Source of the DNA: Comamonas testosteroni ATCC 11996
GTDB taxonomy: Bacteria; Pseudomonadota; Gammaproteobacteria; Burkholderiales; Burkholderiaceae_C
Length of the DNA: 64,000 nucleotides
NCBI RefSeq assembly: GCF_000241525.1
Contig: NZ_AHIL01000049.1
Coordinates: forward strand, 186,001-250,000
Direction of reading: 5' to 3'
Below the pieces are notes generated by a model that ran no database searches, had not been told where the DNA came from, and saw only the letters and a program-made list of their open reading frames with translations. How positions within the stretch are numbered: position 1 is the stretch's first letter; every line of letters begins with the position of its first letter. This document shows, one piece after another, positions 1-64,000 of this stretch. Both the position numbers and the translations under genes were made by a program.

Positions 1-184
1 TGCTGGAGGTAAGGATTTGTGAGCAATCCAAATGTCAGACCAAACCTTACAAGCCCTTCAAATGCTTGAATTTATATTTGCTCGACTGCAGTCGTATTGC
101 AGAGGGTAGCAATAGCTTTTCAGCCATCAACTGAAGCGATTTCCACACCGTCACAGAGCGATCAACCAACAAGGAGTTAGCGCT

Positions 185-874
185 ATGAGCAAGCCAGCGG
201 TCATACTTGTGCACGGCTTTTGGGGCGGTGCAGCCCATTGGGCCAAGGTTATCCTTGAGCTCAAGAGTCTGGGCTACGAGGACATACGGGCGGTAGAGAA
301 TCCTCTGACTTCTCTTGCCGATGACGCCGAACGCACCCGCAAAATGATCGCTCAGGTCGGCGGTCCGGTCGTGTTAGTTGGACACTCTTATGGAGGCGCA
401 GTCATCAGCGAAGCAGGCAACCACCCGAATGTGGCAGCGCTCGTCTTCGTCGCGGCATTTGCTCCTGATAAGGGTGAGAGTCCCGGTGGCATCACTCAAA
501 AGCACTTGCCTGTGGCTGCCCCGAACCTGGTTCCTGACAGTGATGGCTATCTGTGGCTGAAGCCAGACAAGTTCCACGAAAGTTTTTGCCAGGATCTTTC
601 GTCAGACGATGGGTTCGTCATGGCGGCAACCCAGAAGGCACCTCTGGCAAGCACCTTTGGAGATACCGTCAGCGAGCCTGCCTGGAAACACAAGCCTTGC
701 TGGTATCAGGTGTCTAGCCAGGACCACATGATTGCCCCTGAGAACCAGGTTTGGATGTCCGGCCGCATGAACCCAAAAAAGGTTCTCACACTGGATGCTA
801 GCCACGCCTCTCTCGCCTCTCATCCTGCCGAAATCGCCAAGCTGATTCAGGAAGCTGCTACATCGACTGTCTGA
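185..874 (+). CDS. alpha/beta hydrolase
   Basis: A 229-residue soluble alpha/beta-hydrolase fold protein. The oxyanion-hole motif HGFWGG is at residues 10-15, the nucleophile elbow GHSYGG places the catalytic serine at about 68, and the late DASH motif gives the catalytic histidine at about 207; an aspartate in SSQDHM is the likely acid. Family members hydrolyse esters or related bonds; the substrate cannot be told from sequence. There is no signal peptide, so it is probably cytoplasmic. The ATG is preceded by AAGGAG at good spacing. It stands alone: no same-strand neighbour within 2 kb. Confidence 0.85.
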   Translation: MSKPAVILVHGFWGGAAHWAKVILELKSLGYEDIRAVENPLTSLADDAERTRKMIAQVGGPVVLVGHSYGGAVISEAGNHPNVAALVFVAAFAPDKGESPGGITQKHLPVAAPNLVPDSDGYLWLKPDKFHESFCQDLSSDDGFVMAATQKAPLASTFGDTVSEPAWKHKPCWYQVSSQDHMIAPENQVWMSGRMNPKKVLTLDASHASLASHPAEIAKLIQEAATSTV

Positions 875-1054
875 AGACATTTCATTCAGAGGGAACGTCG
901 TCACAGGAACAATCTACGCGGACATCTCATTCGAGAACACAAGACCGTTGGAGCCCGCATCACATGCTCGAGCCCGCTCGTGAAATTCACGGCCTGGTTG
1001 CACTCTGGTCGTCGCGACTTCTAAACGGTACCCCTTTTCAATCGGCACTACACA

Positions 1055-1078
1055 AGCCCGTCACTGAGCGGGCTTTTT
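1055..1078 (+). terminator. Rho-independent terminator, plus strand
   Basis: Inverted arms AGCCCG (1055-1060) and CGGGCT (1069-1074) are followed by TTTTT. It may end the hydrolase transcript 180 bases upstream. The rest of 875-1243 shows no convincing gene. Confidence 0.6.
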
Positions 1079-1243
1079 ACGCCCTGAAGCCCCAATGCTC
1101 AAGAACATGGGCTGAGCGCATTGCCATGGGCTGGCTGGGCGATCCACAGGTGCAGGAGGAGGCTCCACAACAGGCAGTCTTTGCCGACAGCGACTCCACG
1201 CAGAAGCCCTCGGGGGTTGCCCATCTTCGCGACCGTTTGGCAG

Positions 1244-1546
1244 TCAAAGCCAGGAAGCCAGCATGACTTCAATATTCGACCGTATTTTTTCAAGCGTCTC
1301 CTTAAAGCGCTTGCCCTCCTCGGCCAACTTATCGTAATCAGACTCTTGCTTGCTCCTTAGGGCCGCGAGATGCAGATCTAATTTAGCGCGCTGCCTCATG
1401 GCTTGATCCAAAAGCCTCTCAGCTTCCACTTGATCGGCAGCGTTCGCACTCATTTTCTGCGCACGCTTCATCAACACATCGATATGGACCAAGTCCGCTT
1501 CAGACTCGCGGATGTGTCTTTCAGCCATCTGTTCGATCGTTTCCAT
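1244..1546 (-). CDS. small coiled-coil protein, unknown function
   Basis: A 100-residue, highly charged protein, almost entirely helical by composition, with long stretches rich in Glu, Lys, Arg, Gln and Ala that suggest a coiled coil. It has no signal peptide or membrane segment. I do not recognise a family. The gene is supported by a strong ribosome binding site, AGGAGG six bases before the ATG, and by clean coding character. It is isolated, with the nearest genes facing away, so context gives no functional hint. Confidence 0.6.
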   Translation of the reverse strand: METIEQMAERHIRESEADLVHIDVLMKRAQKMSANAADQVEAERLLDQAMRQRAKLDLHLAALRSKQESDYDKLAEEGKRFKETLEKIRSNIEVMLASWL

Positions 1547-1784
1547 GGCGACCTCCTAGCTAGGGACCATCGCGTGAAGAGTCCTGTCAACTTGGCTGAT
1601 ATTCCGACTCTCCCGGAACACACCAATCAAATCGGCCATCCCCTCGCAGTCGCCCTGACCTGTAAGGTACCGCATCTGCCCAGCCCACAACAAGTGTGCG
1701 CCATCTCACACTATGAGCCCAATGAGCAATACCGCCTGGGCTGCAATCCTCAGCTCCAGCAATCTCCAACTTTTCAATCTGCAC

Positions 1785-1807
1785 AGTCCGCCATAAAGCG
1801 GACTTTT
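1785..1807 (+). terminator. terminator-like hairpin, plus strand
   Basis: Arms AGTCCGC and GCGGACT around a six-base loop, followed by TTTT. No plus-strand gene lies directly upstream. Confidence 0.45.
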
Positions 1808-1944
1808 GCCTTCTGGAGTCCCATGCTTACACCTCAATTTGAGCTGATACTGTCTACCAAGCTGATGACTGACCTATTTACCAGCGGCTGTGCTTGGGAA
1901 GCTCCAACGAGGATGGAGCACTGCGCAGGTTGAATAGCGAGTCC

Positions 1945-1963
1945 AGCTATTTTCAAAATAGCT
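1945..1963. repeat. AT-rich palindrome
   Basis: AGCTATTTTCAAAATAGCT is a perfect inverted repeat. It resembles the AT-rich heads of the dispersed repeats at 29340 and 45577 (GCTAT...ATAGC). Confidence 0.5.
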
Positions 1964-2262
1964 GCGACGACATCCCGCTCCACACCAGTGCAGAGGAGGT
2001 GAAGGTGAGTGCCATCCGCGATGGATGGTCGAGGTGAAACCAAGCGCACAGGCATCCTTGTGTATGCCGTCGCCAATATCGATGGCAAGCTGACAGTGCG
2101 CAGAAACTGAGCCAAGCGCAGGCCTGAACACTAGCGCCATTCAATCTGGCAACGCTCCGCCGTCATATCAGATCGCATAGCGAGATGACACGTCCCAAAC
2201 GTGCAGTTGCCTGCGAATATGGATTTGACATAGCCAGAACTCATCAACCCAGACTGGAGCCA

Positions 2263-2622
2263 TCAAAAGTGCAACTGTATCCAATGTGCAACCTTCTGCC
2301 GGGCTGCAATTGGATCGTACTTTTTCCGTTCAAAGTTATCAGCGAGAGCTTGGACGTCTCTCAAAGCGGCAGCACGTTGATTGGACTGCTCCTGTGTCAG
2401 ATTCTGTCCACGTGAACCAAAGACACGGGCCTCAATTTCCTCGTGTTCTTCCAGCAGAAATGCGAACTCGTGAAGTTTCTGCTCAAGCGTCCAGTTCTGC
2501 CCATGCCCTCTATCGAGATCTTGCTGGATTGATCGGCACATTTCGAGGAGCTCAATGTGCTGAGCATCCAATAGAGGGTCCTTTACGCTCATGACGGAAG
2601 ACCAGCGAGGGATGGAAGTCAC
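2263..2622 (-). CDS. hemerythrin-like domain protein
   Basis: A 119-residue protein starting at GTG 2622, chosen because AGGAGAGAGG lies just upstream and because it retains the typical N-terminal RWS...LDAQH motif; an ATG at 2592 would cut this. The layout fits hemerythrin: a DAQH histidine, an LLEEHEEIE segment near the middle and a C-terminal WIQLHF matching the usual WLxxH end. Such proteins bind a di-iron centre and oxygen in the cytoplasm. The usual central HxxxH pair is not evident, so the metal site may be incomplete. Family assignment is by motif only. Confidence 0.55.
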   Translation of the reverse strand: MTSIPRWSSVMSVKDPLLDAQHIELLEMCRSIQQDLDRGHGQNWTLEQKLHEFAFLLEEHEEIEARVFGSRGQNLTQEQSNQRAAALRDVQALADNFERKKYDPIAARQKVAHWIQLHF

Positions 2623-2815
2623 GGCCTCTCTCCTTTGCTTTTGTCGAGATGCGATTGTCGCAAGAGGCAGCGGCAAAGCTTGTGTGTGGATGTTTCCAGT
2701 CGCACACCATGGCGCAACCTGCTCTGAGACAATCACGTCATGGCCGATGAATCACTGATCCACACCGTCCACAAGCGCGTTTGCCAGTCTTTCCAGAGGC
2801 GCTGGAAATGCGCAC

Positions 2816-2995
2816 AACAACACCTACCCCGAGCTCATCAAACTGCCGCCGGATAAATTAAGGCAGTTCAATCACGTCAACTCCTTCGGCAAGCCCAATG
2901 AGTTGTGGGCAGCCCCAATTGAAATCGACACCAACACCACGGGAGTGATGATTGCGGCCAATGGGACGGGAATGCCTCTGTTTGAAGGCTACTGA
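2816..2995 (+). pseudogene. 3' gene remnant ending in MPLFEGY
   Basis: An open frame with a stop at 2993-2995 but no plausible start: a TGA occurs in frame near 2755 and no ATG precedes the conserved part. The last 15 residues, MIAANGTGMPLFEGY, match in length and pattern a second fragment at 4460-4507, which suggests two copies of the same gene end. The family is not recognised. The rest of 2623-3192 holds no gene. Confidence 0.35.
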
Positions 2996-3192
2996 GGGAG
3001 CGCGCGGCCTTGGCTCCTCCTGTGCTGAGTTCCTTCATGCCGGGGGACTGAAATAGATGGGATTTGAGCGTTTTACGATCCAGCTATCACTGCTTGCGGC
3101 GTCATCTCATGCTCGACTATGCTGCGAGTAGTAGCTAAGGCTGCAGTCCTATCAAGTGGAGCAGCCTTGCTCGGATCGAGGGGTTGAGACTT

Positions 3193-4428
3193 ATGCAGCT
3201 GAGTTGGGCCGGTGTTGATCATTGGGTAGTCTCCTTAGGCTGTGGTCTGCTTATTGGTCTCGTGAGCGAGCGTCGCGGGAGTGAGCGAGAGAGCATCGCT
3301 GGAACTCGTACCCATGCCATAGCAGCGTTGCTTGGTTGCGCGGCGTGGTGGTTAGGCGTGCTGCCCTTTGCTGCAGTACTTCTGTTGGTCGGGGCACTGA
3401 CCGTTGCAGCCTACTGGCAATCAGCCCCCAGTGACCCAGGCCTGACCAGTGAAGTGACTCTACTTTTTTCGTTAACTCTGGGCGCCCTATCGCACAAGAG
3501 CCCTACCTTGACTGCCGCTCTGGGCATTCTTTGCGCCTTACTGGTGCATTCAAAAGGACCAATACAGCGCTGGAGTCGTGAGTTACTCAGAGAGAATGAA
3601 TTGAGGGATGGCCTTCTGTTGGCCGCTGCAGCACTGGTCGTGATGCCACTTCTGCCGCAAGCGCCCGTAGATCCATGGGGTGTGCTTAGCCTCGCAGCCC
3701 TTTGGAAAGTGGTCGTGCTGTTCATGGCTGTCGGTATGTTGGGCCACATACTGACTCGAGTGCTCGGCCCGCACTGGGGTCTGCCTGTGACCGGATTCTT
3801 TTCCGGATTCGTGTCATCTACCGCGGCTGTCGCCAGCCTTGGAAACCTGGCCAAGTCAGACAAGCAACAGCAGGCGCAGGCTTTTGGCTGCGCCATGTTG
3901 GCTCAGTTGGCCTCGTTATGCCTGTTCATAGCAATTCTCTCGGCAACATCCATGGCGCTGATGCTGTCCATGGCACTTCCTCTACTCGTTGCCGCACTCT
4001 GCCTTGTGCTGGCTGCAGCCACAGGATTGCTGAATCGACAAAAAACAGCCACGCAAACTGAATTTGAGACCGAACGGGTATTCAAGCTTTCAACGGCATT
4101 GCTGATTGCCAGCACCATCGCGCTGATGTTGGTTCTCGGCGCCTGGCTTCAACATGTCTTTGGCAGCACCGGCGTGCTGGTCGCGGCAGCATTTGCTGCT
4201 TTGGCCGAACTGCATGCCGCTGCTGCCAGCTTGGGACAGCTTTTTGCGTCAGGTAGTTTGCCCTTGCCCACCGCCCAGTGGGGATTGGTTGTAATTCTTG
4301 CCTCCAGCGCAATCGCCAAATCCGTACTGGCGTTCGCCGTCGGAGGGCTTAAATACGGAACGCGAATCAGCCTGGGACTGGCCTCCATGGTGACTGGAGC
4401 AGGCCTGTCACTGCTATGGATTGGCTAA
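3193..4428 (+). CDS. MgtC/SapB-type, DUF4010 membrane protein
   Basis: A 411-residue integral membrane protein of about eleven hydrophobic segments. The N-terminal part has the MgtC-like signature GLLIGLVSERRGS with the following GTRTHAIAALLG; the C-terminal half has the VTGFFSGFVSSTAAVASLG segment typical of DUF4010 proteins. Function in this family is poorly defined; a role in ion or membrane homeostasis is only a guess. Start chosen at ATG 3193 because GAGGGG lies nine bases upstream; an in-frame TTG at 3184 is closer to that site. It is a lone gene flanked by two related 3' gene fragments. Confidence 0.75.
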   Translation: MQLSWAGVDHWVVSLGCGLLIGLVSERRGSERESIAGTRTHAIAALLGCAAWWLGVLPFAAVLLLVGALTVAAYWQSAPSDPGLTSEVTLLFSLTLGALSHKSPTLTAALGILCALLVHSKGPIQRWSRELLRENELRDGLLLAAAALVVMPLLPQAPVDPWGVLSLAALWKVVVLFMAVGMLGHILTRVLGPHWGLPVTGFFSGFVSSTAAVASLGNLAKSDKQQQAQAFGCAMLAQLASLCLFIAILSATSMALMLSMALPLLVAALCLVLAAATGLLNRQKTATQTEFETERVFKLSTALLIASTIALMLVLGAWLQHVFGSTGVLVAAAFAALAELHAAAASLGQLFASGSLPLPTAQWGLVVILASSAIAKSVLAFAVGGLKYGTRISLGLASMVTGAGLSLLWIG

Positions 4429-4459
4429 TGCGGACTGCCCGTCAGCGATTTGGTGCGCG

Positions 4460-4507
4460 ATGATTGCGGCCGGTATGAAGAAGATGCTCTTGATGGAAGG
4501 CTATTGA
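4460..4507 (+). pseudogene. second 3' gene remnant ending in LLMEGY
   Basis: Codons for MIAAGMKKMLLMEGY and a stop. It is the same 48-base length as the end of the fragment at 2948-2995, with the first 12 bases identical and the last codons synonymous. It is open upstream into the MgtC-like stop region but has no start of its own. Confidence 0.3.
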
Positions 4508-4549
4508 GAAGACTCCGGCGCGCCCTCCCTGCAACAGGTGAGAACATGC

Positions 4550-4570
4550 AAAAAGCCCGCCGCGGCGGGC
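4550..4570 (-). terminator. terminator of the 4596-4925 gene
   Basis: GCCCGC-CGCG-GCGGGC hairpin, followed on the minus strand by TTTTT. Confidence 0.75.
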
Positions 4571-4595
4571 CTGTTTGCAGGATATGAAGGCACTG

Positions 4596-4925
4596 CTAGC
4601 GCTTCATCTGATCACAGGTACTTTTTTGTTTTGCCGGGGTCATGGTGCCCCATTTCTTCTTGAAGTCGGCAGCGTAAGCCCCGTACATCCTGTCGTAGCT
4701 GGCGGAAGCAACACCAAGATCCTTGATGGCAGCATCGCGTTGCTTGATGCGGCCAGCCTCCACATCCGGGGCACTCATATGCCCACAAGCCAAAGCGAGC
4801 TCATTCATGTTCGCGGCCATATTGATGGTTCCTGAAGCTATGGCTGCCTTTGCCTCATCGGCATGTGCAGAAAAAGCCGTGCCTGCGGACATCAATGTGG
4901 CCAAGATCATCAGTTCTGCTTTCAT
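4596..4925 (-). CDS. small secreted protein, unknown
   Basis: A protein of 109 residues with a clear Sec signal peptide (MKAELMILATLMSAGTAFS, then AHADE as the likely cleavage region), so the mature part of about 85 residues is periplasmic. It has two cysteines, near residues 45 and 104, which could form a disulfide. Two ATG codons are possible; the one at 4925 lies ten bases after AAGGAG and is preferred over 4931, which is too close. The family is not recognised. A strong terminator follows. Confidence 0.65.
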   Translation of the reverse strand: MKAELMILATLMSAGTAFSAHADEAKAAIASGTINMAANMNELALACGHMSAPDVEAGRIKQRDAAIKDLGVASASYDRMYGAYAADFKKKWGTMTPAKQKSTCDQMKR

Positions 4926-5283
4926 GAGCATTTATCTCCTTTGAGTGTGAGCAAGGATCGTACTGACCTCATCGCGCGCCGCTACCCCTCTCTAGAGGGG
5001 ATGTGGTGACATCTGCGTCCTGACTTTTCATTGGTACGCAGAGGAAAGACCCAATGAGATCAAACTGCTCTACAACTGATACCGGGCATGTGACCGTGAG
5101 CACCGGGGACTTGAGACTCGCGACCTCTTGACGCAATCAGTCCAGCCATCGCAAACCCGACTGCGCAAGCAGCGCCAGCCACTGAGCGAGATCAGGAGTG
5201 CAAACCAGAGTCTTGCTTGCAGGCCTCCGGTTTGGATAGAGTGAGTCGATGACACGCATCAACACCACCGAGATAGGGAGCGG

Positions 5284-5424
5284 AATGGCTACAGAGTCGA
5301 ACGCATAGAGCAAGCCCTGGGCGCGCCAGCGCAATGTGCATGGGCCTGACGGCGTGCTGCTGATCGAGGTTGCTGAGTGCCCCAGAAGGCAGAAGCTCTG
5401 CACGACCTCGGCTTCATCGATTAA
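5284..5424 (+). pseudogene. frameshifted gene remnant
   Basis: Coding-like pieces in three frames join naturally: NGYRVERIEQALG, then GPDGVLLIEVAEC, then QKAEALHDLGFID and a stop at 5422-5424. Two small indels would restore one frame. The family is not recognised. Confidence 0.3.
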
Positions 5425-5453
5425 CCCATGCCCGCCCTGGGCGTTTTTTTGCC

Positions 5454-5475
5454 AGCCACCCTCGAGGTGGCTTTT
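5454..5475 (+). terminator. terminator-like hairpin
   Basis: AGCCACC and GGTGGCT arms followed by TTT; a smaller CGCC/GGCG hairpin with seven T lies just before it (5433-5450). Confidence 0.4.
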
Positions 5476-5558
5476 GCTTGTGCTCTTTAAGGGCTTTTAG
5501 AAGCGTAACGTGGGCACATGCGAGTCATCTTGACTTGCTGCTTTAGACGGAGGTCTAT

Positions 5559-5738
5559 ATGTTTGCACACCTTCTGTACGAGAGATACCTCGCGTTCTGG
5601 CGCGACATGTGGTCGATCATCCTTGAGCCCATCTCAGAACTCCCGCCTGCTCCATCAAGCTTCGATCAAGAGCCGTCAACAAAGCAAGAAGCGGCACCGC
5701 CCAAGCCTCAGGCACCTGATGCCAACGACAGGACCTGA
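5559..5738 (+). CDS. small protein, 59 aa, unknown
   Basis: A short ORF starting MFAHLLYERYLAFWRDMW: an aromatic, amphipathic N-terminal half that could lie on a membrane, then a Pro/Ala/Glu-rich tail. No family is recognised. It is preceded by GGAGG six bases before the ATG, inside the palindrome-like TAGACGGAGGTCTA that is also found before the next small ORF. The shared initiation context and terminator-bounded setting are the main support. Confidence 0.4.
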   Translation: MFAHLLYERYLAFWRDMWSIILEPISELPPAPSSFDQEPSTKQEAAPPKPQAPDANDRT

Positions 5739-5781
5739 CAAAGGAATTCTGAGATCAAGCGAACTGCTCTTGCTCTCTGCG

Positions 5782-5798
5782 ATAGACCGGAGGTCTAT
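5782..5798 (+). promoter_or_regulatory. palindrome covering a ribosome binding site
   Basis: ATAGACC-GGA-GGTCTAT is a perfect inverted repeat ending at the base before the ATG at 5799. The Shine-Dalgarno GGAGG falls in its loop and right arm. A one-base-shorter version lies at 5544-5557 before the ORF at 5559. Confidence 0.45.
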
Positions 5799-5981
5799 AT
5801 GTCAATCAGCCGCATCCCATCGTCGTTCTTGAAAGCGTGGAGAACAGCCAAACGAGTTTTCGCCAGGGGAGAAAATTTCCCCACCCCATCCAATGTGGAG
5901 CAGTGCGGACCTCCTGAGAAAGACAAGAGAAGGAAAGAGAAGAGGCCATCGCGCATGCGCCATGGCTATCGATACTGGTAG
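5799..5981 (+). CDS. small basic protein, 60 aa, unknown
   Basis: The ORF encodes a Lys/Arg-rich polypeptide whose C-terminal third (KDKRRKEKRPSRMR) is strongly basic, which could bind nucleic acid or the membrane surface. There is no recognised family. It shares its initiation region (CGGAGGTCTATATGT) with the small ORF 240 bases upstream, and a plus-strand terminator follows at 6026. Confidence 0.4.
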   Translation: MSISRIPSSFLKAWRTAKRVFARGENFPTPSNVEQCGPPEKDKRRKEKRPSRMRHGYRYW

Positions 5982-6025
5982 CCGAAGTTCTCAGCCGACC
6001 TATAGGCGCCGATTTCATTTTCAAC

Positions 6026-6050
6026 AGCCACCTTCACAGGTGGCTTTTTT
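6026..6050 (+). terminator. Rho-independent terminator
   Basis: AGCCACCT and AGGTGGCT arms followed by six T; it ends the small-ORF unit. The rest of 5982-6327 has no gene. Confidence 0.7.
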
Positions 6051-6282
6051 GCCCTGAATGCAAGGCCATCCGGCCTGACTACTCAAGCAGGTACGGGACT
6101 CAGGAATTCGCCTGGGCTGCGGCCTATTGGAAGCGCGGCGCAGCTTCCGCGTCGTGAGCGAAAGTGGACATGCCAGATGGCGCAGCAACTTTTATTAGCC
6201 CATGTGTGCAAACTTGTTGCTGGACCCCTGTCTGGCGAAACGCTGCGTCATCAACCTCCCCCCTCACTTCACAGTGCGCTCA

Positions 6283-6305
6283 CCCCGCCAGTCGGGGCCT
6301 TTTTA
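6283..6305 (+). terminator. terminator-like hairpin, plus strand
   Basis: CCCCG and CGGGG arms followed by CCTTTTT. There is no plus-strand gene directly upstream; the lipoprotein gene is on the other strand. Confidence 0.45.
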
Positions 6306-6327
6306 TTCAGCGCCACAGCCCCTATGG

Positions 6328-6555
6328 TCAGTACTGCGACCTCCAACGGTCATCCGGCCGTCTGTCGGGCCGGTTGGGTCGCGAGCCTCGGTCGTTATCC
6401 CAGCGCCCCTGTTCGTAGCCATAGCGTCCCCCACGATCGTGGTCGTAGTGACCTCCGTGGCCGTGACCATAGTACCCATCGTACGGAGCAACGATACATC
6501 CACCAAGTGATGCAGCAACAGCCACAACAGCAGCCAGAACGGACAAATTCTTCAT
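6328..6555 (-). CDS. small lipoprotein, Gly/Tyr/His-rich
   Basis: A 75-residue lipoprotein. The N-terminus is a lipoprotein signal peptide with lipobox LGGC, acylated cysteine at residue 20. The mature part is low-complexity: Gly-, Tyr- and His-rich (GYYGHGHGGHYDHD), then Arg/Asp/Pro-rich, with no fold I recognise. His-Asp repeats could bind metal, which is only a guess. The start is fixed by AAGGAG six bases before the ATG. A monocistronic gene. Confidence 0.7.
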   Translation of the reverse strand: MKNLSVLAAVVAVAASLGGCIVAPYDGYYGHGHGGHYDHDRGGRYGYEQGRWDNDRGSRPNRPDRRPDDRWRSQY

Positions 6556-6739
6556 GGCAACTCCTTGTTAGTTGTTGTCTCCAGTCTATGACTCGTAGTC
6601 AGACCACCCTGTAAACAAATATTCCCGCTCCCGTCATCAGTCACAGCTCTTTATTCAAGCCCGCAGCAACCGCTCGATGGCCATCTATTCGACATCATGA
6701 GCATTGGCTCGGGGCACTATGTGTTGCTCTGAGAAGTGC

Positions 6740-7171
6740 CTAGAGTGCATCCCACAACTCAATGACACCAACCAGGTGAATCAGCCCAATCACCAGACAT
6801 ACGCCAGATGACACCAGCCAGAAAGTCTGCGTGTTGGCAGGAAACACCGGCTTGAGAAAAGGAAACGCAACCGCCCGCCCCAGATACACGACACAGATAG
6901 CTGTGAGCGCAAGCTTGGTGAACGGTAGATGCTCAATGACGCCAGCTCCAGCCAATGCATAGCCAGCCCACAGGAACAGAATCATTGCGATGAAAACCGT
7001 TATCAGCGCTGGCTGAGATCTTCCCTCCTCGGCAGCGCGGACCATCCGATTGCTCGCCCCCATCACTCGGTATGCGGGAGCGCCAATTCCAATGCACGCT
7101 AGGTGTGCTAGCGCGGCAAACGCGCTCATAGCGCCGCCAACGACTAGCGCGATCGATCCCAGACTCGACAT
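6740..7171 (-). CDS. four-helix membrane protein, unknown
   Basis: A 143-residue integral membrane protein with four hydrophobic segments at about residues 5-30, 54-77, 85-107 and 117-138, joined by short loops. The loop with GAPAYRVMGASNRMVRAAEEG is the conserved-looking part. The family is not assigned with confidence. The start ATG follows GGGAAAG. It stands alone between an unrelated lipoprotein and a stretch with no genes. Confidence 0.65.
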   Translation of the reverse strand: MSSLGSIALVVGGAMSAFAALAHLACIGIGAPAYRVMGASNRMVRAAEEGRSQPALITVFIAMILFLWAGYALAGAGVIEHLPFTKLALTAICVVYLGRAVAFPFLKPVFPANTQTFWLVSSGVCLVIGLIHLVGVIELWDAL

Positions 7172-7593
7172 AGCTTTCCCGTTTATTGCGATGACTTGTC
7201 AGCATATCAAACCGACTTTTCCCATCGGCCAACGCAGCGCCGGCGGCACCATGACAACCTGATCGCCCAGTCGCCACGAAAGCGCCTCCTCTCAACTGAA
7301 GCCCGCAGCACCCGCTCGCGGGCTTTTTCCTTGGAGACTTAATGCAGCCACAACATTGACTGGCTCCGAAAGCACAGCAGTAACGAGTTCTATTTATTTT
7401 CAGAAATGAGTATCGACTGCGTCTACTTCTACAAAGTCGAATCCGGATGACATGGATCAGGCATTGGGCATTGCAATGACTTGTGATGACCCAAACCAAG
7501 ATGTATGAATAGCTGCCAAAGGCTTTCGTTTTGCAATCGAGGAGCAGGCAACGCTAAACCGTTTCGATCTTTGATCGAGGAGGCGATGGTCAG
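7172..7593. other. intergenic, one orphan terminator
   Basis: No gene is supported here. It carries a plus-strand hairpin (7300-7328) and, at 7576-7582, the GAGGAGG ribosome binding site of the next gene. Confidence 0.5.
7300..7328 (+). terminator. terminator-like hairpin, plus strand
   Basis: AGCCCGC and GCGGGCT arms around a long loop, followed by TTTTT; no plus-strand gene ends nearby. Confidence 0.5.
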
Positions 7594-8796
7594 ATGTTCG
7601 CGAATAACGACCTCATCCTGGTTCTGACGCCGTCGCTGGCGATTATGGCTCTTGCAGCCATATTGATCGTTGCCTGGCTTGTCCAACGACCCCAACGATT
7701 TCTGCTTTGGCAAGCTTGCGCCTATTCACTCACTGCTCCGGCTCTCGGAGCACAGACTCTGCTTTCTCCGCAGGAGCTGAATCGCTACGCACTACTGATC
7801 GGCAGCTGTTATCTGCTGAGCGCGTGGTGTCTTGCCAAAAGCTGGGCTCAGAGATGGTGTGTATCGACGCAACCACGAGTTGCATTGCTTATCGCCATAG
7901 CCACCCTGGCTGCTCTCTACCAATTCAGCCAGGTCGAGCCAAATGTCTGGGCCCGGGTGAGCTCTTTCAGCGTTGGCTCCAGCCTTGTTTTGCTGCTCCC
8001 CATCTTGCAGGTCCACTCAAAGAAAAACTCATATGACTGGCTTGACAAATCGCTGCTCTGGCTGAGCATCAGCTTCACTGCCTATACCTTCACGCGACCC
8101 GCTTTGATCTGGCTGCTGGGATACACGGATCTACGGGCCCTGCCAAGGTCGCCCTATTGGATCCTGACGCTGCTGAGCATTCTGAATTTCTCGCTGCTCT
8201 TCACCGTGGTGATGAGCGCGATTGCCGTGAAGGAAACAGTCGGCAAGCTGCGCAAGGAACGCGACATTGATGCTTTGACGCAGATCCTGAATCGCCGGTC
8301 TTTTCAAGAGCATGCCCAGAAGCGTCTCACCGACATGAGACGCTATCCCATGGCAGTGCTGGCCTGCGACATAGACCACTTCAAACGCATCAACGATGCC
8401 TGGGGGCACGAGCGAGGCGACATGGTGCTGCAACTGGTTTCCTCGACTCTGCAGAACAATGTGCGAGAGCACGACCTGGTTGCTCGGTTCGGTGGTGAGG
8501 AGTTTGTGCTGCTATTGGCCGACATAACGCTGGGAGATGCGGAGCTCATTGCCCAGCGAATCCAGCGTGACCTCGGGTCAAAAAATACCGTTCTTCCGAC
8601 GGGCCCGAAATTGACCATGAGCTTTGGGATTTCATTGATCACCAAGCCATTCCAGTTTGAGCAAGCCATGAAGGAAGCCGATCAACTCCTCTACCAAGCC
8701 AAGAATGCTGGGCGTGATCGGGTTCATGTATCAGGGGTTTTCTATCCGGATATATCTGTAGAGACTCATCGGCTGTGGAGCAGACCTGCAGCTTGA
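7594..8796 (+). CDS. membrane diguanylate cyclase (GGDEF)
   Basis: A 400-residue inner-membrane enzyme that should make cyclic di-GMP from two GTP. Residues 1-215 contain about six hydrophobic segments and probably form a sensor; the C-terminal GGDEF domain covers about 230-390. The active-site loop is GGEEF at 300-304, and an allosteric inhibition site RxxD (R291-D294) sits exactly five residues before it, so product feedback is expected. There is no EAL domain. The ATG is preceded by AGGAGG ten bases upstream. It is a single gene, so its input signal is unknown. Confidence 0.9.
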   Translation: MFANNDLILVLTPSLAIMALAAILIVAWLVQRPQRFLLWQACAYSLTAPALGAQTLLSPQELNRYALLIGSCYLLSAWCLAKSWAQRWCVSTQPRVALLIAIATLAALYQFSQVEPNVWARVSSFSVGSSLVLLLPILQVHSKKNSYDWLDKSLLWLSISFTAYTFTRPALIWLLGYTDLRALPRSPYWILTLLSILNFSLLFTVVMSAIAVKETVGKLRKERDIDALTQILNRRSFQEHAQKRLTDMRRYPMAVLACDIDHFKRINDAWGHERGDMVLQLVSSTLQNNVREHDLVARFGGEEFVLLLADITLGDAELIAQRIQRDLGSKNTVLPTGPKLTMSFGISLITKPFQFEQAMKEADQLLYQAKNAGRDRVHVSGVFYPDISVETHRLWSRPAA

Positions 8797-9035
8797 AAAT
8801 TAGCTGCGTATTCATCACCCTCGGCCGCTGCGGAAAACGTGAAGTACCGAAGGCCTATCGAGCACGCACTTTTTCTTGAACGTGAATTGCCAGGAGCCGT
8901 TGGAAAACTACTTCTTGCCTGCCATGCCTACCACCTGAAAAGACGCGCCATGCAAATCCGTGCAAAGCTGGCAGACAACGATTTTCGGTTGGTAGAGGCG
9001 GCTTGTGGCGGCTACTTGGGCTGATGGAGAGGGCA

Positions 9036-9067
9036 AAGAAAAAGGGCTTAGATCGCTCTAAGCCCTT
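9036..9067 (-). terminator. terminator of hupB/tRNA-Val
   Basis: AAGGGCTTAGA and TCTAAGCCCTT arms; on the minus strand followed by TTTCTTT. The 290 bases from 8797 contain a 61-codon frame at 8839 that I do not consider a gene. Confidence 0.8.
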
Positions 9068-9086
9068 GATTTCTTTAGTTTTTTAG

Positions 9087-9162
9087 TGGTGGGTCCTGAC
9101 GGTCTCGAACCGCCGACCTACTCCGTGTAAAGGAGCCGCTCTACCAACTGAGCTAAGGACCC
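9087..9162 (-). tRNA. tRNA-Val (anticodon TAC)
   Basis: A full cloverleaf is readable on the minus strand: acceptor GGGTCCT/AGGACCC, D arm TAGCTCAGTTGGTAGAGC, anticodon loop TTTACAC giving TAC, T arm CGGCGGTTCGAGACCGTC-like, and an encoded CCA (9089-9087). It reads GTA valine codons. It lies 14 bases after hupB and before a common terminator, so it is probably processed from the hupB transcript. Confidence 0.95.
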
Positions 9163-9176
9163 ACTAAAACTGGGTG

Positions 9177-9449
9177 TCAGTTCAGAGCATCTTTCAATGC
9201 TTTGCCCGGACGGAATTTAGGCACCTTGGCCGCTTTGATCTTGATGGAATCGCCGGTGCGGGGATTACGACCGGTGCGAGCTGCACGCTTGCCAACAGCA
9301 AATGTGCCAAAACCAACAAGCGATACTGTACCACCTTTTTTCAGTGTTTTCTTCACTGCGTCGATCGTGGAGTCCAGTGCACGCGCAGCTGCGGCCTTGG
9401 AAATATCGGCGTTGTTAGCGATGTGCTCAATCAGTTCGGTTTTATTCAC
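9177..9449 (-). CDS. hupB: DNA-binding protein HU
   Basis: A 90-residue histone-like nucleoid protein that binds and bends DNA as a dimer. The sequence [20 protein letters not shown] starts it and [18 protein letters not shown] is the beta-arm signature. The start is GTG 9449, which gives the standard 90-residue length; a longer in-frame ATG at 9497 would add an unlike extension. It is followed by tRNA-Val with no terminator between. Confidence 0.95.
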
Positions 9450-9857
9450 AAGATGCCTCTCGAGAAATAAGTGAATGGAATGTCTCTGCAAACGCAAGTC
9501 TTGCGTAACAAGAAACCAGTCGCGATGAAGACGGAAGCCAGCCTATCAGTTTTTGCGTATGGGCAAGCCCATTTTTACCTGAAGCCGCTGACATTTTTGA
9601 CGCCAACTCGCGCTGCGCATTCCAGCGACAGAACCAGATTCTATGCGGTTTTTGAGCGGGTTCGGCCATCCACAGCGGCTTTTTTCAAGCTTCTTCCGTG
9701 TCGGCTTCACCGATTGACAACAATTGACAAAATCTGCAGTCCGATCAAGTCATGCGAGGCAGCGCCGCAAAGTCTTTTTGCCGCTTCGAAAACAGCCCAC
9801 CAGATAGCAAAAAAGCGCTTGATGAACAAGCGCTTTCAGAGAGCTCCACTTCGGATG
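9450..9857. other. hupB upstream region and pgsA terminator
   Basis: About 400 bases without a gene. It must hold the hupB promoter, though I cannot fix -35/-10 boxes, and contains the pgsA terminator at 9808-9836. Frames here lack ribosome binding sites. Confidence 0.5.
9808..9836 (-). terminator. terminator of uvrC-pgsA
   Basis: AAAGCGCTTG and CAAGCGCTTT arms; the minus strand continues in a T run. Confidence 0.8.
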
Positions 9858-10430
9858 TCAGAGCCTGGCACGAATTTCGGGCAATGCCTTTTGCAGGTAG
9901 TAGACCATGGACCAGACGGTCAGCACCGCTGCAATCCAGATCAGCCACTGTCCCCAGACGCCGGTATCGATCACTCCGAACGCCACTCCGTCATAGAGCA
10001 GAAAGGGAATGGCCACCATCTGGGCCATGGTCTTGGCCTTGCCGATCATGTGCACGGCCACGCTCTTGCTGGCACCGATCTGAGCCATCCATTCACGCAG
10101 TGCCGAGATGGCGATCTCGCGTCCGATGATGATCAGCGCCACGAACACATCGGCGCGTTGCAGATGAACCAGCACCAGCAGCGATGCACAGACCAGAAAT
10201 TTGTCGGCAACGGGATCTAGAAAAGCACCGAATGCCGATGTCTGATTGAGCTTGCGCGCCAGATAGCCGTCAAACCAGTCGGTGGCGGCAAACACGATGA
10301 ACATCACGGTGGCGATGAGATTGCGGGTCGCCTGATCCAGCGGCGCGTAAAACACCCCCACGATGAGCGGAATCGCCACGATCCGCGTAAGGGTCAGCAC
10401 AGTAGGGATGGTGAAGAACATGGGTGTCAT
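9858..10430 (-). CDS. pgsA: CDP-diacylglycerol-glycerol-3-P phosphatidyltransferase
   Basis: A 190-residue inner-membrane enzyme of phosphatidylglycerol synthesis: it transfers the phosphatidyl group from CDP-diacylglycerol to glycerol-3-phosphate. The CDP-alcohol phosphotransferase signature is complete: D51-x2-D54-G55-x2-A58-R59-x8-G68-x3-D72-x3-D76. Several hydrophobic helices follow. The start could be the ATG at 10430 or, more like other family members (MFFTIPT), the ATG at 10421; neither has a strong ribosome site. It sits 51 bases after uvrC, the widespread uvrC-pgsA arrangement. Confidence 0.93.
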   Translation of the reverse strand: MTPMFFTIPTVLTLTRIVAIPLIVGVFYAPLDQATRNLIATVMFIVFAATDWFDGYLARKLNQTSAFGAFLDPVADKFLVCASLLVLVHLQRADVFVALIIIGREIAISALREWMAQIGASKSVAVHMIGKAKTMAQMVAIPFLLYDGVAFGVIDTGVWGQWLIWIAAVLTVWSMVYYLQKALPEIRARL

Positions 10431-10481
10431 TGTGTCACGAGCACGCAGCGCTAGCGCGGATTCGTGCTTGCGCAGCCTGCA

Positions 10482-12434
10482 TCAATGCAGTGCCTTGTAG
10501 ATTTCTTCGGCCAGCGTTGCGGAAATGCCCTCCACGGTCATCAGATCGTCCACGCTGGCATCGGCCACGCCGCGCACGCCGCCAAAGCGCTGCAGCAATC
10601 GCGCCCGTTTCTTGGGCCCCACGCCGGCAATGTCTTCCAGACTGCTGCTGCCCGTGCGCACCTTGGCGCGGGCCGCGCGCATGCCGGTGATGGCGAAGCG
10701 GTGCGCCTCGTCGCGAATCTGCGCCACCAGCATCAGCGCCGCCGAGTCATGACCCAGGTAGACCTTGTCGCGTCCGTCGGCAAACACAAGTTCCTCCAGG
10801 CCGACCTTGCGGCCCTCGCCTTTTTCCACGCCCACGATGCGCGACAGATCGAGGCCCAGTTCCGTGAATACCTCGCGCGCCATGCTGACCTGGCCCTTGC
10901 CGCCGTCAACCAGCACCAGATCGGGCAAATGCGGCTGCTTGCCGCTCAGCTCGGCGCCGCCCGCCTCGCGCTGCGCCTCGGCCACGGGTTTGTAGCGCCG
11001 CGTGAGCACCTGGCGCATGGCCGCATAGTCGTCGCCGCCGGTGATGCCTTCGATATTGAAGCGGCGGTAGTCGCTGCTCTGCATCTTGTGGTGATGGAAC
11101 ACCACGCAGGACGCCTTGGTGCTTTCGCCGCTGGTGTGCGAGATATCGAAGCATTCGATGGTCAGCTCGTCGAGATTCTCGACCGGCAGGTCCAGCGCCT
11201 CGGCCAGGGCGCGCGTGCGCGCCTGTTGCGAGCCTTCTTCGGCCAGCAGGCGGGCCAGCTGGATGTCGGCATTTTTCTGCGCCATCTCCAGCCAGATGCG
11301 GCGCTGCTCGCGCGGCTGCTGGACCACGGTGATGCGCACGCCGGTCTGCTCGGTCAGCAACTCCACCAGCCGCTTCTCCACGGGATGGCTGACGACAAGC
11401 GTGGGCGGCACGGCAACGCCCACATAGTGCTGGGCGATAAAGGCCTCCAGCACCAGCTCCTCCACGGGCCGCGCCTCGGCTGCGGCGTCCACTTCTTCCT
11501 CGCTGGAGTAGACCGATGCGGCATCGCCCAGATTCGCCGGAAAGTAAGGCCGGTCGCCCAGGTGGCGGCCGCCGCGCACCATGGCCAGATTCACGCAGGC
11601 ACGGCCGCCCTGCACGCGCACGGCCAGGATGTCCACATCCTTGTCATCGGTGGTTTCGATCGCCTGCTGGTGCAGCACGCGCGACAGCGCCGTGAGCTGG
11701 TTGCGCACCTCGGCCGCCTGCTCGAACTCCAGCCTGTCGGAATGCGCCATCATGCGCGCTTCGAGCTGCTGCAGCAGCTCGCTGGTTTCGCCGCGCAGCA
11801 TGGCCTCGGCATTGCGCACATCCAGCGCATAGGCCTCGGGCGATATCAGGTCCACACAGGGGCCGGTGCAGCGCTTGATCTGATAGAGCAGACAGGGGCG
11901 GCTGCGGTTGGCAAACACCGTGTCTTCGCAGGTACGCAGCCGAAAGACTTTCTGCAGCAGCTGAATGCTTTCCTTGACCGCCCAGGCACTGGGATAGGGG
12001 CCGAAGTAGCGGTGCTTCTTGTCCACGGCGCCGCGGTAGTAGGCAATGCGCGGGAACTCCTGAAACGCAGGTTCGCCCTCCTTGCCGTCCCGGTGGGCCA
12101 CACCGGTGATCTTGAGATAGGGATAGCTTTTGTCGTCCCTGAACAGGATGTTGTACTTGGGGTACAGCGTCTTGATGAGGTTGTTTTCCAGCAGCAGCGC
12201 CTCGGCTTCGGAGCGCACCACCGTAGTCTCCAGCCGCGCGATCTTGCTGACCATATGGCCTATGCGCGTGCCGCCATGGTCCTTCTGGAAATAGCTGGAA
12301 ACGCGGCGCTTGAGGTTGATGGCCTTGCCCACATAGAGCAGGACACCGGCAGCATCGAAATAGCGATAGACGCCGGGCAATGGCGGCAGCGCGGCCACCT
12401 GGGCCAGCAGTTCGGCGGAATGCGTGGAAGACAT
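10482..12434 (-). CDS. uvrC: UvrABC excinuclease subunit C
   Basis: A 650-residue nucleotide-excision-repair nuclease making the 3' and 5' cuts beside a UvrB-bound lesion. The GIY-YIG domain is at about 18-95 ([15 protein letters not shown]), the UvrB-interacting UVR helix pair near 200-235 ([11 protein letters not shown]), the RNase H-like endonuclease domain in the centre (ECFDISH, VDGGKGQ) and the tandem helix-hairpin-helix DNA-binding end at about 590-650 ([13 protein letters not shown]). Length is normal. It leads the uvrC-pgsA operon on the minus strand. Confidence 0.97.
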
Positions 12435-12511
12435 GGGCGCTATTGTCTGCGCATGTGGACGAATCCGGCAGCAAGCGGCTCAAACGACCGGGCAACGTTC
12501 TGCATATCAAT

Positions 12512-12600
12512 AAAAGGAGCTGCCAGCGCTTGATGAGATTGAATTTCAGATACTTTTCAATCTGAGGTCCTTATCAGTCAAGCGGTAGCAGCTCCTTTTT
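12512..12600. repeat. dispersed repeat forming a terminator-like hairpin
   Basis: Outer arms AAAAGGAGCTGC (12512-12523) and GCAGCTCCTTTT are complementary, and inner parts GCGCTTGA/TCAAGCG also pair. T runs on both strands let it end the 12641 operon, which stops 40 bases before. It belongs to the AGCTG-n-GCGC repeat family also seen at 29340, 38085, 45577, 48478 and 58372. Confidence 0.6.
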
Positions 12601-12640
12601 TAGATCCAAGGGATTTGGGGAAATCCCTGCGTCCTGCAGC

Positions 12641-13627
12641 TTACTCGGCTTCGATTTTGGACGACTTCACCACTTGCGCCCAGTTGCCATATTCGGTCTT
12701 GACCATGGCCGCCAGTTGCTGCGGGTTCATATAGTCTGCCGTGGCGCCCTGCTCTTCGGCCTTTTTCCTGAAGGCGGGGTCCTCCACCACCTTCTTGATA
12801 TCGGCAGCCAGCTTGTCGATCACGGGCTGTGGCGTGGCCTTGGGCGCAAACACGGCAAACCAGGAGGTGGCGTTCACGCCCGGGTAGCCGGCTTCCGCCG
12901 TGGTGGGCACATTGGGCAGGCTGGGCAGGCGCTGCTTGCCCGTCACGGCCAGCACGCGCAGCTTGCCGCTTTGCACATGCGGCATGAAGGGAGGCGCGGT
13001 GCCGAAGGTCAGGTCCACCTGGCCACCCAGCAGGTCCTGCAGCGCCGGGCCCGTGCCCTTGTAGGGCACGTGCACCATCTTCACGCCGGCCTGCTGCTCC
13101 AGCATGGCGCCCGTCACATGCTGCAACGATCCGTTGCCCGACGAGGCGTAGTTGAGCTTGCCGGGATTGGCCTTGGTGTAGCTCACCAGCTCGGCCAGCG
13201 TCTTCACGGGCAGCTCGGAGCGCACCACGATGATCTGCGGCGCCGACAGCACATTGGCCACAGGGGCAAAGTCGCTTTGTTCCCAGCTTCGGGCCTTGGT
13301 CAGATGCGGGGAGATGACGTGGTAGCCGGAGTACTGCATCAGCAGCGTGTAGCCGTCGGCATCGGCACGCTTGACCAGATTGGCTGCAATGGCGCCGTTG
13401 CCGCCGCCCTTGTTGTCCACCACCACCGATTGCCCGATCACCGGCGCCAGCGCCTGTGCGGCCATGCGACCGGCAAGATCGGTGGTGCCGCCCGCGGCAG
13501 CGGGCACGATCATCAGCACGGTTTTGCTGGGATAGCTGCCCTGGGCCATGGCCGGGGCGCTGGCAAGGCCGACCGCGGCAGCGGCCGTCGCAAGCATGAA
13601 ATGAAGGCGTTGACGTTGAACAGTCAT
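12641..13627 (-). CDS. Bug-family periplasmic solute-binding protein
   Basis: A 328-residue periplasmic receptor of the tripartite tricarboxylate transporter (TctC/Bug) family, which binds carboxylates. The Sec signal peptide runs to about residue 29 (VGLASAPAMAQ). Family features include YPSKTVLMIVPAAAGGTTDL, VVVDNKGGGNGAIAA and the HVPYKGTGPALQDLLGGQVD segment. The start is ATG 13627 after AGGAGA; the longer frame to 13723 is not supported. It is the last gene of the CoA-transferase/lyase operon, so its ligand may be the acid degraded there. No TctA/TctB membrane partners are nearby. Confidence 0.9.
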   Translation of the reverse strand: MTVQRQRLHFMLATAAAAVGLASAPAMAQGSYPSKTVLMIVPAAAGGTTDLAGRMAAQALAPVIGQSVVVDNKGGGNGAIAANLVKRADADGYTLLMQYSGYHVISPHLTKARSWEQSDFAPVANVLSAPQIIVVRSELPVKTLAELVSYTKANPGKLNYASSGNGSLQHVTGAMLEQQAGVKMVHVPYKGTGPALQDLLGGQVDLTFGTAPPFMPHVQSGKLRVLAVTGKQRLPSLPNVPTTAEAGYPGVNATSWFAVFAPKATPQPVIDKLAADIKKVVEDPAFRKKAEEQGATADYMNPQQLAAMVKTEYGNWAQVVKSSKIEAE

Positions 13628-13791
13628 GTTTGTCTCCTGATTGGAATGGGGACTTGCGCCAACAAGGGTGGGCAGCGGGCATCTGTATTGGCCAGACACC
13701 ATGCCTGATCCGAATTTGCGCAAGCCGTGGGGCGGTAAACCGCGTCAGCTCCTTCCCCCGAAAGAGCCGATGCAGTGGGGGCGAAACAGTC

Positions 13792-14772
13792 TCAGGCCCT
13801 GGCCTGGGCGCGTTCCTTGATCTCGGCAAAATCCGCTGGCGGCTGGTGCAGATCCCAGCGCGTGCCGGCCTTGACGATCTGGCTGGGCGTCTCGTGGCCT
13901 ATCAGTGCCGGCAGGCTGCGAGCAGCCGCCACGATGCGGGCTAGGTCTGTGCCTGTGTCATAGCCCATGAGCTGCAGCGCATGCACGATCTCTTCGGTGC
14001 AGGCATTGCCCGAGGCGCCCGGTGCATAGGGACAGCCGCCCAGACCGCCAATCGAGGCGTCGAAGCGATCCGCACCCGCAGCTATGGAGGCCAGCACATT
14101 GGCCAGCGCCATGCCGCGCGTATTGTGGAAATGCAGGGTCAGGCCCAGCTGCGGCCAGCGCGCCCTGAAGGCCAGAACCATGGAATGCACCTGGCTCGGA
14201 TAGGCCATGCCCGTGGTGTCGCACAGCGTGATGCCCTGCACACCCAGATCGGCAAAGCGCTGCACCCAGTCCAGCACTTCGGCCTCGGCCACATCGCCCT
14301 CCATGGGGCAGCCGAAGCAGCAGGACAGAGACACATTGACGGGCGTTGCCGCCTGCTGCGCCGTGGCGATCACCTGCCTGAGCGCCTCGAAAGACTGACT
14401 GCGCTGCATGCGCAGATTGCAGAGGTTGTGCGTCTCGCTGACCGACATCACCAGATTGAGCTCGTCAGTCCGTGCATCGATGGCACGCTCCGCGCCGCGC
14501 ACATTGGGCACCAGCGCCGTGTAGACCGTGCCCGGCCGGCGCACGATCTCGCGCATCACGATCTCGCCGTCGCGCAGGGCCGGGATGGCCTTGGGCGAGA
14601 CAAAGGCCGTGACTTCGATCTTGGACAGGCCGGCCTCGGACAGCGCATTGACCAGCGCGATCTTGTCCTCGGTGGGCACAAAGGCCTGTTCCATCTGCAG
14701 ACCGTCGCGCGTGCCGACTTCGTTCATATGGATGCGGCGACCCGCGCCATTCCAGACATTTGGCGTGCTCAT
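13792..14772 (-). CDS. hydroxymethylglutaryl-CoA lyase-family protein
   Basis: A 326-residue DRE-TIM-type aldolase. Residues near the start (NEVGTRDGLQ) carry the catalytic Arg-Asp pair, HFHNTRGMA holds metal-binding histidines and GGCPYAPGASGN holds the catalytic cysteine loop of HMG-CoA lyases. The family cleaves 3-hydroxy-3-methyl acyl-CoAs to acetyl-CoA or pyruvate plus an acid. The start overlaps the CoA-transferase stop by four bases (ATGA), so translation is coupled. In this setting the substrate may be an HMG-CoA-like or citramalyl-CoA-like ester; the exact one cannot be told. Confidence 0.85.
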   Translation of the reverse strand: MSTPNVWNGAGRRIHMNEVGTRDGLQMEQAFVPTEDKIALVNALSEAGLSKIEVTAFVSPKAIPALRDGEIVMREIVRRPGTVYTALVPNVRGAERAIDARTDELNLVMSVSETHNLCNLRMQRSQSFEALRQVIATAQQAATPVNVSLSCCFGCPMEGDVAEAEVLDWVQRFADLGVQGITLCDTTGMAYPSQVHSMVLAFRARWPQLGLTLHFHNTRGMALANVLASIAAGADRFDASIGGLGGCPYAPGASGNACTEEIVHALQLMGYDTGTDLARIVAAARSLPALIGHETPSQIVKAGTRWDLHQPPADFAEIKERAQARA

Positions 14773-16001
14773 TGGATGATGCCTTTCTCGCGCAGCCGGG
14801 CGACCTGCTCGGCGCTCAGACCAATTTCAGCCAGCACGGCATCGGTGTCGTCACCCACATGGGGGGCGCTGCTGCGCACCGTGCCCGGCGTCAGCGAGAG
14901 CTTGGGCACCACGCCCGGCACCTGAAGCTCGAAACCATCGCGGGTACGCTGGGTCAGAATCATCTCGCGCGCCCGGTAATGCGGATCTTCGGCAATATCC
15001 TTGGCCGTGTAGACCTTGCCGGCCGGCACGCGTGCCGCGCCCAGCTCGTCCATCACCGTCTGCACGCTGCGTGCCTGCGTCCAGGCGCCAATCGCGGCAT
15101 CGATCTCGGCCACGCGCTGGACGCGGCCCGCATTGTCGGCCAGGTCGGGTGCATCGGCCAGATCCTGGCGACCGATGGCCGTCATGAGCCGCTTGAAGAT
15201 GGAGTCACCATTGCCCGCAACCAGAACCCAGCCATCCTGGCAGGGGTAGGCATTCGAGGGCGCAATGCCTGGCAGCGCACTGCCGGCGGCCTCGCGCACG
15301 GCGCCAAAGGCGCTGTACTCGGGAATCAGGCTCTCCATGATGTTGAACACGGCCTCATGCAGAGCCACGTCGATCACCTGGCCGGGGCCGCCGTTCACCT
15401 TGCGGTGGTACAGCGCCATCATCACGCCGATCACGCCGTGCAGGGCCGCCAGCGTATCGCCGATCGACACGCCCACGCGCACCGGCACCCGGCCCGGCTC
15501 GGCCGTCAGATGGCGCAGCCCGCCCATGGCCTCGCCGATCACACCAAAGCCCGGCAGATCGCGATAGGGGCCGGTCTGACCGTAGCCAGAGATCCGCAGA
15601 ATCACCAGGCCGGGGTTGATGGCGTGCAGCTCCTCGGGCGACATGCCCCAGCCTTCCAGCGTGCCGGGGCGGAAGTTCTCTACCAGCACATCGGCTTCGG
15701 CAATGAGCTGACGCGCCACGGCCTGCGCCTCCTGCTGGCGCAGATCGAGCGCGACCGAGCGCTTGTTGCGCGACTGCACCTGCCACCAGACGGAGGTGCC
15801 TTCCTTGATCAGGCGCCAGTTGCGCAGCGGGTCGCCCGCACCGGGCGCCTCGATCTTGATGACATCGGCACCAAACTCGCCCAGGGTCTTGCCGCAGAAG
15901 GGACCGGCAATCAGCTGGCCCATTTCCACCACTTTCACCCCTTCCAGCGCGCGCGGCGTGGCAGTCTGTGTGGCAGGGTCTTGGATATTCATCGTCGTCA
16001 T
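14769..16001 (-). CDS. CaiB/BaiF (class III) CoA-transferase
   Basis: A 410-residue family III CoA-transferase that moves CoA between carboxylic acids through an aspartyl-CoA intermediate. The catalytic Asp is probably D182 in VSIGDTLAALHG; the N-terminal GVKVVEMGQLIAGPFCGKTLGE-like Rossmann segment is typical, as is the SRNKRSVALDL stretch. The ATG at 16001 is preceded by three purine-rich 11-base repeats rather than a clear Shine-Dalgarno; ATG 15992 is an alternative. It is first in an operon with the lyase (four-base overlap) and the Bug protein, divergent from the LysR gene. Confidence 0.9.
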   Translation of the reverse strand: MTTMNIQDPATQTATPRALEGVKVVEMGQLIAGPFCGKTLGEFGADVIKIEAPGAGDPLRNWRLIKEGTSVWWQVQSRNKRSVALDLRQQEAQAVARQLIAEADVLVENFRPGTLEGWGMSPEELHAINPGLVILRISGYGQTGPYRDLPGFGVIGEAMGGLRHLTAEPGRVPVRVGVSIGDTLAALHGVIGVMMALYHRKVNGGPGQVIDVALHEAVFNIMESLIPEYSAFGAVREAAGSALPGIAPSNAYPCQDGWVLVAGNGDSIFKRLMTAIGRQDLADAPDLADNAGRVQRVAEIDAAIGAWTQARSVQTVMDELGAARVPAGKVYTAKDIAEDPHYRAREMILTQRTRDGFELQVPGVVPKLSLTPGTVRSSAPHVGDDTDAVLAEIGLSAEQVARLREKGIIQ

Positions 16002-16003
16002 GC

Positions 16004-16036
16004 GTTTGTCTCTTGTTTGTCTCTTGTTTGTCTCTC
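16004..16036. repeat. three tandem copies of an 11-base unit
   Basis: GTTTGTCTCTT repeated three times on the plus strand (last copy one base changed). It lies two bases before the CoA-transferase start, in its 5' leader. Confidence 0.85.
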
Positions 16037-16187
16037 GCTACCTGTCTTGCTGTGCTGCTTTGCGTTGACCAACACCACGCAAAGCGGCTTTTCAATCATC
16101 TTGCCCTTGAAGAACAGTCCTGCAAAACGCTGAAATGCGAAGCTGCCATCGCATTTGGGCATAGCCAGGCGGGATAATGCAGTCCTC

Positions 16188-17102
16188 ATGAAACTGGACC
16201 CGATCACCCTGCGCCTGTTTGTGGCCGTGATGGAGGAAAACGCCATCGCGCGTGCCGCAGCACGCGAGCACATCGCCCCCTCGGCCGCCAGCCGCCGCCT
16301 GGCCGAGCTGGAGGATCAGCTGCAGCTTGAGCTGTTCACACGCAGCAATCGGGGCAGCCAGCCCACGGCCGCCGCCTACGCCCTGCTGAACATGGCGCGT
16401 GGCGTGCTCAACGAGCTGGACGGCATCGCCACGCAGATGAAGGACTATGCCCAGGGTGGCGAGCAAGGCCTGCGCGGTCATGTGCGGGTGATGGCCAATA
16501 TTTCCAGCATCACCCAGTTTCTGCCGGCCCAGCTGCAGAGCTTTCTGAGCCGGCACCCACTGGTGGACGTGAGGCTGCAGGAGCGCGTGAGCACCGATAT
16601 CGCGCGAGCCGTGGCCGACAACGAAGCCGATATCGGCCTGCTCAACAACGGCAGCTACGGCAGCAAGATCAGCCTGCGTCCCTATCGCAGGGACCGGCTG
16701 GCCGTGGTCATGCCCCAATCCCATCCGCTGGCCGGCGAGCACAGACTGCGCCTGGAACAAGTCCTCGAGCATGATCTGATCGGCATGCATGCCGACAGCG
16801 CGCTCAACCATCTCATCACCCGCTCTGCCGCCGACCAGGGCCTGCAGCCGCGTCTGCGCATGAAGGTGACGGGCTACGACGCCCTGTGCCTGATGGTGGC
16901 CGCCGGCCTGGGCGTGGGCATTCTCCCCGAGGGCAGCGCCCATATCTACATGGGCGCACTGCCCTTGCGCTGCATCCGCCTGGACGAAGTCTGGGCCGAG
17001 CGCCAGCTCATGCTCTGCGTACGCTCCCAGGACGCACTCTCGAGCGTCGCGCAACTGCTGGTCGAGCACCTGTGCCAGAGCGCCTCAACCCATCAAGACT
17101 GA
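16188..17102 (+). CDS. LysR-type transcriptional regulator
   Basis: A 304-residue regulator. The N-terminal winged helix (residues 1-60: LRLFVAVMEENAIARAAAREH, SAASRRLAELEDQL) binds DNA; residues about 90-290 form the substrate-binding-like effector domain. Start ATG 16188 (MKLDPITLRLF) fits the family; the upstream frame to 16155 does not. It is divergent from the CoA-transferase operon with 186 bases between, the usual arrangement for a LysR protein controlling its neighbour, with an acyl acid or CoA ester as likely effector. earP follows four bases after its stop. Confidence 0.88.
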   Translation: MKLDPITLRLFVAVMEENAIARAAAREHIAPSAASRRLAELEDQLQLELFTRSNRGSQPTAAAYALLNMARGVLNELDGIATQMKDYAQGGEQGLRGHVRVMANISSITQFLPAQLQSFLSRHPLVDVRLQERVSTDIARAVADNEADIGLLNNGSYGSKISLRPYRRDRLAVVMPQSHPLAGEHRLRLEQVLEHDLIGMHADSALNHLITRSAADQGLQPRLRMKVTGYDALCLMVAAGLGVGILPEGSAHIYMGALPLRCIRLDEVWAERQLMLCVRSQDALSSVAQLLVEHLCQSASTHQD

Positions 17103-17106
17103 ACCC

Positions 17107-18228
17107 ATGCCCGAATTCGCACCATTGCCCCTATCCGCCAGCACGCCACCGCATCCATCGCTGTGCTGGGACATCTTCTGCCAGGTCATAGACAACTTTG
17201 GCGACGTGGGGGTGTGCTGGCGCACGGCCGCAGAACTGGCCGCACGCGGCCAGCAGGTACGCCTGTGGATGGACGATGCCAGCGCCCTGCAATGGATGGC
17301 CCCTCAGCCCTGGCCGCCGGGCTTGAGCGTGCATGCCTGGCCCGCGCAGGCTGCTGACATCCCTGCGCCAATCGGCGATGTGGTCGTCGAGGCCTTCGGA
17401 TGCGAGATTCCCGCAGCATTCGTGAGCGCCATTGCTGACAAGGCGTCGAAGAGCAAGCCCCCGGTCTGGATCAATCTCGAATATCTCTCGGCCGAAGACT
17501 ATGTGGAGCGCTGCCATCGCCTGCCCTCACGCATCATGAGCGGCCCCGCGTCCGGGCTGACACGCTGGTTCTTCTACCCCGGCTTTACGGCGGCAACCGG
17601 CTCACTGGTACGCGAGCAGAACCTGGCCGAGCGCCAGCAGGCCTTCATGGCCCAACGCGAGTCGTGGCGCCGCGCACAAGGCATTGAGCACGGCGAATGT
17701 GCCGTCTCGCTGTTTTGCTACGAGCCCGCCGCCCTGCCCCAGTTGCTCGCGCAGCTCTCGGACAAGCAGGCGCTCAATGCGAGGCTGCTCGTGACCCCCG
17801 GACGCGCCACGACGGCCGTGCAGGCGCTGCCCCAAGCGCAGCAGATGCAGCCGCTCTATCTGCCAGCCCGCCCTCAGGCCCGGTTCGACGAAATGCTCTG
17901 GGCCTGCGACCTGAATCTGGTGCGTGGCGAGGATTCCCTGGTACGTGCGCTCTGGGCCGGCCAGCCCATGGTCTGGCAGATCTACCCTCAGCATGACAAC
18001 GCCCACCACGACAAGCTGAACGCTTTTCTGGACTGGCTCCAGGCCCCGGACAGCCTCAGGCGCTTTCACCACACCTGGAATGGCATGACCGCACCGCAAA
18101 CATTGCCTTTGCTCAACCGACAAATGCTGGACGAATGGGCCTGCTGCATCAGGGCTGCACGCGCCAGATTGATGGAGCAAACCGAACTGATTGAGCAGCT
18201 TCAAGCTTTTGTCGCCGAAAAAAGCTAA
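17107..18228 (+). CDS. earP: EF-P arginine rhamnosyltransferase EarP
   Basis: A 373-residue cytoplasmic glycosyltransferase (GT-B fold) that attaches rhamnose from dTDP-L-rhamnose to an arginine of elongation factor P. Family hallmarks are the N-terminal WDIFCQVIDNFGDVGVCWR with the catalytic Asp region, and the nucleotide-binding C-terminal part with NLVRGEDSLVRALWAGQPMVWQIY. The target gene efp follows 194 bases downstream, and its product has the required Arg32. It starts almost directly after the LysR gene, which may be chance packing. Confidence 0.95.
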   Translation: MPEFAPLPLSASTPPHPSLCWDIFCQVIDNFGDVGVCWRTAAELAARGQQVRLWMDDASALQWMAPQPWPPGLSVHAWPAQAADIPAPIGDVVVEAFGCEIPAAFVSAIADKASKSKPPVWINLEYLSAEDYVERCHRLPSRIMSGPASGLTRWFFYPGFTAATGSLVREQNLAERQQAFMAQRESWRRAQGIEHGECAVSLFCYEPAALPQLLAQLSDKQALNARLLVTPGRATTAVQALPQAQQMQPLYLPARPQARFDEMLWACDLNLVRGEDSLVRALWAGQPMVWQIYPQHDNAHHDKLNAFLDWLQAPDSLRRFHHTWNGMTAPQTLPLLNRQMLDEWACCIRAARARLMEQTELIEQLQAFVAEKS

Positions 18229-18422
18229 AATCCACGTTTTGCCTCTCTGAGGGCAGTCGCAGCCGGTATGCCGAGCGATCTTGCTTTCGGGGTCGCGCCC
18301 CGCCGCGGTACATGCGGCAGGCCCCGCCGCCGCACCTTTGATGCGTTGCTTTCTCCAGCGACCATTGCGAACAGCTTGCCTGCCGTGTAGAGCGGCTCCA
18401 ACCTTTCAAACGCAAGCAAGCC

Positions 18423-18977
18423 ATGAAAATCGCTCAAGAAATCCGCGCAGGCAATGTGATCATGTTCGGCAAGGACCCCATGATCGTTCTGAAGACCGAA
18501 TACGCTCGTGGCGGCCGTGGCGCTGCTACCGTGCGCATGAAGCTCAAGAGCCTGATCGGCAACTTCGGCACGGAAAACGTGTTCAAGGCCGACGACAAGA
18601 TCGACAACGTGATCCTGGACAAGAAGGATTGCACCTACTCCTACTTCGCCGACCCCATGTACGTGTGGATGGACGAAGAGTTCAACCAGTACGAAGTCGA
18701 AGCCGAAAACATGGCTGACGCACTGAACTACCTGGAAGACGGCATGACTGCCGAAGTGGTGTTCTATGACGGCAAGGCCATCTCCGTCGAACTGCCCACC
18801 ACCATCGTGCGCGAAATCACCTGGACCGAGCCCGCCGTCAAGGGCGACACCTCCGGCAAGGTTCTGAAGCCCGCCAAGATCGCTACCGGCTTCGAAGTGG
18901 CCGTGCCCCTGTTCGTGTCCCAGGAAGACAAGATCGAAATCGACACCCGCACCGGCGAATACCGCAAGCGCGTGTAA
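18423..18977 (+). CDS. efp: elongation factor P
   Basis: A 184-residue factor that enters the ribosomal E site and rescues stalling at polyproline stretches. Three beta-barrel domains; the modified loop reads [15 protein letters not shown] with Arg at position 32 instead of the lysine used by EpmA-type EF-P, matching the adjacent EarP. The last residues [16 protein letters not shown] and [11 protein letters not shown] are typical. Codon use is strongly biased to preferred GC codons, as expected for an abundant protein. A terminator follows at 19012. Confidence 0.98.
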
Positions 18978-19011
18978 TGTGGCGGCAGCTGCCGCAGCTG
19001 CTCCCCCAGAA

Positions 19012-19039
19012 AAAAGGCTTCCTTCGAGAAGCCTTTTTT
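19012..19039 (+). terminator. terminator of efp
   Basis: AAAAGGCTTC-CTTC-GAAGCCTTTTTT type hairpin with a T run. Confidence 0.85.
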
Positions 19040-19143
19040 CATTTCCGCCGCCGGCAGCGGGATTACGCCAGCCCCCGTCATCCGCCGCGACGCGCAAAAC
19101 CGCTTCAGTCTGTGCAAGACTAAGGGCAGTCCATCCACTCCCA

Positions 19144-19899
19144 ATGCCAATGACGCACTCCCTGCCCTGGCTGCAGCCCGAACAAGAATTCCCCCCCATT
19201 GATCAGACCTGGGGCGAGCGGGATCCCATTCCCGGACTGCTGGCCGCCGGCAATACGCTTGATGCAGCACGTCTTCGCACGGCTTACAGCCAAGGCATTT
19301 TCCCGTGGTTCAGCGAGGGACAGCCGGTGCTCTGGTGGTCTCCCAACCCGCGCATGGCCCTGCATCCCGACGAGTTTCGCCTGCACCGCAGCCTGCGCAA
19401 GAGACTGCAGAAATTTCGCAACGATCCGCACTGTGAAATTCGCATCGACAGCGCTTTTGCCACGGTGATGCAGCATTGCGCCCAGACCCCTCGCGACGGA
19501 CAGAACGGTACCTGGATTGTGCAGAGCATCGTCGATGCCTATACCGAACTGCATCAGCAAGGCGCTGCACATAGCGTGGAAACCTGGATCGACGGCCAGC
19601 TGGCAGGCGGCCTCTACTGCGTGGCGCTTGGCAAAGCGGTGTTTGGCGAATCCATGTTCGCCCTGCAAACCGATGCTTCCAAGATCGCACTGTCGGCACT
19701 GGTGGCCCTGTGCAGGGCTCATCAGGTGCCGCAGATCGACTGCCAGCAGGCCACGGCACACCTTTCCTTCATGGGCGCACGAGAGATCACCAGAGCACAA
19801 TTTGCCCGGACTGTTCAAGCCCAGGCGCAGCTGCCTGATATGCAGTGGCAATTCAGCCCCATATACTGGGAGCAGTTGCTAAGCCACAGTGAAGCTTGA
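19144..19899 (+). CDS. aat: leucyl/phenylalanyl-tRNA-protein transferase
   Basis: A 251-residue enzyme that adds Leu or Phe from tRNA to proteins with N-terminal Lys or Arg, marking them for ClpS/ClpAP degradation. Family motifs are visible: [57 protein letters not shown] and the substrate-pocket region near the end. Starts at 19144 and 19150 are both possible; the frame upstream to 18979 overlaps the efp terminator and is rejected. The next gene, bpt, begins at the stop. Confidence 0.95.
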
Positions 19900-19927
19900 C
19901 GCACCGCATCTGCAGCCGAGTCCGATC

Positions 19928-20698
19928 ATGACGCACCCGAACGATCTCCCGCTACATGCCCTGCAGTTCTATGCCACGGCAGCCTATCCCTGCAGCTACC
20001 TGCCGGGCCGGCTGGCACGTTCTCAGGTCGCCACACCCAGTCACCTGATTCAGAACACCACCTATTCGGAACTGGTCACGCTGGGCTTCAGGCGCAGCGG
20101 CATGTTCACCTACCGCCCCTATTGCGATGGCTGCAAGGCCTGCGTTCCCCTGCGAATTCTGGCGCAGGAGTTCCGCCCCAGCCGCAGCCAGCGGCGCGCT
20201 GCAAAAGAGCATGGGCAACTTGTCGCCTCCATTCAGCGCCTGCACTACTCCGACGAGCATTACCAGCTCTACCTACGCTACCAGCAGCACCGCCACAGCG
20301 GCGGCGGCATGGACAACGACAGCGTGGACCAGTACACGCAGTTTCTGCTGCAAAGCAGAGTCAACTCCCGATTGGTCGAATTCCGCGAGCCGGGCACAGA
20401 CGGTCAGCCCGGCACACTCAAAATGCTCTCCATTCTGGATGTACTGGAGGACGGGCTGTCGGCGGTCTACACCTTCTACGACCCGGAAGACCACGCCAGC
20501 TACGGCACCTTCAATGTGCTGTGGCAAATCCAGCAGGCGAAAGCCATGAACCTGCCTTATGTCTATCTTGGTTACTGGATCTCCGAGAGCCAGAAGATGC
20601 GCTACAAGGCCAGCTTTCTGCCACATGAGATTCGCCAGGGCGAGCTATGGCAACGCGTAGACAGGCAGAGCATTGTGCGCTCGCAAATTGAAGAGTGA
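19928..20698 (+). CDS. bpt: Asp/Glu leucyltransferase (arginyltransferase family)
   Basis: A 256-residue N-degron enzyme of the bacterial Bpt/ATE family: it transfers leucine from tRNA to N-terminal Asp or Glu. The N-terminal cysteine cluster is present (YPCSYL and [11 protein letters not shown]), as is the C-terminal [16 protein letters not shown] motif. The start could also be GTG 19889, overlapping aat; ATG 19928 is closer to the family start. Translationally linked to aat, so the cell treats basic and acidic N-degrons from one transcript. Confidence 0.93.
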
Positions 20699-20796
20699 CG
20701 CCACAAAAAACAGCACATGGATATATGAGCGGATGACATGGCTGCACGGCTGCAGCACCGCTAGAATGCCCTCATCCCGCAAAGTATCTCCAACGC

Positions 20797-21630
20797 ATGA
20801 AAAAAGACGACCTATCGGCCTCCGCAAAGCCCAGCGTCCAGGTTCTGGAACGCATGTTCACGTTGATCGACGTGCTGGCATCGCGTGAGGAAGCGGTTTC
20901 TTTGAAGGAGATCAGCGAACGCACAGGCCTGCATCCATCGACCACGCACCGCATCCTCAATGACCTTGCACTGGGCCGCTTTGTGGATCGTCCCGAATCG
21001 GGCAGTTACCGTCTGGGCATGCGCTTTCTGGAACTGGGCAACCTGGTCAAGGCCCGGCTGAATGTGCGTGAAGTGGCGCTGACGCCCATGCGCCAGCTCT
21101 ACAAGCAGATTCAGCAGCCCATCAGCCTGTCCGTGCGCCAGGGCGACGAGATTGTGTATGTGGAACGCGCCTACAGCGAGCGCTCGGGCATGCAGGTGGT
21201 ACGCGCCATTGGCGGCCATGCTCCTTTGCATCTGACCTCCAACGGCAAGCTGTTCCTGGCGGCCGATGACTCCCAGCAGGTACGCGCCTACGCCATGCGC
21301 ACCGGCCTGCCGGGCAAGACCCATTTCAGCATCACCCAGCTGGGTGATCTGGAACATGAGCTGGCCAAGGTACGCCAATACGGCATTGCCCGCGACAACG
21401 AAGAGCTGGAATTGGGCGTGCGCTGCATGGCCGCCGGCATTTACGACGACCAGAGCAAGCTGATTGCGGGCCTGTCCATCTCTGCCCCGGCCGACCGGCT
21501 CGATGAGAGCTGGGCCCCCAGGCTGCAGGCCACGGTGCAGGAGATTTCCGTGGCCCTGGGCTTCAGCGGCACACGCCCGGCCCCGGCTCAGGCCGCCCCC
21601 AATCCCTACAGCCGCAGCCAGCACAGTTGA
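20797..21630 (+). CDS. IclR-family transcriptional regulator
   Basis: A 277-residue regulator. The N-terminal winged helix-turn-helix covers about 13-75 (SVQVLERMFTLIDVLAS, LKEISERTGLHPSTTHRIL), and the GAF-like effector domain about 90-260 (APLHLTSNGKLFLA, IARDNEELELGVRCMAAGIYD). A Pro/Ala-rich tail ends it. The effector is likely a small carbon compound, not identifiable. It stands alone between bpt and the converging pbpG-like gene; a shared bidirectional terminator lies between the two stops. Confidence 0.88.
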   Translation: MKKDDLSASAKPSVQVLERMFTLIDVLASREEAVSLKEISERTGLHPSTTHRILNDLALGRFVDRPESGSYRLGMRFLELGNLVKARLNVREVALTPMRQLYKQIQQPISLSVRQGDEIVYVERAYSERSGMQVVRAIGGHAPLHLTSNGKLFLAADDSQQVRAYAMRTGLPGKTHFSITQLGDLEHELAKVRQYGIARDNEELELGVRCMAAGIYDDQSKLIAGLSISAPADRLDESWAPRLQATVQEISVALGFSGTRPAPAQAAPNPYSRSQHS

Positions 21631-21692
21631 ATACAGGGGCGTCTCTCGCAATCCGCAAAAGGGCTGGAATGCCCTTTCAGGTGTAGACCCAA

Positions 21693-21722
21693 TAAAAAAG
21701 CGCTACCTGGGTAGCGCTTTTT
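21693..21722. terminator. bidirectional terminator
   Basis: AAAAAAGCGCTACC and GGTAGCGCTTTTT arms with A and T runs on the two sides; it serves the IclR gene and the converging peptidase gene. Confidence 0.85.
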
Positions 21723-21740
21723 GACTGGACCTTTACCTGC

Positions 21741-22955
21741 TTAGCCCCTGATACGGCTTGCAATCGTATTGCTGGCGGTGGGTCCCTTGCTTTCCATCCA
21801 GTGGCGCACACGCTCGGCATCCGCCAGACGGCTGAACTTGCCGGCAGAATCCAGGAACACCATGATCAGCTTGCGCCCGGCCACATGGGCCTGCATCACA
21901 AGGCAGCGTCCAGCTTCGGAGATATAGCCGGTCTTTTGCAGGCCAATATCCCAGTTGTCGCTCTTGACCAGACGGTTGGTGTTGTTGAACTGCAGCGTAC
22001 GGCGACCGACGGCCACTTCATAACCGGGCGATGTGGAGTATTCGCGCATCAACGGATCCGCGTGGGCCACCGCCACCAGGCGCGCCAGGTCACGTGCGCT
22101 GGACTGGTTGCTGCTGGACAGGCCGGTGGGCTCGACATAGCGCGTGTCCTTCATGCCCAGCTGCAGCGCCTTGGAGTTCATCAGTTGCACAAACTGCGCC
22201 AGACCGCCGGGATAGGTGCGTCCCAGGGCATGGGCAGCACGGTTCTCGCTGGACATCAGCGCCAGATGCATCATCTCGGCACGCGTCAAGGTGGTACCGA
22301 CACGCAGGCGAGAGCTGCTGTGCTTTTCGGTATCCACATCGTCCTGCGTGATGGTGATCATCTCGTCCATGGGCAGCCGAGCCTGAGAGATCAGCAGACC
22401 CGTCATCAGCTTGGTCAGCGAAGCAATCGGCAGCACTGCCTGATCGTTCTTGCTCAGCAGCACCTCATGTGTGTCCTGGTCGATCACATAAGCCACGCTG
22501 CTTTGCAGATCCAGGGGATCCGAGACGGAGTGAAGACCCGCCATCTGCCCATAGGACAGGCGTGCGGGCTCGACCGCCGTGGCAGCTGCGGCCGCCGCAA
22601 CCGCAGCGCCAGCCGCTCCTGCCCTGGCCAGACGCTTCTTGCCGCCGCTCTTCTCGTCTCTTTCGGCCTTGGCTGCTAGGACAGTCTTTCCGCCCTTCTT
22701 GCTTGCAAGCTTGGCGTCTGCCTTTTCCGGCTTGCCTTTGGCAACCTTTGCGCTTTTGGGCTGCGCTGCAGCTCGAACCTTGCCAGCCGGCTCCTTGGCC
22801 GCTTTCTTAGCCGAAGCCGCAGCAGCCACGGGCTTTTTGGAGTCTTTTTTGGGCGCTGCCGCATGTGCTGCCGGAGCAGCCAGAGCGCAGCTCAACAGAG
22901 CCAAAGACACCACCTGAGTGAGTTTTGCAAGGCGAAATGGACGCAGCAGCTGCAT
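21741..22955 (-). CDS. pbpG: D-alanyl-D-alanine endopeptidase (PBP7-like)
   Basis: A 404-residue periplasmic penicillin-binding protein of the S11 family that cuts peptidoglycan cross-links or trims D-Ala. The three active-site motifs are complete: S179-x-x-K182 (SLTK), S236-E-N238 and K341-T-G343. An N-terminal signal peptide ends near residue 32. Between it and the catalytic domain is an unusual stretch of about 90 residues rich in Lys and Ala (33-112), histone H1-like, that could bind the anionic cell wall. Endopeptidase rather than carboxypeptidase function is inferred from length and similarity to PbpG. Confidence 0.88.
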   Translation of the reverse strand: MQLLRPFRLAKLTQVVSLALLSCALAAPAAHAAAPKKDSKKPVAAAASAKKAAKEPAGKVRAAAQPKSAKVAKGKPEKADAKLASKKGGKTVLAAKAERDEKSGGKKRLARAGAAGAAVAAAAAATAVEPARLSYGQMAGLHSVSDPLDLQSSVAYVIDQDTHEVLLSKNDQAVLPIASLTKLMTGLLISQARLPMDEMITITQDDVDTEKHSSSRLRVGTTLTRAEMMHLALMSSENRAAHALGRTYPGGLAQFVQLMNSKALQLGMKDTRYVEPTGLSSSNQSSARDLARLVAVAHADPLMREYSTSPGYEVAVGRRTLQFNNTNRLVKSDNWDIGLQKTGYISEAGRCLVMQAHVAGRKLIMVFLDSAGKFSRLADAERVRHWMESKGPTASNTIASRIRG

Positions 22956-23067
22956 GCGATACTCCAGACAACAAGGTGTAAGGATTTAATTCAATCAAAA
23001 AAGTCGTGCAGTGACAAGCACTTGCACAACCTTCTCGATAATCTGAGTGAAATTATAAATCCAGCAG

Positions 23068-24606
23068 TCAACCTTGTGCTGCAACAACTTCCTGATTGCT
23101 ATGCAATTTGTTCAAAGCGCTCAGATAAGCCTTGGCCGAAGCGACCACAATATCGGGGTCAGCACCCACTCCGTTGACGACGCGACCACTGCGCTGCAGG
23201 CGCACCGTCACCTCGCCCTGACTCTCGGTTGAGCCGCTGATGGCATTGACGGAATACAGCACCATCTCAGCACCGCTCTTGACTTCGGACTCGATGGCCT
23301 TGAACGAGGCATCGACCGGGCCATTGCCCTCGGAGCTGGCCTTGATTTCCCGGCCTGCATTGCTGAAGACCACGCTGGCATGTGGGCGCTCACCTGTTTC
23401 ACTCTGCTGGGCCAGCGAAATGAACTGGAACTGATTGTCCTGGTGCTCCGCGCCTTCGGCATTCACCAGCGCCAGAATGTCCTCGTCAAAAATCTCGCTC
23501 TTTCGGTCCGCGAGCTCCTTGAAGCGCGTGAAGGCCTGGTTGATGGCAGCTTCGCTGTCCAGCTCCACCCCCAGCTCCTGCAGGCGCTGCTTGAAGGCGT
23601 TGCGGCCGCTGAGCTTGCCCAGCACGATCTTGTTGGCCGCCCAGCCCACATCCTCGGCACGCATGATTTCGTAGGTGTCACGTGCCTTGAGCACGCCATC
23701 CTGATGAATGCCGGAGGCATGGGCAAAGGCATTGGCCCCCACCACAGCCTTGTTGGGCTGCACCACAAAGCCCGTGGTCTGGCTGACCAGGCGGCTGGCG
23801 GCCACGATATGCTGGGTATCGATATTCACATCCAGACCGAAGTAGTCCTTGCGCGTCTTGATGGCCATGACCACTTCTTCGAGTGAGCAGTTACCCGCGC
23901 GCTCGCCCAGACCGTTGATGGTGCACTCGATCTGGCGCGCACCGCCGATCTTCACGCCCGCCAGCGAATTGGCAACCGCCATGCCCAGGTCGTTGTGGCA
24001 ATGCACGGACCAGACGGCCTTGTCGCTGTTGGGCACGCGCTCGCGCAGGTTGCGAATGAATTCGCCATAGAGCTCGGGAATCGCGTAACCCACGGTGTCG
24101 GGCACGTTGATGGTGGTTGCACCTTCCTTGATGACTGCCTCGATCACACGCGCCAGAAAATCGGGCTCGCTGCGATAGCCGTCCTCGGCACTGAACTCGA
24201 TGTCTTCAATGAGATTGCGCCCGAAGCGCACCGCCTGCTTGGCCTGCTCCAGCACCTGCTCGGGTGTCATGCGCAGCTTTTTCTCCATGTGCAGCGCACT
24301 GGTGGCGATGAAGGTGTGAATGCGAGCGCGGTTGGCCCCCTTCAACGACTCGGCCGCACGCGCGATGTCGCGATCGTTGGCGCGGGACAGCGAGCAGACT
24401 GTGGAGTCCTTGATGGCACGTGCAATGGTCTGGATGGACTCGAAGTCGCCATTGGATGCCGCAGCAAACCCCGCCTCGATCACATCGACCTTCAGACGCT
24501 CCAGCTGACGGGCAATGCGCAGCTTTTCATCGCGTGTCATGGAAGCGCCGGGCGACTGCTCGCCGTCACGCAAGGTGGTGTCAAAAATAATGAGCTGATC
24601 GGACAT
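23068..24606 (-). CDS. leuA: 2-isopropylmalate synthase, 512-residue type
   Basis: A 512-residue enzyme joining acetyl-CoA and 2-oxoisovalerate in the first committed step of leucine synthesis. The DRE-TIM barrel starts [18 protein letters not shown], with metal-binding [17 protein letters not shown]; the C-terminal allosteric domain that senses leucine follows from about residue 390. It differs from the 557-residue paralogue just upstream, so the cell has two forms. A terminator (24668-24703) separates them. In some bacteria similar genes act in other 2-oxoacid chain extension, so a related substrate cannot be excluded. Confidence 0.93.
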
Positions 24607-24667
24607 GGTGGGGACTCTCTATGTGATGGCGCCGGTAGACGCCTGTTTTGACTGGAGGATTGCCGAC

Positions 24668-24703
24668 AAAAAAGCCGGTGCGCTTTTGGCGACACCGGCT
24701 TTG
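24668..24703 (-). terminator. terminator between the two leuA genes
   Basis: AAAGCCGGTG and CACCGGCTTTTTT arms on the minus strand, directly after the 557-residue synthase stop. Confidence 0.8.
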
Positions 24704-24709
24704 AACCTT

Positions 24710-26383
24710 TTAAGCAGCTACCGCCTCTTCAGCGACAGCGGTAACGCGCTGTACTCCCGAGATGATGGCGCGCAACGAGGCGGAAACGATATTGGCATCC
24801 ACCCCTACGCCGTAGCAGACCTGAGCGTCATCCACGCGCAATTCCACATAGGCAATCGCCTTGGCATTCGCACCCTCGCCAATCGCATGCTCGGCATAGT
24901 TGAGCACGCGCACATTGCGACCGACGTTAGCCGACAACGCCTGCACGAAGGCATCAATGGGGCCCGTACCTTCGCCTTCCAAAAAATACTTTTCTCCGGC
25001 GATCTCGATGTGGGAAGTCATATTGACCACCCCATCTGCCTCGCTCAGGCGATATTGAGGCGCCTTGACGGTGTTGACTCCATATTCGCGCTGGAACAGC
25101 TCCCACAGATCCGCAGCTGACAACTCCTTGCCGCTGGCATCCATCTCGCGCTGCACGACCTGGCTGAATTCGATCTGCAGGCGGCGGGGCAGCTGAAGTC
25201 CGTATTCGCTCTCGAGCAGATAGGCAATGCCGCCCTTGCCCGACTGGCTGTTCACGCGAATCACTGCCTCATAGCTGCGGCCCAGATCCTTGGGATCGAT
25301 GGGCAGATAAGGCATATCCCAGATATCGCCTTCCTTGTGGGCGGCGAAAGCCTTCTTGATGGCGTCCTGGTGGGAGCCGGAGAAGGAGGTGTAGACCAAG
25401 TCACCCACGTAAGGATGACGAGGATGCACGGGCAACTGGTTGCAATGCTCGACCGTTGCGCGGATATCGTCGATGTCGGAGAAATCCAGGCCGGGGTTCA
25501 CGCCCTGGATATACATATTGAGCGCCACATTCACCACGTCCAGATTGCCGGTGCGCTCGCCGTTACCGAACAGGCAACCTTCCAGACGGTCCGCGCCAGC
25601 CATCAGGGACAGCTCGGCAGCCGCCGTTCCCGTGCCGCGGTCGTTATGCGGATGGACCGAGATCACCACGCTGTCACGGCGCTTGATGTTGCGATGTGTC
25701 CACTCCACCATGTCGGCAAAGATATTGGGCGTGGAGTGCTCCACCGTGGTGGGCAGGTTGATGATGCACTTGTTCTCGGGCGTGGGTTGCCAGACATCGG
25801 TGACGGCGTCGATCACGCGCTTGGAGAACTCCAGCTCGGTGTCCGAATACATTTCGGGCGAATACTGGAAAGTCCACTTGGTCTGGGGGTGCTGGGCCGC
25901 GATGTCCTTGAACATCTGCGCATTGGTCACCGCCAACTCCACAATCTCGTCTTCACTCATGTTCAGCACCACGCGGCGCATCACGGGAGCCGTGGCGTTG
26001 TAGAGATGGACAATCGCGCGGGGCACGCCTTCGAGCGCCTCGAAAGTGCGACGAATCAGGTGCTCACGCGCCTGGGTCAGCACCTGTACGGTCACGTCGT
26101 CGGGAATGCGGTTTTCCTCAATGAGCTTGCGCATGAAGTCGAACTCGATCTGCGAGGCCGAAGGAAAGCCGACTTCGATTTCCTTGAAGCCGATCTTCAC
26201 CAGTTGCTCGAACATGCGCACCTTGCGCTCGATGTCCATGGGCTCGATCAAGGCCTGGTTGCCGTCACGCAGATCCACGCTGCACCAGACCGGGGGCTTG
26301 GTGATGACCGCGTTGGGCCAGGTGCGATCGGTCAGACGCACGGGGGTGAAAGCGCGGTATTTGGTGGAAGGGTTTTGCAACAT
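24710..26383 (-). CDS. leuA: 2-isopropylmalate synthase, long (557-residue) type
   Basis: A 557-residue form resembling fungal and actinobacterial synthases rather than the short bacterial type. It begins with the extension [17 protein letters not shown], then [16 protein letters not shown], with metal-binding [11 protein letters not shown] and the [12 protein letters not shown] segment; the leucine-binding regulatory domain covers about 430-555. It is preceded by a leucine-rich leader peptide and attenuator, so it is likely the main, leucine-controlled gene for leucine synthesis here. It lies after pssA on the same strand. Confidence 0.94.
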
Positions 26384-26449
26384 GGTGAGTCTCTTTAGTC
26401 GAAATTAGAGGAAATTGAACCCAGCTCCAGCGACGCCCAAAAGCAAAAA

Positions 26450-26475
26450 CGGCCCGTCGCTGATGCTACGGGCCG
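26450..26475 (-). terminator. attenuator terminator of leuA
   Basis: CGGCCCGT and ACGGGCCG arms around a ten-base loop, followed on the minus strand by TTTTTGCTTTT. It lies between the leader peptide stop and the leuA start. Its 5' arm can instead pair with ACGGGC at 26515-26520 at the end of the leader ORF. Confidence 0.85.
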
Positions 26476-26503
26476 CCAAGTAGGGTGTGTTTGTACGCGC
26501 GCG

Positions 26504-26557
26504 CTACTTTCTCTGCCCGTTGGACATTAGTAGTAGAGCTAGCGACAGGTTTTGCAT
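26504..26557 (-). CDS. leuL: leucine leader peptide of leuA
   Basis: A 17-residue ORF, MQNLSLALLLMSNGQRK, with five leucines in positions 4 to 10. Four are the rare CTA codon (three of them consecutive), which is unusual in this GC-rich genome and makes translation sensitive to charged tRNA-Leu. The last codons overlap ACGGGC (26515-26520), which can pair with GCCCGT in the terminator's 5' arm. Also present is AAGTAG (26504-26509) pairing with CTACTT (26478-26483). This is the classic layout of ribosome-mediated attenuation. Only a weak ribosome binding site (GTGAG) is visible. Confidence 0.8.
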   Translation of the reverse strand: MQNLSLALLLMSNGQRK

Positions 26558-26614
26558 GCGGCTCACTTTAACACAAGAAAAGTTGACAGGGCCAGGATTT
26601 TTTCGACGAAGGTT

Positions 26615-27484
26615 TCAATCGTCGTGCAGGCCGCGCTCGTCGGGTTCGTCCTTGGAGGTCGCCACGATGCTGACCTGCTCGCCCTTGGCACGACGCCAAA
26701 CATAGATCACATAGCCCGAGACCGAGTAACCGACAAACACCAGGAACAGCATGGTTGCAGGCTCGATACTGACCACGGCCATCAGCAGCGCCACCACCAC
26801 CAGCGAGACGAACGGCATGCTCTTGGCGCCGCCGATGTCCTTGAAGCTGTAATAGGGAATATTGGTGACCATGGTCAGGCCCGCGAACAGCGTGATGGCG
26901 AACATGATCCAGGACAGATCGGCCCGATCCGTGGGATAGCCACCGAACCAGGAAATCACATCGCCAAAGATGGGCACATCGCGATGGGAAACCATCAAGG
27001 CACTGGTCAGCCAGATAAAGCCCGCCACCAGAGCCGCGGCCGCAGGCGAAGGCATGCCCTGGAAGTAGCGTTTGTCCACCACGGCCGTATTCACGTTGAA
27101 GCGCGCCAGGCGCAATGCCGCGCAGGCGCAATAGACGAAGGCGGCAATCCAGCCCCAGCGCCCCAGGGGACGCAAGGCCCATTCATAGGCAATCAGCGCA
27201 GGCGCGGCACCAAAGGACACCATGTCGGAGAGCGAATCCATCTGCTCGCCGAACGCGCTTTGCGTGTGCGTCATGCGCGCCACGCGGCCGTCAAGACTGT
27301 CGAGCACCATGGCGCAGAAAACGCCCACGGCCGCCAGTTCGAACTTGTTGTTCATGGCCATGACGATGGCGTAGAAACCGCCAAACAGCGCTGCCAGCGT
27401 GAACAGATTGGGCAGCACATAAATGCCTTTGCGCGGCTTGCGCGGCATTCCACTCAGATCGGCAGAATCATTGCTGTTTTGCAT
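26615..27484 (-). CDS. pssA: CDP-diacylglycerol-serine O-phosphatidyltransferase
   Basis: A 289-residue multi-pass membrane enzyme making phosphatidylserine from CDP-diacylglycerol and serine, the precursor of phosphatidylethanolamine. The CDP-alcohol phosphotransferase motif reads DSLDGRVARMTHTQSAFGEQMDSLSD. About eight hydrophobic helices follow. Start ATG 27484 lies eight bases after GGAGG; the longer frame to 27508 is not needed. It sits between ilvC and leuA, a setting found in other betaproteobacteria, but with a terminator upstream (27611) it probably has its own promoter. Confidence 0.93.
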   Translation of the reverse strand: MQNSNDSADLSGMPRKPRKGIYVLPNLFTLAALFGGFYAIVMAMNNKFELAAVGVFCAMVLDSLDGRVARMTHTQSAFGEQMDSLSDMVSFGAAPALIAYEWALRPLGRWGWIAAFVYCACAALRLARFNVNTAVVDKRYFQGMPSPAAAALVAGFIWLTSALMVSHRDVPIFGDVISWFGGYPTDRADLSWIMFAITLFAGLTMVTNIPYYSFKDIGGAKSMPFVSLVVVALLMAVVSIEPATMLFLVFVGYSVSGYVIYVWRRAKGEQVSIVATSKDEPDERGLHDD

Positions 27485-27517
27485 CAAACAGACCTCCAGT
27501 GCTTGCATGTCAAATGC

Positions 27518-27546
27518 ATGCAGCTATTAAAACGATAGTATTTCAA
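27518..27546. repeat. short repeat fragment
   Basis: GCAGCTATTAAAACGATAGT resembles the AT-rich head of the dispersed repeat family; weak match. Confidence 0.3.
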
Positions 27547-27610
27547 GCATGGCCATCACGGCCATGTCCCTGCCACCAGTGTACCCGCCACACAGATCGC
27601 ATCCGGAATG

Positions 27611-27635
27611 AAAAAAGGCCACCTCGAAGGTGGCC
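27611..27635 (-). terminator. terminator of the ilvIHC operon
   Basis: AGGCCACCTTCGAGGTGGCC hairpin on the minus strand followed by TTTTTT. Confidence 0.85.
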
Positions 27636-27683
27636 TCTTGCCCAAGCGCAGTCATCCGGCTCGCGCCGAATGACTTGCCTGCA

Positions 27684-28772
<1,089 letters not shown>

Positions 28773-29264
28773 TTAGACACGCAGAATGCGTTCGCCGCGG
28801 CCAATACCCGAGGCGCCCGTGCGAACGGTCTCAAGGATGGCAGTGCGATCAATGGCCTGCAGGAAGGCGTCGTTCTTGGACTGGTCGCCGGTCAGCTCCA
28901 CGGTGTAGCTCTTCTCGGTCACGTCGATGATGCGGCCGCGGAAGATGTCCGCCATGCGCTTCATTTCCTCGCGCTCCTTGCCCACGGCACGCACCTTGAC
29001 CATCATCAGCTCGCGCTCGGTGTAGGCACCTTCGGTCAGGTCCACCACTTTAACCACTTCAATCAGTCGGTTCAGGTGTTTTGTGATTTGCTCAATCACA
29101 TCGTCCGAGCCCGTGGTGAGGATGGTCATGCGCGACAGCGAGGGGTCCTCGGTCGGTGCGACAGTCAGGGATTCGATGTTGTAGCCACGGGCAGAAAACA
29201 GGCCCACGACGCGCGACAGTGCTCCAGGCTCGTTCTCGAGCAGCACGGCAATAATGTGTTTCAT
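28773..29264 (-). CDS. ilvH: acetolactate synthase small subunit
   Basis: A 163-residue regulatory subunit of acetohydroxyacid synthase; its ACT domain (HIIAVLLENEPGALSRVVGLFS, residues 3-75) binds valine for feedback inhibition, and it stimulates the large subunit. Start ATG 29264 has GAGGAA seven bases upstream. It follows ilvI with a gap of 158 bases that contains a dispersed repeat, so the two are probably cotranscribed but may differ in expression. Confidence 0.96.
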   Translation of the reverse strand: MKHIIAVLLENEPGALSRVVGLFSARGYNIESLTVAPTEDPSLSRMTILTTGSDDVIEQITKHLNRLIEVVKVVDLTEGAYTERELMMVKVRAVGKEREEMKRMADIFRGRIIDVTEKSYTVELTGDQSKNDAFLQAIDRTAILETVRTGASGIGRGERILRV

Positions 29265-29339
29265 TGGGAGATTCCTCTTTTCGCCGCCCTCCCCTGACAC
29301 CGGTAAGTGCCAGGCTCGGCGGACAATAGATTCGTCAAA

Positions 29340-29398
29340 AGATGCTATTTAAAATATAGCTGCTTGCGATTGAAATGTAAGCGTTTGAGACCGATTTC
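29340..29398. repeat. dispersed repeat between ilvI and ilvH
   Basis: GATGCTATTTAAAATATAGC, then TGCTTGCGATTGAAATGTAAGCG and a TTTGAGACCG tail: an AT-rich palindrome followed by the AGCTGCTTGCG core, as in the copy inside the GNAT gene at 38085. Confidence 0.55.
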
Positions 29399-29422
29399 AC
29401 TGAAGAACCGGCTGTCCACGCA

Positions 29423-31210
29423 TCACAGGTCGTCAGCGCCCAGCAGCATTTCCGTGATGCCACGGCCGGCCTGCACCATGGGGAACACGTTCTCGGTCGG
29501 ATCGGTGCGGAAGTCCAGGAAGACCGTCTTGCTTTCCTCGCGCACGATGCGACGTGCCTCGCGCAGCGCAGCTTCGACATCGGCAGGCTTTTCGATCAGC
29601 AGGCCACGGTGACCGAAGGCCTCCGCCAGCTTCACGAAGTCGGGCAGCGAATCCATGTAGCTGCTCGAGTAGCGACCCGAGTATTCAATTTCCTGCCACT
29701 GACGCACCATGCCCAGGAAGCGGTTGTTCAGCGCGCAGATGACCACCGGGGTGTTGTACTGCTTGCAGGTAGCCAGCTCCTGGATGTTCATCTGGATCGA
29801 GCCTTCGCCCGTGATGCAGAAGACTTCGGAGTCGGGCTTGGCCAGCTTGATACCCATGGCGTAAGGCAGACCCACACCCATGGTGCCCAGACCGCCGGAG
29901 TTGATCCAGCGACGGGGTTCATCAAAGCGGTAATACTGCGCCGCCCACATCTGGTGCTGACCCACATCGGAGGTGATGTAGGCGTCCGCATCCTTGGTCA
30001 TGTTCCACAGCGTGTCGACCACATACTGAGGCTTGATGACTTCGGTGTTGGACTTGTCGTAGCTCAGGCAGTCGCGGCTGCGCCAGCCTTCGATGGTGTT
30101 CCACCATTGACCCAGAGCTGCCTCATCGGGACGCTGGGCCGACTCGCGCAGCATGGCGATCAGCTCGCTCAGCACATCCTTGACATCGCCCACGATAGGC
30201 ACGTCCACCTTCACGCGCTTGGAGATGGAGGAAGGATCGATGTCGATATGGATGATCTTGCGCTCCACCGACATGAAATGCTTGGGATTGCCGATCACGC
30301 GATCGTCAAAGCGAGCACCCACAGCCAGCAGCACATCGCAGTTCTGCATGGCATTGTTGGCTTCGATGGTGCCGTGCATGCCAAGCATGCCCAGGAACTT
30401 CTTGTCGCTGGCGGGGTAGGCACCCAGACCCATCAGGGTGTGAGTGACCGGGTAGCCCAGCATGTCCACCAGCTGGCGCAGCTCGTTGCAGGCATTGCCC
30501 AGAAGCACGCCGCCGCCGGTATAGATATAGGGGCGCTTGGCCGTCAACAGCAGCTGCAGAGCCTTGCGAATCTGGCCCGCATGACCCTTTTTGACGGGGT
30601 TGTACGAGCGCATTTCCACTTTTTCAGGATAGCCTGTGTACAGCGCCTTCTTGAAGGACACGTCCTTGGGAATATCCACCACCACAGGGCCGGGGCGGCC
30701 GGTGCGGGCGATGTGGAAAGCCTTTTTCATGGTCTCGGCCAGCTCGCGCACATCCTTGACCAGGAAGTTGTGCTTGACGATGGGACGAGTGATGCCCACG
30801 GTGTCGCACTCTTGAAATGCGTCGGTACCGATGTAATTGGTCGATGTCTGACCCGCAATCACCACCATGGGGATGGAGTCGGTATAGGCGGTGGCAATGC
30901 CCGTCACCGCGTTGGTCAGACCGGGGCCGGAAGTCACCAGCGCCACGCCCACCTCGCCGGTGGCACGCGCAAAACCGTCGGCAGCATGCACGGCCGCCTG
31001 CTCGTGGCGCACCAGCACATGCTGAATGCTGTCCTGCTTGTAGAGCGCGTCGTAGATATAGAGAACTGCCCCGCCAGGGTAACCCCACAGGTGCTTGACA
31101 CCTTCAGCCTGAAGAGACTTGATGAGGATTTCGGAGCCCATCAATTCCTGGGCGCCCTTGGGGGACGATGCAGCAGCTGCAGAGGCCAGCTCGGCTTTGG
31201 AGATTTCCAT
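29423..31210 (-). CDS. ilvI: acetolactate synthase large subunit
   Basis: A 595-residue thiamine-diphosphate enzyme condensing two pyruvates, or pyruvate and 2-oxobutyrate, in valine and isoleucine synthesis. The N-terminal half has the catalytic Glu region (GVKHLWGYPGGAVLYIYDAL, HEQAAVHAADGFAR) and the C-terminal half the ThDP motif GEGSIQMNIQELATCKQYNTPVV-like with GDG replaced by GEG. Start ATG 31210 is preferred over TTG 31216. First gene of the ilvIHC block. The 265-base upstream region, shared with a divergent sigma factor gene, shows GATAAT boxes on both strands. Confidence 0.96.
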   Translation of the reverse strand: MEISKAELASAAAASSPKGAQELMGSEILIKSLQAEGVKHLWGYPGGAVLYIYDALYKQDSIQHVLVRHEQAAVHAADGFARATGEVGVALVTSGPGLTNAVTGIATAYTDSIPMVVIAGQTSTNYIGTDAFQECDTVGITRPIVKHNFLVKDVRELAETMKKAFHIARTGRPGPVVVDIPKDVSFKKALYTGYPEKVEMRSYNPVKKGHAGQIRKALQLLLTAKRPYIYTGGGVLLGNACNELRQLVDMLGYPVTHTLMGLGAYPASDKKFLGMLGMHGTIEANNAMQNCDVLLAVGARFDDRVIGNPKHFMSVERKIIHIDIDPSSISKRVKVDVPIVGDVKDVLSELIAMLRESAQRPDEAALGQWWNTIEGWRSRDCLSYDKSNTEVIKPQYVVDTLWNMTKDADAYITSDVGQHQMWAAQYYRFDEPRRWINSGGLGTMGVGLPYAMGIKLAKPDSEVFCITGEGSIQMNIQELATCKQYNTPVVICALNNRFLGMVRQWQEIEYSGRYSSSYMDSLPDFVKLAEAFGHRGLLIEKPADVEAALREARRIVREESKTVFLDFRTDPTENVFPMVQAGRGITEMLLGADDL

Positions 31211-31475
31211 GATCAACCTTTGTGAATTTCTCTAACGAAAAACCTTCGGTGCCCTTAGCCTGAAGCCCTTGTGAGGCCGGTTTAGGACTTAAGACCACAT
31301 GCCATGGACGTTTGTGTGTACGCCGGACCGTGATCCGTTTGCTTCTTTAAGTTGAAGATCATTATCGCACTGCAACAAGACCTTCAAATGCAGTACACAA
31401 AAAAACATCATCGGATGCGATAATCGGCCGCTTTCGCCACTACCTAACTCCCGCTTTCTCCAGGGTTACTCTCTC

Positions 31476-32045
31476 TTGGCCACAGAACAAGAACTGTCTG
31501 CATTCCTCAAAGACGTCGAAAAGCGCGCCTTCAAACGCAGCGTTTTCCATGTCCGTGACGAGGAGGCCGCCCTGGATATCGTGCAGGACAGCATGCTCAA
31601 GCTGGCCCAGCACTATGGGGACAAGCCCGTCAACGAGCTGCCGATGCTGTTCCAGCGCATTCTGTCGAACAGCACCCTGGACTGGTTTCGCCGCCAAAAG
31701 ACCCAGAAAGCCGTTTTCACCCACTTCAGCGACCTGGAGTCTTCCGTAGACGGGGACAGCGACTTCGACTGGCTGGAAACCTATGCCACCAATAGCAACG
31801 AAGCAGCCTCCAGCAACGCCGAGAGCCTGACCGAACGCAAGCAGACACTGCAAAGCATAGAAAAAGAGATACAGGAGCTGCCTGCACGTCAACGCGAGGC
31901 CTTTCTCATGCGTTACTGGGAAGAGATGGATGTCGCGGAGACCGCTGCCGCCATGGGTTGCTCAGAAGGTAGCGTCAAAACCCATTGCTTCCGCGCCATC
32001 CAAACATTGAGCAAGGCACTCAAGGCCAAAGGAATCGAGTTATGA
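31476..32045 (+). CDS. RNA polymerase sigma factor, ECF-like
   Basis: A 189-residue sigma-70 family factor. Region 2 is at about 20-75 (DIVQDSMLKLAQHYG, LDWFRRQK) and region 4 at about 130-185 (LPARQREAFLMRYWEEMDVAETAAAMGCSEGSVKTH), linked by an acidic stretch. The start is TTG 31476, after CAGGG, and fits the family N-terminus. The next gene overlaps its stop by four bases and encodes a single-pass membrane protein, a setting like sigma/anti-sigma pairs, although these proteins are not recognised anti-sigma domains. The signal is unknown. Confidence 0.85.
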   Translation: MATEQELSAFLKDVEKRAFKRSVFHVRDEEAALDIVQDSMLKLAQHYGDKPVNELPMLFQRILSNSTLDWFRRQKTQKAVFTHFSDLESSVDGDSDFDWLETYATNSNEAASSNAESLTERKQTLQSIEKEIQELPARQREAFLMRYWEEMDVAETAAAMGCSEGSVKTHCFRAIQTLSKALKAKGIEL

Positions 32046-32497
32046 AATCCGTGCCCACCCTCCGGCAAGAACAGGCCGTCGACCGTATTGCCCGTCAAAT
32101 CACTGCCCGACTGAGTGAGGGTGAAGCCTTGCTCCCGTATGAAGTCACCGAACGCCTGCGCGCCTCCCGCGAGCAAGCCGTGTCCATACGCCGCCGCGAA
32201 GCGTCTGTGCTGCGCGTTCAGGCCAGCACCGCAACCTCTGCCCAGGGCAGCACCCTGACACTGGGCAACCCCGACGAGGGTAACGGCTGGTGGCGCACCC
32301 TGGTCTCGGCCATCCCCGTTTTTGCACTCATTGCGGGCCTGGTAATCTACAACTCCGACACCGAACAAAGTATGCTGAGCGAAGTCACCGAGGTCGATAC
32401 CGCCTTGCTGACCGATGATCTGCCCCCTGCTGCCTACTCTGACCCTGGTTTCATCCAGTACCTCAAGACCTCGGCAGCCACTCCATCAGAACACTAA
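32042..32497 (+). CDS. DUF3619 single-pass membrane protein
   Basis: A 151-residue protein: an acidic/basic N-terminal helix region (DRIARQITARLSEGEALLPY, ERLRASREQA) in the cytoplasm, one membrane segment at about 84-101, and an extracytoplasmic tail. It matches DUF3619 by pattern. Its ATG overlaps the sigma factor stop (ATGA), so the two are translationally coupled. A role as the sigma factor's membrane-bound partner is inferred from position and topology only. Confidence 0.75.
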   Translation: MKSVPTLRQEQAVDRIARQITARLSEGEALLPYEVTERLRASREQAVSIRRREASVLRVQASTATSAQGSTLTLGNPDEGNGWWRTLVSAIPVFALIAGLVIYNSDTEQSMLSEVTEVDTALLTDDLPPAAYSDPGFIQYLKTSAATPSEH

Positions 32498-32519
32498 ACA
32501 GCCTGCCACCTCTGTCTTG

Positions 32520-33335
32520 ATGCCCACTGAGAAGCGCTCCCTCCTGAAACCCGACAACACCGCCGCCATCATGGCGGCGCTGTTGTTGGTGGCCTTGGGC
32601 TGGACAGGATGGAATGTCGTACAGCAAGTCAGGCTGGCACCGAGCTCCGTGCCCCCCGCCACGGTCGCTGCATCCAGATCCATGCATGCAGACCCGTCCA
32701 CGCGCCAAAGAGCCACGGCACAGGCTTCGGGCCCACGCTGGGGCGAGCTCAGCAGCCACCAGCGCGAGATTCTGCAGCCGCTGCAAGAGCGCTGGGCCAT
32801 GATCGGCTCGGTACAGAAGCGCCGCTGGATTGCCCTGGCGGATGGCTTTGACAAACTCAGCGAGCGCGAACAGCAAAAGCTTCATGACCGCATGGAAGCC
32901 TGGTCCGGCCTGAGTGCCGCCCAGCGCAACCAGGCCCGGCTGAACTTCGCCATTACCAACAAGCTCGCGACCGACAAACAGGCCCAGTGGGAGGCCTACC
33001 AGGCTCTGAGCGATGAGGAAAAGCGACTGTTGGCCGCCCGCGCCACCCCCAAGGTGGTAAGCGCCGCACCCGCCATCAAGCCCGTGCCTTCCAAGAAGCT
33101 GGCGCGCATTCCTGCTGCCACGGCCTCACCCAATACGGTGCCCAATCTGCCCAAGATTCCGCCCGCAACCATTCATCACCCACCACCGCCCGTGCCCGCA
33201 ACACCAGCCATGGTGGAGACGCACCCCATCCGTACGCCCTCGGTGATTGTGGAGACGGCTCCCGTAGACATTCCTCGCGCCACACCGATCACCCTGCCTC
33301 CGCTGGATGCGCCAAGTCAAGACGCCCACCAATGA
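32520..33335 (+). CDS. DUF3106 membrane-anchored, Pro-rich protein
   Basis: A 271-residue protein with one N-terminal membrane segment (about 16-34), a DUF3106 helical region at about 75-170 (WGELSSHQREILQPLQERW, RWIALADGFDKLSEREQQKLHDRM, LSDEEKRLL) and a Pro/Ala/Thr-rich tail of 100 residues. DUF3106 repeats resemble LTXXQ-like periplasmic stress proteins, so an envelope-sensing role is possible but not shown. It lies 22 bases after DUF3619. Start ATG 32520 is chosen because upstream frame codons overlap the previous gene. Confidence 0.75.
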   Translation: MPTEKRSLLKPDNTAAIMAALLLVALGWTGWNVVQQVRLAPSSVPPATVAASRSMHADPSTRQRATAQASGPRWGELSSHQREILQPLQERWAMIGSVQKRRWIALADGFDKLSEREQQKLHDRMEAWSGLSAAQRNQARLNFAITNKLATDKQAQWEAYQALSDEEKRLLAARATPKVVSAAPAIKPVPSKKLARIPAATASPNTVPNLPKIPPATIHHPPPPVPATPAMVETHPIRTPSVIVETAPVDIPRATPITLPPLDAPSQDAHQ

Positions 33336-33393
33336 CAGTATCGGCGCGGCAACCGAGCGCCAAGCCCGCTGACCCGAGCCCTACAATGCCCTC

Positions 33394-33942
33394 ATGCAGC
33401 AAGACACCCCGATCCGCGAAGGCAGTGCAGCACCTTTATCCACTCCTGATTTCATAGCTCCAAGCCTGCGCCGCCGCATGGCCTGCTGGCTTTATGAAGG
33501 CATGCTTTTGTTTGGCGTGGTGTTCATCGCCGGCTATCTGTTCGGCACGCTGTCGCAGACGCGCAATGCACTCGACAACCGTCATCTGCTGCAGGCCTTC
33601 ATGCTGGTGGTGCTGGGGATTTACTTTGTCTGGTTCTGGAGCAAGGGGCAGACGCTGGCCATGAAGACCTGGCATATCCGCGTGGTCGATACCCAAGGCC
33701 GCCCCCTGACGCAAACCCGCGCCCTGCTGCGCTACGCAGCCAGCTGGATGTGGTGGCTGCCGCCGCTGGCCCTGCTCTACCCGCTGGGCCTGCCGCCACT
33801 GGAAGTGCTGGTGCTGCTCATGGGCTGGATTCTGATCTGGGCCTTGCTGAGCCGCTTTCACCCCCGAAAGCAGTTCTGGCACGATGCCTGGGCCGGCACC
33901 CAGCTGGTGCATCAGGCCCCCACTCCCAAACGCATCCGCTGA
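33394..33942 (+). CDS. RDD family membrane protein
   Basis: A 182-residue inner-membrane protein with four hydrophobic segments. The RDD signature is partial: SLRRRMACWLYEGMLLFGVVF at the start and WHDAWAGTQLV near the end, with GQTLAMKTWHIRVVDTQG between. The function of the family is largely unknown; some members take part in ion transport. It follows the DUF3106 gene by 58 bases and precedes dgkA by 12. Confidence 0.85.
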   Translation: MQQDTPIREGSAAPLSTPDFIAPSLRRRMACWLYEGMLLFGVVFIAGYLFGTLSQTRNALDNRHLLQAFMLVVLGIYFVWFWSKGQTLAMKTWHIRVVDTQGRPLTQTRALLRYAASWMWWLPPLALLYPLGLPPLEVLVLLMGWILIWALLSRFHPRKQFWHDAWAGTQLVHQAPTPKRIR

Positions 33943-33954
33943 CCCGACCTCTCC

Positions 33955-34353
33955 ATGAGCACCTCCTCACCCGACCCCGTCAACCCGCAAAAAAGCCGTA
34001 CCGGACTGTCCCGGGTGCTGCATGCCGGCGGCTACTCGCTGGCTGGCCTCAAGGCCGGCTGGCATGAAAAGGCATTTCAGCAAGAAGCCATCTGTGCTGC
34101 TGTCATGATTCCTCTGGCGCTCTGGCTGGGCCAGAGCTGGGAGCAGACAGCGCTGCTGGCCGGCAGCGTCATCCTGGTGCTCATTGTGGAATTGCTCAAT
34201 ACCGGCATAGAGGCAGCCATAGACCGTATCGGCCCCGAATGGCACGAGCTGTCCAAGAAAGCCAAGGACATGGGCAGCGCCGCCGTATTTCTGGCCCTGT
34301 GCCTGTGCGCAGCCGTCTGGGCTGCCGCTCTTTATCACCGTTTCATCGTATGA
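33955..34353 (+). CDS. dgkA: diacylglycerol kinase
   Basis: A 132-residue three-helix membrane kinase that phosphorylates diacylglycerol to phosphatidic acid, recycling lipid left by periplasmic glucan synthesis. The motif IVELLNTGIEAAIDRIGPEWHELSKKAKDMGSAAV carries the catalytic Glu and Asn residues. Length is close to E. coli DgkA (122). Its stop overlaps the next start by four bases. Confidence 0.95.
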   Translation: MSTSSPDPVNPQKSRTGLSRVLHAGGYSLAGLKAGWHEKAFQQEAICAAVMIPLALWLGQSWEQTALLAGSVILVLIVELLNTGIEAAIDRIGPEWHELSKKAKDMGSAAVFLALCLCAAVWAAALYHRFIV

Positions 34354-34943
34354 CTCAACCCGCTTTTTCCATTTGCGTGTACTGCGGCTCACGCCCCGGC
34401 ACCAACCCTCAATTCACCGAAGTCGCCAAGGCCGTGGGCCAATGGATAGGCTCGCGCGGCGGTCAGCTGGTCTATGGCGGCGGACGCAGCGGCCTGATGG
34501 GCGTGGTGGCAGAAGCCACGCAACAAGCTGGCGGCCGCGTCGTCGGCATCATCCCTCAGGCACTGGTCGACAAGGAACTGGCCAACCAGGCCTGCGACGA
34601 ACTGCACATCGTCAAGAACATGCACGAACGCAAGGCCATGATGGCCGAGCGCAGCGATGCCTTCGTGGCCCTGCCCGGCGGCATCGGCACGTTTGAAGAG
34701 CTGTTCGAAGTCTGGACCTGGCGCCAGCTGGGCTACCACGACAAGCCCGTCGGCATTCTCAATGTGGATGGCTATTACGACGCCATGCTGCAGTTTCTTC
34801 AGTCCTGTGTGGGCAACGGCTTCATGGGCGAGTGGCAGATGGGCCTGATCGAAAGCAGCAGCGACACCTCGGCCCTGCTGCAAAATCTCGTCCAGAATGC
34901 CGGCAGCCAACTGGATACCCCGCCTCTGCGCTCGGTGATCTGA
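34350..34943 (+). CDS. LOG family protein (nucleotide 5'-phosphoribohydrolase)
   Basis: A 197-residue Rossmann-fold protein of the LOG/TIGR00730 family, which releases free bases from N6-modified adenosine monophosphate or other nucleotides. The signatures GGGRSGLMGVVAEAT and PGGIGTFEELFEVWTW are complete. Start ATG 34350 overlaps dgkA (ATGA). Annotated in many genomes as lysine decarboxylase, which is wrong for this fold. The physiological substrate is not known in this organism. Confidence 0.9.
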   Translation: MTQPAFSICVYCGSRPGTNPQFTEVAKAVGQWIGSRGGQLVYGGGRSGLMGVVAEATQQAGGRVVGIIPQALVDKELANQACDELHIVKNMHERKAMMAERSDAFVALPGGIGTFEELFEVWTWRQLGYHDKPVGILNVDGYYDAMLQFLQSCVGNGFMGEWQMGLIESSSDTSALLQNLVQNAGSQLDTPPLRSVI

Positions 34944-35012
34944 GCCCTGAAAACCCTGCAGGGCGGCATCCGCCGGCCTGCAGGCAATGCGCACGCCCGG
35001 CTCCGGGCCATG

Positions 35013-35043
35013 AAAAAAGCCAGACTCAAGGTCTGGCTTTTTG
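35013..35043. terminator. bidirectional terminator
   Basis: AAAAAGCCAGAC and GTCTGGCTTTTT arms between the LOG gene and the converging PII gene. Confidence 0.85.
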
Positions 35044-35077
35044 ACTGGGGCGCATGACAGGGGCGCGACATGGCGGC

Positions 35078-35428
<351 letters not shown>

Positions 35429-35467
35429 TCAATTGATTGAAATCGGCAAAACACCGGAGGCAGAGCC

Positions 35468-37114
35468 TCAGGCGCGAAATTTGTTGGTGATGGGGTAGCG
35501 CCAGTCCTTGCCAAAGCTGCGCATCGTCAGGCGTGGACCGACCGGCGCCTGGCGACGCTTGTACTCGTTGATTTGTATCAGACGCGTGACTCGCTCCACA
35601 TCCGCCGGCGCAAAACCCTCGGCGACGATGGAGCTTATGCTCTCGTTGTTTTCCATGTAACGGGACACGATGGCATCCAGCACCTCGTAGTCCGGCAGAC
35701 TGTCCTGATCCTTCTGATCGGGGCGCAACTCGGCGCTGGGCGGACGCGTGATGATGCGCTCGGGAATGGGATCGAGCCCGGTGCCGAAGGGGTCGTTGGC
35801 ATTGCGCCAGCGTGCCAGCGCAAAAACCTCTGTCTTGAACACATCCTTGATGACGGCAAAGCCTCCGGCCATGTCGCCGTACAGCGTGCAATAGCCGGTG
35901 GACATCTCGCTCTTGTTGCCTGTGGTCAGCACGATGGAGCCAAACTTGTTGCTCATGGCCATCAGCAAGGTACCGCGAATACGGGCTTGCAGGTTTTCCT
36001 CGGTCGTGTCTTCGGCGCGCCCGGCAAAAGTGCCTGCCAGCGCAGCCTTGAAGGCCTCGAACTGCGGCGCGATATCGATTTCTTCGTGCTGCACGCCCAC
36101 GCGCTCGGACATCTCGCGCGCATCCAGCCAGCTGATATCGGCCGTATAGGGCGAAGGCATCATGACCGTGCGCACCTTGTCCGCCCCCAGCGCGTCCACG
36201 GCGATAGCCAGTACCAGGGCCGAGTCCATGCCGCCCGACAGGCCGATGAGTGCCCCCGGAAAACGGTTCTTGCCGACATAGTCGCGCACGGACAGCACCA
36301 GCGCAGACCAAAGCGCATGGTGGTGGCTCAGCTGGGGCTTGACTTGGCCCATCAGCGTCACGCATCCATCCACCAGTTGCGCGGCCACCACGGGCAGCTC
36401 TTCATCGAAAGCTGCCGCGCGAGCCGCCACCTGACCTCTGGCGTCCACCGCAAACGAGCAGCCGTCGAACACGACTTCGTCCTGGCCGCCCACCAGATGG
36501 GCATAGACCAGTGGGACCGCGTTTTCAACGGCGCGCTGCGCTATCACCGCCTCGCGCTCCAGGGGTTTGCCACTATGAAATGGCGAGGCATTGATGACGA
36601 CCAGCAACTGGGCGCCTGCGGCCACGGCGATACGAGCCGGGCCGGCATGCCAGGCGTCTTCGCAAATCAGCAACCCGATCTGGATGCCGTCGAGCTCGAA
36701 GACACAGCTCTCTTCGCCGGCCGCAAAGTAGCGCTGTTCGTCGAACACGCCAAAATTGGGCAGCAGCTGTTTGAAATAGCGCGCAATCTGCTGACCATCG
36801 CGCAGCACGCTGGCAGCATTGAACAGTTTCTCACCTTGCGCATCGCGCTGCGGGTGACCGATGACCAGCGCCAGCCCCGGCCATTGGACACTGGCTTGCT
36901 GCAATTGCTGCAGGGCCGCGTCGCAGGCCTCCAAGAATGCCGGACGCAGATACAGATCCTCAGCCGCGTAGCCGCACAGGGCAAGCTCGGGCGTGAGCAG
37001 CAGGCGGGCACCGTTGGCATAAGCTTCAGCAGCAGCGGCGATGATTTTCTGGACATTGCCAGAGAGGTCTCCCACAACAAAATTGCGTTGGGCACAGCAA
37101 ATGGAAAGCGTCAT
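35468..37114 (-). CDS. nadE: glutamine-dependent NAD+ synthetase
   Basis: A 548-residue two-domain enzyme making NAD from deamido-NAD with ATP and ammonia from glutamine. The N-terminal nitrilase-type glutaminase (1-260) shows Glu in LLLTPELALCGY, Lys in FKQLLPNFG and Cys in LLICEDAWH. The C-terminal synthetase (from about 285) has the P-loop SGGMDSALVLAIA. Start ATG 37114 matches the family (MTLSICCAQRNF). The divergent GNAT-like gene begins 49 bases away. Confidence 0.96.
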   Translation of the reverse strand: MTLSICCAQRNFVVGDLSGNVQKIIAAAAEAYANGARLLLTPELALCGYAAEDLYLRPAFLEACDAALQQLQQASVQWPGLALVIGHPQRDAQGEKLFNAASVLRDGQQIARYFKQLLPNFGVFDEQRYFAAGEESCVFELDGIQIGLLICEDAWHAGPARIAVAAGAQLLVVINASPFHSGKPLEREAVIAQRAVENAVPLVYAHLVGGQDEVVFDGCSFAVDARGQVAARAAAFDEELPVVAAQLVDGCVTLMGQVKPQLSHHHALWSALVLSVRDYVGKNRFPGALIGLSGGMDSALVLAIAVDALGADKVRTVMMPSPYTADISWLDAREMSERVGVQHEEIDIAPQFEAFKAALAGTFAGRAEDTTEENLQARIRGTLLMAMSNKFGSIVLTTGNKSEMSTGYCTLYGDMAGGFAVIKDVFKTEVFALARWRNANDPFGTGLDPIPERIITRPPSAELRPDQKDQDSLPDYEVLDAIVSRYMENNESISSIVAEGFAPADVERVTRLIQINEYKRRQAPVGPRLTMRSFGKDWRYPITNKFRA

Positions 37115-37163
37115 GAAAAGCAAGCTAGGCGGTGAGGCCACCAGCCCCCGCGACAATCAGGGC

Positions 37164-38474
37164 ATGGCCGAAAACAAGATTATCACTCGCGTGCTTGCCA
37201 GCGTGCAGCAGCTGGACGCACAAACCTGGAATGTGCTGCTGGCCTCTCAATCCACGCCCACGCCCTTCATGCGCCACGAATACCTGGCGGCCATGGAGCA
37301 AAGCGGCAGCGCCACGCCCGACACCGGCTGGATCGCCCGGGTCATCACCATCTGGGACGGCGATGAGCTGCTGGCTGCCTGCCCCCTCTACATCAAGACC
37401 CACTCTTACGGCGAATATGTGTTCGACTGGGCCTGGGCGCGCGCCTATCAGCAGCATGGCCTGCCTTACTACCCCAAGGGCTTGCTGGCCGTCCCCTTCA
37501 CGCCCGTGCCCGGCTCGCGTCTGCTGGCACGCAGCCAGGCGCTGCGCGTGGCGCTGGTGCATGCCGTCCAGGCCTGGGCAGCCGAGCAGCAGCTGTCATC
37601 ACTTCACTTGCTTTTCGGTGATGCCGACGATCTTGCCGCCTGCGCTGCGGCCGGCTGGATGCAGCGCAGCACGGTGCAGTTTCACTGGACGAACACGCCG
37701 CCCGCGCTCCCCGCTGCGCGCACCACCGTGCCCGCCAAGGCAGAACCCGCCAGCATGCAGGCCTGCGCCGACACCGCAACGACACCGCCCTGCTGGAAGG
37801 ACTTCGACGATTTTCTGGGCTCGCTGAACCAGGAAAAGCGCAAGAAGATCCGCCAGGAGCGGCGCAAGGTTGTCGAGGCCGGCGTAAGCTTCAAGGCCCT
37901 GCAGGGCCGCGACATTGGTGCGCAGGACTGGTCCTTCTTCTACCGTTGCTACGAGCGCACCTACCTGGAGCATGGCAACCCGCCATATCTGACACCGGAG
38001 TTCTTTGCCGCCATAGCCTCTGCCATGCCCGAGAACTGGGTGATGTTCATTGCCGAGCGCAACGGACAACCTGTAGCATCAAGTTTGATAGCTATTACCG
38101 CCCATCAACCAATGAATTCAGCATTAAAACCATTGGTTTTTGATGGTAGACAAGCGCAAGCAGCTATCAATAACAATGTCGCCTATGGCCGCTACTGGGG
38201 CGCTCTGGAGCGGATCGACAGCTTGCATTTCGAAGCCTGTTACTACCAGCCCATCGAATGGTGCATCGCCAACGGCTTTGCCCGCTTCGAGGGCGGCGCC
38301 CAGGGCGAGCACAAGATGGCCCGCGCGCTGCTGCCCGTGGAAACGCCGAGTGCCCACTGGGTGGCCCACCCGGCTTTTGCCGATGCCATCGAGCGCTTTT
38401 TGCAGCGCGAAGGCGAAGGCATGGCCCAGTATGTGCAGGAGCTGCAATCCCATAGCCCGCTGCGCAAGACCTGA
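37164..38474 (+). CDS. GNAT/FemAB-like protein with repeat insert
   Basis: A 436-residue cytoplasmic protein of the large GNAT-fold family once called DUF482 (peptidogalycan/FemAB-like). Recognisable parts are SQSTPTPFMRHEYLAAME, CPLYIKTHSYGEYVFDWAWA, LNQEKRKKIRQERRKV, YERTYLEHGNPPYLT and GRYWGALERIDSLHFEACYYQPIEWCI. Transferase activity on an amino-acyl or acyl substrate is assumed, not known. Between VASSLIA and GRYWGA lies an odd stretch of about 25 residues that coincides with a dispersed DNA repeat. Start ATG 37164 is the likely one; longer in-frame starts exist. Confidence 0.75.
   Translation: MAENKIITRVLASVQQLDAQTWNVLLASQSTPTPFMRHEYLAAMEQSGSATPDTGWIARVITIWDGDELLAACPLYIKTHSYGEYVFDWAWARAYQQHGLPYYPKGLLAVPFTPVPGSRLLARSQALRVALVHAVQAWAAEQQLSSLHLLFGDADDLAACAAAGWMQRSTVQFHWTNTPPALPAARTTVPAKAEPASMQACADTATTPPCWKDFDDFLGSLNQEKRKKIRQERRKVVEAGVSFKALQGRDIGAQDWSFFYRCYERTYLEHGNPPYLTPEFFAAIASAMPENWVMFIAERNGQPVASSLIAITAHQPMNSALKPLVFDGRQAQAAINNNVAYGRYWGALERIDSLHFEACYYQPIEWCIANGFARFEGGAQGEHKMARALLPVETPSAHWVAHPAFADAIERFLQREGEGMAQYVQELQSHSPLRKT
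38085..38180. repeat. dispersed repeat inside the GNAT-like gene
   Basis: Read on the minus strand: GATAGCTGCTTGCGCTTGTC followed by ACCATCAAAAACCAATGGTT, ending at an inverted TAGCTATCAAA (38088-38098 region). The reading frame stays open. Sequence is much more AT-rich than the gene around it. Confidence 0.6.
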
Positions 38475-38484
38475 AGGCAGAGAC

Positions 38485-38510
38485 AAAAAAGGCCACTTTG
38501 CAGCGGCCTT
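38485..38510 (-). terminator. terminator of the first chemoreceptor gene
   Basis: AGGCCGC and GTGGCCT arms on the minus strand followed by TTTTTT. Confidence 0.7.
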
Positions 38511-38533
38511 GAAGCTCAGACTCCGGGAGACAT

Positions 38534-40303
38534 TCAGAAGGTTTCCCAGTCATCCTCGTTCAGCGAGGACTTGGGCGCATTGCGGGCAGGTGCAGATTCA
38601 CCCGCAACAGCGCCCCCCATCAAAGAGCGCGGGGCTGCCGGCATGGGGGCAGGACGGGTGGCCACACGACGCACAGGTGCCTGACGCGCCGGGGCGGCAG
38701 CGGCGACCACGGCCGGTGCCGTTGCGCGGGCTGCAGCCTTGGGTGCCTGGTCATAAAGCGCACTGGCAGGCAGCTGGAAGACCGCCACGGCCTGAACCAG
38801 ATCCTGCGCCTGCTTGCGCAGCGCGCCGGCGGCGGCAGCACTTTCCTCCACCAGCGCCGCGTTTTGCTGCGTCGTCTGATCCATCTGCGTCACCGCCTCG
38901 CCAACCTGGGCCACACCCTGGCTCTGCTCCTGGCTGGCGGCACTGATCTCGGCCATCAGATCCGTCACCCTGCTGATCGCCGACACGATGTCGGCCATGG
39001 TGGCACCGGCCTTGTCCACCAGCTGCGTGCCCTGCTCCACCCGCTGCACGCTGGTGCTGATCAAGGCCTTGATTTCCTTGGCGGCCTCGGCACTGCGCTG
39101 GGCCAGGGTACGCACCTCGCCCGCCACCACGGCAAAACCACGGCCCTGCTCACCGGCGCGCGCTGCTTCCACAGCCGCATTCAGCGCCAGGATATTGGTC
39201 TGGAAGGCGATGGAGTCGATGACCGTGATGATGTCGGCAATCTGCTGGCTGCTGTTGTTGATGCCCTTCATGGTTTCCACCACTTCGGCCACCACGGCAC
39301 CGCCCTGCGCTGCCACCTGGGAAGCATTCATCGCCATTTGATTGGCGGCACGGGCGTTGTCGGCGTTCTGGCGCACGGTGGAGCCCAGCTGCTCCATGGA
39401 GGCAGCGGTTTCCTCCAGCGCACTGGCCTGCTCCTCGGTGCGCCCGGAGAGATCGGCGTTGCCCGAGGCAATCTGCGAACTGGCCGAGGCCACGCCTTCC
39501 GCGTTCTGGCGCACCGTGCGCACGGTCTGCACCAGACTGTTTTGCATGCGCTCCAGAGCGCCGAGCAAGCGGCCTGTTTCGTCCTGTCGCTCCACGCGGA
39601 TGACGCCGCTCAGATCCCCATTGGCCACGCGGTCCGCGGCCTGCATCGCCTGCTCCAGCGGCGCACGGATGGAGCGCACCAGCCAGATGCCTGCCCCTGC
39701 AGCCACCAGCACCGCAACCAGGGCAGCCAAGGCAAGCATGCTCACAGCCCGGTCGTAGACCTTCTCCGAAGCCAGCGTCTCGCCCCTTGCCACATCGCCG
39801 TTGAACTTGATCAGCTTTTGCAGAGTCGCCGAAGACTGGTCATAGAGCTTGAGAGATTCGCCTCCCAGCAATTGCTTGGCCTGCTCTTTATCGCCTCGAC
39901 GCGAAATTTCGAACAGTTGCTTGTTCAACTCGACATAACGCTCCCGTTCGCGCAGGAACTGCGTGTAGAGCTCGCGCTCCTCGGCAGTGACAATCAGGGG
40001 CTCATAGAGCTTTTTTGCCTCCGCCAGGTGTTTCTGCAATTGCTCGAATTGAGCTTCCACCCGAGCCATATAGCCAGGCTCGTCATTGTTGACATGCCGC
40101 AACTCGAGCAAGCGGGTGCGCGCCAGGTCGGTATTGAGGGTATTGATCACTTCCACGCTGGGCAACGCGTTGCCGGTGATGGTTTCGGCGCTGGAGCGCA
40201 TGGAGCGCAGCTGCAGCAGTGCCATGGCAACCACCACGACCAGCAGCAAGACCAGAACCCCGAACGTGCCGAGAATCCGCGTGGAGATTTTGATGCTTTT
40301 CAT
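38534..40303 (-). CDS. methyl-accepting chemotaxis protein
   Basis: A 589-residue chemoreceptor. TM1 (about 10-32) and TM2 (about 185-210) flank a periplasmic four-helix sensor; HAMP follows (to about 265), then the signalling coiled coil with the hairpin tip [36 protein letters not shown] (trimer contact and CheA/CheW site). The C-terminus DDWETF is a WxxF pentapeptide tether for CheR/CheB. An Ala/Arg/Pro linker precedes it. The start is ATG 40303, after GGGAGG. The ligand is unknown. A paralogue lies directly upstream. Confidence 0.95.
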
Positions 40304-40733
40304 TGATTGCACCTCCCTCTATTACCAATTAGTTTTTATAAATACTTCTTTTGAATCCATGCCCACGGAGCGCAAGGATTCAATTTTTTCTGCTCGATCG
40401 GGAATATCTCTCTGAATGGCATGCCAGAGATGGAATGATCCTTGATACCGGCTTATATGTTTTCAATTGTTTCCAGTTTCATAGTCCTTGCCTATCTTCA
40501 AGAGCCTACAGCCATGTAGGCAGTCACTTACGCCGCACTAAAGTTACTTAAAGTTACTAACAAGTGACAACAGAGATTCTCGATGCCATCGCAACCTACA
40601 TAACCTTGAAAAAGCATCAAGCCACCCCTCTTCTTGATCAATATCAAGACAGTTTGAAGAAAGCTTGTAAAAAAAACCCGACAGCGTTCGCTATCGGGGT
40701 TTTGAGACAGAAGTCGTTGAAACCGGCAATACC
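40304..40733. other. region between two chemoreceptor genes
   Basis: AT-rich for this genome. It contains the terminator of the upstream receptor gene and presumably the promoter of the 38534-40303 gene. I looked for a sigma-28 promoter and saw none that fits well. Confidence 0.5.
40669..40702 (-). terminator. terminator of the second chemoreceptor gene
   Basis: AACCCCGATAGC and GCTGTCGGGTT arms around GAAC on the minus strand, followed by eight T. Confidence 0.85.
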
Positions 40734-42497
40734 TCAGAACTGCTCCCAATCCTGGTCATTGGTCAAAGCGGGCTGAGCCGTTTTGACTGACGCCGGCACA
40801 GCCTTGCCCGGGCCTTGATCGGCTAACGCAGCAGCCCTCGGGCCAGCGCTCATGCCGGCCTTTGCAACCGGCTCGACCCGATTTTTCAGCGCCGAAGTGG
40901 CAAAGCTCTGGGCCTGATTCCCCAACTGAAAAATCGCCACCGAATCGACCAGAGCCTTGGCCTGGCGCTGCAAAGAGTCGGCAGCTGCCGCGCTCTGCTC
41001 CACCAGGGCCGCATTCTGCTGTGTGGTCTGATCCATCTGGGTGACGGCTTCGCCCACCTGGGCCACGCCCTGGCTCTGCTCACGGCTGGCCGCGCTGATC
41101 TCGCCCATGATGTCCGTCACACGGCCTATGGCCGTCACGATTTCAGCCATGGTGTCCCCGGCCTTGTCCACCAGCTGCGAGCCTTGCTCCACGCGCTCCA
41201 CGCTGGCATGGATGAGCTGCTTGATTTCCTTGGCCGCCTCGGCGCTGCGCTGGGCCAGTGTGCGCACCTCTCCCGCCACCACGGCAAAGCCACGGCCTTG
41301 CTCGCCGGCACGCGCGGCTTCCACGGCCGCATTCAGGGCCAGGATATTGGTCTGGAAGGCAATCGAGTCGATCACGCCGATGATGTCGGCGATCTGGCGG
41401 CTGCTGTCGTTGATGCCCTTCATGGTGTCCACCACCTGGGCAACCACATCCCCGCCGCGACCCGCGACATCGGAGGCATTCTTGGCCATTTGATTGGCGG
41501 TCTGGGCGTTGTCGGCGTTCTGACGCACGGTCGAGCCCAGCTGCTCCATGGATGCCGCCGTTTCCTCCAGGGCGCTGGCCTGGCTTTCGGTGCGCGCCGA
41601 GAGATCCGCATTGCCCTGAGCGATTTCGTTGGACGCCAGGGCAACGCCATGGGCATTGCCGCGCACATCCTGGACCACGGCGGACAGCTGCCGACGCATG
41701 TCTTCCAGCGCATTGAGCAGCAAGCCCATTTCATCGCGGCGCTGATTCTTCACCACCATGCCCAGTCTGCCGGCAGCCACGGCCTGCGCCAGCTCAACTG
41801 CCGTGGCCACGGGGGCCGTGATGGCACGTGTCATCGCAATGCCGACCACGGCGGCAAACAGCACCACCAGCGCCAGCGTGCCTAGCAGCCAGTAGCGGGC
41901 CAGCTCGAAACTGGACTTTTCGGCCTGCTGGGCCTTGGCCGCGTTCTCGAGCTGCTGCGTCATCAGCTTGCCCGTGCTTTCCGCCAGCTGGCTGAAGGCC
42001 TGTTCGGACAGCCCGGCAAAGAACAGTCCCAGCTCGTCGGCCATGCCTGCCTGGCTGTCCACGGTGTTGTAGTCGCCATCACGTGCCCGTGCCAGCAACT
42101 GCTCGTGCAACTTCAGGAAATTCGCCTTGTTGGCCTGATAGCCCTCGTAGGCCTCGCGCAGCGGCTGACTCGCAATCAGGTCGTTGACCACTTTCTCCTG
42201 CTCGGCAATGGTTTTCAGGCGCTGCTGGATCTGCTGCTCATAGCCTTCAATCTCGACCAGGGTGCGAGCGGTGGCGATACCTGCCTCATGGCGGCGCAGC
42301 CGGTTGTACTCGGAACGCATGGAGGCTGCGTTGTAGACGCTGGGCAGCGCCACCTCGGATACCTCGCGGCCCGCTGCATGAATGCTGGACAGCTGCAACC
42401 AGGCCACCAGCCCGAGCAATGCAGACAACAACACCAGCGCCGTAAAGCTGATGCCCAACTTGGTCCCCACGCGCCAGTCCGAAATCTTCCAACTCAT
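40734..42497 (-). CDS. methyl-accepting chemotaxis protein
   Basis: A 587-residue chemoreceptor related to its downstream neighbour: short cytoplasmic start, TM1 (about 14-34), periplasmic sensor, TM2 (about 190-210), HAMP, and the conserved tip ([22 protein letters not shown]). It ends in DQDWEQF, again a WxxF-type tether. Most of the signalling domain is nearly identical to the neighbour while the sensors differ, as expected after duplication and ligand divergence. Start ATG 42497 follows GAGGGGGAG; the longer frame to 42545 overlaps the ppa terminator. Confidence 0.94.
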
Positions 42498-42530
42498 GCG
42501 CTCCCCCTCGTATTTATCGATGCAGGCCAT

Positions 42531-42566
42531 AAAAAAACGCACCAAGCGAGGTCCGCCGGGTGCGTT
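42531..42566 (-). terminator. terminator of ppa
   Basis: AACGCACC and GGTGCGTT arms on the minus strand followed by TTTTTTT; only 34 bases remain to the chemoreceptor start, so it may also limit read-through into that gene. Confidence 0.8.
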
Positions 42567-42636
42567 TCAAATTGTATATATGCAGATTGCTGGGCTTCTC
42601 TGCAAGTAAAGGTTAGAGACCCTTTACTAGTTTGGA

Positions 42637-43164
42637 TCAGCCCTTGTAGTTGGCGATACCGTCCACGATTTCCTTGTGTGCTGCGTCCACACCCTTCCAA
42701 CCCAGAACCTTGACCCACTTGCCCTTTTCCAGATCCTTGTAGTGCTCGAAGAAGTGGGCGATCTGCTGCAGGGTCAGCTCATGGATGTCGCTGAGGTGGT
42801 TGATCTTGTCGTAGGAAGGCAGCAGCTTCTGTGTGGGCACTGCCAGCACCTTGCCGTCGACGCCGGACTCGTCTTCCATCTCCAGAATGCCGATGGCACG
42901 GCAGGGCACCACCACGCCGCTGGGCAGGGGGAAGGGAGTCATCACCAGCACGTCCACGGGGTCACCGTCGCCAGACAGGGTCTTGGGCACGTAGCCGTAG
43001 TTCACGGGGTAGTGCATGGCAGTGCCCAGGAAACGATCCACGAACAGGCAGCCGGACTCCTTGTCCACTTCGTACTTCACGGGAGCCGAGTTGGCCGAGA
43101 TTTCGATGACGACGTTGAAGACTTCAGGCGTCTTGGAGCCGGGGGTCACATTGTTCAGAGACAT
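42637..43164 (-). CDS. ppa: inorganic pyrophosphatase
   Basis: A 175-residue family I soluble pyrophosphatase, hydrolysing PPi to drive biosynthetic reactions. Motifs include [27 protein letters not shown] and the metal-binding [10 protein letters not shown] aspartates. Start ATG 43164 gives the usual length. Convergent or divergent partners are unrelated; it has its own terminator. Confidence 0.97.
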
Positions 43165-43391
43165 GATGGTTGGGTGAAGTAATACAAAAAGCCCCGCAAG
43201 AGCCAACAAGGCATCAGCCCCCGAGGGTCAACCCGCGATTTTAGGCGCATGACCCTAACGCAGGCATTACATGTTTGAAAGATGCACGCGTAGTTGTGTA
43301 TTACCGCCAGGCGCCGCTAGCCACAATACCCATAAAAACTCACTCAAACCAATATACATACAGCGGACTTAGCTCTCAGAACCAGAGCACA

Positions 43392-43916
43392 TCAAGCGTT
43401 CACCGTGTGCCGGCGACGCACGGGGCCGCTGCGCTGCTCCACCGCCGCCTGCACCTCCTTGCGCAGCCCGAGCGCAAAGCCCAGTTCGGCCGCCACAAAC
43501 AGCGGGCCTATCAGCAGGCCCATCACATCGTCAAAAAAGGCGGGCTTGCGTCCTTCCCAGTAGTGACCGATGAACTGGATCACCCAGCCCAGCGCAAACA
43601 AACCCAGCCCCCAGGCCAGCCAGTTGCCCATGGGCTGCGCGGCGATGGGAGTGGCCAGCGCCAGCATGGCGGCCAGCAGCACGCTCATGAACAATCCATA
43701 GCGCCCGTCCAGTCGCCAGTAATACACCGCGGCAGCAACCGCTGCCAGCAGGGCCAGCGAGATCGGCACACCGCCAAGCGTTCCCCATTGCAGCCTGGCC
43801 AGCAAAATCACCACTGCCTGCATGATCATGGGTACGCCGATGTAATGCGTGACGATATTGCGCGGGTCGCGGTGGTAGTCGGCGTAGTTGGACAGTTGAT
43901 CGATTAGGGTTTTCAT
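43392..43916 (-). CDS. Mpo1-like (DUF962) membrane protein
   Basis: A 174-residue protein with four to five membrane segments matching the Mpo1/YGL010w family. Hallmark residues at the start are YADYHRDPRNIVTHYIGVPMIM and later QFIGHYWEGRKPAFFDD; the histidines ligate iron in yeast Mpo1, a dioxygenase for 2-hydroxy fatty acids. Bacterial function is not established. Start ATG 43916 follows AGGAGA. Divergent from a Crp/Fnr regulator, which might control it. Confidence 0.88.
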   Translation of the reverse strand: MKTLIDQLSNYADYHRDPRNIVTHYIGVPMIMQAVVILLARLQWGTLGGVPISLALLAAVAAAVYYWRLDGRYGLFMSVLLAAMLALATPIAAQPMGNWLAWGLGLFALGWVIQFIGHYWEGRKPAFFDDVMGLLIGPLFVAAELGFALGLRKEVQAAVEQRSGPVRRRHTVNA

Positions 43917-43977
43917 CGCTGTATCTCCTGGTCGCTTGTCAGAGCATGGTGACGCAGCATCAACCTTGCCGTCTGTC

Positions 43978-44790
43978 ATGCCACCGACACAAGCGCTAAA
44001 CCCCTCACCCAGGCCTGTATTGGCCTCAGTGCCCACTGCACGCCAGCGCGGCAGCTTCGAGCATGTCAACTCCAATGACCTCTGGGCCATTGTGCAGGCA
44101 GGACGCTGGTTCCGCTCCCTGCCGCCGGAGTTGACCGCCCAGATGCAGCAACTGGCCCAGCCAAGGCTGCTGACCGCTGGCGAATGGCTGTTTCGCCGCG
44201 GCGATGCCCCCTGCGGCCTGTATGCGGTGGCCAGGGGCTCGCTCAGCATCTCCGGCACGGCAGCACTTCAGGAAAACACCCGCACAGCCTTGCTGACCCT
44301 GATCGAGCCGCCGAGCTGGCTGGGCGAGATCGCCCTCTTCGATGGCGAGCCCCGTACCCACGATGCCTGCGCCAACACCGCCTGCGCCCTGCTGCATATC
44401 CCGATACCGCCGCTGCGCGAGTGGCTGGATGCCAACCCGCATTGCTGGCGCCACATGGCCTTGCTGCTGACGCACAAGCTGCGCTCCAGCCTGATTGCGC
44501 TGGAGGAGCAGACCGTGCTGCCTGCACCGCAGCGCGTGATGTGCCGCCTGGTGCAGATGGCCATGGGCCACGAGCAATGGGCCGATCGCATGCGCACTCA
44601 CCGCGAGCTGGCAGTCTCGCAGGAGCAGATCGCACGCATGCTGGGCCTGTCACGCCAGACCACCAACCAGATCCTGCAGGAGCTGCAGCAGGCCGGCTGG
44701 TTGCAACTGCGGCGCGGCAAACTGGAAGTTCTCGACCTGGCCGCACTCAAGGCTGCAGCGCTCACCGGGCAAATACCCACGAGCAGCTAG
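43978..44790 (+). CDS. Crp/Fnr-family transcriptional regulator
   Basis: A 270-residue regulator (ATG start; a TTG at 43936 would add 14 residues). The cyclic-nucleotide-binding-like domain covers about 40-160 (LLTAGEWLFRRGDAPCGLYAVARGSL, WLGEIALFDGEPRTHDA), and the Crp winged helix about 180-260 with the recognition part VSQEQIARMLGLSRQTTNQILQEL. There is no N-terminal cysteine cluster, so it is not an FNR oxygen sensor; the effector is unknown. It is divergent from the Mpo1-like gene with 61 bases between. Confidence 0.88.
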   Translation: MPPTQALNPSPRPVLASVPTARQRGSFEHVNSNDLWAIVQAGRWFRSLPPELTAQMQQLAQPRLLTAGEWLFRRGDAPCGLYAVARGSLSISGTAALQENTRTALLTLIEPPSWLGEIALFDGEPRTHDACANTACALLHIPIPPLREWLDANPHCWRHMALLLTHKLRSSLIALEEQTVLPAPQRVMCRLVQMAMGHEQWADRMRTHRELAVSQEQIARMLGLSRQTTNQILQELQQAGWLQLRRGKLEVLDLAALKAAALTGQIPTSS

Positions 44791-44978
44791 GCGCTCGCCG
44801 CCAGGCACTGTATCTCGCCCCTGCCGCCTCGCTGTCCGCTTGGTGCTGGACAAGCCTGCTATCTCTTTGATAATGAAATCGGGTCTGACGCACCAGACCC
44901 GGTTCAAGAATCAGCGCGGGCGATCCAGCCAGGTTACGACATGCCGTCGTCGTCGCCCGCCATAACAACGGATACCCC

Positions 44979-45563
44979 ATGCCCCTGCCTCCCAGCGCCA
45001 GCCGCACGCCAGTCCCCATCAATATGCGCGACGTCAAATACCGGGGCTATGCCCGTGATGACGGCATGTGGGATGTGGAAGCCGAGCTGATCGACCAGAA
45101 AACCTATGACATCGAGCTGCACGGCCGCCGCAAAGTGCCGGCAGGCAAGCCGATTCACCATATGTGGATCCGCCTGACCATCGATGCCGACATGGTGGTG
45201 CACGGCATAGAGGCTGCCATGGACGACCACCCTCTGGGCCACTGCCCCCAGGCCACAAAGTCCATGCAGAAGATGGTGGGCTGCTGCATAGCCCGCGGCT
45301 GGCGCCGTGCCATTGCCGACAATCTGGGCGGGGTGGTGGGCTGCACGCATTTGCGCGAGCTGCTGTTCAATATGGCAACGCCCGCTTTCCACACCGTGCT
45401 CAACCAGTTCGGCCCCAATGGCTCGGGCCTGCCGCCTCGGCACCTGGGCCAATGCCTGGGCTGGGACTTCAACGGCCCCGGCGTGGCCGAGTTCTACCCC
45501 GAGTTCAAAAACTGGAAGCCGCTGACCCAGCAGCAACCAAGGGAAACCACTACACAAGCCTGA
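44979..45563 (+). CDS. DUF2889 family protein
   Basis: A 194-residue soluble protein of DUF2889, unknown function. Typical segments are [50 protein letters not shown] and [20 protein letters not shown]. The conserved Cys/His positions (CCIARGW, GCTHL) may bind metal, a guess. It precedes the molybdenum cofactor genes but is separated by a repeat, so a functional link is not shown. Confidence 0.85.
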
Positions 45564-45576
45564 TCCACAATACCGA

Positions 45577-45610
45577 CAGGCGCTACCAGCTATCAATTTT
45601 GATAGCCTAC
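45577..45610. repeat. dispersed repeat between DUF2889 and moaA
   Basis: GGCGCTACCAGCTATCAATTTTGATAGCC: the AGCTG-n-GCGC core joined to a GCTATC/GATAGC palindrome. Confidence 0.6.
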
Positions 45611-45660
45611 AACAAGCCCGCAGCCGGCCCGGACTTCGCGCTTGCGGCACAATCGAGCCC

Positions 45661-46803
45661 ATGGCAGAACGTGTGATCCCCTTGGTCGATGAGCGTACGG
45701 CAACCCGCAGCGCAATCGTCCCCAGCCCCCTGCAGGCCCCTACCGGGGAACTGCAGGATCAATGGGGGCGGCCTTTGCGCGACCTGCGCATCAGCGTCAC
45801 CGACCGCTGCAACTTCCGCTGCAACTACTGCATGCCCAAGGAAGTTTTTGACAAGAACTACCAATATCTGCCCCACAGCTCGCTGTTGAGCTTCGAGGAA
45901 ATTACGCGCCTGGCCAGATTGTTTGTCGCACATGGCGTGCGCAAGCTGCGCCTGACCGGCGGCGAGCCGCTGCTGCGCAAGAACATCGAAGCCCTGATCG
46001 CCCAGCTGGCCGAGCTGCGTACGCCCGATGGCCAGCCGCTGGACCTGACACTGACCACCAACGCCTCGCTGCTGGCACGCAAGGCCCGCGCCCTGAAGGA
46101 CGCCGGCCTGAATCGCGTGACCGTCAGCCTCGACGGGCTGGACGACGCCGTGTTCCGGCGCATGAACGATGTGGACTTTCCCGTGACCGATGTGCTGGCC
46201 GGCATCGAGGCTGCGCAGGCCGTGGGCCTGTCGCACATCAAGGTCAACATGGTGGTCAAACGCGGCACCAATGACGACCAGATCCTGCCCATGGCCCGCT
46301 ACTTCCGCGGCACGGGAATCACGCTGCGCTTCATCGAATACATGGACGTGGGCGCCACCAACGGCTGGCGCATGGACGAGGTGCTTCCCTCGGACGAGGT
46401 CATAGCGCGTCTGCGCGCCGAGCTGCCGCTGATCCCGCTGGCGCCCAGTGCCCCGGGCGAGACCGCCGTGCGCTGGGGCTATGCCGATGCCAGCGGTCAA
46501 TATGATCCGCAACTGGGCGAGGTGGGCGTCATCAGCAGTGTGACCCATGCTTTCTGCGGCGACTGCAACCGCGCACGCCTGTCCACTGAGGGCCAGCTCT
46601 ATCTGTGCCTGTTCGCCAGCCAGGGCTGGGACTTGCGAAGCCTGCTGCGCAGCGGCGCCAGCGATGCCGAGATTGCCGGCGCCATCGCCCCCATCTGGCA
46701 GCAGCGCGACGATCGCTACTCGCAGCTGCGCAGCGAAATGCCCCCCGATGTGGCGCCAGTGCGGCAAGGTCGACGCATCGAGATGAGCTATATCGGTGGC
46801 TGA
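45661..46803 (+). CDS. moaA: GTP 3',8-cyclase MoaA
   Basis: A 380-residue radical SAM enzyme for the first step of molybdenum cofactor synthesis: GTP to 3',8-cyclo-7,8-dihydro-GTP. The SAM-binding cluster is C50-x3-C54-x2-C57 ([13 protein letters not shown]); the second GTP-binding cluster comes from [12 protein letters not shown] and the later LCLF cysteine. It ends with the essential Gly-Gly (SYIGG). A start at ATG 45661. First of moaA-mobA-moeA; mobA overlaps its end. Confidence 0.97.
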
Positions 46804-47461
46804 TTCACACATCACTCCTGAGCAGATCACCGGCTGCGTGCTGGCCGGGGGACGCGGCGCGCGCATGGGCGGCGTGGACAAGGGCCTGCAGCGTTTTCAA
46901 GGCTTGCCGCTGGCACTGCATGCATTGCAGCGCCTTGCGCCCCAGGTCGGCCCCCTGCTCATCAATGCCAATCGCAATGCAGCGGCCTATGCCGAGCTGG
47001 GCCAGTCACTGGCTGCCGAGGTCTGCGCCGACAGCCTTCCCGACTACCCCGGCCCGTTGGCGGGATTCATGGCCGGCCTCGCGCATTGCCGCACGCCATG
47101 GCTGCTTTGCGTGCCCTGCGATACACCGCTGCTGCCCCTCGATCTGGCTGCGCAAATGCTGGCCTCGCGCGGCGATGCCGATATCGTCATCGCTCACGGC
47201 TGGGATACCGAGCATTCCAAGCCGGGGCAATCGCCGCAACTGCGCGCCCAGCCCGTGTTCTGCCTGCTGCGGGCAGGGCTCGCCTCCAGCCTTGAGCGCT
47301 TCATCACCAGCGGCGGCCGCAAGATAGACGCCTGGACCGGCCAGCATCGCAGCGCCCAGGCCCTATTTGATCGCCCCGGGGACGAGCAGGCCTTCAGCAA
47401 CGCCAACACGCTGGCCCAGTTGCTTGATCTGGAGCAAATCGCCCCCGAACGCCAATCCTGA
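46796..47461 (+). CDS. mobA: molybdenum cofactor guanylyltransferase MobA
   Basis: A 221-residue nucleotidyltransferase that attaches GMP to molybdopterin, forming the MGD cofactor of DMSO-reductase-family enzymes. The signature [16 protein letters not shown] is at about 15-31 and the metal-binding CDTPLL motif near 105. The start is GTG 46796, overlapping moaA by eight bases. Presence implies this organism makes MGD enzymes such as nitrate reductase or formate dehydrogenase, none of which lie in the window. Confidence 0.95.
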
Positions 47462-47548
47462 GTCACCGGCGCCACCAGCCAAAAGCGTAAAGTGCCACGC
47501 AGCCCCATGGCCGCATCCGTCATGAGGTATTTTTTATTTTTTGCTGTT

Positions 47549-48922
47549 ATGACTGCGACTTTTCAACCTGCCGCCTCCACCAGCGCCCAGACGCTGACCA
47601 CTGACCAGGTGCTGCAACAGCTGCAAGCCTTGTTGCAGCACCTGGGTGCGGTCGCCGAGGTGGAAGCCGTCGCCCTGCCCGATGCTCTGGATCGTGTGCT
47701 GGCAGCCGATGTGATCTGCCCCGTCAACGTCCCCCCCCATGACAACAGCGCCATGGACGGCTATGCCTTTGCCGGCAGTGAGCTGGAGCAGGCGCAGCCT
47801 GACCGGCCACTGATGCTTCGTGTGGTGGGGACGGCGCTGGCAGGAGGGCCCTGGCAAGGCCGGCTTGGCGCGGGCCAATGCGTGAAGATCATGACGGGTG
47901 CGGTCATGCCTGTGGGTGCGGACACGGTAGTCGCCCATGAGCAGGCCAGCGCTGACCAGGAATGCATTCAGTTTGACGGCCATGCCCTGCGTGCGGGCGC
48001 CAATCGTCGTCTGCGCGGCGAAGACCTGGAGCAAGGCTCTGTGGCGCTGCAGGCCGGCCAGCGTCTCACACCAGCCGCTCTTGGCCTGCTGGCCAGTCTG
48101 GGACTGGGCCAGGTCAACGTGCGGCGCAGGCTCAGCGTGGCTTACTTCTCCACCGGCGACGAGCTGCTGAGCCCAGGCGCCGAGCCGCGCGAAGGAGCCA
48201 TCTACGACAGCAACCGCTTCAGCCTGCAAGCGCTGTTGCGCCGACTGGGTGCCCATGTGCTGGATCTGGGAGCCGTGCCCGATGAGCCGGCTGCGCTGGA
48301 AGAGCGCCTGCGCGAGGCAGCCACCTTGGCCGATGTGGTGCTGACCAGTGGCGGCATCAGCGCCGGCGAGGCCGACCACACCCGCGCGATGTTGCAACGC
48401 CTGGGCACCGTGCAGTTCTGGCTAGTAGCCATGCGTCCCGGTCGGCCACTGGCGGTGGGCTTGCTCGCTCCCGCTGGCGGGATCTCCTTGACCAAATCGG
48501 CAGGTATCCCCATCAAGACAAGCGCAAACAGCTCCCAAAATCTGAGCAATCCGCCACCCACTCAGCGCCCGGCGGTGCTGCTGGGACTGCCAGGCAACCC
48601 GGTGGCCGCCATGGTGAGCTTTCTGATGTTCGTGCGCCCGGCCCTGGCCATGCTGGCAGGCGAACGCGGCGCCCCCGTGCCATTGCTGCAGGCGATCAGC
48701 AGCGAGCGCCTGCGCAAACGCCCGGGTCGTACCGAATATCTGCGCGGCGTACTCGAACTCAATGAGAAGGGCCAGGCCGCCGTGCGCACCACGGGCCCGC
48801 AAGGCTCGGGCGTGCTCAGCTCCATGGTCGCAGCCGACTGCATCATCGTGCTCGACGATGCGCGCGGCGATGTCCTGCCCGGAGAATCCGTCAACGTCCT
48901 GCTGCTGCAAGGCCTGATCTGA
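47549..48922 (+). CDS. moeA: molybdopterin molybdenumtransferase MoeA
   Basis: A 457-residue enzyme inserting molybdate into adenylylated molybdopterin. Motifs seen are VNVPPHDNSAMDGYAF, KIMTGAVMPVGADTVV, FSTGDELLSPG, VLTSGGISAGEADHT and LLGLPGNPVAAMVSF. Between AMRPGRPLAVG and the LPGNP loop sits an extra segment of roughly 30 residues (LTKSAGIPIKTSANSSQNLS) encoded by a dispersed repeat. Start ATG 47549 is chosen; earlier in-frame ATGs at 47492 and 47522 exist. Confidence 0.93.
   Translation: MTATFQPAASTSAQTLTTDQVLQQLQALLQHLGAVAEVEAVALPDALDRVLAADVICPVNVPPHDNSAMDGYAFAGSELEQAQPDRPLMLRVVGTALAGGPWQGRLGAGQCVKIMTGAVMPVGADTVVAHEQASADQECIQFDGHALRAGANRRLRGEDLEQGSVALQAGQRLTPAALGLLASLGLGQVNVRRRLSVAYFSTGDELLSPGAEPREGAIYDSNRFSLQALLRRLGAHVLDLGAVPDEPAALEERLREAATLADVVLTSGGISAGEADHTRAMLQRLGTVQFWLVAMRPGRPLAVGLLAPAGGISLTKSAGIPIKTSANSSQNLSNPPPTQRPAVLLGLPGNPVAAMVSFLMFVRPALAMLAGERGAPVPLLQAISSERLRKRPGRTEYLRGVLELNEKGQAAVRTTGPQGSGVLSSMVAADCIIVLDDARGDVLPGESVNVLLLQGLI
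48478..48560. repeat. dispersed repeat inside moeA
   Basis: AGACAAGCGCAAACAGCTCC (48516-48535) matches the AGACAAGCGCAAGCAGCTAT of the GNAT-gene copy, and AGGTATCCCCATCA resembles AGGTCCTTATCA in the 12512 copy. The frame is kept. Confidence 0.5.
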
Positions 48923-48975
48923 AGACAGACTTGCCGTCTGCGCTTAGACCCTCGATCCATTCTGGGAAATATTTC

Positions 48976-49302
48976 ATGCCATACCAAGCCACCCACTGGG
49001 CCACAGAACCCACAAGGCAGGCCATCGATGCGCTCAAGGGCGCGAATTTGCTGGAATTCGGCACGCCCTGGTGCGGCTACTGCCAGCGCGCCCAGCCGCT
49101 GTTGCAGGCTGCGCTGGAAGCCCAGCCGGAAGTGGCGCACATCAAGGTGGAAGACGGTCCCGGCCGGCCGCTGGGACGCAGCTATCGCGTCAAGCTCTGG
49201 CCCACGCTGATTTTTCTGCGTGACGGCAAAGAAGTGGCGCGCATCGTGCGCCCCGAATCCGAGCAGCAGATCCAAGAAGCGCTGGCACAGATCACGAACT
49301 GA
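48976..49302 (+). CDS. thioredoxin family protein
   Basis: A 108-residue thioredoxin-fold protein with active site W-C33-G-Y-C36 in LLEFGTPWCGYCQRAQPLL. The Gly-Tyr pair between the cysteines differs from the GP of thioredoxin 1, which may shift redox potential. No signal peptide, so cytoplasmic. Cis-proline region KLWPTLIFLRDG is present. Start ATG 48976 is preferred; it follows moeA by 53 bases and converges on rnhA. Confidence 0.9.
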   Translation: MPYQATHWATEPTRQAIDALKGANLLEFGTPWCGYCQRAQPLLQAALEAQPEVAHIKVEDGPGRPLGRSYRVKLWPTLIFLRDGKEVARIVRPESEQQIQEALAQITN

Positions 49303-49329
49303 GCCAGCGCAACGGGTCCGGTTCCTGGC

Positions 49330-49779
49330 TCAGCCGTTCTTGAGCGCCAGCTCCACGCCCTTGTTGGCAAGCGCATCGGCGCGCTCGTTGCCGGGGTCTC
49401 CGGCATGACCCTTGACCCAGCGCCAGTCGATACGGTGGCCGCTGCCCTGCACCAGCGCGTCCAGCTGCTTCCAGAGTTCGACATTCTTGACGGGTTCTTT
49501 GGAAGCGGTAACCCAGCCTTTGGCCTTCCAACCCTGGATCCACTCGGTAATGCCTTTGCGCACGTACTGACTGTCCAGATACAACACCACATCGCAGGGA
49601 CGCTTGAGCGCAGACAGCGCCTCGATCACGGCCTTGAGTTCCATGCGGTTATTGGTGGTTCCCAGTTCACCACCGAAGAGCTCCTTCTGTGCCGATCCGG
49701 CCTGCAGCAATGCTCCCCAGCCGCCAGGGCCGGGATTGCCCTTGCAGGCACCGTCGGTATAGATCACAACTTGATTCAA
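49330..49779 (-). CDS. rnhA: ribonuclease HI
   Basis: A 149-residue enzyme that removes RNA from RNA-DNA hybrids. The DEDD catalytic set is present: D9 ([16 protein letters not shown]), Glu in NNRMELKAV, Asp in LYLDSQYV and Asp in [12 protein letters not shown]. Start overlaps the methyltransferase stop by four bases. Gene order methyltransferase-rnhA beside gloB-mltD is conserved with enterobacteria. Confidence 0.97.
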
Positions 49780-50609
49780 TTTTCTTCCTTGTTACGCCAG
49801 GACATGTCCGGCGGCTGTCTCTGGGTCACGGGCGCTTTCATGCCAGCTGGCACGCTGTTCTTGCGCCAGCTCGGGCTCATCAGCCGCATGCCCTGCACGC
49901 GCTTGACGGCCACCACGCAATAGACGCCCCCCATCACCGGCCAGCAGCGGTGGCCCAAGCCTTCCATGAACTGCCAGCGGCTCAGCCACTTTTCACTTTG
50001 AGTAGCAGGACGATAACAGCCAAATTGCACTGCTTCGATCTCGAAGCTCAGCAATCGCAACCAATCGCGCAAGCGCCAGTAGCCCACGCCCAGGCTCAGG
50101 TCCGGCAAATAACCCGCACTGCGCTCCACACGGCGCTGCAAGCCCAGCAGACTGGAGGGATTCAGCCCGCTGATCACCAACCGGCCTTCGGGCACCAGCA
50201 CACGCGCAGCCTCGCGCAGCGCGGCATGCGGGTCGTTGGAGGCCTCCAGCGTATGCGGCATCAGCAGCAGGTCGAGGCTGGCCTCGGCAAAAGGCAGGGC
50301 TTCCGGGGCGGTTCTGAGCGCCGGCATCAACGGGGCAAAATTCTCTACCTCATCAGCGGTCGGCTGCTGCTGCGACACTGCGGCCGCCTTCGCTTGCGCT
50401 ACAGTGCCTGCTTTTGCATCCGAAACGGGATCCAGGCCCTCCAGCGCCAGCCAGCGATGAGGCATGCGGTTGCTGCGCAGGCCTTGCAACTGCGGCAAGC
50501 CCAGCTGCAAGGCATGGTAGCCAAAGATATCGGCCACCGCCTCGTCAAAGCGCTGCTGCTCCCATTCCAGGAGATAGTGCCCGAGGGCTGAATCCGTCCA
50601 GTGATGCAT
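49776..50609 (-). CDS. SAM-dependent methyltransferase, YafS-like
   Basis: A 277-residue class I methyltransferase-like protein. The motif region [21 protein letters not shown] and [24 protein letters not shown] corresponds to motifs II-III; the classic glycine-rich motif I is weak. The N-terminal part ([27 protein letters not shown]) is typical of the YafS group next to gloB and rnhA. Substrate unknown. Start ATG 50609 is 19 bases from the divergent gloB. Confidence 0.8.
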
Positions 50610-50628
50610 CTCTATAATTTTGCAGTTC

Positions 50629-51402
50629 ATGAACCTGTTGCCCATTCCCGCTTTCTCCGACAACTACATCTGGATGCTCCACGATGCAGAACATGCCGTG
50701 GTCGTCGATCCGGGTCAGGCCGAGCCTGTGCTGAGCACATTGGCACAGCGGGGTCTGAAACTGCAGGGCATTTTAGTCACCCACCATCATGCCGACCATG
50801 TGGGCGGCGTCGAGGCCATTCGTGAGGCCACTGGCGCCCCTGTCTGGGGCCCCGCCTACGAGTCCCTGCCCGAACCCGTCACACGCGTGCAGGGCGGCGA
50901 CAGCGTGGAGCTGCTCGGCGGCCCTTGGCGGGTCATCGATGTGCCTGGGCACACCAGCGGTCATATCGCCTTCTTCAGTACCCAGGCGCAAGACCAGCCC
51001 CTGCTGTTCTGCGGCGACACGCTGTTCTCGGGCGGCTGCGGTCGCCTTTTCGAAGGCACGGCAGCGCAGATGCAGGCTTCGCTGGACGCACTGGCCGCCC
51101 TGCCAGCCAACACGCTGGTGTGCTGCGCACATGAGTACACAATTTCCAACCTGCGATTTGCGCAGGCCGTGGAACCAAACAATCCGGAACTGGCTCAGTA
51201 TCTGGAACATTGCCAGCTACTGCGCAAGAGCGGGCGGCCCACGCTGCCCTCCACATTGCAGACCGAGCTGGCCATCAACCCGTTCATGCGAAGCCGCGCT
51301 GCCGATGTGATCGCAGCCGCCGTGCACCATGATCCTCAAACCAGGCCCGAGGAGCCCGCCAGCGTGCTGGCTACCCTGCGCCAATGGAAAAACGTTTTCT
51401 GA
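50629..51402 (+). CDS. gloB: hydroxyacylglutathione hydrolase (glyoxalase II)
   Basis: A 257-residue metallo-beta-lactamase-fold enzyme that hydrolyses S-lactoylglutathione in methylglyoxal detoxification. The metal motif is THHHADH (binuclear zinc/iron), with further ligands in PGHTSGH and CGDTLFSGGCGRLFEG, and the glutathione-binding CCAHEYT. Start ATG 50629 (MNLLPIPAFSDNYIW) is preferred to 50620. The stop overlaps the mltD start (TGATG). Confidence 0.95.
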   Translation: MNLLPIPAFSDNYIWMLHDAEHAVVVDPGQAEPVLSTLAQRGLKLQGILVTHHHADHVGGVEAIREATGAPVWGPAYESLPEPVTRVQGGDSVELLGGPWRVIDVPGHTSGHIAFFSTQAQDQPLLFCGDTLFSGGCGRLFEGTAAQMQASLDALAALPANTLVCCAHEYTISNLRFAQAVEPNNPELAQYLEHCQLLRKSGRPTLPSTLQTELAINPFMRSRAADVIAAAVHHDPQTRPEEPASVLATLRQWKNVF

Positions 51403-52937
51403 TGAAGCTGCTATCCACCCTGCTGCTGACAAGCGCACTGATATTGACCGGCTGCGCTACCACCAGCAGCGTCGACCCCATGTATCCGAACGGCCCTCTC
51501 AAACCCCTGGGCCAGGGCAAAGTCGGCAGCTCCGAAGTCGCTGAACTGGAAGCCACGGGCGATCTCTGGGTTCGCATCCGCAAGGGCTTTGCCATGCCCA
51601 ATCTTGAGCAGGACCTGGTCCAGAACCAGGAGCAGTGGTATGCCACGCGCCCCGACTACATCCAGCGCATGACGGAGCGATCGAGCAAATACCTGTTCCA
51701 CATCGTCGAGGAACTGGAGCGCCGCAATATGCCGACAGAGCTGGCGCTGTTGCCCTTCATCGAGAGCGCCTTCAACCCTCAGGCCGTATCCAGCGCCAAG
51801 GCGGCCGGCATGTGGCAGTTCATGCCGGCCACGGGCACCTATTTCGACCTCAAGCAGAATGTCTTCCGCGATGATCGCCGCGATGTGCTGGCCTCGACCC
51901 GTGCCGCACTCGACTATCTGCAAAAGCTCTACAACATGTTCGGCGACTGGCATCTGGCCCTGGCCGCCTATAACTGGGGAGAGGGCAGCGTCGGCCGCGC
52001 CATCAAGCGCAACGAAAAGCTGGGCCAGCCCGCTGGCTACCTCGACCTGCAGATGCCGGCCGAAACCCGCAACTACGTGCCCAAGCTGCAAGCCGTCAAG
52101 AACATCGTGGCCGAACCCGAGAAGTTCAACACCGAGCTTCCCATCATCGAAAACCACCCCTATTTCCAGGCCGTGGATCTGCCGCACGACATTGACGTGG
52201 AGCTGGTGGCCAAGCTGGCCGATGTCAGCGTCAAGGACTTCAAGGCACTCAACCCCAGCTTTCACAAGCCGGTGATCTTTGCGCGCGCCACGCCACAGGT
52301 GCTGCTGCCCTGGGACAACGCCAAGGTTTTCCGCCGCAATTTGCAGGCCTATAGCGAAGGCCAGTTCGCCAGCTGGACAGTATGGACCGTGCCAACCACC
52401 ATCACCGTGGCCGAAGCCGCCCAGCGTGCAGGCCTGGGCGAAGCCGATCTGCGCGCCATCAACAACATCCCGCCGCGCATGTTGATCAAGGCAGGATCGG
52501 CTCTGATGGTGCCGCGCGATGCCAATGTCAAGACTGATGTGCCCGGCCATGTGGCCGACAACGGTCAGATCTCCTTCGCACCTGAAGTCGTAACCGTGCG
52601 CACCACGGTCAAGGCGCGCAAGCGCGATACGCTGGTCAGCGTGGCCAGCCGCTATGGCATCAGCGTCTCCAACCTCGCGGACTGGAACGACCTCAAGTCC
52701 ACGGCATCCTTGCGCCCCGGCCAGTCGCTGATTGCCTACCTGCCCAGCCGCGCAGCCCGCAGCGCACGCGCCGAGGCCAACGACAGCCCACGCGAGTCAG
52801 CCCGCAACACCCGTGGCGGCAGCAAGGTGGCAGCCGCCACCAGCAAGAGCGCCAAGACCAGCAGCGCGCCCGCTCCCCGTGGCGGCAAGAGCGAACCCAA
52901 GGCACGCGGCGGCACACCAGCCAAGAAGCGTAAATAA
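51402..52937 (+). CDS. mltD: membrane-bound lytic murein transglycosylase D
   Basis: A 511-residue outer-membrane lipoprotein that cuts peptidoglycan glycan strands, forming 1,6-anhydro ends. The lipobox is LTGC (residues 17-20). The SLT domain lies at about 105-230 with catalytic Glu in LLPFIESAFNPQAVS and the MWQFMPATG motif; LysM domains are near 320-370 and 400-450. A Lys/Arg/Ala-rich tail of 60 residues follows, another basic cell-wall-binding segment. Translationally coupled to gloB. Confidence 0.95.
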   Translation: MKLLSTLLLTSALILTGCATTSSVDPMYPNGPLKPLGQGKVGSSEVAELEATGDLWVRIRKGFAMPNLEQDLVQNQEQWYATRPDYIQRMTERSSKYLFHIVEELERRNMPTELALLPFIESAFNPQAVSSAKAAGMWQFMPATGTYFDLKQNVFRDDRRDVLASTRAALDYLQKLYNMFGDWHLALAAYNWGEGSVGRAIKRNEKLGQPAGYLDLQMPAETRNYVPKLQAVKNIVAEPEKFNTELPIIENHPYFQAVDLPHDIDVELVAKLADVSVKDFKALNPSFHKPVIFARATPQVLLPWDNAKVFRRNLQAYSEGQFASWTVWTVPTTITVAEAAQRAGLGEADLRAINNIPPRMLIKAGSALMVPRDANVKTDVPGHVADNGQISFAPEVVTVRTTVKARKRDTLVSVASRYGISVSNLADWNDLKSTASLRPGQSLIAYLPSRAARSARAEANDSPRESARNTRGGSKVAAATSKSAKTSSAPAPRGGKSEPKARGGTPAKKRK

Positions 52938-52951
52938 GCTTGGCCGCCCGC

Positions 52952-52988
52952 AAAAAAGCCCGCTGTTTTCAAAACCAGCGGGCTTTTT
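52952..52988. terminator. bidirectional terminator
   Basis: AAAAGCCCGCTG and CAGCGGGCTTTTT arms after mltD; it may also stop the converging recR transcript. Confidence 0.85.
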
Positions 52989-53063
52989 CCATGTTCATTC
53001 AAAGAAATCAATAGCAGCATGCGCTTTATAAAAGGGCGTTGACAGCCAACTCAAGCCATATTT

Positions 53064-53654
53064 TCAGCGCCTGTCCACCAGCGCGTGGGCAATCGTGCCC
53101 AGATCCACATATTCGAGTTCGCTGCCTATCGGCACGCCACGCGCCAGCCGCGTGACCAGAATGCCGCGCGACTTGAGCGCCTCGCTAACTGCGTGGGCCG
53201 TGGCCTCGCCCTCGGCCGTGAAGCTGGTGGCCAGAATCACCTCCTGCACCACGCCGTCACAGGCACGCTCCAGCAACTGCTTCATGCCGATTTCCTTGGG
53301 ACCCACGCCATCGAGCGGCGACAGCCGCCCCATCAGCACATAGTAGTAGCCCTGGTAGGCCCCCGTGCGCTCCATGGCAGCCAGATCGGCCGGCGCCTCG
53401 ACCACGCACAGACGCGCCCCATCGCGCCCGGCGTCATCACAGATGCTGCAGATGGCGCCTTCGGTAAACGTGTGGCAACGCTCGCAGTGATGCACCGAGT
53501 TCACCGCAGAATCCAGCGCCCGCGCCAGCTGCAGCGCCCCGGCCTGATCACGCTGCAGCAAATGAAACGCCATGCGCTGCGCCGACTTGATGCCCACGCC
53601 CGGCAGCCGGCGCAAGGCCTCGATCAAGGCATCCAGAGATTGCACATCAGACAC
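53064..53654 (-). CDS. recR: recombination mediator RecR
   Basis: A 196-residue DNA-repair protein acting with RecF/RecO to load RecA on gapped DNA. N-terminal helix-hairpin-helix ([20 protein letters not shown]), a C4 zinc site (CERCHTF and CSICDD), then the Toprim domain ([29 protein letters not shown]). Downstream of dnaX-ybaB on the same strand, but a terminator at 53678-53708 lies between. Confidence 0.96.
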
Positions 53655-53677
53655 GGGCTTGTCCTTTCAGTCACCAG

Positions 53678-53708
53678 AAAAAAAGCGATCTGCCATTGCG
53701 CAGATCGC
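53678..53708 (-). terminator. terminator of dnaX-ybaB
   Basis: GCGATCTGC and GCAGATCGC arms; T run on the minus strand. Confidence 0.8.
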
Positions 53709-53817
53709 CATTCGTCCCCTGCACACCCCGTCCAGGGGCAGCAAGCAAAAGCCTCATCGCGGCATCGCAGCCATCCCTTGGCCGGGGAAGCGGCACTGCC
53801 GCTCAGGGGAAAATCCG

Positions 53818-54150
53818 TCAGAACGGGAACTTCATACCACCGGGCAGGCCGGGCATACCGGCAGTGATCTTGCCCATCTTCTCGTTGGAGGTCTCTTCGG
53901 CCTTGCGCACAGCCGCGTTGAAGGCAGCAGCCACCAGGTCTTCCAGCATGTCCTTGTCTTCAGCCAGCAGGCTGGGGTCGATGGTGATGCGCTTGACGTC
54001 ATGCTTGCAGGTCATCACGACCTTGACCAGGCCGGCACCGGATTCGCCTTCGACTTCGATATTGCCCAGCTCTTCCTGAGCTTTCTTCAGGTTGTCCTGC
54101 ATGGCCTGAGCTTGCTTCATCAAACCGGCGAGTTGTCCTTTGTTGAACAT
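53818..54150 (-). CDS. ybaB: YbaB/EbfC nucleoid-associated protein
   Basis: A 110-residue DNA-binding protein family found with dnaX and recR. Features are [19 protein letters not shown] and the strand [25 protein letters not shown]. It binds DNA as a dimer and may affect nucleoid structure. Lies 27 bases after dnaX, in the same operon. Confidence 0.95.
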
Positions 54151-54177
54151 GAGAATTCCTTCTTTTGTTGAAACGCC

Positions 54178-56337
54178 TTATTCAGGCTGAATAGATATGG
54201 GCTTGATACTACCGGGCACGATTTTCGCGCCAAAGTCTCGCATCAAGGTTTGCACCTGCGGATTGCTTTTGACAATTTCCTCGGCCAGCAGCTGGCTGGC
54301 TTGCCTTTCCAAGGCCAGCCGGCGGGCAGGACTGTCCGTCACCGGCCCTTGCTCAACCTGCAATTGTCGCGCATGACCGGCTGCTTCCAGCGCAGCACGC
54401 AGACGATCACGTGTGCCTGCCTGATTGAGCGAGCTGGACTCCACGCGCAATCGCCACAGATCGCCCTCACGACCCAGCAGTTGCGACTGCAGCGCCAGCT
54501 GTCGCGCAACGGCCACCACGGCTTCACTCTGCAGCAACTGCTGCACCACGCCAAACCACAGATCGCCCTCGGCTGTGCGCTCCACAGGGGCTGCATCCTG
54601 GGCCGTGCTGACATAGCCGCCGCTTGCGCTCTGGGCCGCCGGCTCGTCAGACTCCATGGGCGGCATGGCATGCAGGGGCTGTCCGACATCCAGGTCGGCA
54701 TCATCGCCCCAGCGCCCATCGTCAGACCAGCCCTCATCGGGCATGCCTGCCCAGGCCGCTTCGCTGGCATCCGGCTCTTCGGGAGCATCAGCCATATCGA
54801 CGGCCTCGGCGCTCTCAGACGCATCGTCGGCGGGCATTTGGCCTGCCTCTGCGACAACTTCATGATTCGCCGAGGGCATGGTTTGCTGAACCGCAGCAGG
54901 CTCAGGCGTCACCGTAGAAACTGGCGACCGGGTCAACTCCGGGACGGCCTGCACCACCGGCTCTGCTATGGAATATGCAGCTGCATCCGAGCGATCGGCA
55001 ACAGCTTGAATATGTTCTGGCTCGGCCATGCCGACCACTGACGCAGGCTCCTGCGCCGGTGCGCACTCCAGTGCAGGCTCCACAACAGGCTGCACGGACT
55101 GAACCTTGGCCGGTGGTGCCTCCATCGCCGCTGACGGTGAAGCCGGAGGCTGCTGAATCGGATTCGGAGCCTGGGCAACCGGGCGGCTAGGCCTCAGCGC
55201 TGGAGTTTTTTTTTCAGCCGTGCCGGCTTCGGCATTTTCCGGCTTGAAGGCCAGCAGCCGCAGCAGCGCCATGGTCAGCGCAGCGTACTCATCAGGGGCC
55301 AGCCCCAGTTCGGCACGGCCGTGCAGGCAGATGCTGTAGAGCAGTTGAGTCTCGTCGCGCGGCATCAGACTGGCCAGCCGGTCTACTTCCGCGGCCTCCG
55401 GGTCGCTGGCATCCAGCGGCATATCGGGCACGGCCTGCAACACGGCCATGCGCTGCAGTACGGCGCACATTTCTTCCAGAGTCGATGCAGCAGACAGACC
55501 GTTGTGGCGCAGCTCTTCGGAGACTTCAACCACCGTGCGCCCCTGACCCTGGGCCAGGGCATCAATCAGGCGGAACACATGGCTGCGATCCACGCTGCCC
55601 AGCATCTGGCGCACCGTCGCCTCCTGCAACTGACCGCTGCCAAAGGCAATCGCCTGGTCGGTCAGGCTCAGCGCGTCGCGCATGGAGCCACGCGCAGCAC
55701 GCGACAGCAGGCGCAGCGCCTGAGGCTCTGCTGGCACGCTTTCCTTGTCCAGCACATGGGTCAAATGCTCCAGAACCGTCTCGGGCGCCATGGGACGCAG
55801 ATTGAACTGCAGGCAGCGCGAGAGCACAGTAACCGGCACTTTCTGCGGATCGGTCGTAGCAAGCACGAACTTCAGATACTCCGGAGGCTCTTCCAGCGTC
55901 TTGAGCATGGCGTTGAACGCGGTGTTTGTCAGCATGTGCACCTCGTCGATCATGAAGACCTTGAAGCGCCCCTGCACCGGCTTGTACACCGCCTGCTCCA
56001 GCAGGCTCTGCACCTCATCCACACCGCGGTTGGATGCAGCATCCAGCTCGGTGTAGTCGGGGAAACGACCGCTATCGATTTCAGTGCATGCTGCGCAAAC
56101 TCCGCAGGGGGCTGCGGTGATCCCACCGTTACCGTCCAGGCCCTGGCAATTCAGAGACTTGGCCAGAATGCGCGACACCGTGGTCTTGCCCACGCCACGT
56201 GTGCCCGTGAACAGATAGGCGTGATGCAGGCGCTGCTGGGTCAACGCATTGGTCAGAGCCTGAACCACGTGCTCCTGCCCCACCATTTCAGTGAAGGTAC
56301 GGGGCCGGTATTTGCGAGCAAGCACTAAATAAGACAT
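54178..56337 (-). CDS. dnaX: DNA polymerase III subunit tau/gamma
   Basis: A 719-residue clamp-loader subunit. Walker A is GTRGVGKTTVSR, the zinc site uses CQG and CGVCAAC, Walker B is MIDEVHML, and the sensor region follows; domains I-III end near residue 370 with LLRLLAFKPENAE. The next 190 residues are Pro/Ala/Glu-rich, and the C-terminal tau domain (about 575-719) binds DnaB helicase and polymerase. Right after domain III, codons 375-377 contain nine A, a likely slippage site for making gamma. Start ATG 56337 fits the family. Confidence 0.96.
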   Translation of the reverse strand: MSYLVLARKYRPRTFTEMVGQEHVVQALTNALTQQRLHHAYLFTGTRGVGKTTVSRILAKSLNCQGLDGNGGITAAPCGVCAACTEIDSGRFPDYTELDAASNRGVDEVQSLLEQAVYKPVQGRFKVFMIDEVHMLTNTAFNAMLKTLEEPPEYLKFVLATTDPQKVPVTVLSRCLQFNLRPMAPETVLEHLTHVLDKESVPAEPQALRLLSRAARGSMRDALSLTDQAIAFGSGQLQEATVRQMLGSVDRSHVFRLIDALAQGQGRTVVEVSEELRHNGLSAASTLEEMCAVLQRMAVLQAVPDMPLDASDPEAAEVDRLASLMPRDETQLLYSICLHGRAELGLAPDEYAALTMALLRLLAFKPENAEAGTAEKKTPALRPSRPVAQAPNPIQQPPASPSAAMEAPPAKVQSVQPVVEPALECAPAQEPASVVGMAEPEHIQAVADRSDAAAYSIAEPVVQAVPELTRSPVSTVTPEPAAVQQTMPSANHEVVAEAGQMPADDASESAEAVDMADAPEEPDASEAAWAGMPDEGWSDDGRWGDDADLDVGQPLHAMPPMESDEPAAQSASGGYVSTAQDAAPVERTAEGDLWFGVVQQLLQSEAVVAVARQLALQSQLLGREGDLWRLRVESSSLNQAGTRDRLRAALEAAGHARQLQVEQGPVTDSPARRLALERQASQLLAEEIVKSNPQVQTLMRDFGAKIVPGSIKPISIQPE

Positions 56338-56427
56338 AGCCTCTGATTCTACGGGGCCGGGACATGCCAACAAGCCTGCTCCTGGAATCTCATTTCACAG
56401 CTCTCGAAGCTGTGTCGGTTTTGCATC

Positions 56428-56433
56428 TATAAT
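56428..56433 (+). promoter_or_regulatory. -10 box of the SRP RNA gene
   Basis: A perfect TATAAT six bases before the first paired base of the SRP RNA. The -35 is not a close consensus match. Confidence 0.55.
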
Positions 56434-56438
56434 CGAGC

Positions 56439-56537
56439 GTGACGGGCCTCCTCGCATGGGGAAGCAGCCAACCGGGTCAGGTGGGGAACCAAGCAGCCCT
56501 AACTGTGGATACAGTGCCGAGATCAGGCTCGTCACCT
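56439..56537 (+). ncRNA. ffs: 4.5S signal recognition particle RNA
   Basis: The conserved SRP core is visible: GGGTCAGGTGGGGAACCAAG and then CAGCCCTAA, matching the Ffh-binding loop and symmetric bulge of 4.5S RNA. The ends pair: GTGACGGGCC (from 56439) with GGCTCGTCAC (to about 56535). About 99 bases long. It lies upstream of and divergent from dnaX, a frequent position. Confidence 0.88.
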
Positions 56538-56761
56538 TTCGATGGAAACCTCTTTACAGACAAGAGGCTGTCTTCCGAGAAAGGCCATTTTTCACCATGA
56601 GAAACACCATGCTGTAGCACTTTGCCCAGGAAAAGTGTTTCGCATCGACGCCCCATGCTTGGGTAGGCGGCACCGTTCAACGCCGAGCCTGACCCCGCCA
56701 TTGCGTCGAGATCGCCTGCAGGCCACCGGCAGACAAAAGTGGCAACCAAGAAATCGGATGC

Positions 56762-56797
56762 AAAAAAAGGCCGCAATGGCAATTGCGGCCTTTTTGT
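56762..56797. terminator. bidirectional terminator
   Basis: AAAAAAAGGCCGCAAT and ATTGCGGCCTTTTT arms at the end of rimO; the plus side could stop transcripts from ffs. The rest of 56538-56841 holds no gene. Confidence 0.85.
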
Positions 56798-56841
56798 TTT
56801 TACCGGACTGACATGGCGCCGTGCAGCGGCGCCCTGGAAAC

Positions 56842-58248
56842 TCAAACCGGAACGCCCACCAGATCATGCCCCTGCGTGCCCACGATGCGCACGCTGATCA
56901 GCTCGCCCACCTTGTAGGTCTTGCTGGCCTTTTCAGGCGGCTGGATGTGAACCACGCCGTCGATCTCGGGAGCATCGGCATAGGTTCGGCCCACACCCCC
57001 CTTTTTGCCCAGGCTGACCGCTTTGTCCACCAATACCTTCATGACCTGGCCCACCCGGCGCTGCAGACGCTTGGTGGAGACCTCCTCGGCCACCTCCATG
57101 AAGCGCGCACGACGTGCTTCGCGCACCTCTTCGGGCAGCATGCCGGGAAGTTCGTTAGCGGTGGCGCCTTCAACGGGGCTGTAGGCAAAGCAGCCGGCAC
57201 GGTCGATCTCGGCTTCGCGGATAAAGTTAAGCAGATGCTCGAACTCTTCCTCGGTCTCGCCGGGGAAACCAGCAATGAAGGTGGAACGAATCACCAGCTC
57301 GGGGCAGATCTTGCGCCACTCGCGGATACGGTCCAGGTTCTTTTCGCCCGATGCGGGTCGCTTCATGCGCTTGAGCACATCAGGGTGGCTGTGCTGCAAG
57401 GGCACGTCCAAGTAAGGCAGGATCTTGCCCTCGGCCATCAGGGGCAGGACCGCATCCACGGTTGGATAGGGGTAGACATAGTGCAGACGCACCCAGGCAC
57501 CGTGCTGCTGCGCCAGCTTGCCCAGCTCGTCGGCCAGCTCCAGCATGCGGGTTTTGACGGGCTTGCCGTCCCAGAAGCCGGTACGGTACTTCACGTCCAC
57601 ACCATAGGCCGAGGTATCCTGGCTGATTACCAACAGCTCTTTCACGCCCCCTTCGAACAGCGCCTTGGCCTCCTTGAGCACATCGCCGATCGGACGCGAA
57701 ACCAAATCGCCGCGCATGCTGGGGATGATGCAAAAGGTGCAGCGATGGTTGCAGCCTTCGGAAATCTTCAGATAGGCATAGTGCTTGGGCGTGAGCTTGA
57801 TGCCAGCGTCGCCAAAGCTGCCAGGCACCAGGTCCACGAACGGGTCGTGCGGCTTGGGCAGATGAGTGTGCACCGCATCCATCACTTCCTGCGTCGCATG
57901 GGGTCCTGTGACTGCCAGCACGCTGGGATGCACCTCGGCCACCATGGTGGAGCCTCCCTCTTTGCCCGCCTTGGCACCCAGGCAACCGGTCACGATCACC
58001 TTGCCGTTGGCTGCCAGAGCTTCGCCAATGGTGTCCAGGCTTTCCTTGACGGCATCGTCGATGAAGCCGCAGGTGTTGACGATGACCAAATCCGCACCTT
58101 CAAAGGTCTTGGATGTCTGGTAACCCTCGGCGCTGAGCTGCGTGAGAATCAGCTCGCTATCAGTCAAGGCCTTGGGGCAGCCCAACGAAACAAAGCCCAC
58201 TTTGGGGATTGCGGTTTGCGTGGGGCTAACGGAGTCGATTGATTTCAT
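56842..58248 (-). CDS. rimO: ribosomal protein S12 methylthiotransferase RimO
   Basis: A 468-residue radical SAM enzyme that methylthiolates an aspartate of ribosomal protein S12. The N-terminal MTTase domain has three cluster cysteines ([23 protein letters not shown]); the radical SAM cluster is CNHRCTFC; the C-terminal TRAM domain binds RNA. Length is normal for RimO. A single gene with its own terminator. Confidence 0.96.
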
Positions 58249-58371
58249 TTGATTTTTCCAGCAGCGCAGCGTCTACGCGCCAAGCAGAAATTTTATTTCA
58301 ACGGCCAGATCAGCAGACTCGACTCTGTTGTTCGAGCCAGCCACACGCACGATGAAAAACTGGTAAACGAA

Positions 58372-58413
58372 AAAGGCGCTACCGCTTCTATAGCTGTAGC
58401 GCCTGTATTCTGG
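58372..58413. repeat. dispersed repeat after rimO
   Basis: AGGCGCTACCGCTTCTATAG and CTGTAGCGCCTGTATT: inverted GGCGCTAC and GTAGCGCC arms around a small loop, close to the copy at 45577. Confidence 0.6.
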
Positions 58414-58642
58414 CTGGTTCCACGAGATTCCATCTCGCGACCAACGGATTAAAAGACCGAGTCATCAACAAGCATTGACACGGCCTAAAACAGGTTAATC
58501 AGCTGATTTTATCAGCTGCGCCCCCAGGCTGCTCGCGCCCTCCAGGTCTCCCCTGGGCTGAGGTATGCCGACGGAAGCTTGCAACCACCTTCACCCTCTG
58601 GATAGCCAGAGGCATCCAATAGTTGCCCCCTCAATGCTCTCT

Positions 58643-59011
58643 TCAGCGAGCCCAGTCAATATGAGCAGATAAAGGAGCGACTGCAAGGCATTGCTCACTA
58701 GAGAAAAGCCGTTGGCAAAGGATTTCCGACAAGCACTGAACAAGCCGACAACCCTGACGATTGTCGAGCATGCGTTGCATCAAGGCAGGCAGGCGCAGAC
58801 ACCCAATCCACTCCGCCTGAGCAGCGCTTACATCATCACCGCTCGGAGCAAGCACACCTGACATATCAGTTTTGCCGACAGAAGGCCAAGGCATACAAGC
58901 CAGGGCCACGCCGAAATTTGCTGCAATCGTGCCAAGGGATTGCCGTACATTCGCACGATGGCTCCCGACAAGGCCTATGACCGTGAGTCCCCTGTCAAGA
59001 CCACTCGGAAT
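58643..59011 (-). pseudogene. C-terminal gene remnant, unknown family
   Basis: A continuous frame of 122 codons to a stop at 58643, preceded in frame by TGA at 59014-59012 and lacking an early ATG. It has coding character (VIGLVGSHRANVRQSLGTIA, ANFGVALACMPWPS, AEWIGCLRLPALMQRML). I could not assign a family. The missing start suggests an N-terminally truncated gene; a short protein from GTG 58909 is possible. Confidence 0.35.
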
Positions 59012-59126
59012 TCATGGGTCAACAACTCCCACAACATATTCAAACGACTCCAAGCATCCATGCACCTTGAGCCAACAGCACTTTCAGCAAGAAAGATACA
59101 TGCTTCCAAGCGCGCGGGAGTCACCT

Positions 59127-59507
59127 ATGCGTATAGGTGAACTCGCCGCACTCACAGGCTGCACGCCCAAAGCGCTACGCCTGTATGAGGCGCACGGTTT
59201 GCTCGGCACCGTGGCACGCCGAGGCAACTACCGCAACTACGGCCCGGAAGATGTGCAGCGCGTGCAGTGGATCCGCCAAGCGCTGTCGCTCGGTTTTCGT
59301 CTGGCTGCGCTACAGCCTCTACGCAGCATCGACACCCCCTCCGGCGCTGCTGCCGTCCAGGCGCTGCTCCAGACCCGGCGACGCGCCATTGCCGACGAAT
59401 TGGCGCGACTCCAAGCTACCGACATCGCCCTGGCTGCATTGACCATGGAACTGAGCACATGCGACGGTGCAAAGACATGCCGTTCACCAGAGCCACTCTC
59501 CATTTGA
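59127..59507 (+). CDS. MerR-family transcriptional regulator
   Basis: A 126-residue regulator. The winged helix covers residues 1-70 (MRIGELAALTGCTPKALRLYEAHGLL, GNYRNYGPEDVQRVQWI) followed by a dimerization helix and a C-terminal tail with two cysteines (STCDGAKTC) that could sense metal or redox state. It precedes the NAD(P)H oxidoreductase gene by 74 bases on the same strand, so it likely controls it; quinone or electrophile response would fit but is inferred. Confidence 0.85.
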   Translation: MRIGELAALTGCTPKALRLYEAHGLLGTVARRGNYRNYGPEDVQRVQWIRQALSLGFRLAALQPLRSIDTPSGAAAVQALLQTRRRAIADELARLQATDIALAALTMELSTCDGAKTCRSPEPLSI

Positions 59508-59581
59508 CGTTGTAGGGCTTGACTCTGCCCCCAAGGGCAAGGTGATGCTGACGGCTTACGAACTCAGGCCCCTCTATCACC

Positions 59582-60169
59582 ATGTCCCGTCGCATCCTCG
59601 TCATCCTCGGCCAACCCTCTTCCAACAGTCTATGCGCCGCCTTGGCGAGCACCTATGCCGATGCCGCACGCCACGCCGGAGCCGAAGTCCGGCTGCTGGA
59701 GTTGGGTGAAATGCAATTCGACCCCATCCTGCACCACGGATACGAGCATAGCCAGCCGCTGGAGACCGACCTGCGGAACGCTCAGGTCGACATTACCTGG
59801 GCGCAACACCTGGTGTGGGTCTATCCGATATGGTGGGGCGGACTACCTGCGCTGCTCAAGGGCTTTCTGGATCGCATCTTCCTGCCAGGTTTCGCCTTCA
59901 AATACCGATCCAACTCTGCATTGTGGGACCGCCTGCTCGCCGGCCGCACTGCTGAACTACTTGTGACGATGGACTTCCCTCCTTGGTACTACCGCTGGGT
60001 ACAGCGCCAACCGGGTCATCGGCAAATGAAGCAGAGCATCCTTGAGTTCAGCGGGATCCGGCCCGTGCGCGTGCACAGTTTCGGCCCGGTAGTCAAGTCC
60101 AGTGCTGCCAGGCGCGCCGCCTGGATAGAGCACGTGCGCATGCTGGGCACTCGTGCAGGCTTACGCTGA
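59582..60169 (+). CDS. NAD(P)H-dependent oxidoreductase (flavodoxin-like)
   Basis: A 195-residue flavoprotein of the NQO1/KefF type with a flavodoxin-like fold, reducing quinones or related compounds by two electrons. FMN/FAD-binding pieces are ILVILGQPSSNSLCAALA and LVWVYPIWWGGLPALLKGFLDRIFLPGFAFKY. It follows the MerR gene. Substrate unknown. Confidence 0.88.
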   Translation: MSRRILVILGQPSSNSLCAALASTYADAARHAGAEVRLLELGEMQFDPILHHGYEHSQPLETDLRNAQVDITWAQHLVWVYPIWWGGLPALLKGFLDRIFLPGFAFKYRSNSALWDRLLAGRTAELLVTMDFPPWYYRWVQRQPGHRQMKQSILEFSGIRPVRVHSFGPVVKSSAARRAAWIEHVRMLGTRAGLR

Positions 60170-60343
60170 CAGCGTCCGTCCTTAGTTCTCACCCACCGCT
60201 CTTTGCTGCGTCAGGAAGGATCGGCAAGCCACCTGACTTTCGTTGCGTGAAGCTCCACGCAACCAAGGAATACGGCCACAGACTGCTGCGGGGCGGATGC
60301 ATCGACCGGTTGAATCGCCGCCCATTGCAGTCATTCATTGATG

Positions 60344-62455
60344 CTAAAAACCTGCCTCCCTCCAAAAGACACTCGTCGCAGTTTTCACAAACTGCGCCGC
60401 AGCCGCTTCCCATTGGCCGCGAATGCTGACTTTGCCACGCCAACGGTGTTGCAAAACAGCGTCTGTTTCAAGCGGTGTCACCACATCCAGCACCACTCTG
60501 TAGACCGGACGCTCCGGGTATAGGGTGCCTTGCATGCTTCGGACCTGAATCATGCCTCCAGCTGCCGCAGACAGCGCTGCCTCCGAGAGGGTACGACTCG
60601 CATCCTGATCAACGCTGCGCACTGTCAAATCCAGTACCGGCCCCACGCCAGCGTCAGCGATAAATATTGCGCTATCGCCGATGCTGATGCGTTGAACATC
60701 TTCCTCAGGCACATAGGCAAGAACCTCAAGCCGATCGCTGCCCACGACCCTTCCCAGCAATTCATTCCGTGCCAGCCAGTCTCCCGTTCGAAGATCCGGA
60801 TCCACGTCGCGCAGCACTCCAGCGCCCGAGGCATTCAGACGGTAGCGACTGGCTTCGGTTTCCATCGCCTGCTGTTGGGTGGCCGCCTGTAGTTGACGCT
60901 CTTGCAGAACTTGCCAGTCTCTGCGCAGCTCCGAGTCGAAACCTGCTGCCGCTATTTGCTGCGAATATTGAGTCCTCTGCGCATCGTTTTGAGCCTGAGC
61001 CGCCTTGAGAGCCGGGGAGTCGAGCATAAAGACAGGGGCATCAACCTCGACCATGCGTGCGTCGCCAAACATTTGCTGCTGCAGCTGCGATGCATCAAGC
61101 GCATGCAAAGGCCATATCTCGCTGGATTGCAACATACCCTCGGTGCGGATTGGGGCAGGCAGGGGCAGCCAGCAAAGTGCAATAAGTGCAAAGACTCCGA
61201 TGGCACTCCAACGTGCTCTTCGACTACGCACGATTTGAGGCCAGCGTGAAGACCACGCTGAAATCTCTGACCACACAGGCTTGGCAATGAACCACACAAT
61301 CTCCACCAGAAACAGCAAGATGCCCAACGCCTTGATGAAGAAGTGATAGACCAAGGCCGCAATACCCAAGAAAAGGACCAGTCGATAGATCCAGGTAGCC
61401 CAGGCAAACAAAATCAGCCCGCGACGTTTGGCATCGGTAAAAGACTCCGGGGGAGATTCACCGAGCCTGAATAATTTCTCTCTGAGATCCCAGCGTGCCA
61501 GCGCAAAGGCGCGTGAGTGCAGATTAGGCATCTGTAGAAAGTCGGACAACAGAAAATACCCATCAAAACGCATGAACGGACTTGCATTGATGGCCAGCGT
61601 GCTGACCCATGTCGTGGTGGCCAGCAAAAAAGCCATGGACTTGGTGGCTCCTTCAGGCAACCAGACCCACGCCAGCAAGGCCCATGCGGCAATCATCAGC
61701 TCCGTTGCGATGCCAGCAACCGCGACCTTGAGGCGCTGGTCGCGCCGGGTCAATTTCCAGACCTCGTTGGTATCGGTGTATGCCACCGGCCAAAGCACCA
61801 GAAAGGCAACACCCATGGTCGGAACGCGGCATCCAAATCGCTTGGCCATCAAGCCGTGCCCCAGTTCATGAAGCACCTTGACAAACCCTAGCGTCAAACC
61901 ATAGGCCAGCAGTCCTTGCCAGGTCAGCGAATCAACCAAGGTGGCTGTGAACGTTCCCCAGGAGCGAGAAACACCCCAGACCCCAGCAAACAGAGCCAGC
62001 AAAGTGACCCAGCCAAACGTTCGGCTGAATAGAAACTCCAGCCGCGGCGCCCATCGTGTCAGCCAGCGATCGGGCCTGATCAGCGGAACCCGGAAAAAGA
62101 GGTAGTTATGAAGAAGCCATTGCATCCAGCTTGAGCGCCTGCCCTGCCACCTCTCAGCCAGCGCATCGGAGCTATTGGGAGGTGGCTCCAACAGATCATT
62201 TCGCTGTGCAAACTGCAAGAGCGCATTCACGTCTTCCTCATGGAGCGTCAATGTCGTTTGAGCACAGACATCTTGCACAATCGCGTCAGCGACGCCCAGA
62301 TGCCAGCGCTTGAACACCTCAAAGCTGGCCCAGTCCAGCTGAAAGAAAAGGTTGCGCACGGGATCATGCAAGGTCCAGCTGGGCTGACCATCGGGCAGCA
62401 CAGGACCGGCAAGCAAATCCAGTTCTTCACGCAAAGCAGGCCATGCGGTACTCAT
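60344..62455 (-). CDS. RRE-like/M50 metalloprotease/adaptor fusion
   Basis: A 703-residue membrane protein. Residues about 25-92 look like a PqqD/RRE winged helix (SWTLHDPVRNLFFQLDWASF ... LLQFAQRNDLLEP), which binds leader peptides in peptide-modifying systems. The M50 site-2-protease core follows: HELGHG (H196, E197, H200) and the third zinc ligand D298 in FMRFDGY, within about seven membrane segments (148-430). The C-terminal 270 residues resemble a HlyD/biotinyl-lipoyl periplasmic adaptor. Five bases follow the adaptor gene's stop, so it is the last gene of the operon. It probably processes or exports a peptide; no precursor gene is visible. Confidence 0.75.
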   Translation of the reverse strand: MSTAWPALREELDLLAGPVLPDGQPSWTLHDPVRNLFFQLDWASFEVFKRWHLGVADAIVQDVCAQTTLTLHEEDVNALLQFAQRNDLLEPPPNSSDALAERWQGRRSSWMQWLLHNYLFFRVPLIRPDRWLTRWAPRLEFLFSRTFGWVTLLALFAGVWGVSRSWGTFTATLVDSLTWQGLLAYGLTLGFVKVLHELGHGLMAKRFGCRVPTMGVAFLVLWPVAYTDTNEVWKLTRRDQRLKVAVAGIATELMIAAWALLAWVWLPEGATKSMAFLLATTTWVSTLAINASPFMRFDGYFLLSDFLQMPNLHSRAFALARWDLREKLFRLGESPPESFTDAKRRGLILFAWATWIYRLVLFLGIAALVYHFFIKALGILLFLVEIVWFIAKPVWSEISAWSSRWPQIVRSRRARWSAIGVFALIALCWLPLPAPIRTEGMLQSSEIWPLHALDASQLQQQMFGDARMVEVDAPVFMLDSPALKAAQAQNDAQRTQYSQQIAAAGFDSELRRDWQVLQERQLQAATQQQAMETEASRYRLNASGAGVLRDVDPDLRTGDWLARNELLGRVVGSDRLEVLAYVPEEDVQRISIGDSAIFIADAGVGPVLDLTVRSVDQDASRTLSEAALSAAAGGMIQVRSMQGTLYPERPVYRVVLDVVTPLETDAVLQHRWRGKVSIRGQWEAAAAQFVKTATSVFWREAGF

Positions 62456-62460
62456 GGGAC

Positions 62461-63825
62461 TTACCAGGCAATGAACTGGCGCAGGGCGGCCCAGGGCTTG
62501 CGCAGAACCCAGTAGACCAAAGGCACCCAATCTCCTTGCAGCTTGGCGGTACCTTTGAGGCCGATACGGGCCTCCTCCTTGGCGAGCGACATGGACGCAC
62601 GCACTCGATAGGCGTAGCTACCATCTGGCCTGGCATTGGCGTCATACGCCATATACCGTAGCTTGCCCTCCAGCCCTGCCATGGGATTCGCTGCCAGATA
62701 CAGCTTCACTGTGGATCCCTGGGCCAATGGAATGGCATCACCGATGGGAACCCAGGCCTCGATTTCCACCTCGTCGGGCCGGGCAATACGCATCACCCGC
62801 TCACCTGTCTGCACAGGCTTGCCTAGCCATTCGGTGGGAGAGTCAAACAAAACCATGCCATCTTCAGGTGCCAGCACCCGGCTGCGCTCACGCTGATCGC
62901 TCAGGTATTGCACCTCGGCGCGCTTCTCGCCTATACGCCCGACGAGCGCTGCCAGTTGCGCCTTGGAACGAACATCGCCCAAAGCCAGCTGGGCGGATTG
63001 TCGGTACTCGGCTTCAGCGGTCAGCAAAGCTTGCTGGGCAACCTCCAATCGGCTGCTGATCTGCGCCTCATCCAGTCCGAACAAGCGTTCACCTTTACGG
63101 ACCACTTGATTGGGCTGGACATGAATTTGATCGATGACGCCATCCAAAGGTGCTCTCAACACCACAGGCTGCGCAGCAACGAGCTCACCAGGAGCAAGCA
63201 CGCTCATGTGCACAGGCACGGCGCCAAGCACAAAAAGTCCGCCCAGAATCCAGGTGGTTTTTTTTTGCCACCAGCTTTTGGCGTTGACTCTCGATGCCGC
63301 AGGTTTTCGCCAGAATCTGGGCTGGCCTGTCTGCAGTGCAGAATAGGCATGAAACCAGATATGACCCCATTCGGCGAGAAGCGCAAAGCGCTGCTCTTCA
63401 ATTGCCTGCGCCCCCGAAAGCAGCAGTCCGCCTTCAGGAACAGGCTTCTGGCCATCTTGCACCAGAGGCACCCATACCGCATAGGGCCCCAGCCATTCGC
63501 TCCACGAGCTTGCCAACTCGGGGGGAAGCTGAGCCGGTTCAATGCGCCGAACCTGAATGGGTTGTTGCGCCTGGAGAAACTGGCATACCCCATGCAGCCA
63601 TTGGGCATAAGGCGTATTTCTATCGGTCTCGACCACGCCGGACAGGGCCGTTACCCCGCCGTCATCCAGCCACAGACATGCTTGACGGTAAGGTACGAGC
63701 AAACGGCTATCGTTGACCAGCAAAAAGCGCAGCTCGGCATTGCTGCGGGCAGCCCTGGCACGATGTCCCAGCTCAAGCAGCAGCATTGCCGGGTTCACGC
63801 TCTGAGGAGAAACGGCTGCGTTCAT
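62461..63825 (-). CDS. HlyD-family periplasmic adaptor with GAF-like N-terminus
   Basis: A 454-residue protein. Residues 1-165 form a cytoplasmic GAF-like sensor-type domain (ARSNAELRFLLVNDSRLLVPYRQ, YAVWVPLVQDG). A single membrane segment follows (about 190-210, TTWILGGLFVLGAVPVHMSV), then a biotinyl-lipoyl domain (VVLRAPLDGVIDQIHVQPNQ), a coiled-coil hairpin and beta-barrel part. Such adaptors link an inner-membrane pump to an outer-membrane channel. Directly upstream of the M50 gene. Codons just before the membrane segment hold nine A in a row. Confidence 0.8.
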   Translation of the reverse strand: MNAAVSPQSVNPAMLLLELGHRARAARSNAELRFLLVNDSRLLVPYRQACLWLDDGGVTALSGVVETDRNTPYAQWLHGVCQFLQAQQPIQVRRIEPAQLPPELASSWSEWLGPYAVWVPLVQDGQKPVPEGGLLLSGAQAIEEQRFALLAEWGHIWFHAYSALQTGQPRFWRKPAASRVNAKSWWQKKTTWILGGLFVLGAVPVHMSVLAPGELVAAQPVVLRAPLDGVIDQIHVQPNQVVRKGERLFGLDEAQISSRLEVAQQALLTAEAEYRQSAQLALGDVRSKAQLAALVGRIGEKRAEVQYLSDQRERSRVLAPEDGMVLFDSPTEWLGKPVQTGERVMRIARPDEVEIEAWVPIGDAIPLAQGSTVKLYLAANPMAGLEGKLRYMAYDANARPDGSYAYRVRASMSLAKEEARIGLKGTAKLQGDWVPLVYWVLRKPWAALRQFIAW

Positions 63826-63861
63826 GGCACAAGCGCCTTATATGCTGTACTCGTGACTCCA

Positions 63862-64000
63862 TCAACCATGGGCATACTGGGACATCCTTTTCCCCGCCTG
63901 CTGATTTGCCGCATTTGCCATCTTCTCGCTCAGTCCGGCTCTCCCTGCGGGTGCACTGGACGTGGCCCTTGCATCGCCGATGACCAATTTGACAGTCCGC
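63862..64000 (-). CDS. C-terminal end of an upstream gene, cut by window edge
   Basis: The last 45 codons of an ORF that continues beyond the window; the stop is at 63864-63862, 36 bases before the adaptor gene start on the same strand. The tail (VKLVIGDARATSSAPAGRAG, LSEKMANAANQQAGKRMSQY) is Ala-rich and polar. The family cannot be told. It is probably the first or an earlier gene of the adaptor/M50 operon. Confidence 0.45.
   Translation of the reverse strand, partial: RTVKLVIGDARATSSAPAGRAGLSEKMANAANQQAGKRMSQYAHG

Follow-up and report, generated by a model that had tools for sequence, protein, structure and literature searches.

A conserved candidate leucine attenuator with a predicted promoter of its own precedes the long leuA gene of Comamonas testosteroni

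In the 64,000-nt stretch of the Comamonas testosteroni ATCC 11996 genome analyzed here (hereafter the window), the long leuA gene appears to be preceded by a transcription attenuator that has its own promoter and senses leucine through a translating ribosome, a reading to which we assign a probability of roughly 85%. It draws on the sequence, its conservation among relatives, predicted RNA folds and covariation, and from these we infer a transcription start site, translation of the leader, a response to leucine and insulation from upstream transcription. Several of the signs are weak by themselves (the fold of the whole stretch, the comparison of the antiterminator pairing with shuffles, and the chance expectation of the promoter element), and the case rests on conservation. 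The principle of such a device has long been known; in this version, transcription seems to start at the start codon itself, and an extra conserved RNA segment is present. Three features described below are absent from the initial annotation, namely the -10-like box with its leaderless start, the pairing of the stop region and the fifth segment.

Layout of the locus

All of the elements lie on the minus strand (Table 1). The upstream neighbour is a gene that we take to be pssA, following the initial annotation and general knowledge, and the leader ATG lies 57 nt past its end, as had been described; a DEP..ERGLH-like C-terminal coding end is also found ahead of the leader in some relatives. The leader reads ATG CAA AAC CTG TCG CTA GCT CTA CTA CTA ATG TCC AAC GGG CAG AGA AAG TAG. 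Its 17-residue product contains four leucines encoded by CTA, three of them consecutive, and one encoded by CTG, and we found no error in the earlier description of this sequence. The same gene cluster carries an ilvH RNA (RF02993, 93.9 bits, E 1.7e-19) at window positions 29269-29336 of the minus strand, which is likewise a cis element but has another place and another model; the leuA element does not match RF02993. Further downstream, between the long leuA and a short leuA, the minus strand has a simple hairpin with a T-run (24668-24700), near which no leader peptide was seen by eye.

Table 1. Features of the leuA leader region and its neighbours, in window positions.
Feature	Position	Strand	Basis
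pssA-like gene, upstream neighbour	26615..27508	minus	ORF list
Extended -10-like element TGtTAAAGT, 7 nt ahead of leader ATG	26565..26573	minus	sequence; conservation
Predicted transcription start, at the A of the leader ATG (26557) or an adjacent base	26556..26558	minus	inferred from -10 spacing
Leader peptide ORF MQNLSLALLLMSNGQRK, UAG stop	26504..26557	minus	sequence; conserved in relatives
Control codons: CTA at codon 6 and codons 8-10	26528..26542	minus	sequence, codon counts
Segment 1:2 hairpin: UGUCC (26526-26522):GGGCA (26518-26514), CUACU (26536-26532):AGUAG (26508-26504)	26504..26536	minus	MFE fold
Segment 2: ACGGGC (26520-26515) and AAGUAG (26509-26504)	26504..26520	minus	sequence, pairing analyses
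Segment 3: CUACUU (26483-26478) and GCCCGU (26473-26468)	26468..26483	minus	sequence, constrained fold
Intrinsic terminator: core 3:4 stem within 26475-26450, U-tract 26449-26445	26445..26475	minus	fold, alignment
Terminator loop and start of 3' arm, UCAGCGACG, pairs with segment 5	26455..26463	minus	complementarity, covariation
Segment 5, CGUCGCUGG, 3' of the U-tract	26427..26435	minus	covariation; changes on leuA tree
Long leuA (2-isopropylmalate synthase, 557 aa), regulated gene	24710..26383	minus	ORF, homologues

Conservation in the family and other leaders

Regions upstream of leuA were gathered from four sources: sampled relatives, 150 family genomes, stretches taken by place and 80 named loci. 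A long leuA was found at E <= 1e-150 in 73 of the 150 family genomes. The resulting 91 family loci do not include L138, for which the contig provides only 34 nt of upstream sequence. A leader and terminator were parsed by script in 75 of these 91 loci and in 9 of 11 named relatives (L031-L041), 84 in all. One script-parsed locus, L168, carries a different sort of leader and terminator and was not counted as having the device; the device was seen by eye in two unparsed loci, L114 and L133 (the latter with leader, terminator and, by eye, segment 5). The device is thus present in 76 of the 91 family loci, 74 by script and 2 by eye. Counts of the antiterminator pairing, linkers, spacing and leuA accessibility use 78 loci (without L040, L168, L123 and L151), the test of segment 5 uses 80 (without L040 and L168), and the structural alignment uses 76, from which L003, L023, L024 and L035 are also omitted. 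Three groups of 28 loci (the window's clade), 25 loci (Roseateles-like) and 25 loci were drawn by the analyst from the alignment and the stop codons; one alignment (A5) was judged by eye, and no counts were taken from it.

The device is missing from 15 of the 91 family loci (L163, L166-L179), whose leuA is 53-63% identical to that of the window and several of which have another kind of leader. We observed this different kind before other long leuA genes, about 52-59% identical, at L183 (G000:C21:322101-322661), L171, L172 and L175-L179: Leu codons are followed by GGCCGGGGTC, repeated downstream as GACCCCGGCC, and several loci have CATCCCCTG-like and CAGGGGATG-like stretches. By eye, the leaders of L171, L172 and L175-L179 show no clear U-tract, and L183 was seen as the peptide alone.

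A leader similar to that of the window, matching the RNA model over all positions, also precedes a short leuA in three relatives (L209, L210 and L214), which lie outside the long-leuA matches of the 150-genome search. A covariance model of 48 rows (R1) retrieved matches in 17 of 300 genomes of the order at E <= 0.01; since its rows omit five loci (L003, L023, L024, L035 and L141) and the whole Roseateles-like group, R1 under-counts. On reading the sequences, three of the matches (L216, L217 and L219) look like unrelated terminators, and six more (L215, L218, L220 and L221-L223) look like aromatic leaders before DAHP-synthase-like genes. L223 (G000:C9:11299-11452 minus) is in the same genome as the window and forms a second, apparently leaderless attenuator, with a leader containing aromatic residues (MQTQRAYFFYFWFSPPAAER), TGCTACATT 7 nt before its ATG, a terminator-like hairpin with a T-run, and then a gene that, from its protein sequence, is presumably DAHP-synthase-like. 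L221 and L222 are of this sort, and L215, L218 and L220 are similar attenuators in other families. We also considered leuC as a second target; in this genome, the best match to leuC (L199) has a 5' region in which no leader peptide, terminator or segment-5-like sequence was seen by eye.

Control codons

The rarity of CTA noted in the initial annotation is borne out by the counts. Only 6 of the 391 Leu codons in 11 window genes are CTA versus 4 of 5 in the leader, and the probability of at least four of five is about 3e-7, uncorrected for searching. The annotation had named loss of the Leu codons in related genomes as evidence against the device, and we found CTA in all 82 distinct leaders parsed (L168 included), with two or more CTA codons in 81 of them. 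Across these leaders CTA makes up 229 of 361 Leu codons. In a set of 49 family leuA genes, which includes the window's own gene and one partial gene (L133), it accounts for 1 of 2119.

Terminator and alternative structures

The strong terminator that had been proposed is supported by its fold of -21.4 kcal/mol (z -4.32), which none of 200 shuffles equalled, whereas the whole stretch 26435-26560 has a z of -1.75, with 15 of 200 shuffles folding as well. In the 76 aligned loci, the 3:4 terminator stem is paired in 99.3% of cells and has double changes at 4 of its 8 pairs. With this stem and the recurrence of the arrangement in relatives, interpretation of the element as a transcription attenuation device is supported.

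The pairing first recognized, between ACGGGC in the last codons of the leader and GCCCGT in the 5' arm of the terminator, 41 nt apart, is present in the window but is part of a larger set. In the leader-only MFE fold, UGUCC:GGGCA is extended by pairing of CUACU in the Leu codons with AGUAG in the stop region, giving the 1:2 hairpin; the Leu run thus pairs with the stop region. In a constrained fold of L001, with the ribosome-covered part kept single-stranded and the helix between the terminator loop and segment 5 enforced, ACGGGC:GCCCGU and an inner helix AAGUAG:CUACUU form together. The latter helix alone can coexist with the terminator, in a second predicted fold. We therefore have a predicted antiterminator (2:3) and a predicted anti-antiterminator (1:2) that would be mutually exclusive, to which the downstream fifth segment is added. 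In the window's clade, the models indicate that the stop region AAGUAG can pair either with the CUA codons or with the CUACUU before the terminator, and CTAC is found in the linkers of 27 of the 28 loci (6.2 expected) versus 1 of 25 and 0 of 25 in the other two groups; the linkers of L141 and L153 are probably mis-measured, because the terminators of these two loci have no exact GGCCCG. The Roseateles-like group is built differently: 14 of its 25 loci have TGATC at the stop, and 20 have GATC or GATT ahead of the terminator.

Conservation of the ACGGGC/GCCCGT pairing, the other comparison named in the initial annotation, is exact in 42 of 78 loci. Most of the remaining loci have a shorter or wobble-containing pairing, and five pair poorly (L130, L136, L147, L153 and L155). 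Both sides have changed with pairing kept in L132 (GCGGGC:GCCCGC) and in L142 (GCGGGU:GCCCGC, with a G-U), there is little covariation in this helix, and shuffled leader 3' ends match the pairing in 18% of cases (mean over the 78 loci). CGGG is present in 72 of 78 leaders; the stop codon lies 8-13 nt downstream of its first base, which itself follows the first CTA by 15-27 nt and the last CTA by 11-18 nt. By this spacing, a ribosome at the stop codon would cover CGGG and a ribosome on the first CTA would not. The last CTA starts just 11 nt ahead of CGGG in 26 of the 72 leaders. As a ribosome covers about 12 nt downstream of the translated codon, according to one description of its footprint (PMC4833913), a stall at the last CTA would probably cover part of segment 2 in many leaders, that of the window among them, while stalls at the earlier CTA codons would not.

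Promoter and predicted leaderless start

Among the 82 distinct leaders, 71 have a TAnnnT upstream of the start codon at a distance of 6 nt (10 leaders), 7 nt (49) or 8 nt (12), and 68 of these carry the extending TG. When each leader is instead represented by its best-scoring -10 element, this lies at 6-8 nt in 72 of 82; of the ten others, seven have it at 9-10 nt, two (L123 and L151) reflect a start codon called at a later in-frame ATG, and one (L040) is unclear. A Shine-Dalgarno-like 4-mer precedes only 1 of the 82 leaders (L034), and none precedes the window's leader, versus 23 of 82 leuA genes, for which the search window was slightly wider. With the usual spacing of a -10 element, transcription would start at the AUG or one base before it. 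This fixed spacing, along with the scarcity of Shine-Dalgarno sequences, suggests that the leader mRNA is probably leaderless, with transcription beginning at or beside the AUG, and that leuA has its own predicted promoter directly before the leader. The proposal that the attenuator may act inside an ilv-pssA-leu transcript is consequently at best half right. In Burkholderia cenocepacia, leaderless transcripts are described as having a promoter motif directly upstream in place of a Shine-Dalgarno sequence (PMC4603805). Among 34 script-picked candidate Leu leaders of distant loci, the raw count of those with TAnnnT 5-9 nt before the ATG is 19, and two Streptomyces loci (L098 and L109) are among the 15 without it.

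A fifth conserved segment

Segment 5 is complementary to the terminator loop and the start of the terminator's 3' arm. Of 80 loci compared with shuffles of their downstream sequence, 66 have a better complementarity at p<0.05 and 53 at p<=0.01. Across the 76 aligned loci, its nine pairs are formed in 86.0% of cells versus 77.4% in shuffles, with 63 double-change cells versus 24.1 (sd 5.3) in shuffles that ignore relatedness. The covariation score is 0.282 versus 0.158 in shuffles (reached by 0 of 500, again ignoring relatedness), and slid controls do not exceed 0.088. Double changes occur at six of the pairs, a number that 52 of 500 shuffles also reach. Placing the changes on a tree of 49 leuA loci gave 25 double-change branches over the nine pairs. 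A pair is kept on 7 of them (2, 1 and 4 at three pairs) and not on the other 18, 8 of which fall at the outermost pair and 5 at pair 25-75. RNAalifold on the 76-locus alignment predicted the terminator alone and no segment 5 helix.

The innermost pair, which shares its C with the terminator stem, is possible in 58 of 76 loci, and the next pair into the stem in only 17 (12 G-C and 5 G-U). A loop helix with so little reach into the stem suits a pseudoknot that coexists with the terminator better than a rival hairpin. As segment 5 is transcribed after the U-tract, its position rules out a part in the termination decision. A role in translation control is not supported either. When the leader and leuA start were folded together in two forced states, the leuA start was more accessible in the antiterminated one in just 41 of 78 loci (means of 0.52 versus 0.49), and 6 of 78 show a pairing of segment 5 with the region of the leuA start that beats shuffles at p<0.05.

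We tentatively suggest, as a possibility short of an even chance, that pairing of the terminator loop with segment 5 in read-through leuA mRNA is a fifth RNA-level module, which would provide a second control step after termination, in cis or in trans. The geometry would allow an H-type pseudoknot, with a 7-bp terminator stem, an adjoining 8-bp loop helix and the U-tract as a long loop. In cis, the pairing would act on the stability or processing of leuA mRNA; in trans, the loop of the terminated leader RNA, of about 110 nt, would pair with leuA mRNA, comparable to the trp attenuator RNA that acts in trans in Sinorhizobium meliloti.

Alternative explanations

Segment 5 could instead be an inverted repeat at the DNA level, or one of mutational origin, that has no RNA role (an operator or the product of quasi-palindrome correction), and we regard this as a possibility to be held just as tentatively. 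Template-switch correction can make double changes appear compensatory, most of the double-change branches (18 of 25) lose the pair, and no effect on the accessibility of the leuA start was found. Unlike an operator, however, segment 5 changes its letters with pairing kept, as seen in the excess of double-change cells (63 versus 24 shuffled) and in the seven branches that retain a pair. Base pairing might likewise be the main reason for the CTA codons, with CUAC kept to pair with GUAG of the stop region and not as a slow or sensitive codon. CUACU:AGUAG is indeed present in the MFE fold, and UAG is the stop of 60 of the 82 leaders. Nevertheless, in the Roseateles-like group the stop is UGA in 19 of 25 leaders and the alternative pairing is built differently, yet every leader keeps at least one CTA; the UAG pairing is thus not the whole reason for CTA, and the codon identity itself appears to be selected. 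Two or more CTA codons in 81 of 82 leaders are also more than the pairing requires. We disfavor pairing as the sole reason and consider it unlikely to be the main one.

The start of the transcript is a separate matter. The attenuator could lie on a normal 5' UTR, or solely on an ilv-pssA-leu read-through transcript, and not be leaderless: merely 57 nt separate pssA from the ATG, the leaderless status is deduced from sequence alone, and in a window of this size and composition 2.6 matches to TGnTAnnnT at 6-8 nt before an ATG are expected by chance on both strands, where one is found, at this leader. The constant spacing between the -10-like box and the ATG, seen in 71 of 82 leaders, and the near-absence of Shine-Dalgarno-like 4-mers (1 of 82, versus 23 of 82 before leuA) make this improbable in our view. 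It is still harder to read the hairpin as no more than the ilv-pssA operon's terminator, with the leader ORF arising incidentally from the leuA promoter region. A U-tract is present and the hairpin lies downstream of pssA, but a predicted promoter and a conserved Leu-coding ORF stand between the two, CTA is present in all 82 distinct leaders, and the same arrangement recurs before the short leuA of three relatives; we consider this explanation very improbable.

Comparison with known systems

The leu attenuator of Salmonella and Escherichia coli (leuL) has a Leu-rich leader peptide, alternative hairpins and an intrinsic terminator before leuA. In an Rfam 15 search of positions 26380-26640, neither the Leu_leader family (presumably RF00512) nor other leader families were matched up to E 10, with a sub-threshold suhB match (E 5.7) alone being returned, and the T-box covariance model likewise gave no match up to E 10 in this region. 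Searching Rfam with seven loci of the leucine and aromatic kinds up to E 0.1 yielded a sub-threshold microRNA match alone. The element described here therefore resembles leuL in its Leu-rich leader with rare CUA codons, its alternative hairpins and its intrinsic terminator before leuA, but differs from it in having no Rfam match, a -10-like box adjoining the start codon, no Shine-Dalgarno sequence, a UAG stop that takes part in the alternative pairing, a fifth segment after the terminator, and a position behind pssA. The Salmonella leu leader is described as carrying rare CUA control codons, the replacement of which by CUG lowered the sensitivity of the attenuator (PMC1183508).

Leader ORFs at the 5' end of the RNA, as predicted here from the start site, have been described for two attenuators: the leaderless trpL peptide of S. 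meliloti (PMC7298713), which differs in sensing Trp, and the leaderless LeuL1 peptide of Streptomyces lividans (PMC8079986), which also precedes leuA but is described as lacking a typical Rho-independent terminator, which is present here. The LeuL1 peptide was also found in Streptomyces L098 and, inside a longer ORF, in L109. The actinobacterial LEU element (PMC1262725) similarly has a Leu-run uORF ahead of leuA and a proposed pseudoknot; as described there, it has a base stem between the Leu codons and the leuA Shine-Dalgarno sequence and no classical terminator, in contrast to the terminator and the extra helix between its loop and segment 5 in our element. We met no report of this element in the Comamonadaceae among literature titles and abstract openings, and the proteobacterial attenuators of Vitreschak et al. 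2004, which are outside this comparison, may include an earlier mention.

Proposed mechanism and implications

In the mechanism that we propose, RNA polymerase would start at or beside the leader AUG, and a ribosome would load on the leaderless mRNA and trail the polymerase. If the tRNA-Leu for CUA is sufficiently charged, this ribosome would reach the UAG and cover segment 2 (or segments 1 and 2 would pair after its release), segment 3 would pair with segment 4, and transcription would stop before leuA. When leucine is short, the ribosome would stall in the CUA run and cover segment 1, leaving ACGGGC...AAGUAG free for CUACUU...GCCCGU, and formation of this 2:3 pairing would block the terminator and allow leuA to be transcribed. 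Transcripts arriving from ilv-pssA would mostly form 1:2 and 3:4 at the leader and stop by default, since they have no Shine-Dalgarno sequence at the leader, so leu would be insulated from ilv transcription.

The leaders collected here form a large alignable set of leucine attenuators within one betaproteobacterial family, in which CTA is nearly absent from the leuA genes counted and yet is present in every distinct leader examined, and they provide a natural test of whether sensitivity to tRNA charging determines the choice of control codons. If the leader is leaderless, it links the alphaproteobacterial trpL case with the actinobacterial leuL case, and it would account for an attenuator within a gene cluster that is unaffected by transcription entering from upstream. 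Such a leaderless device may answer solely to its own promoter and shut off ilv-pssA read-through.
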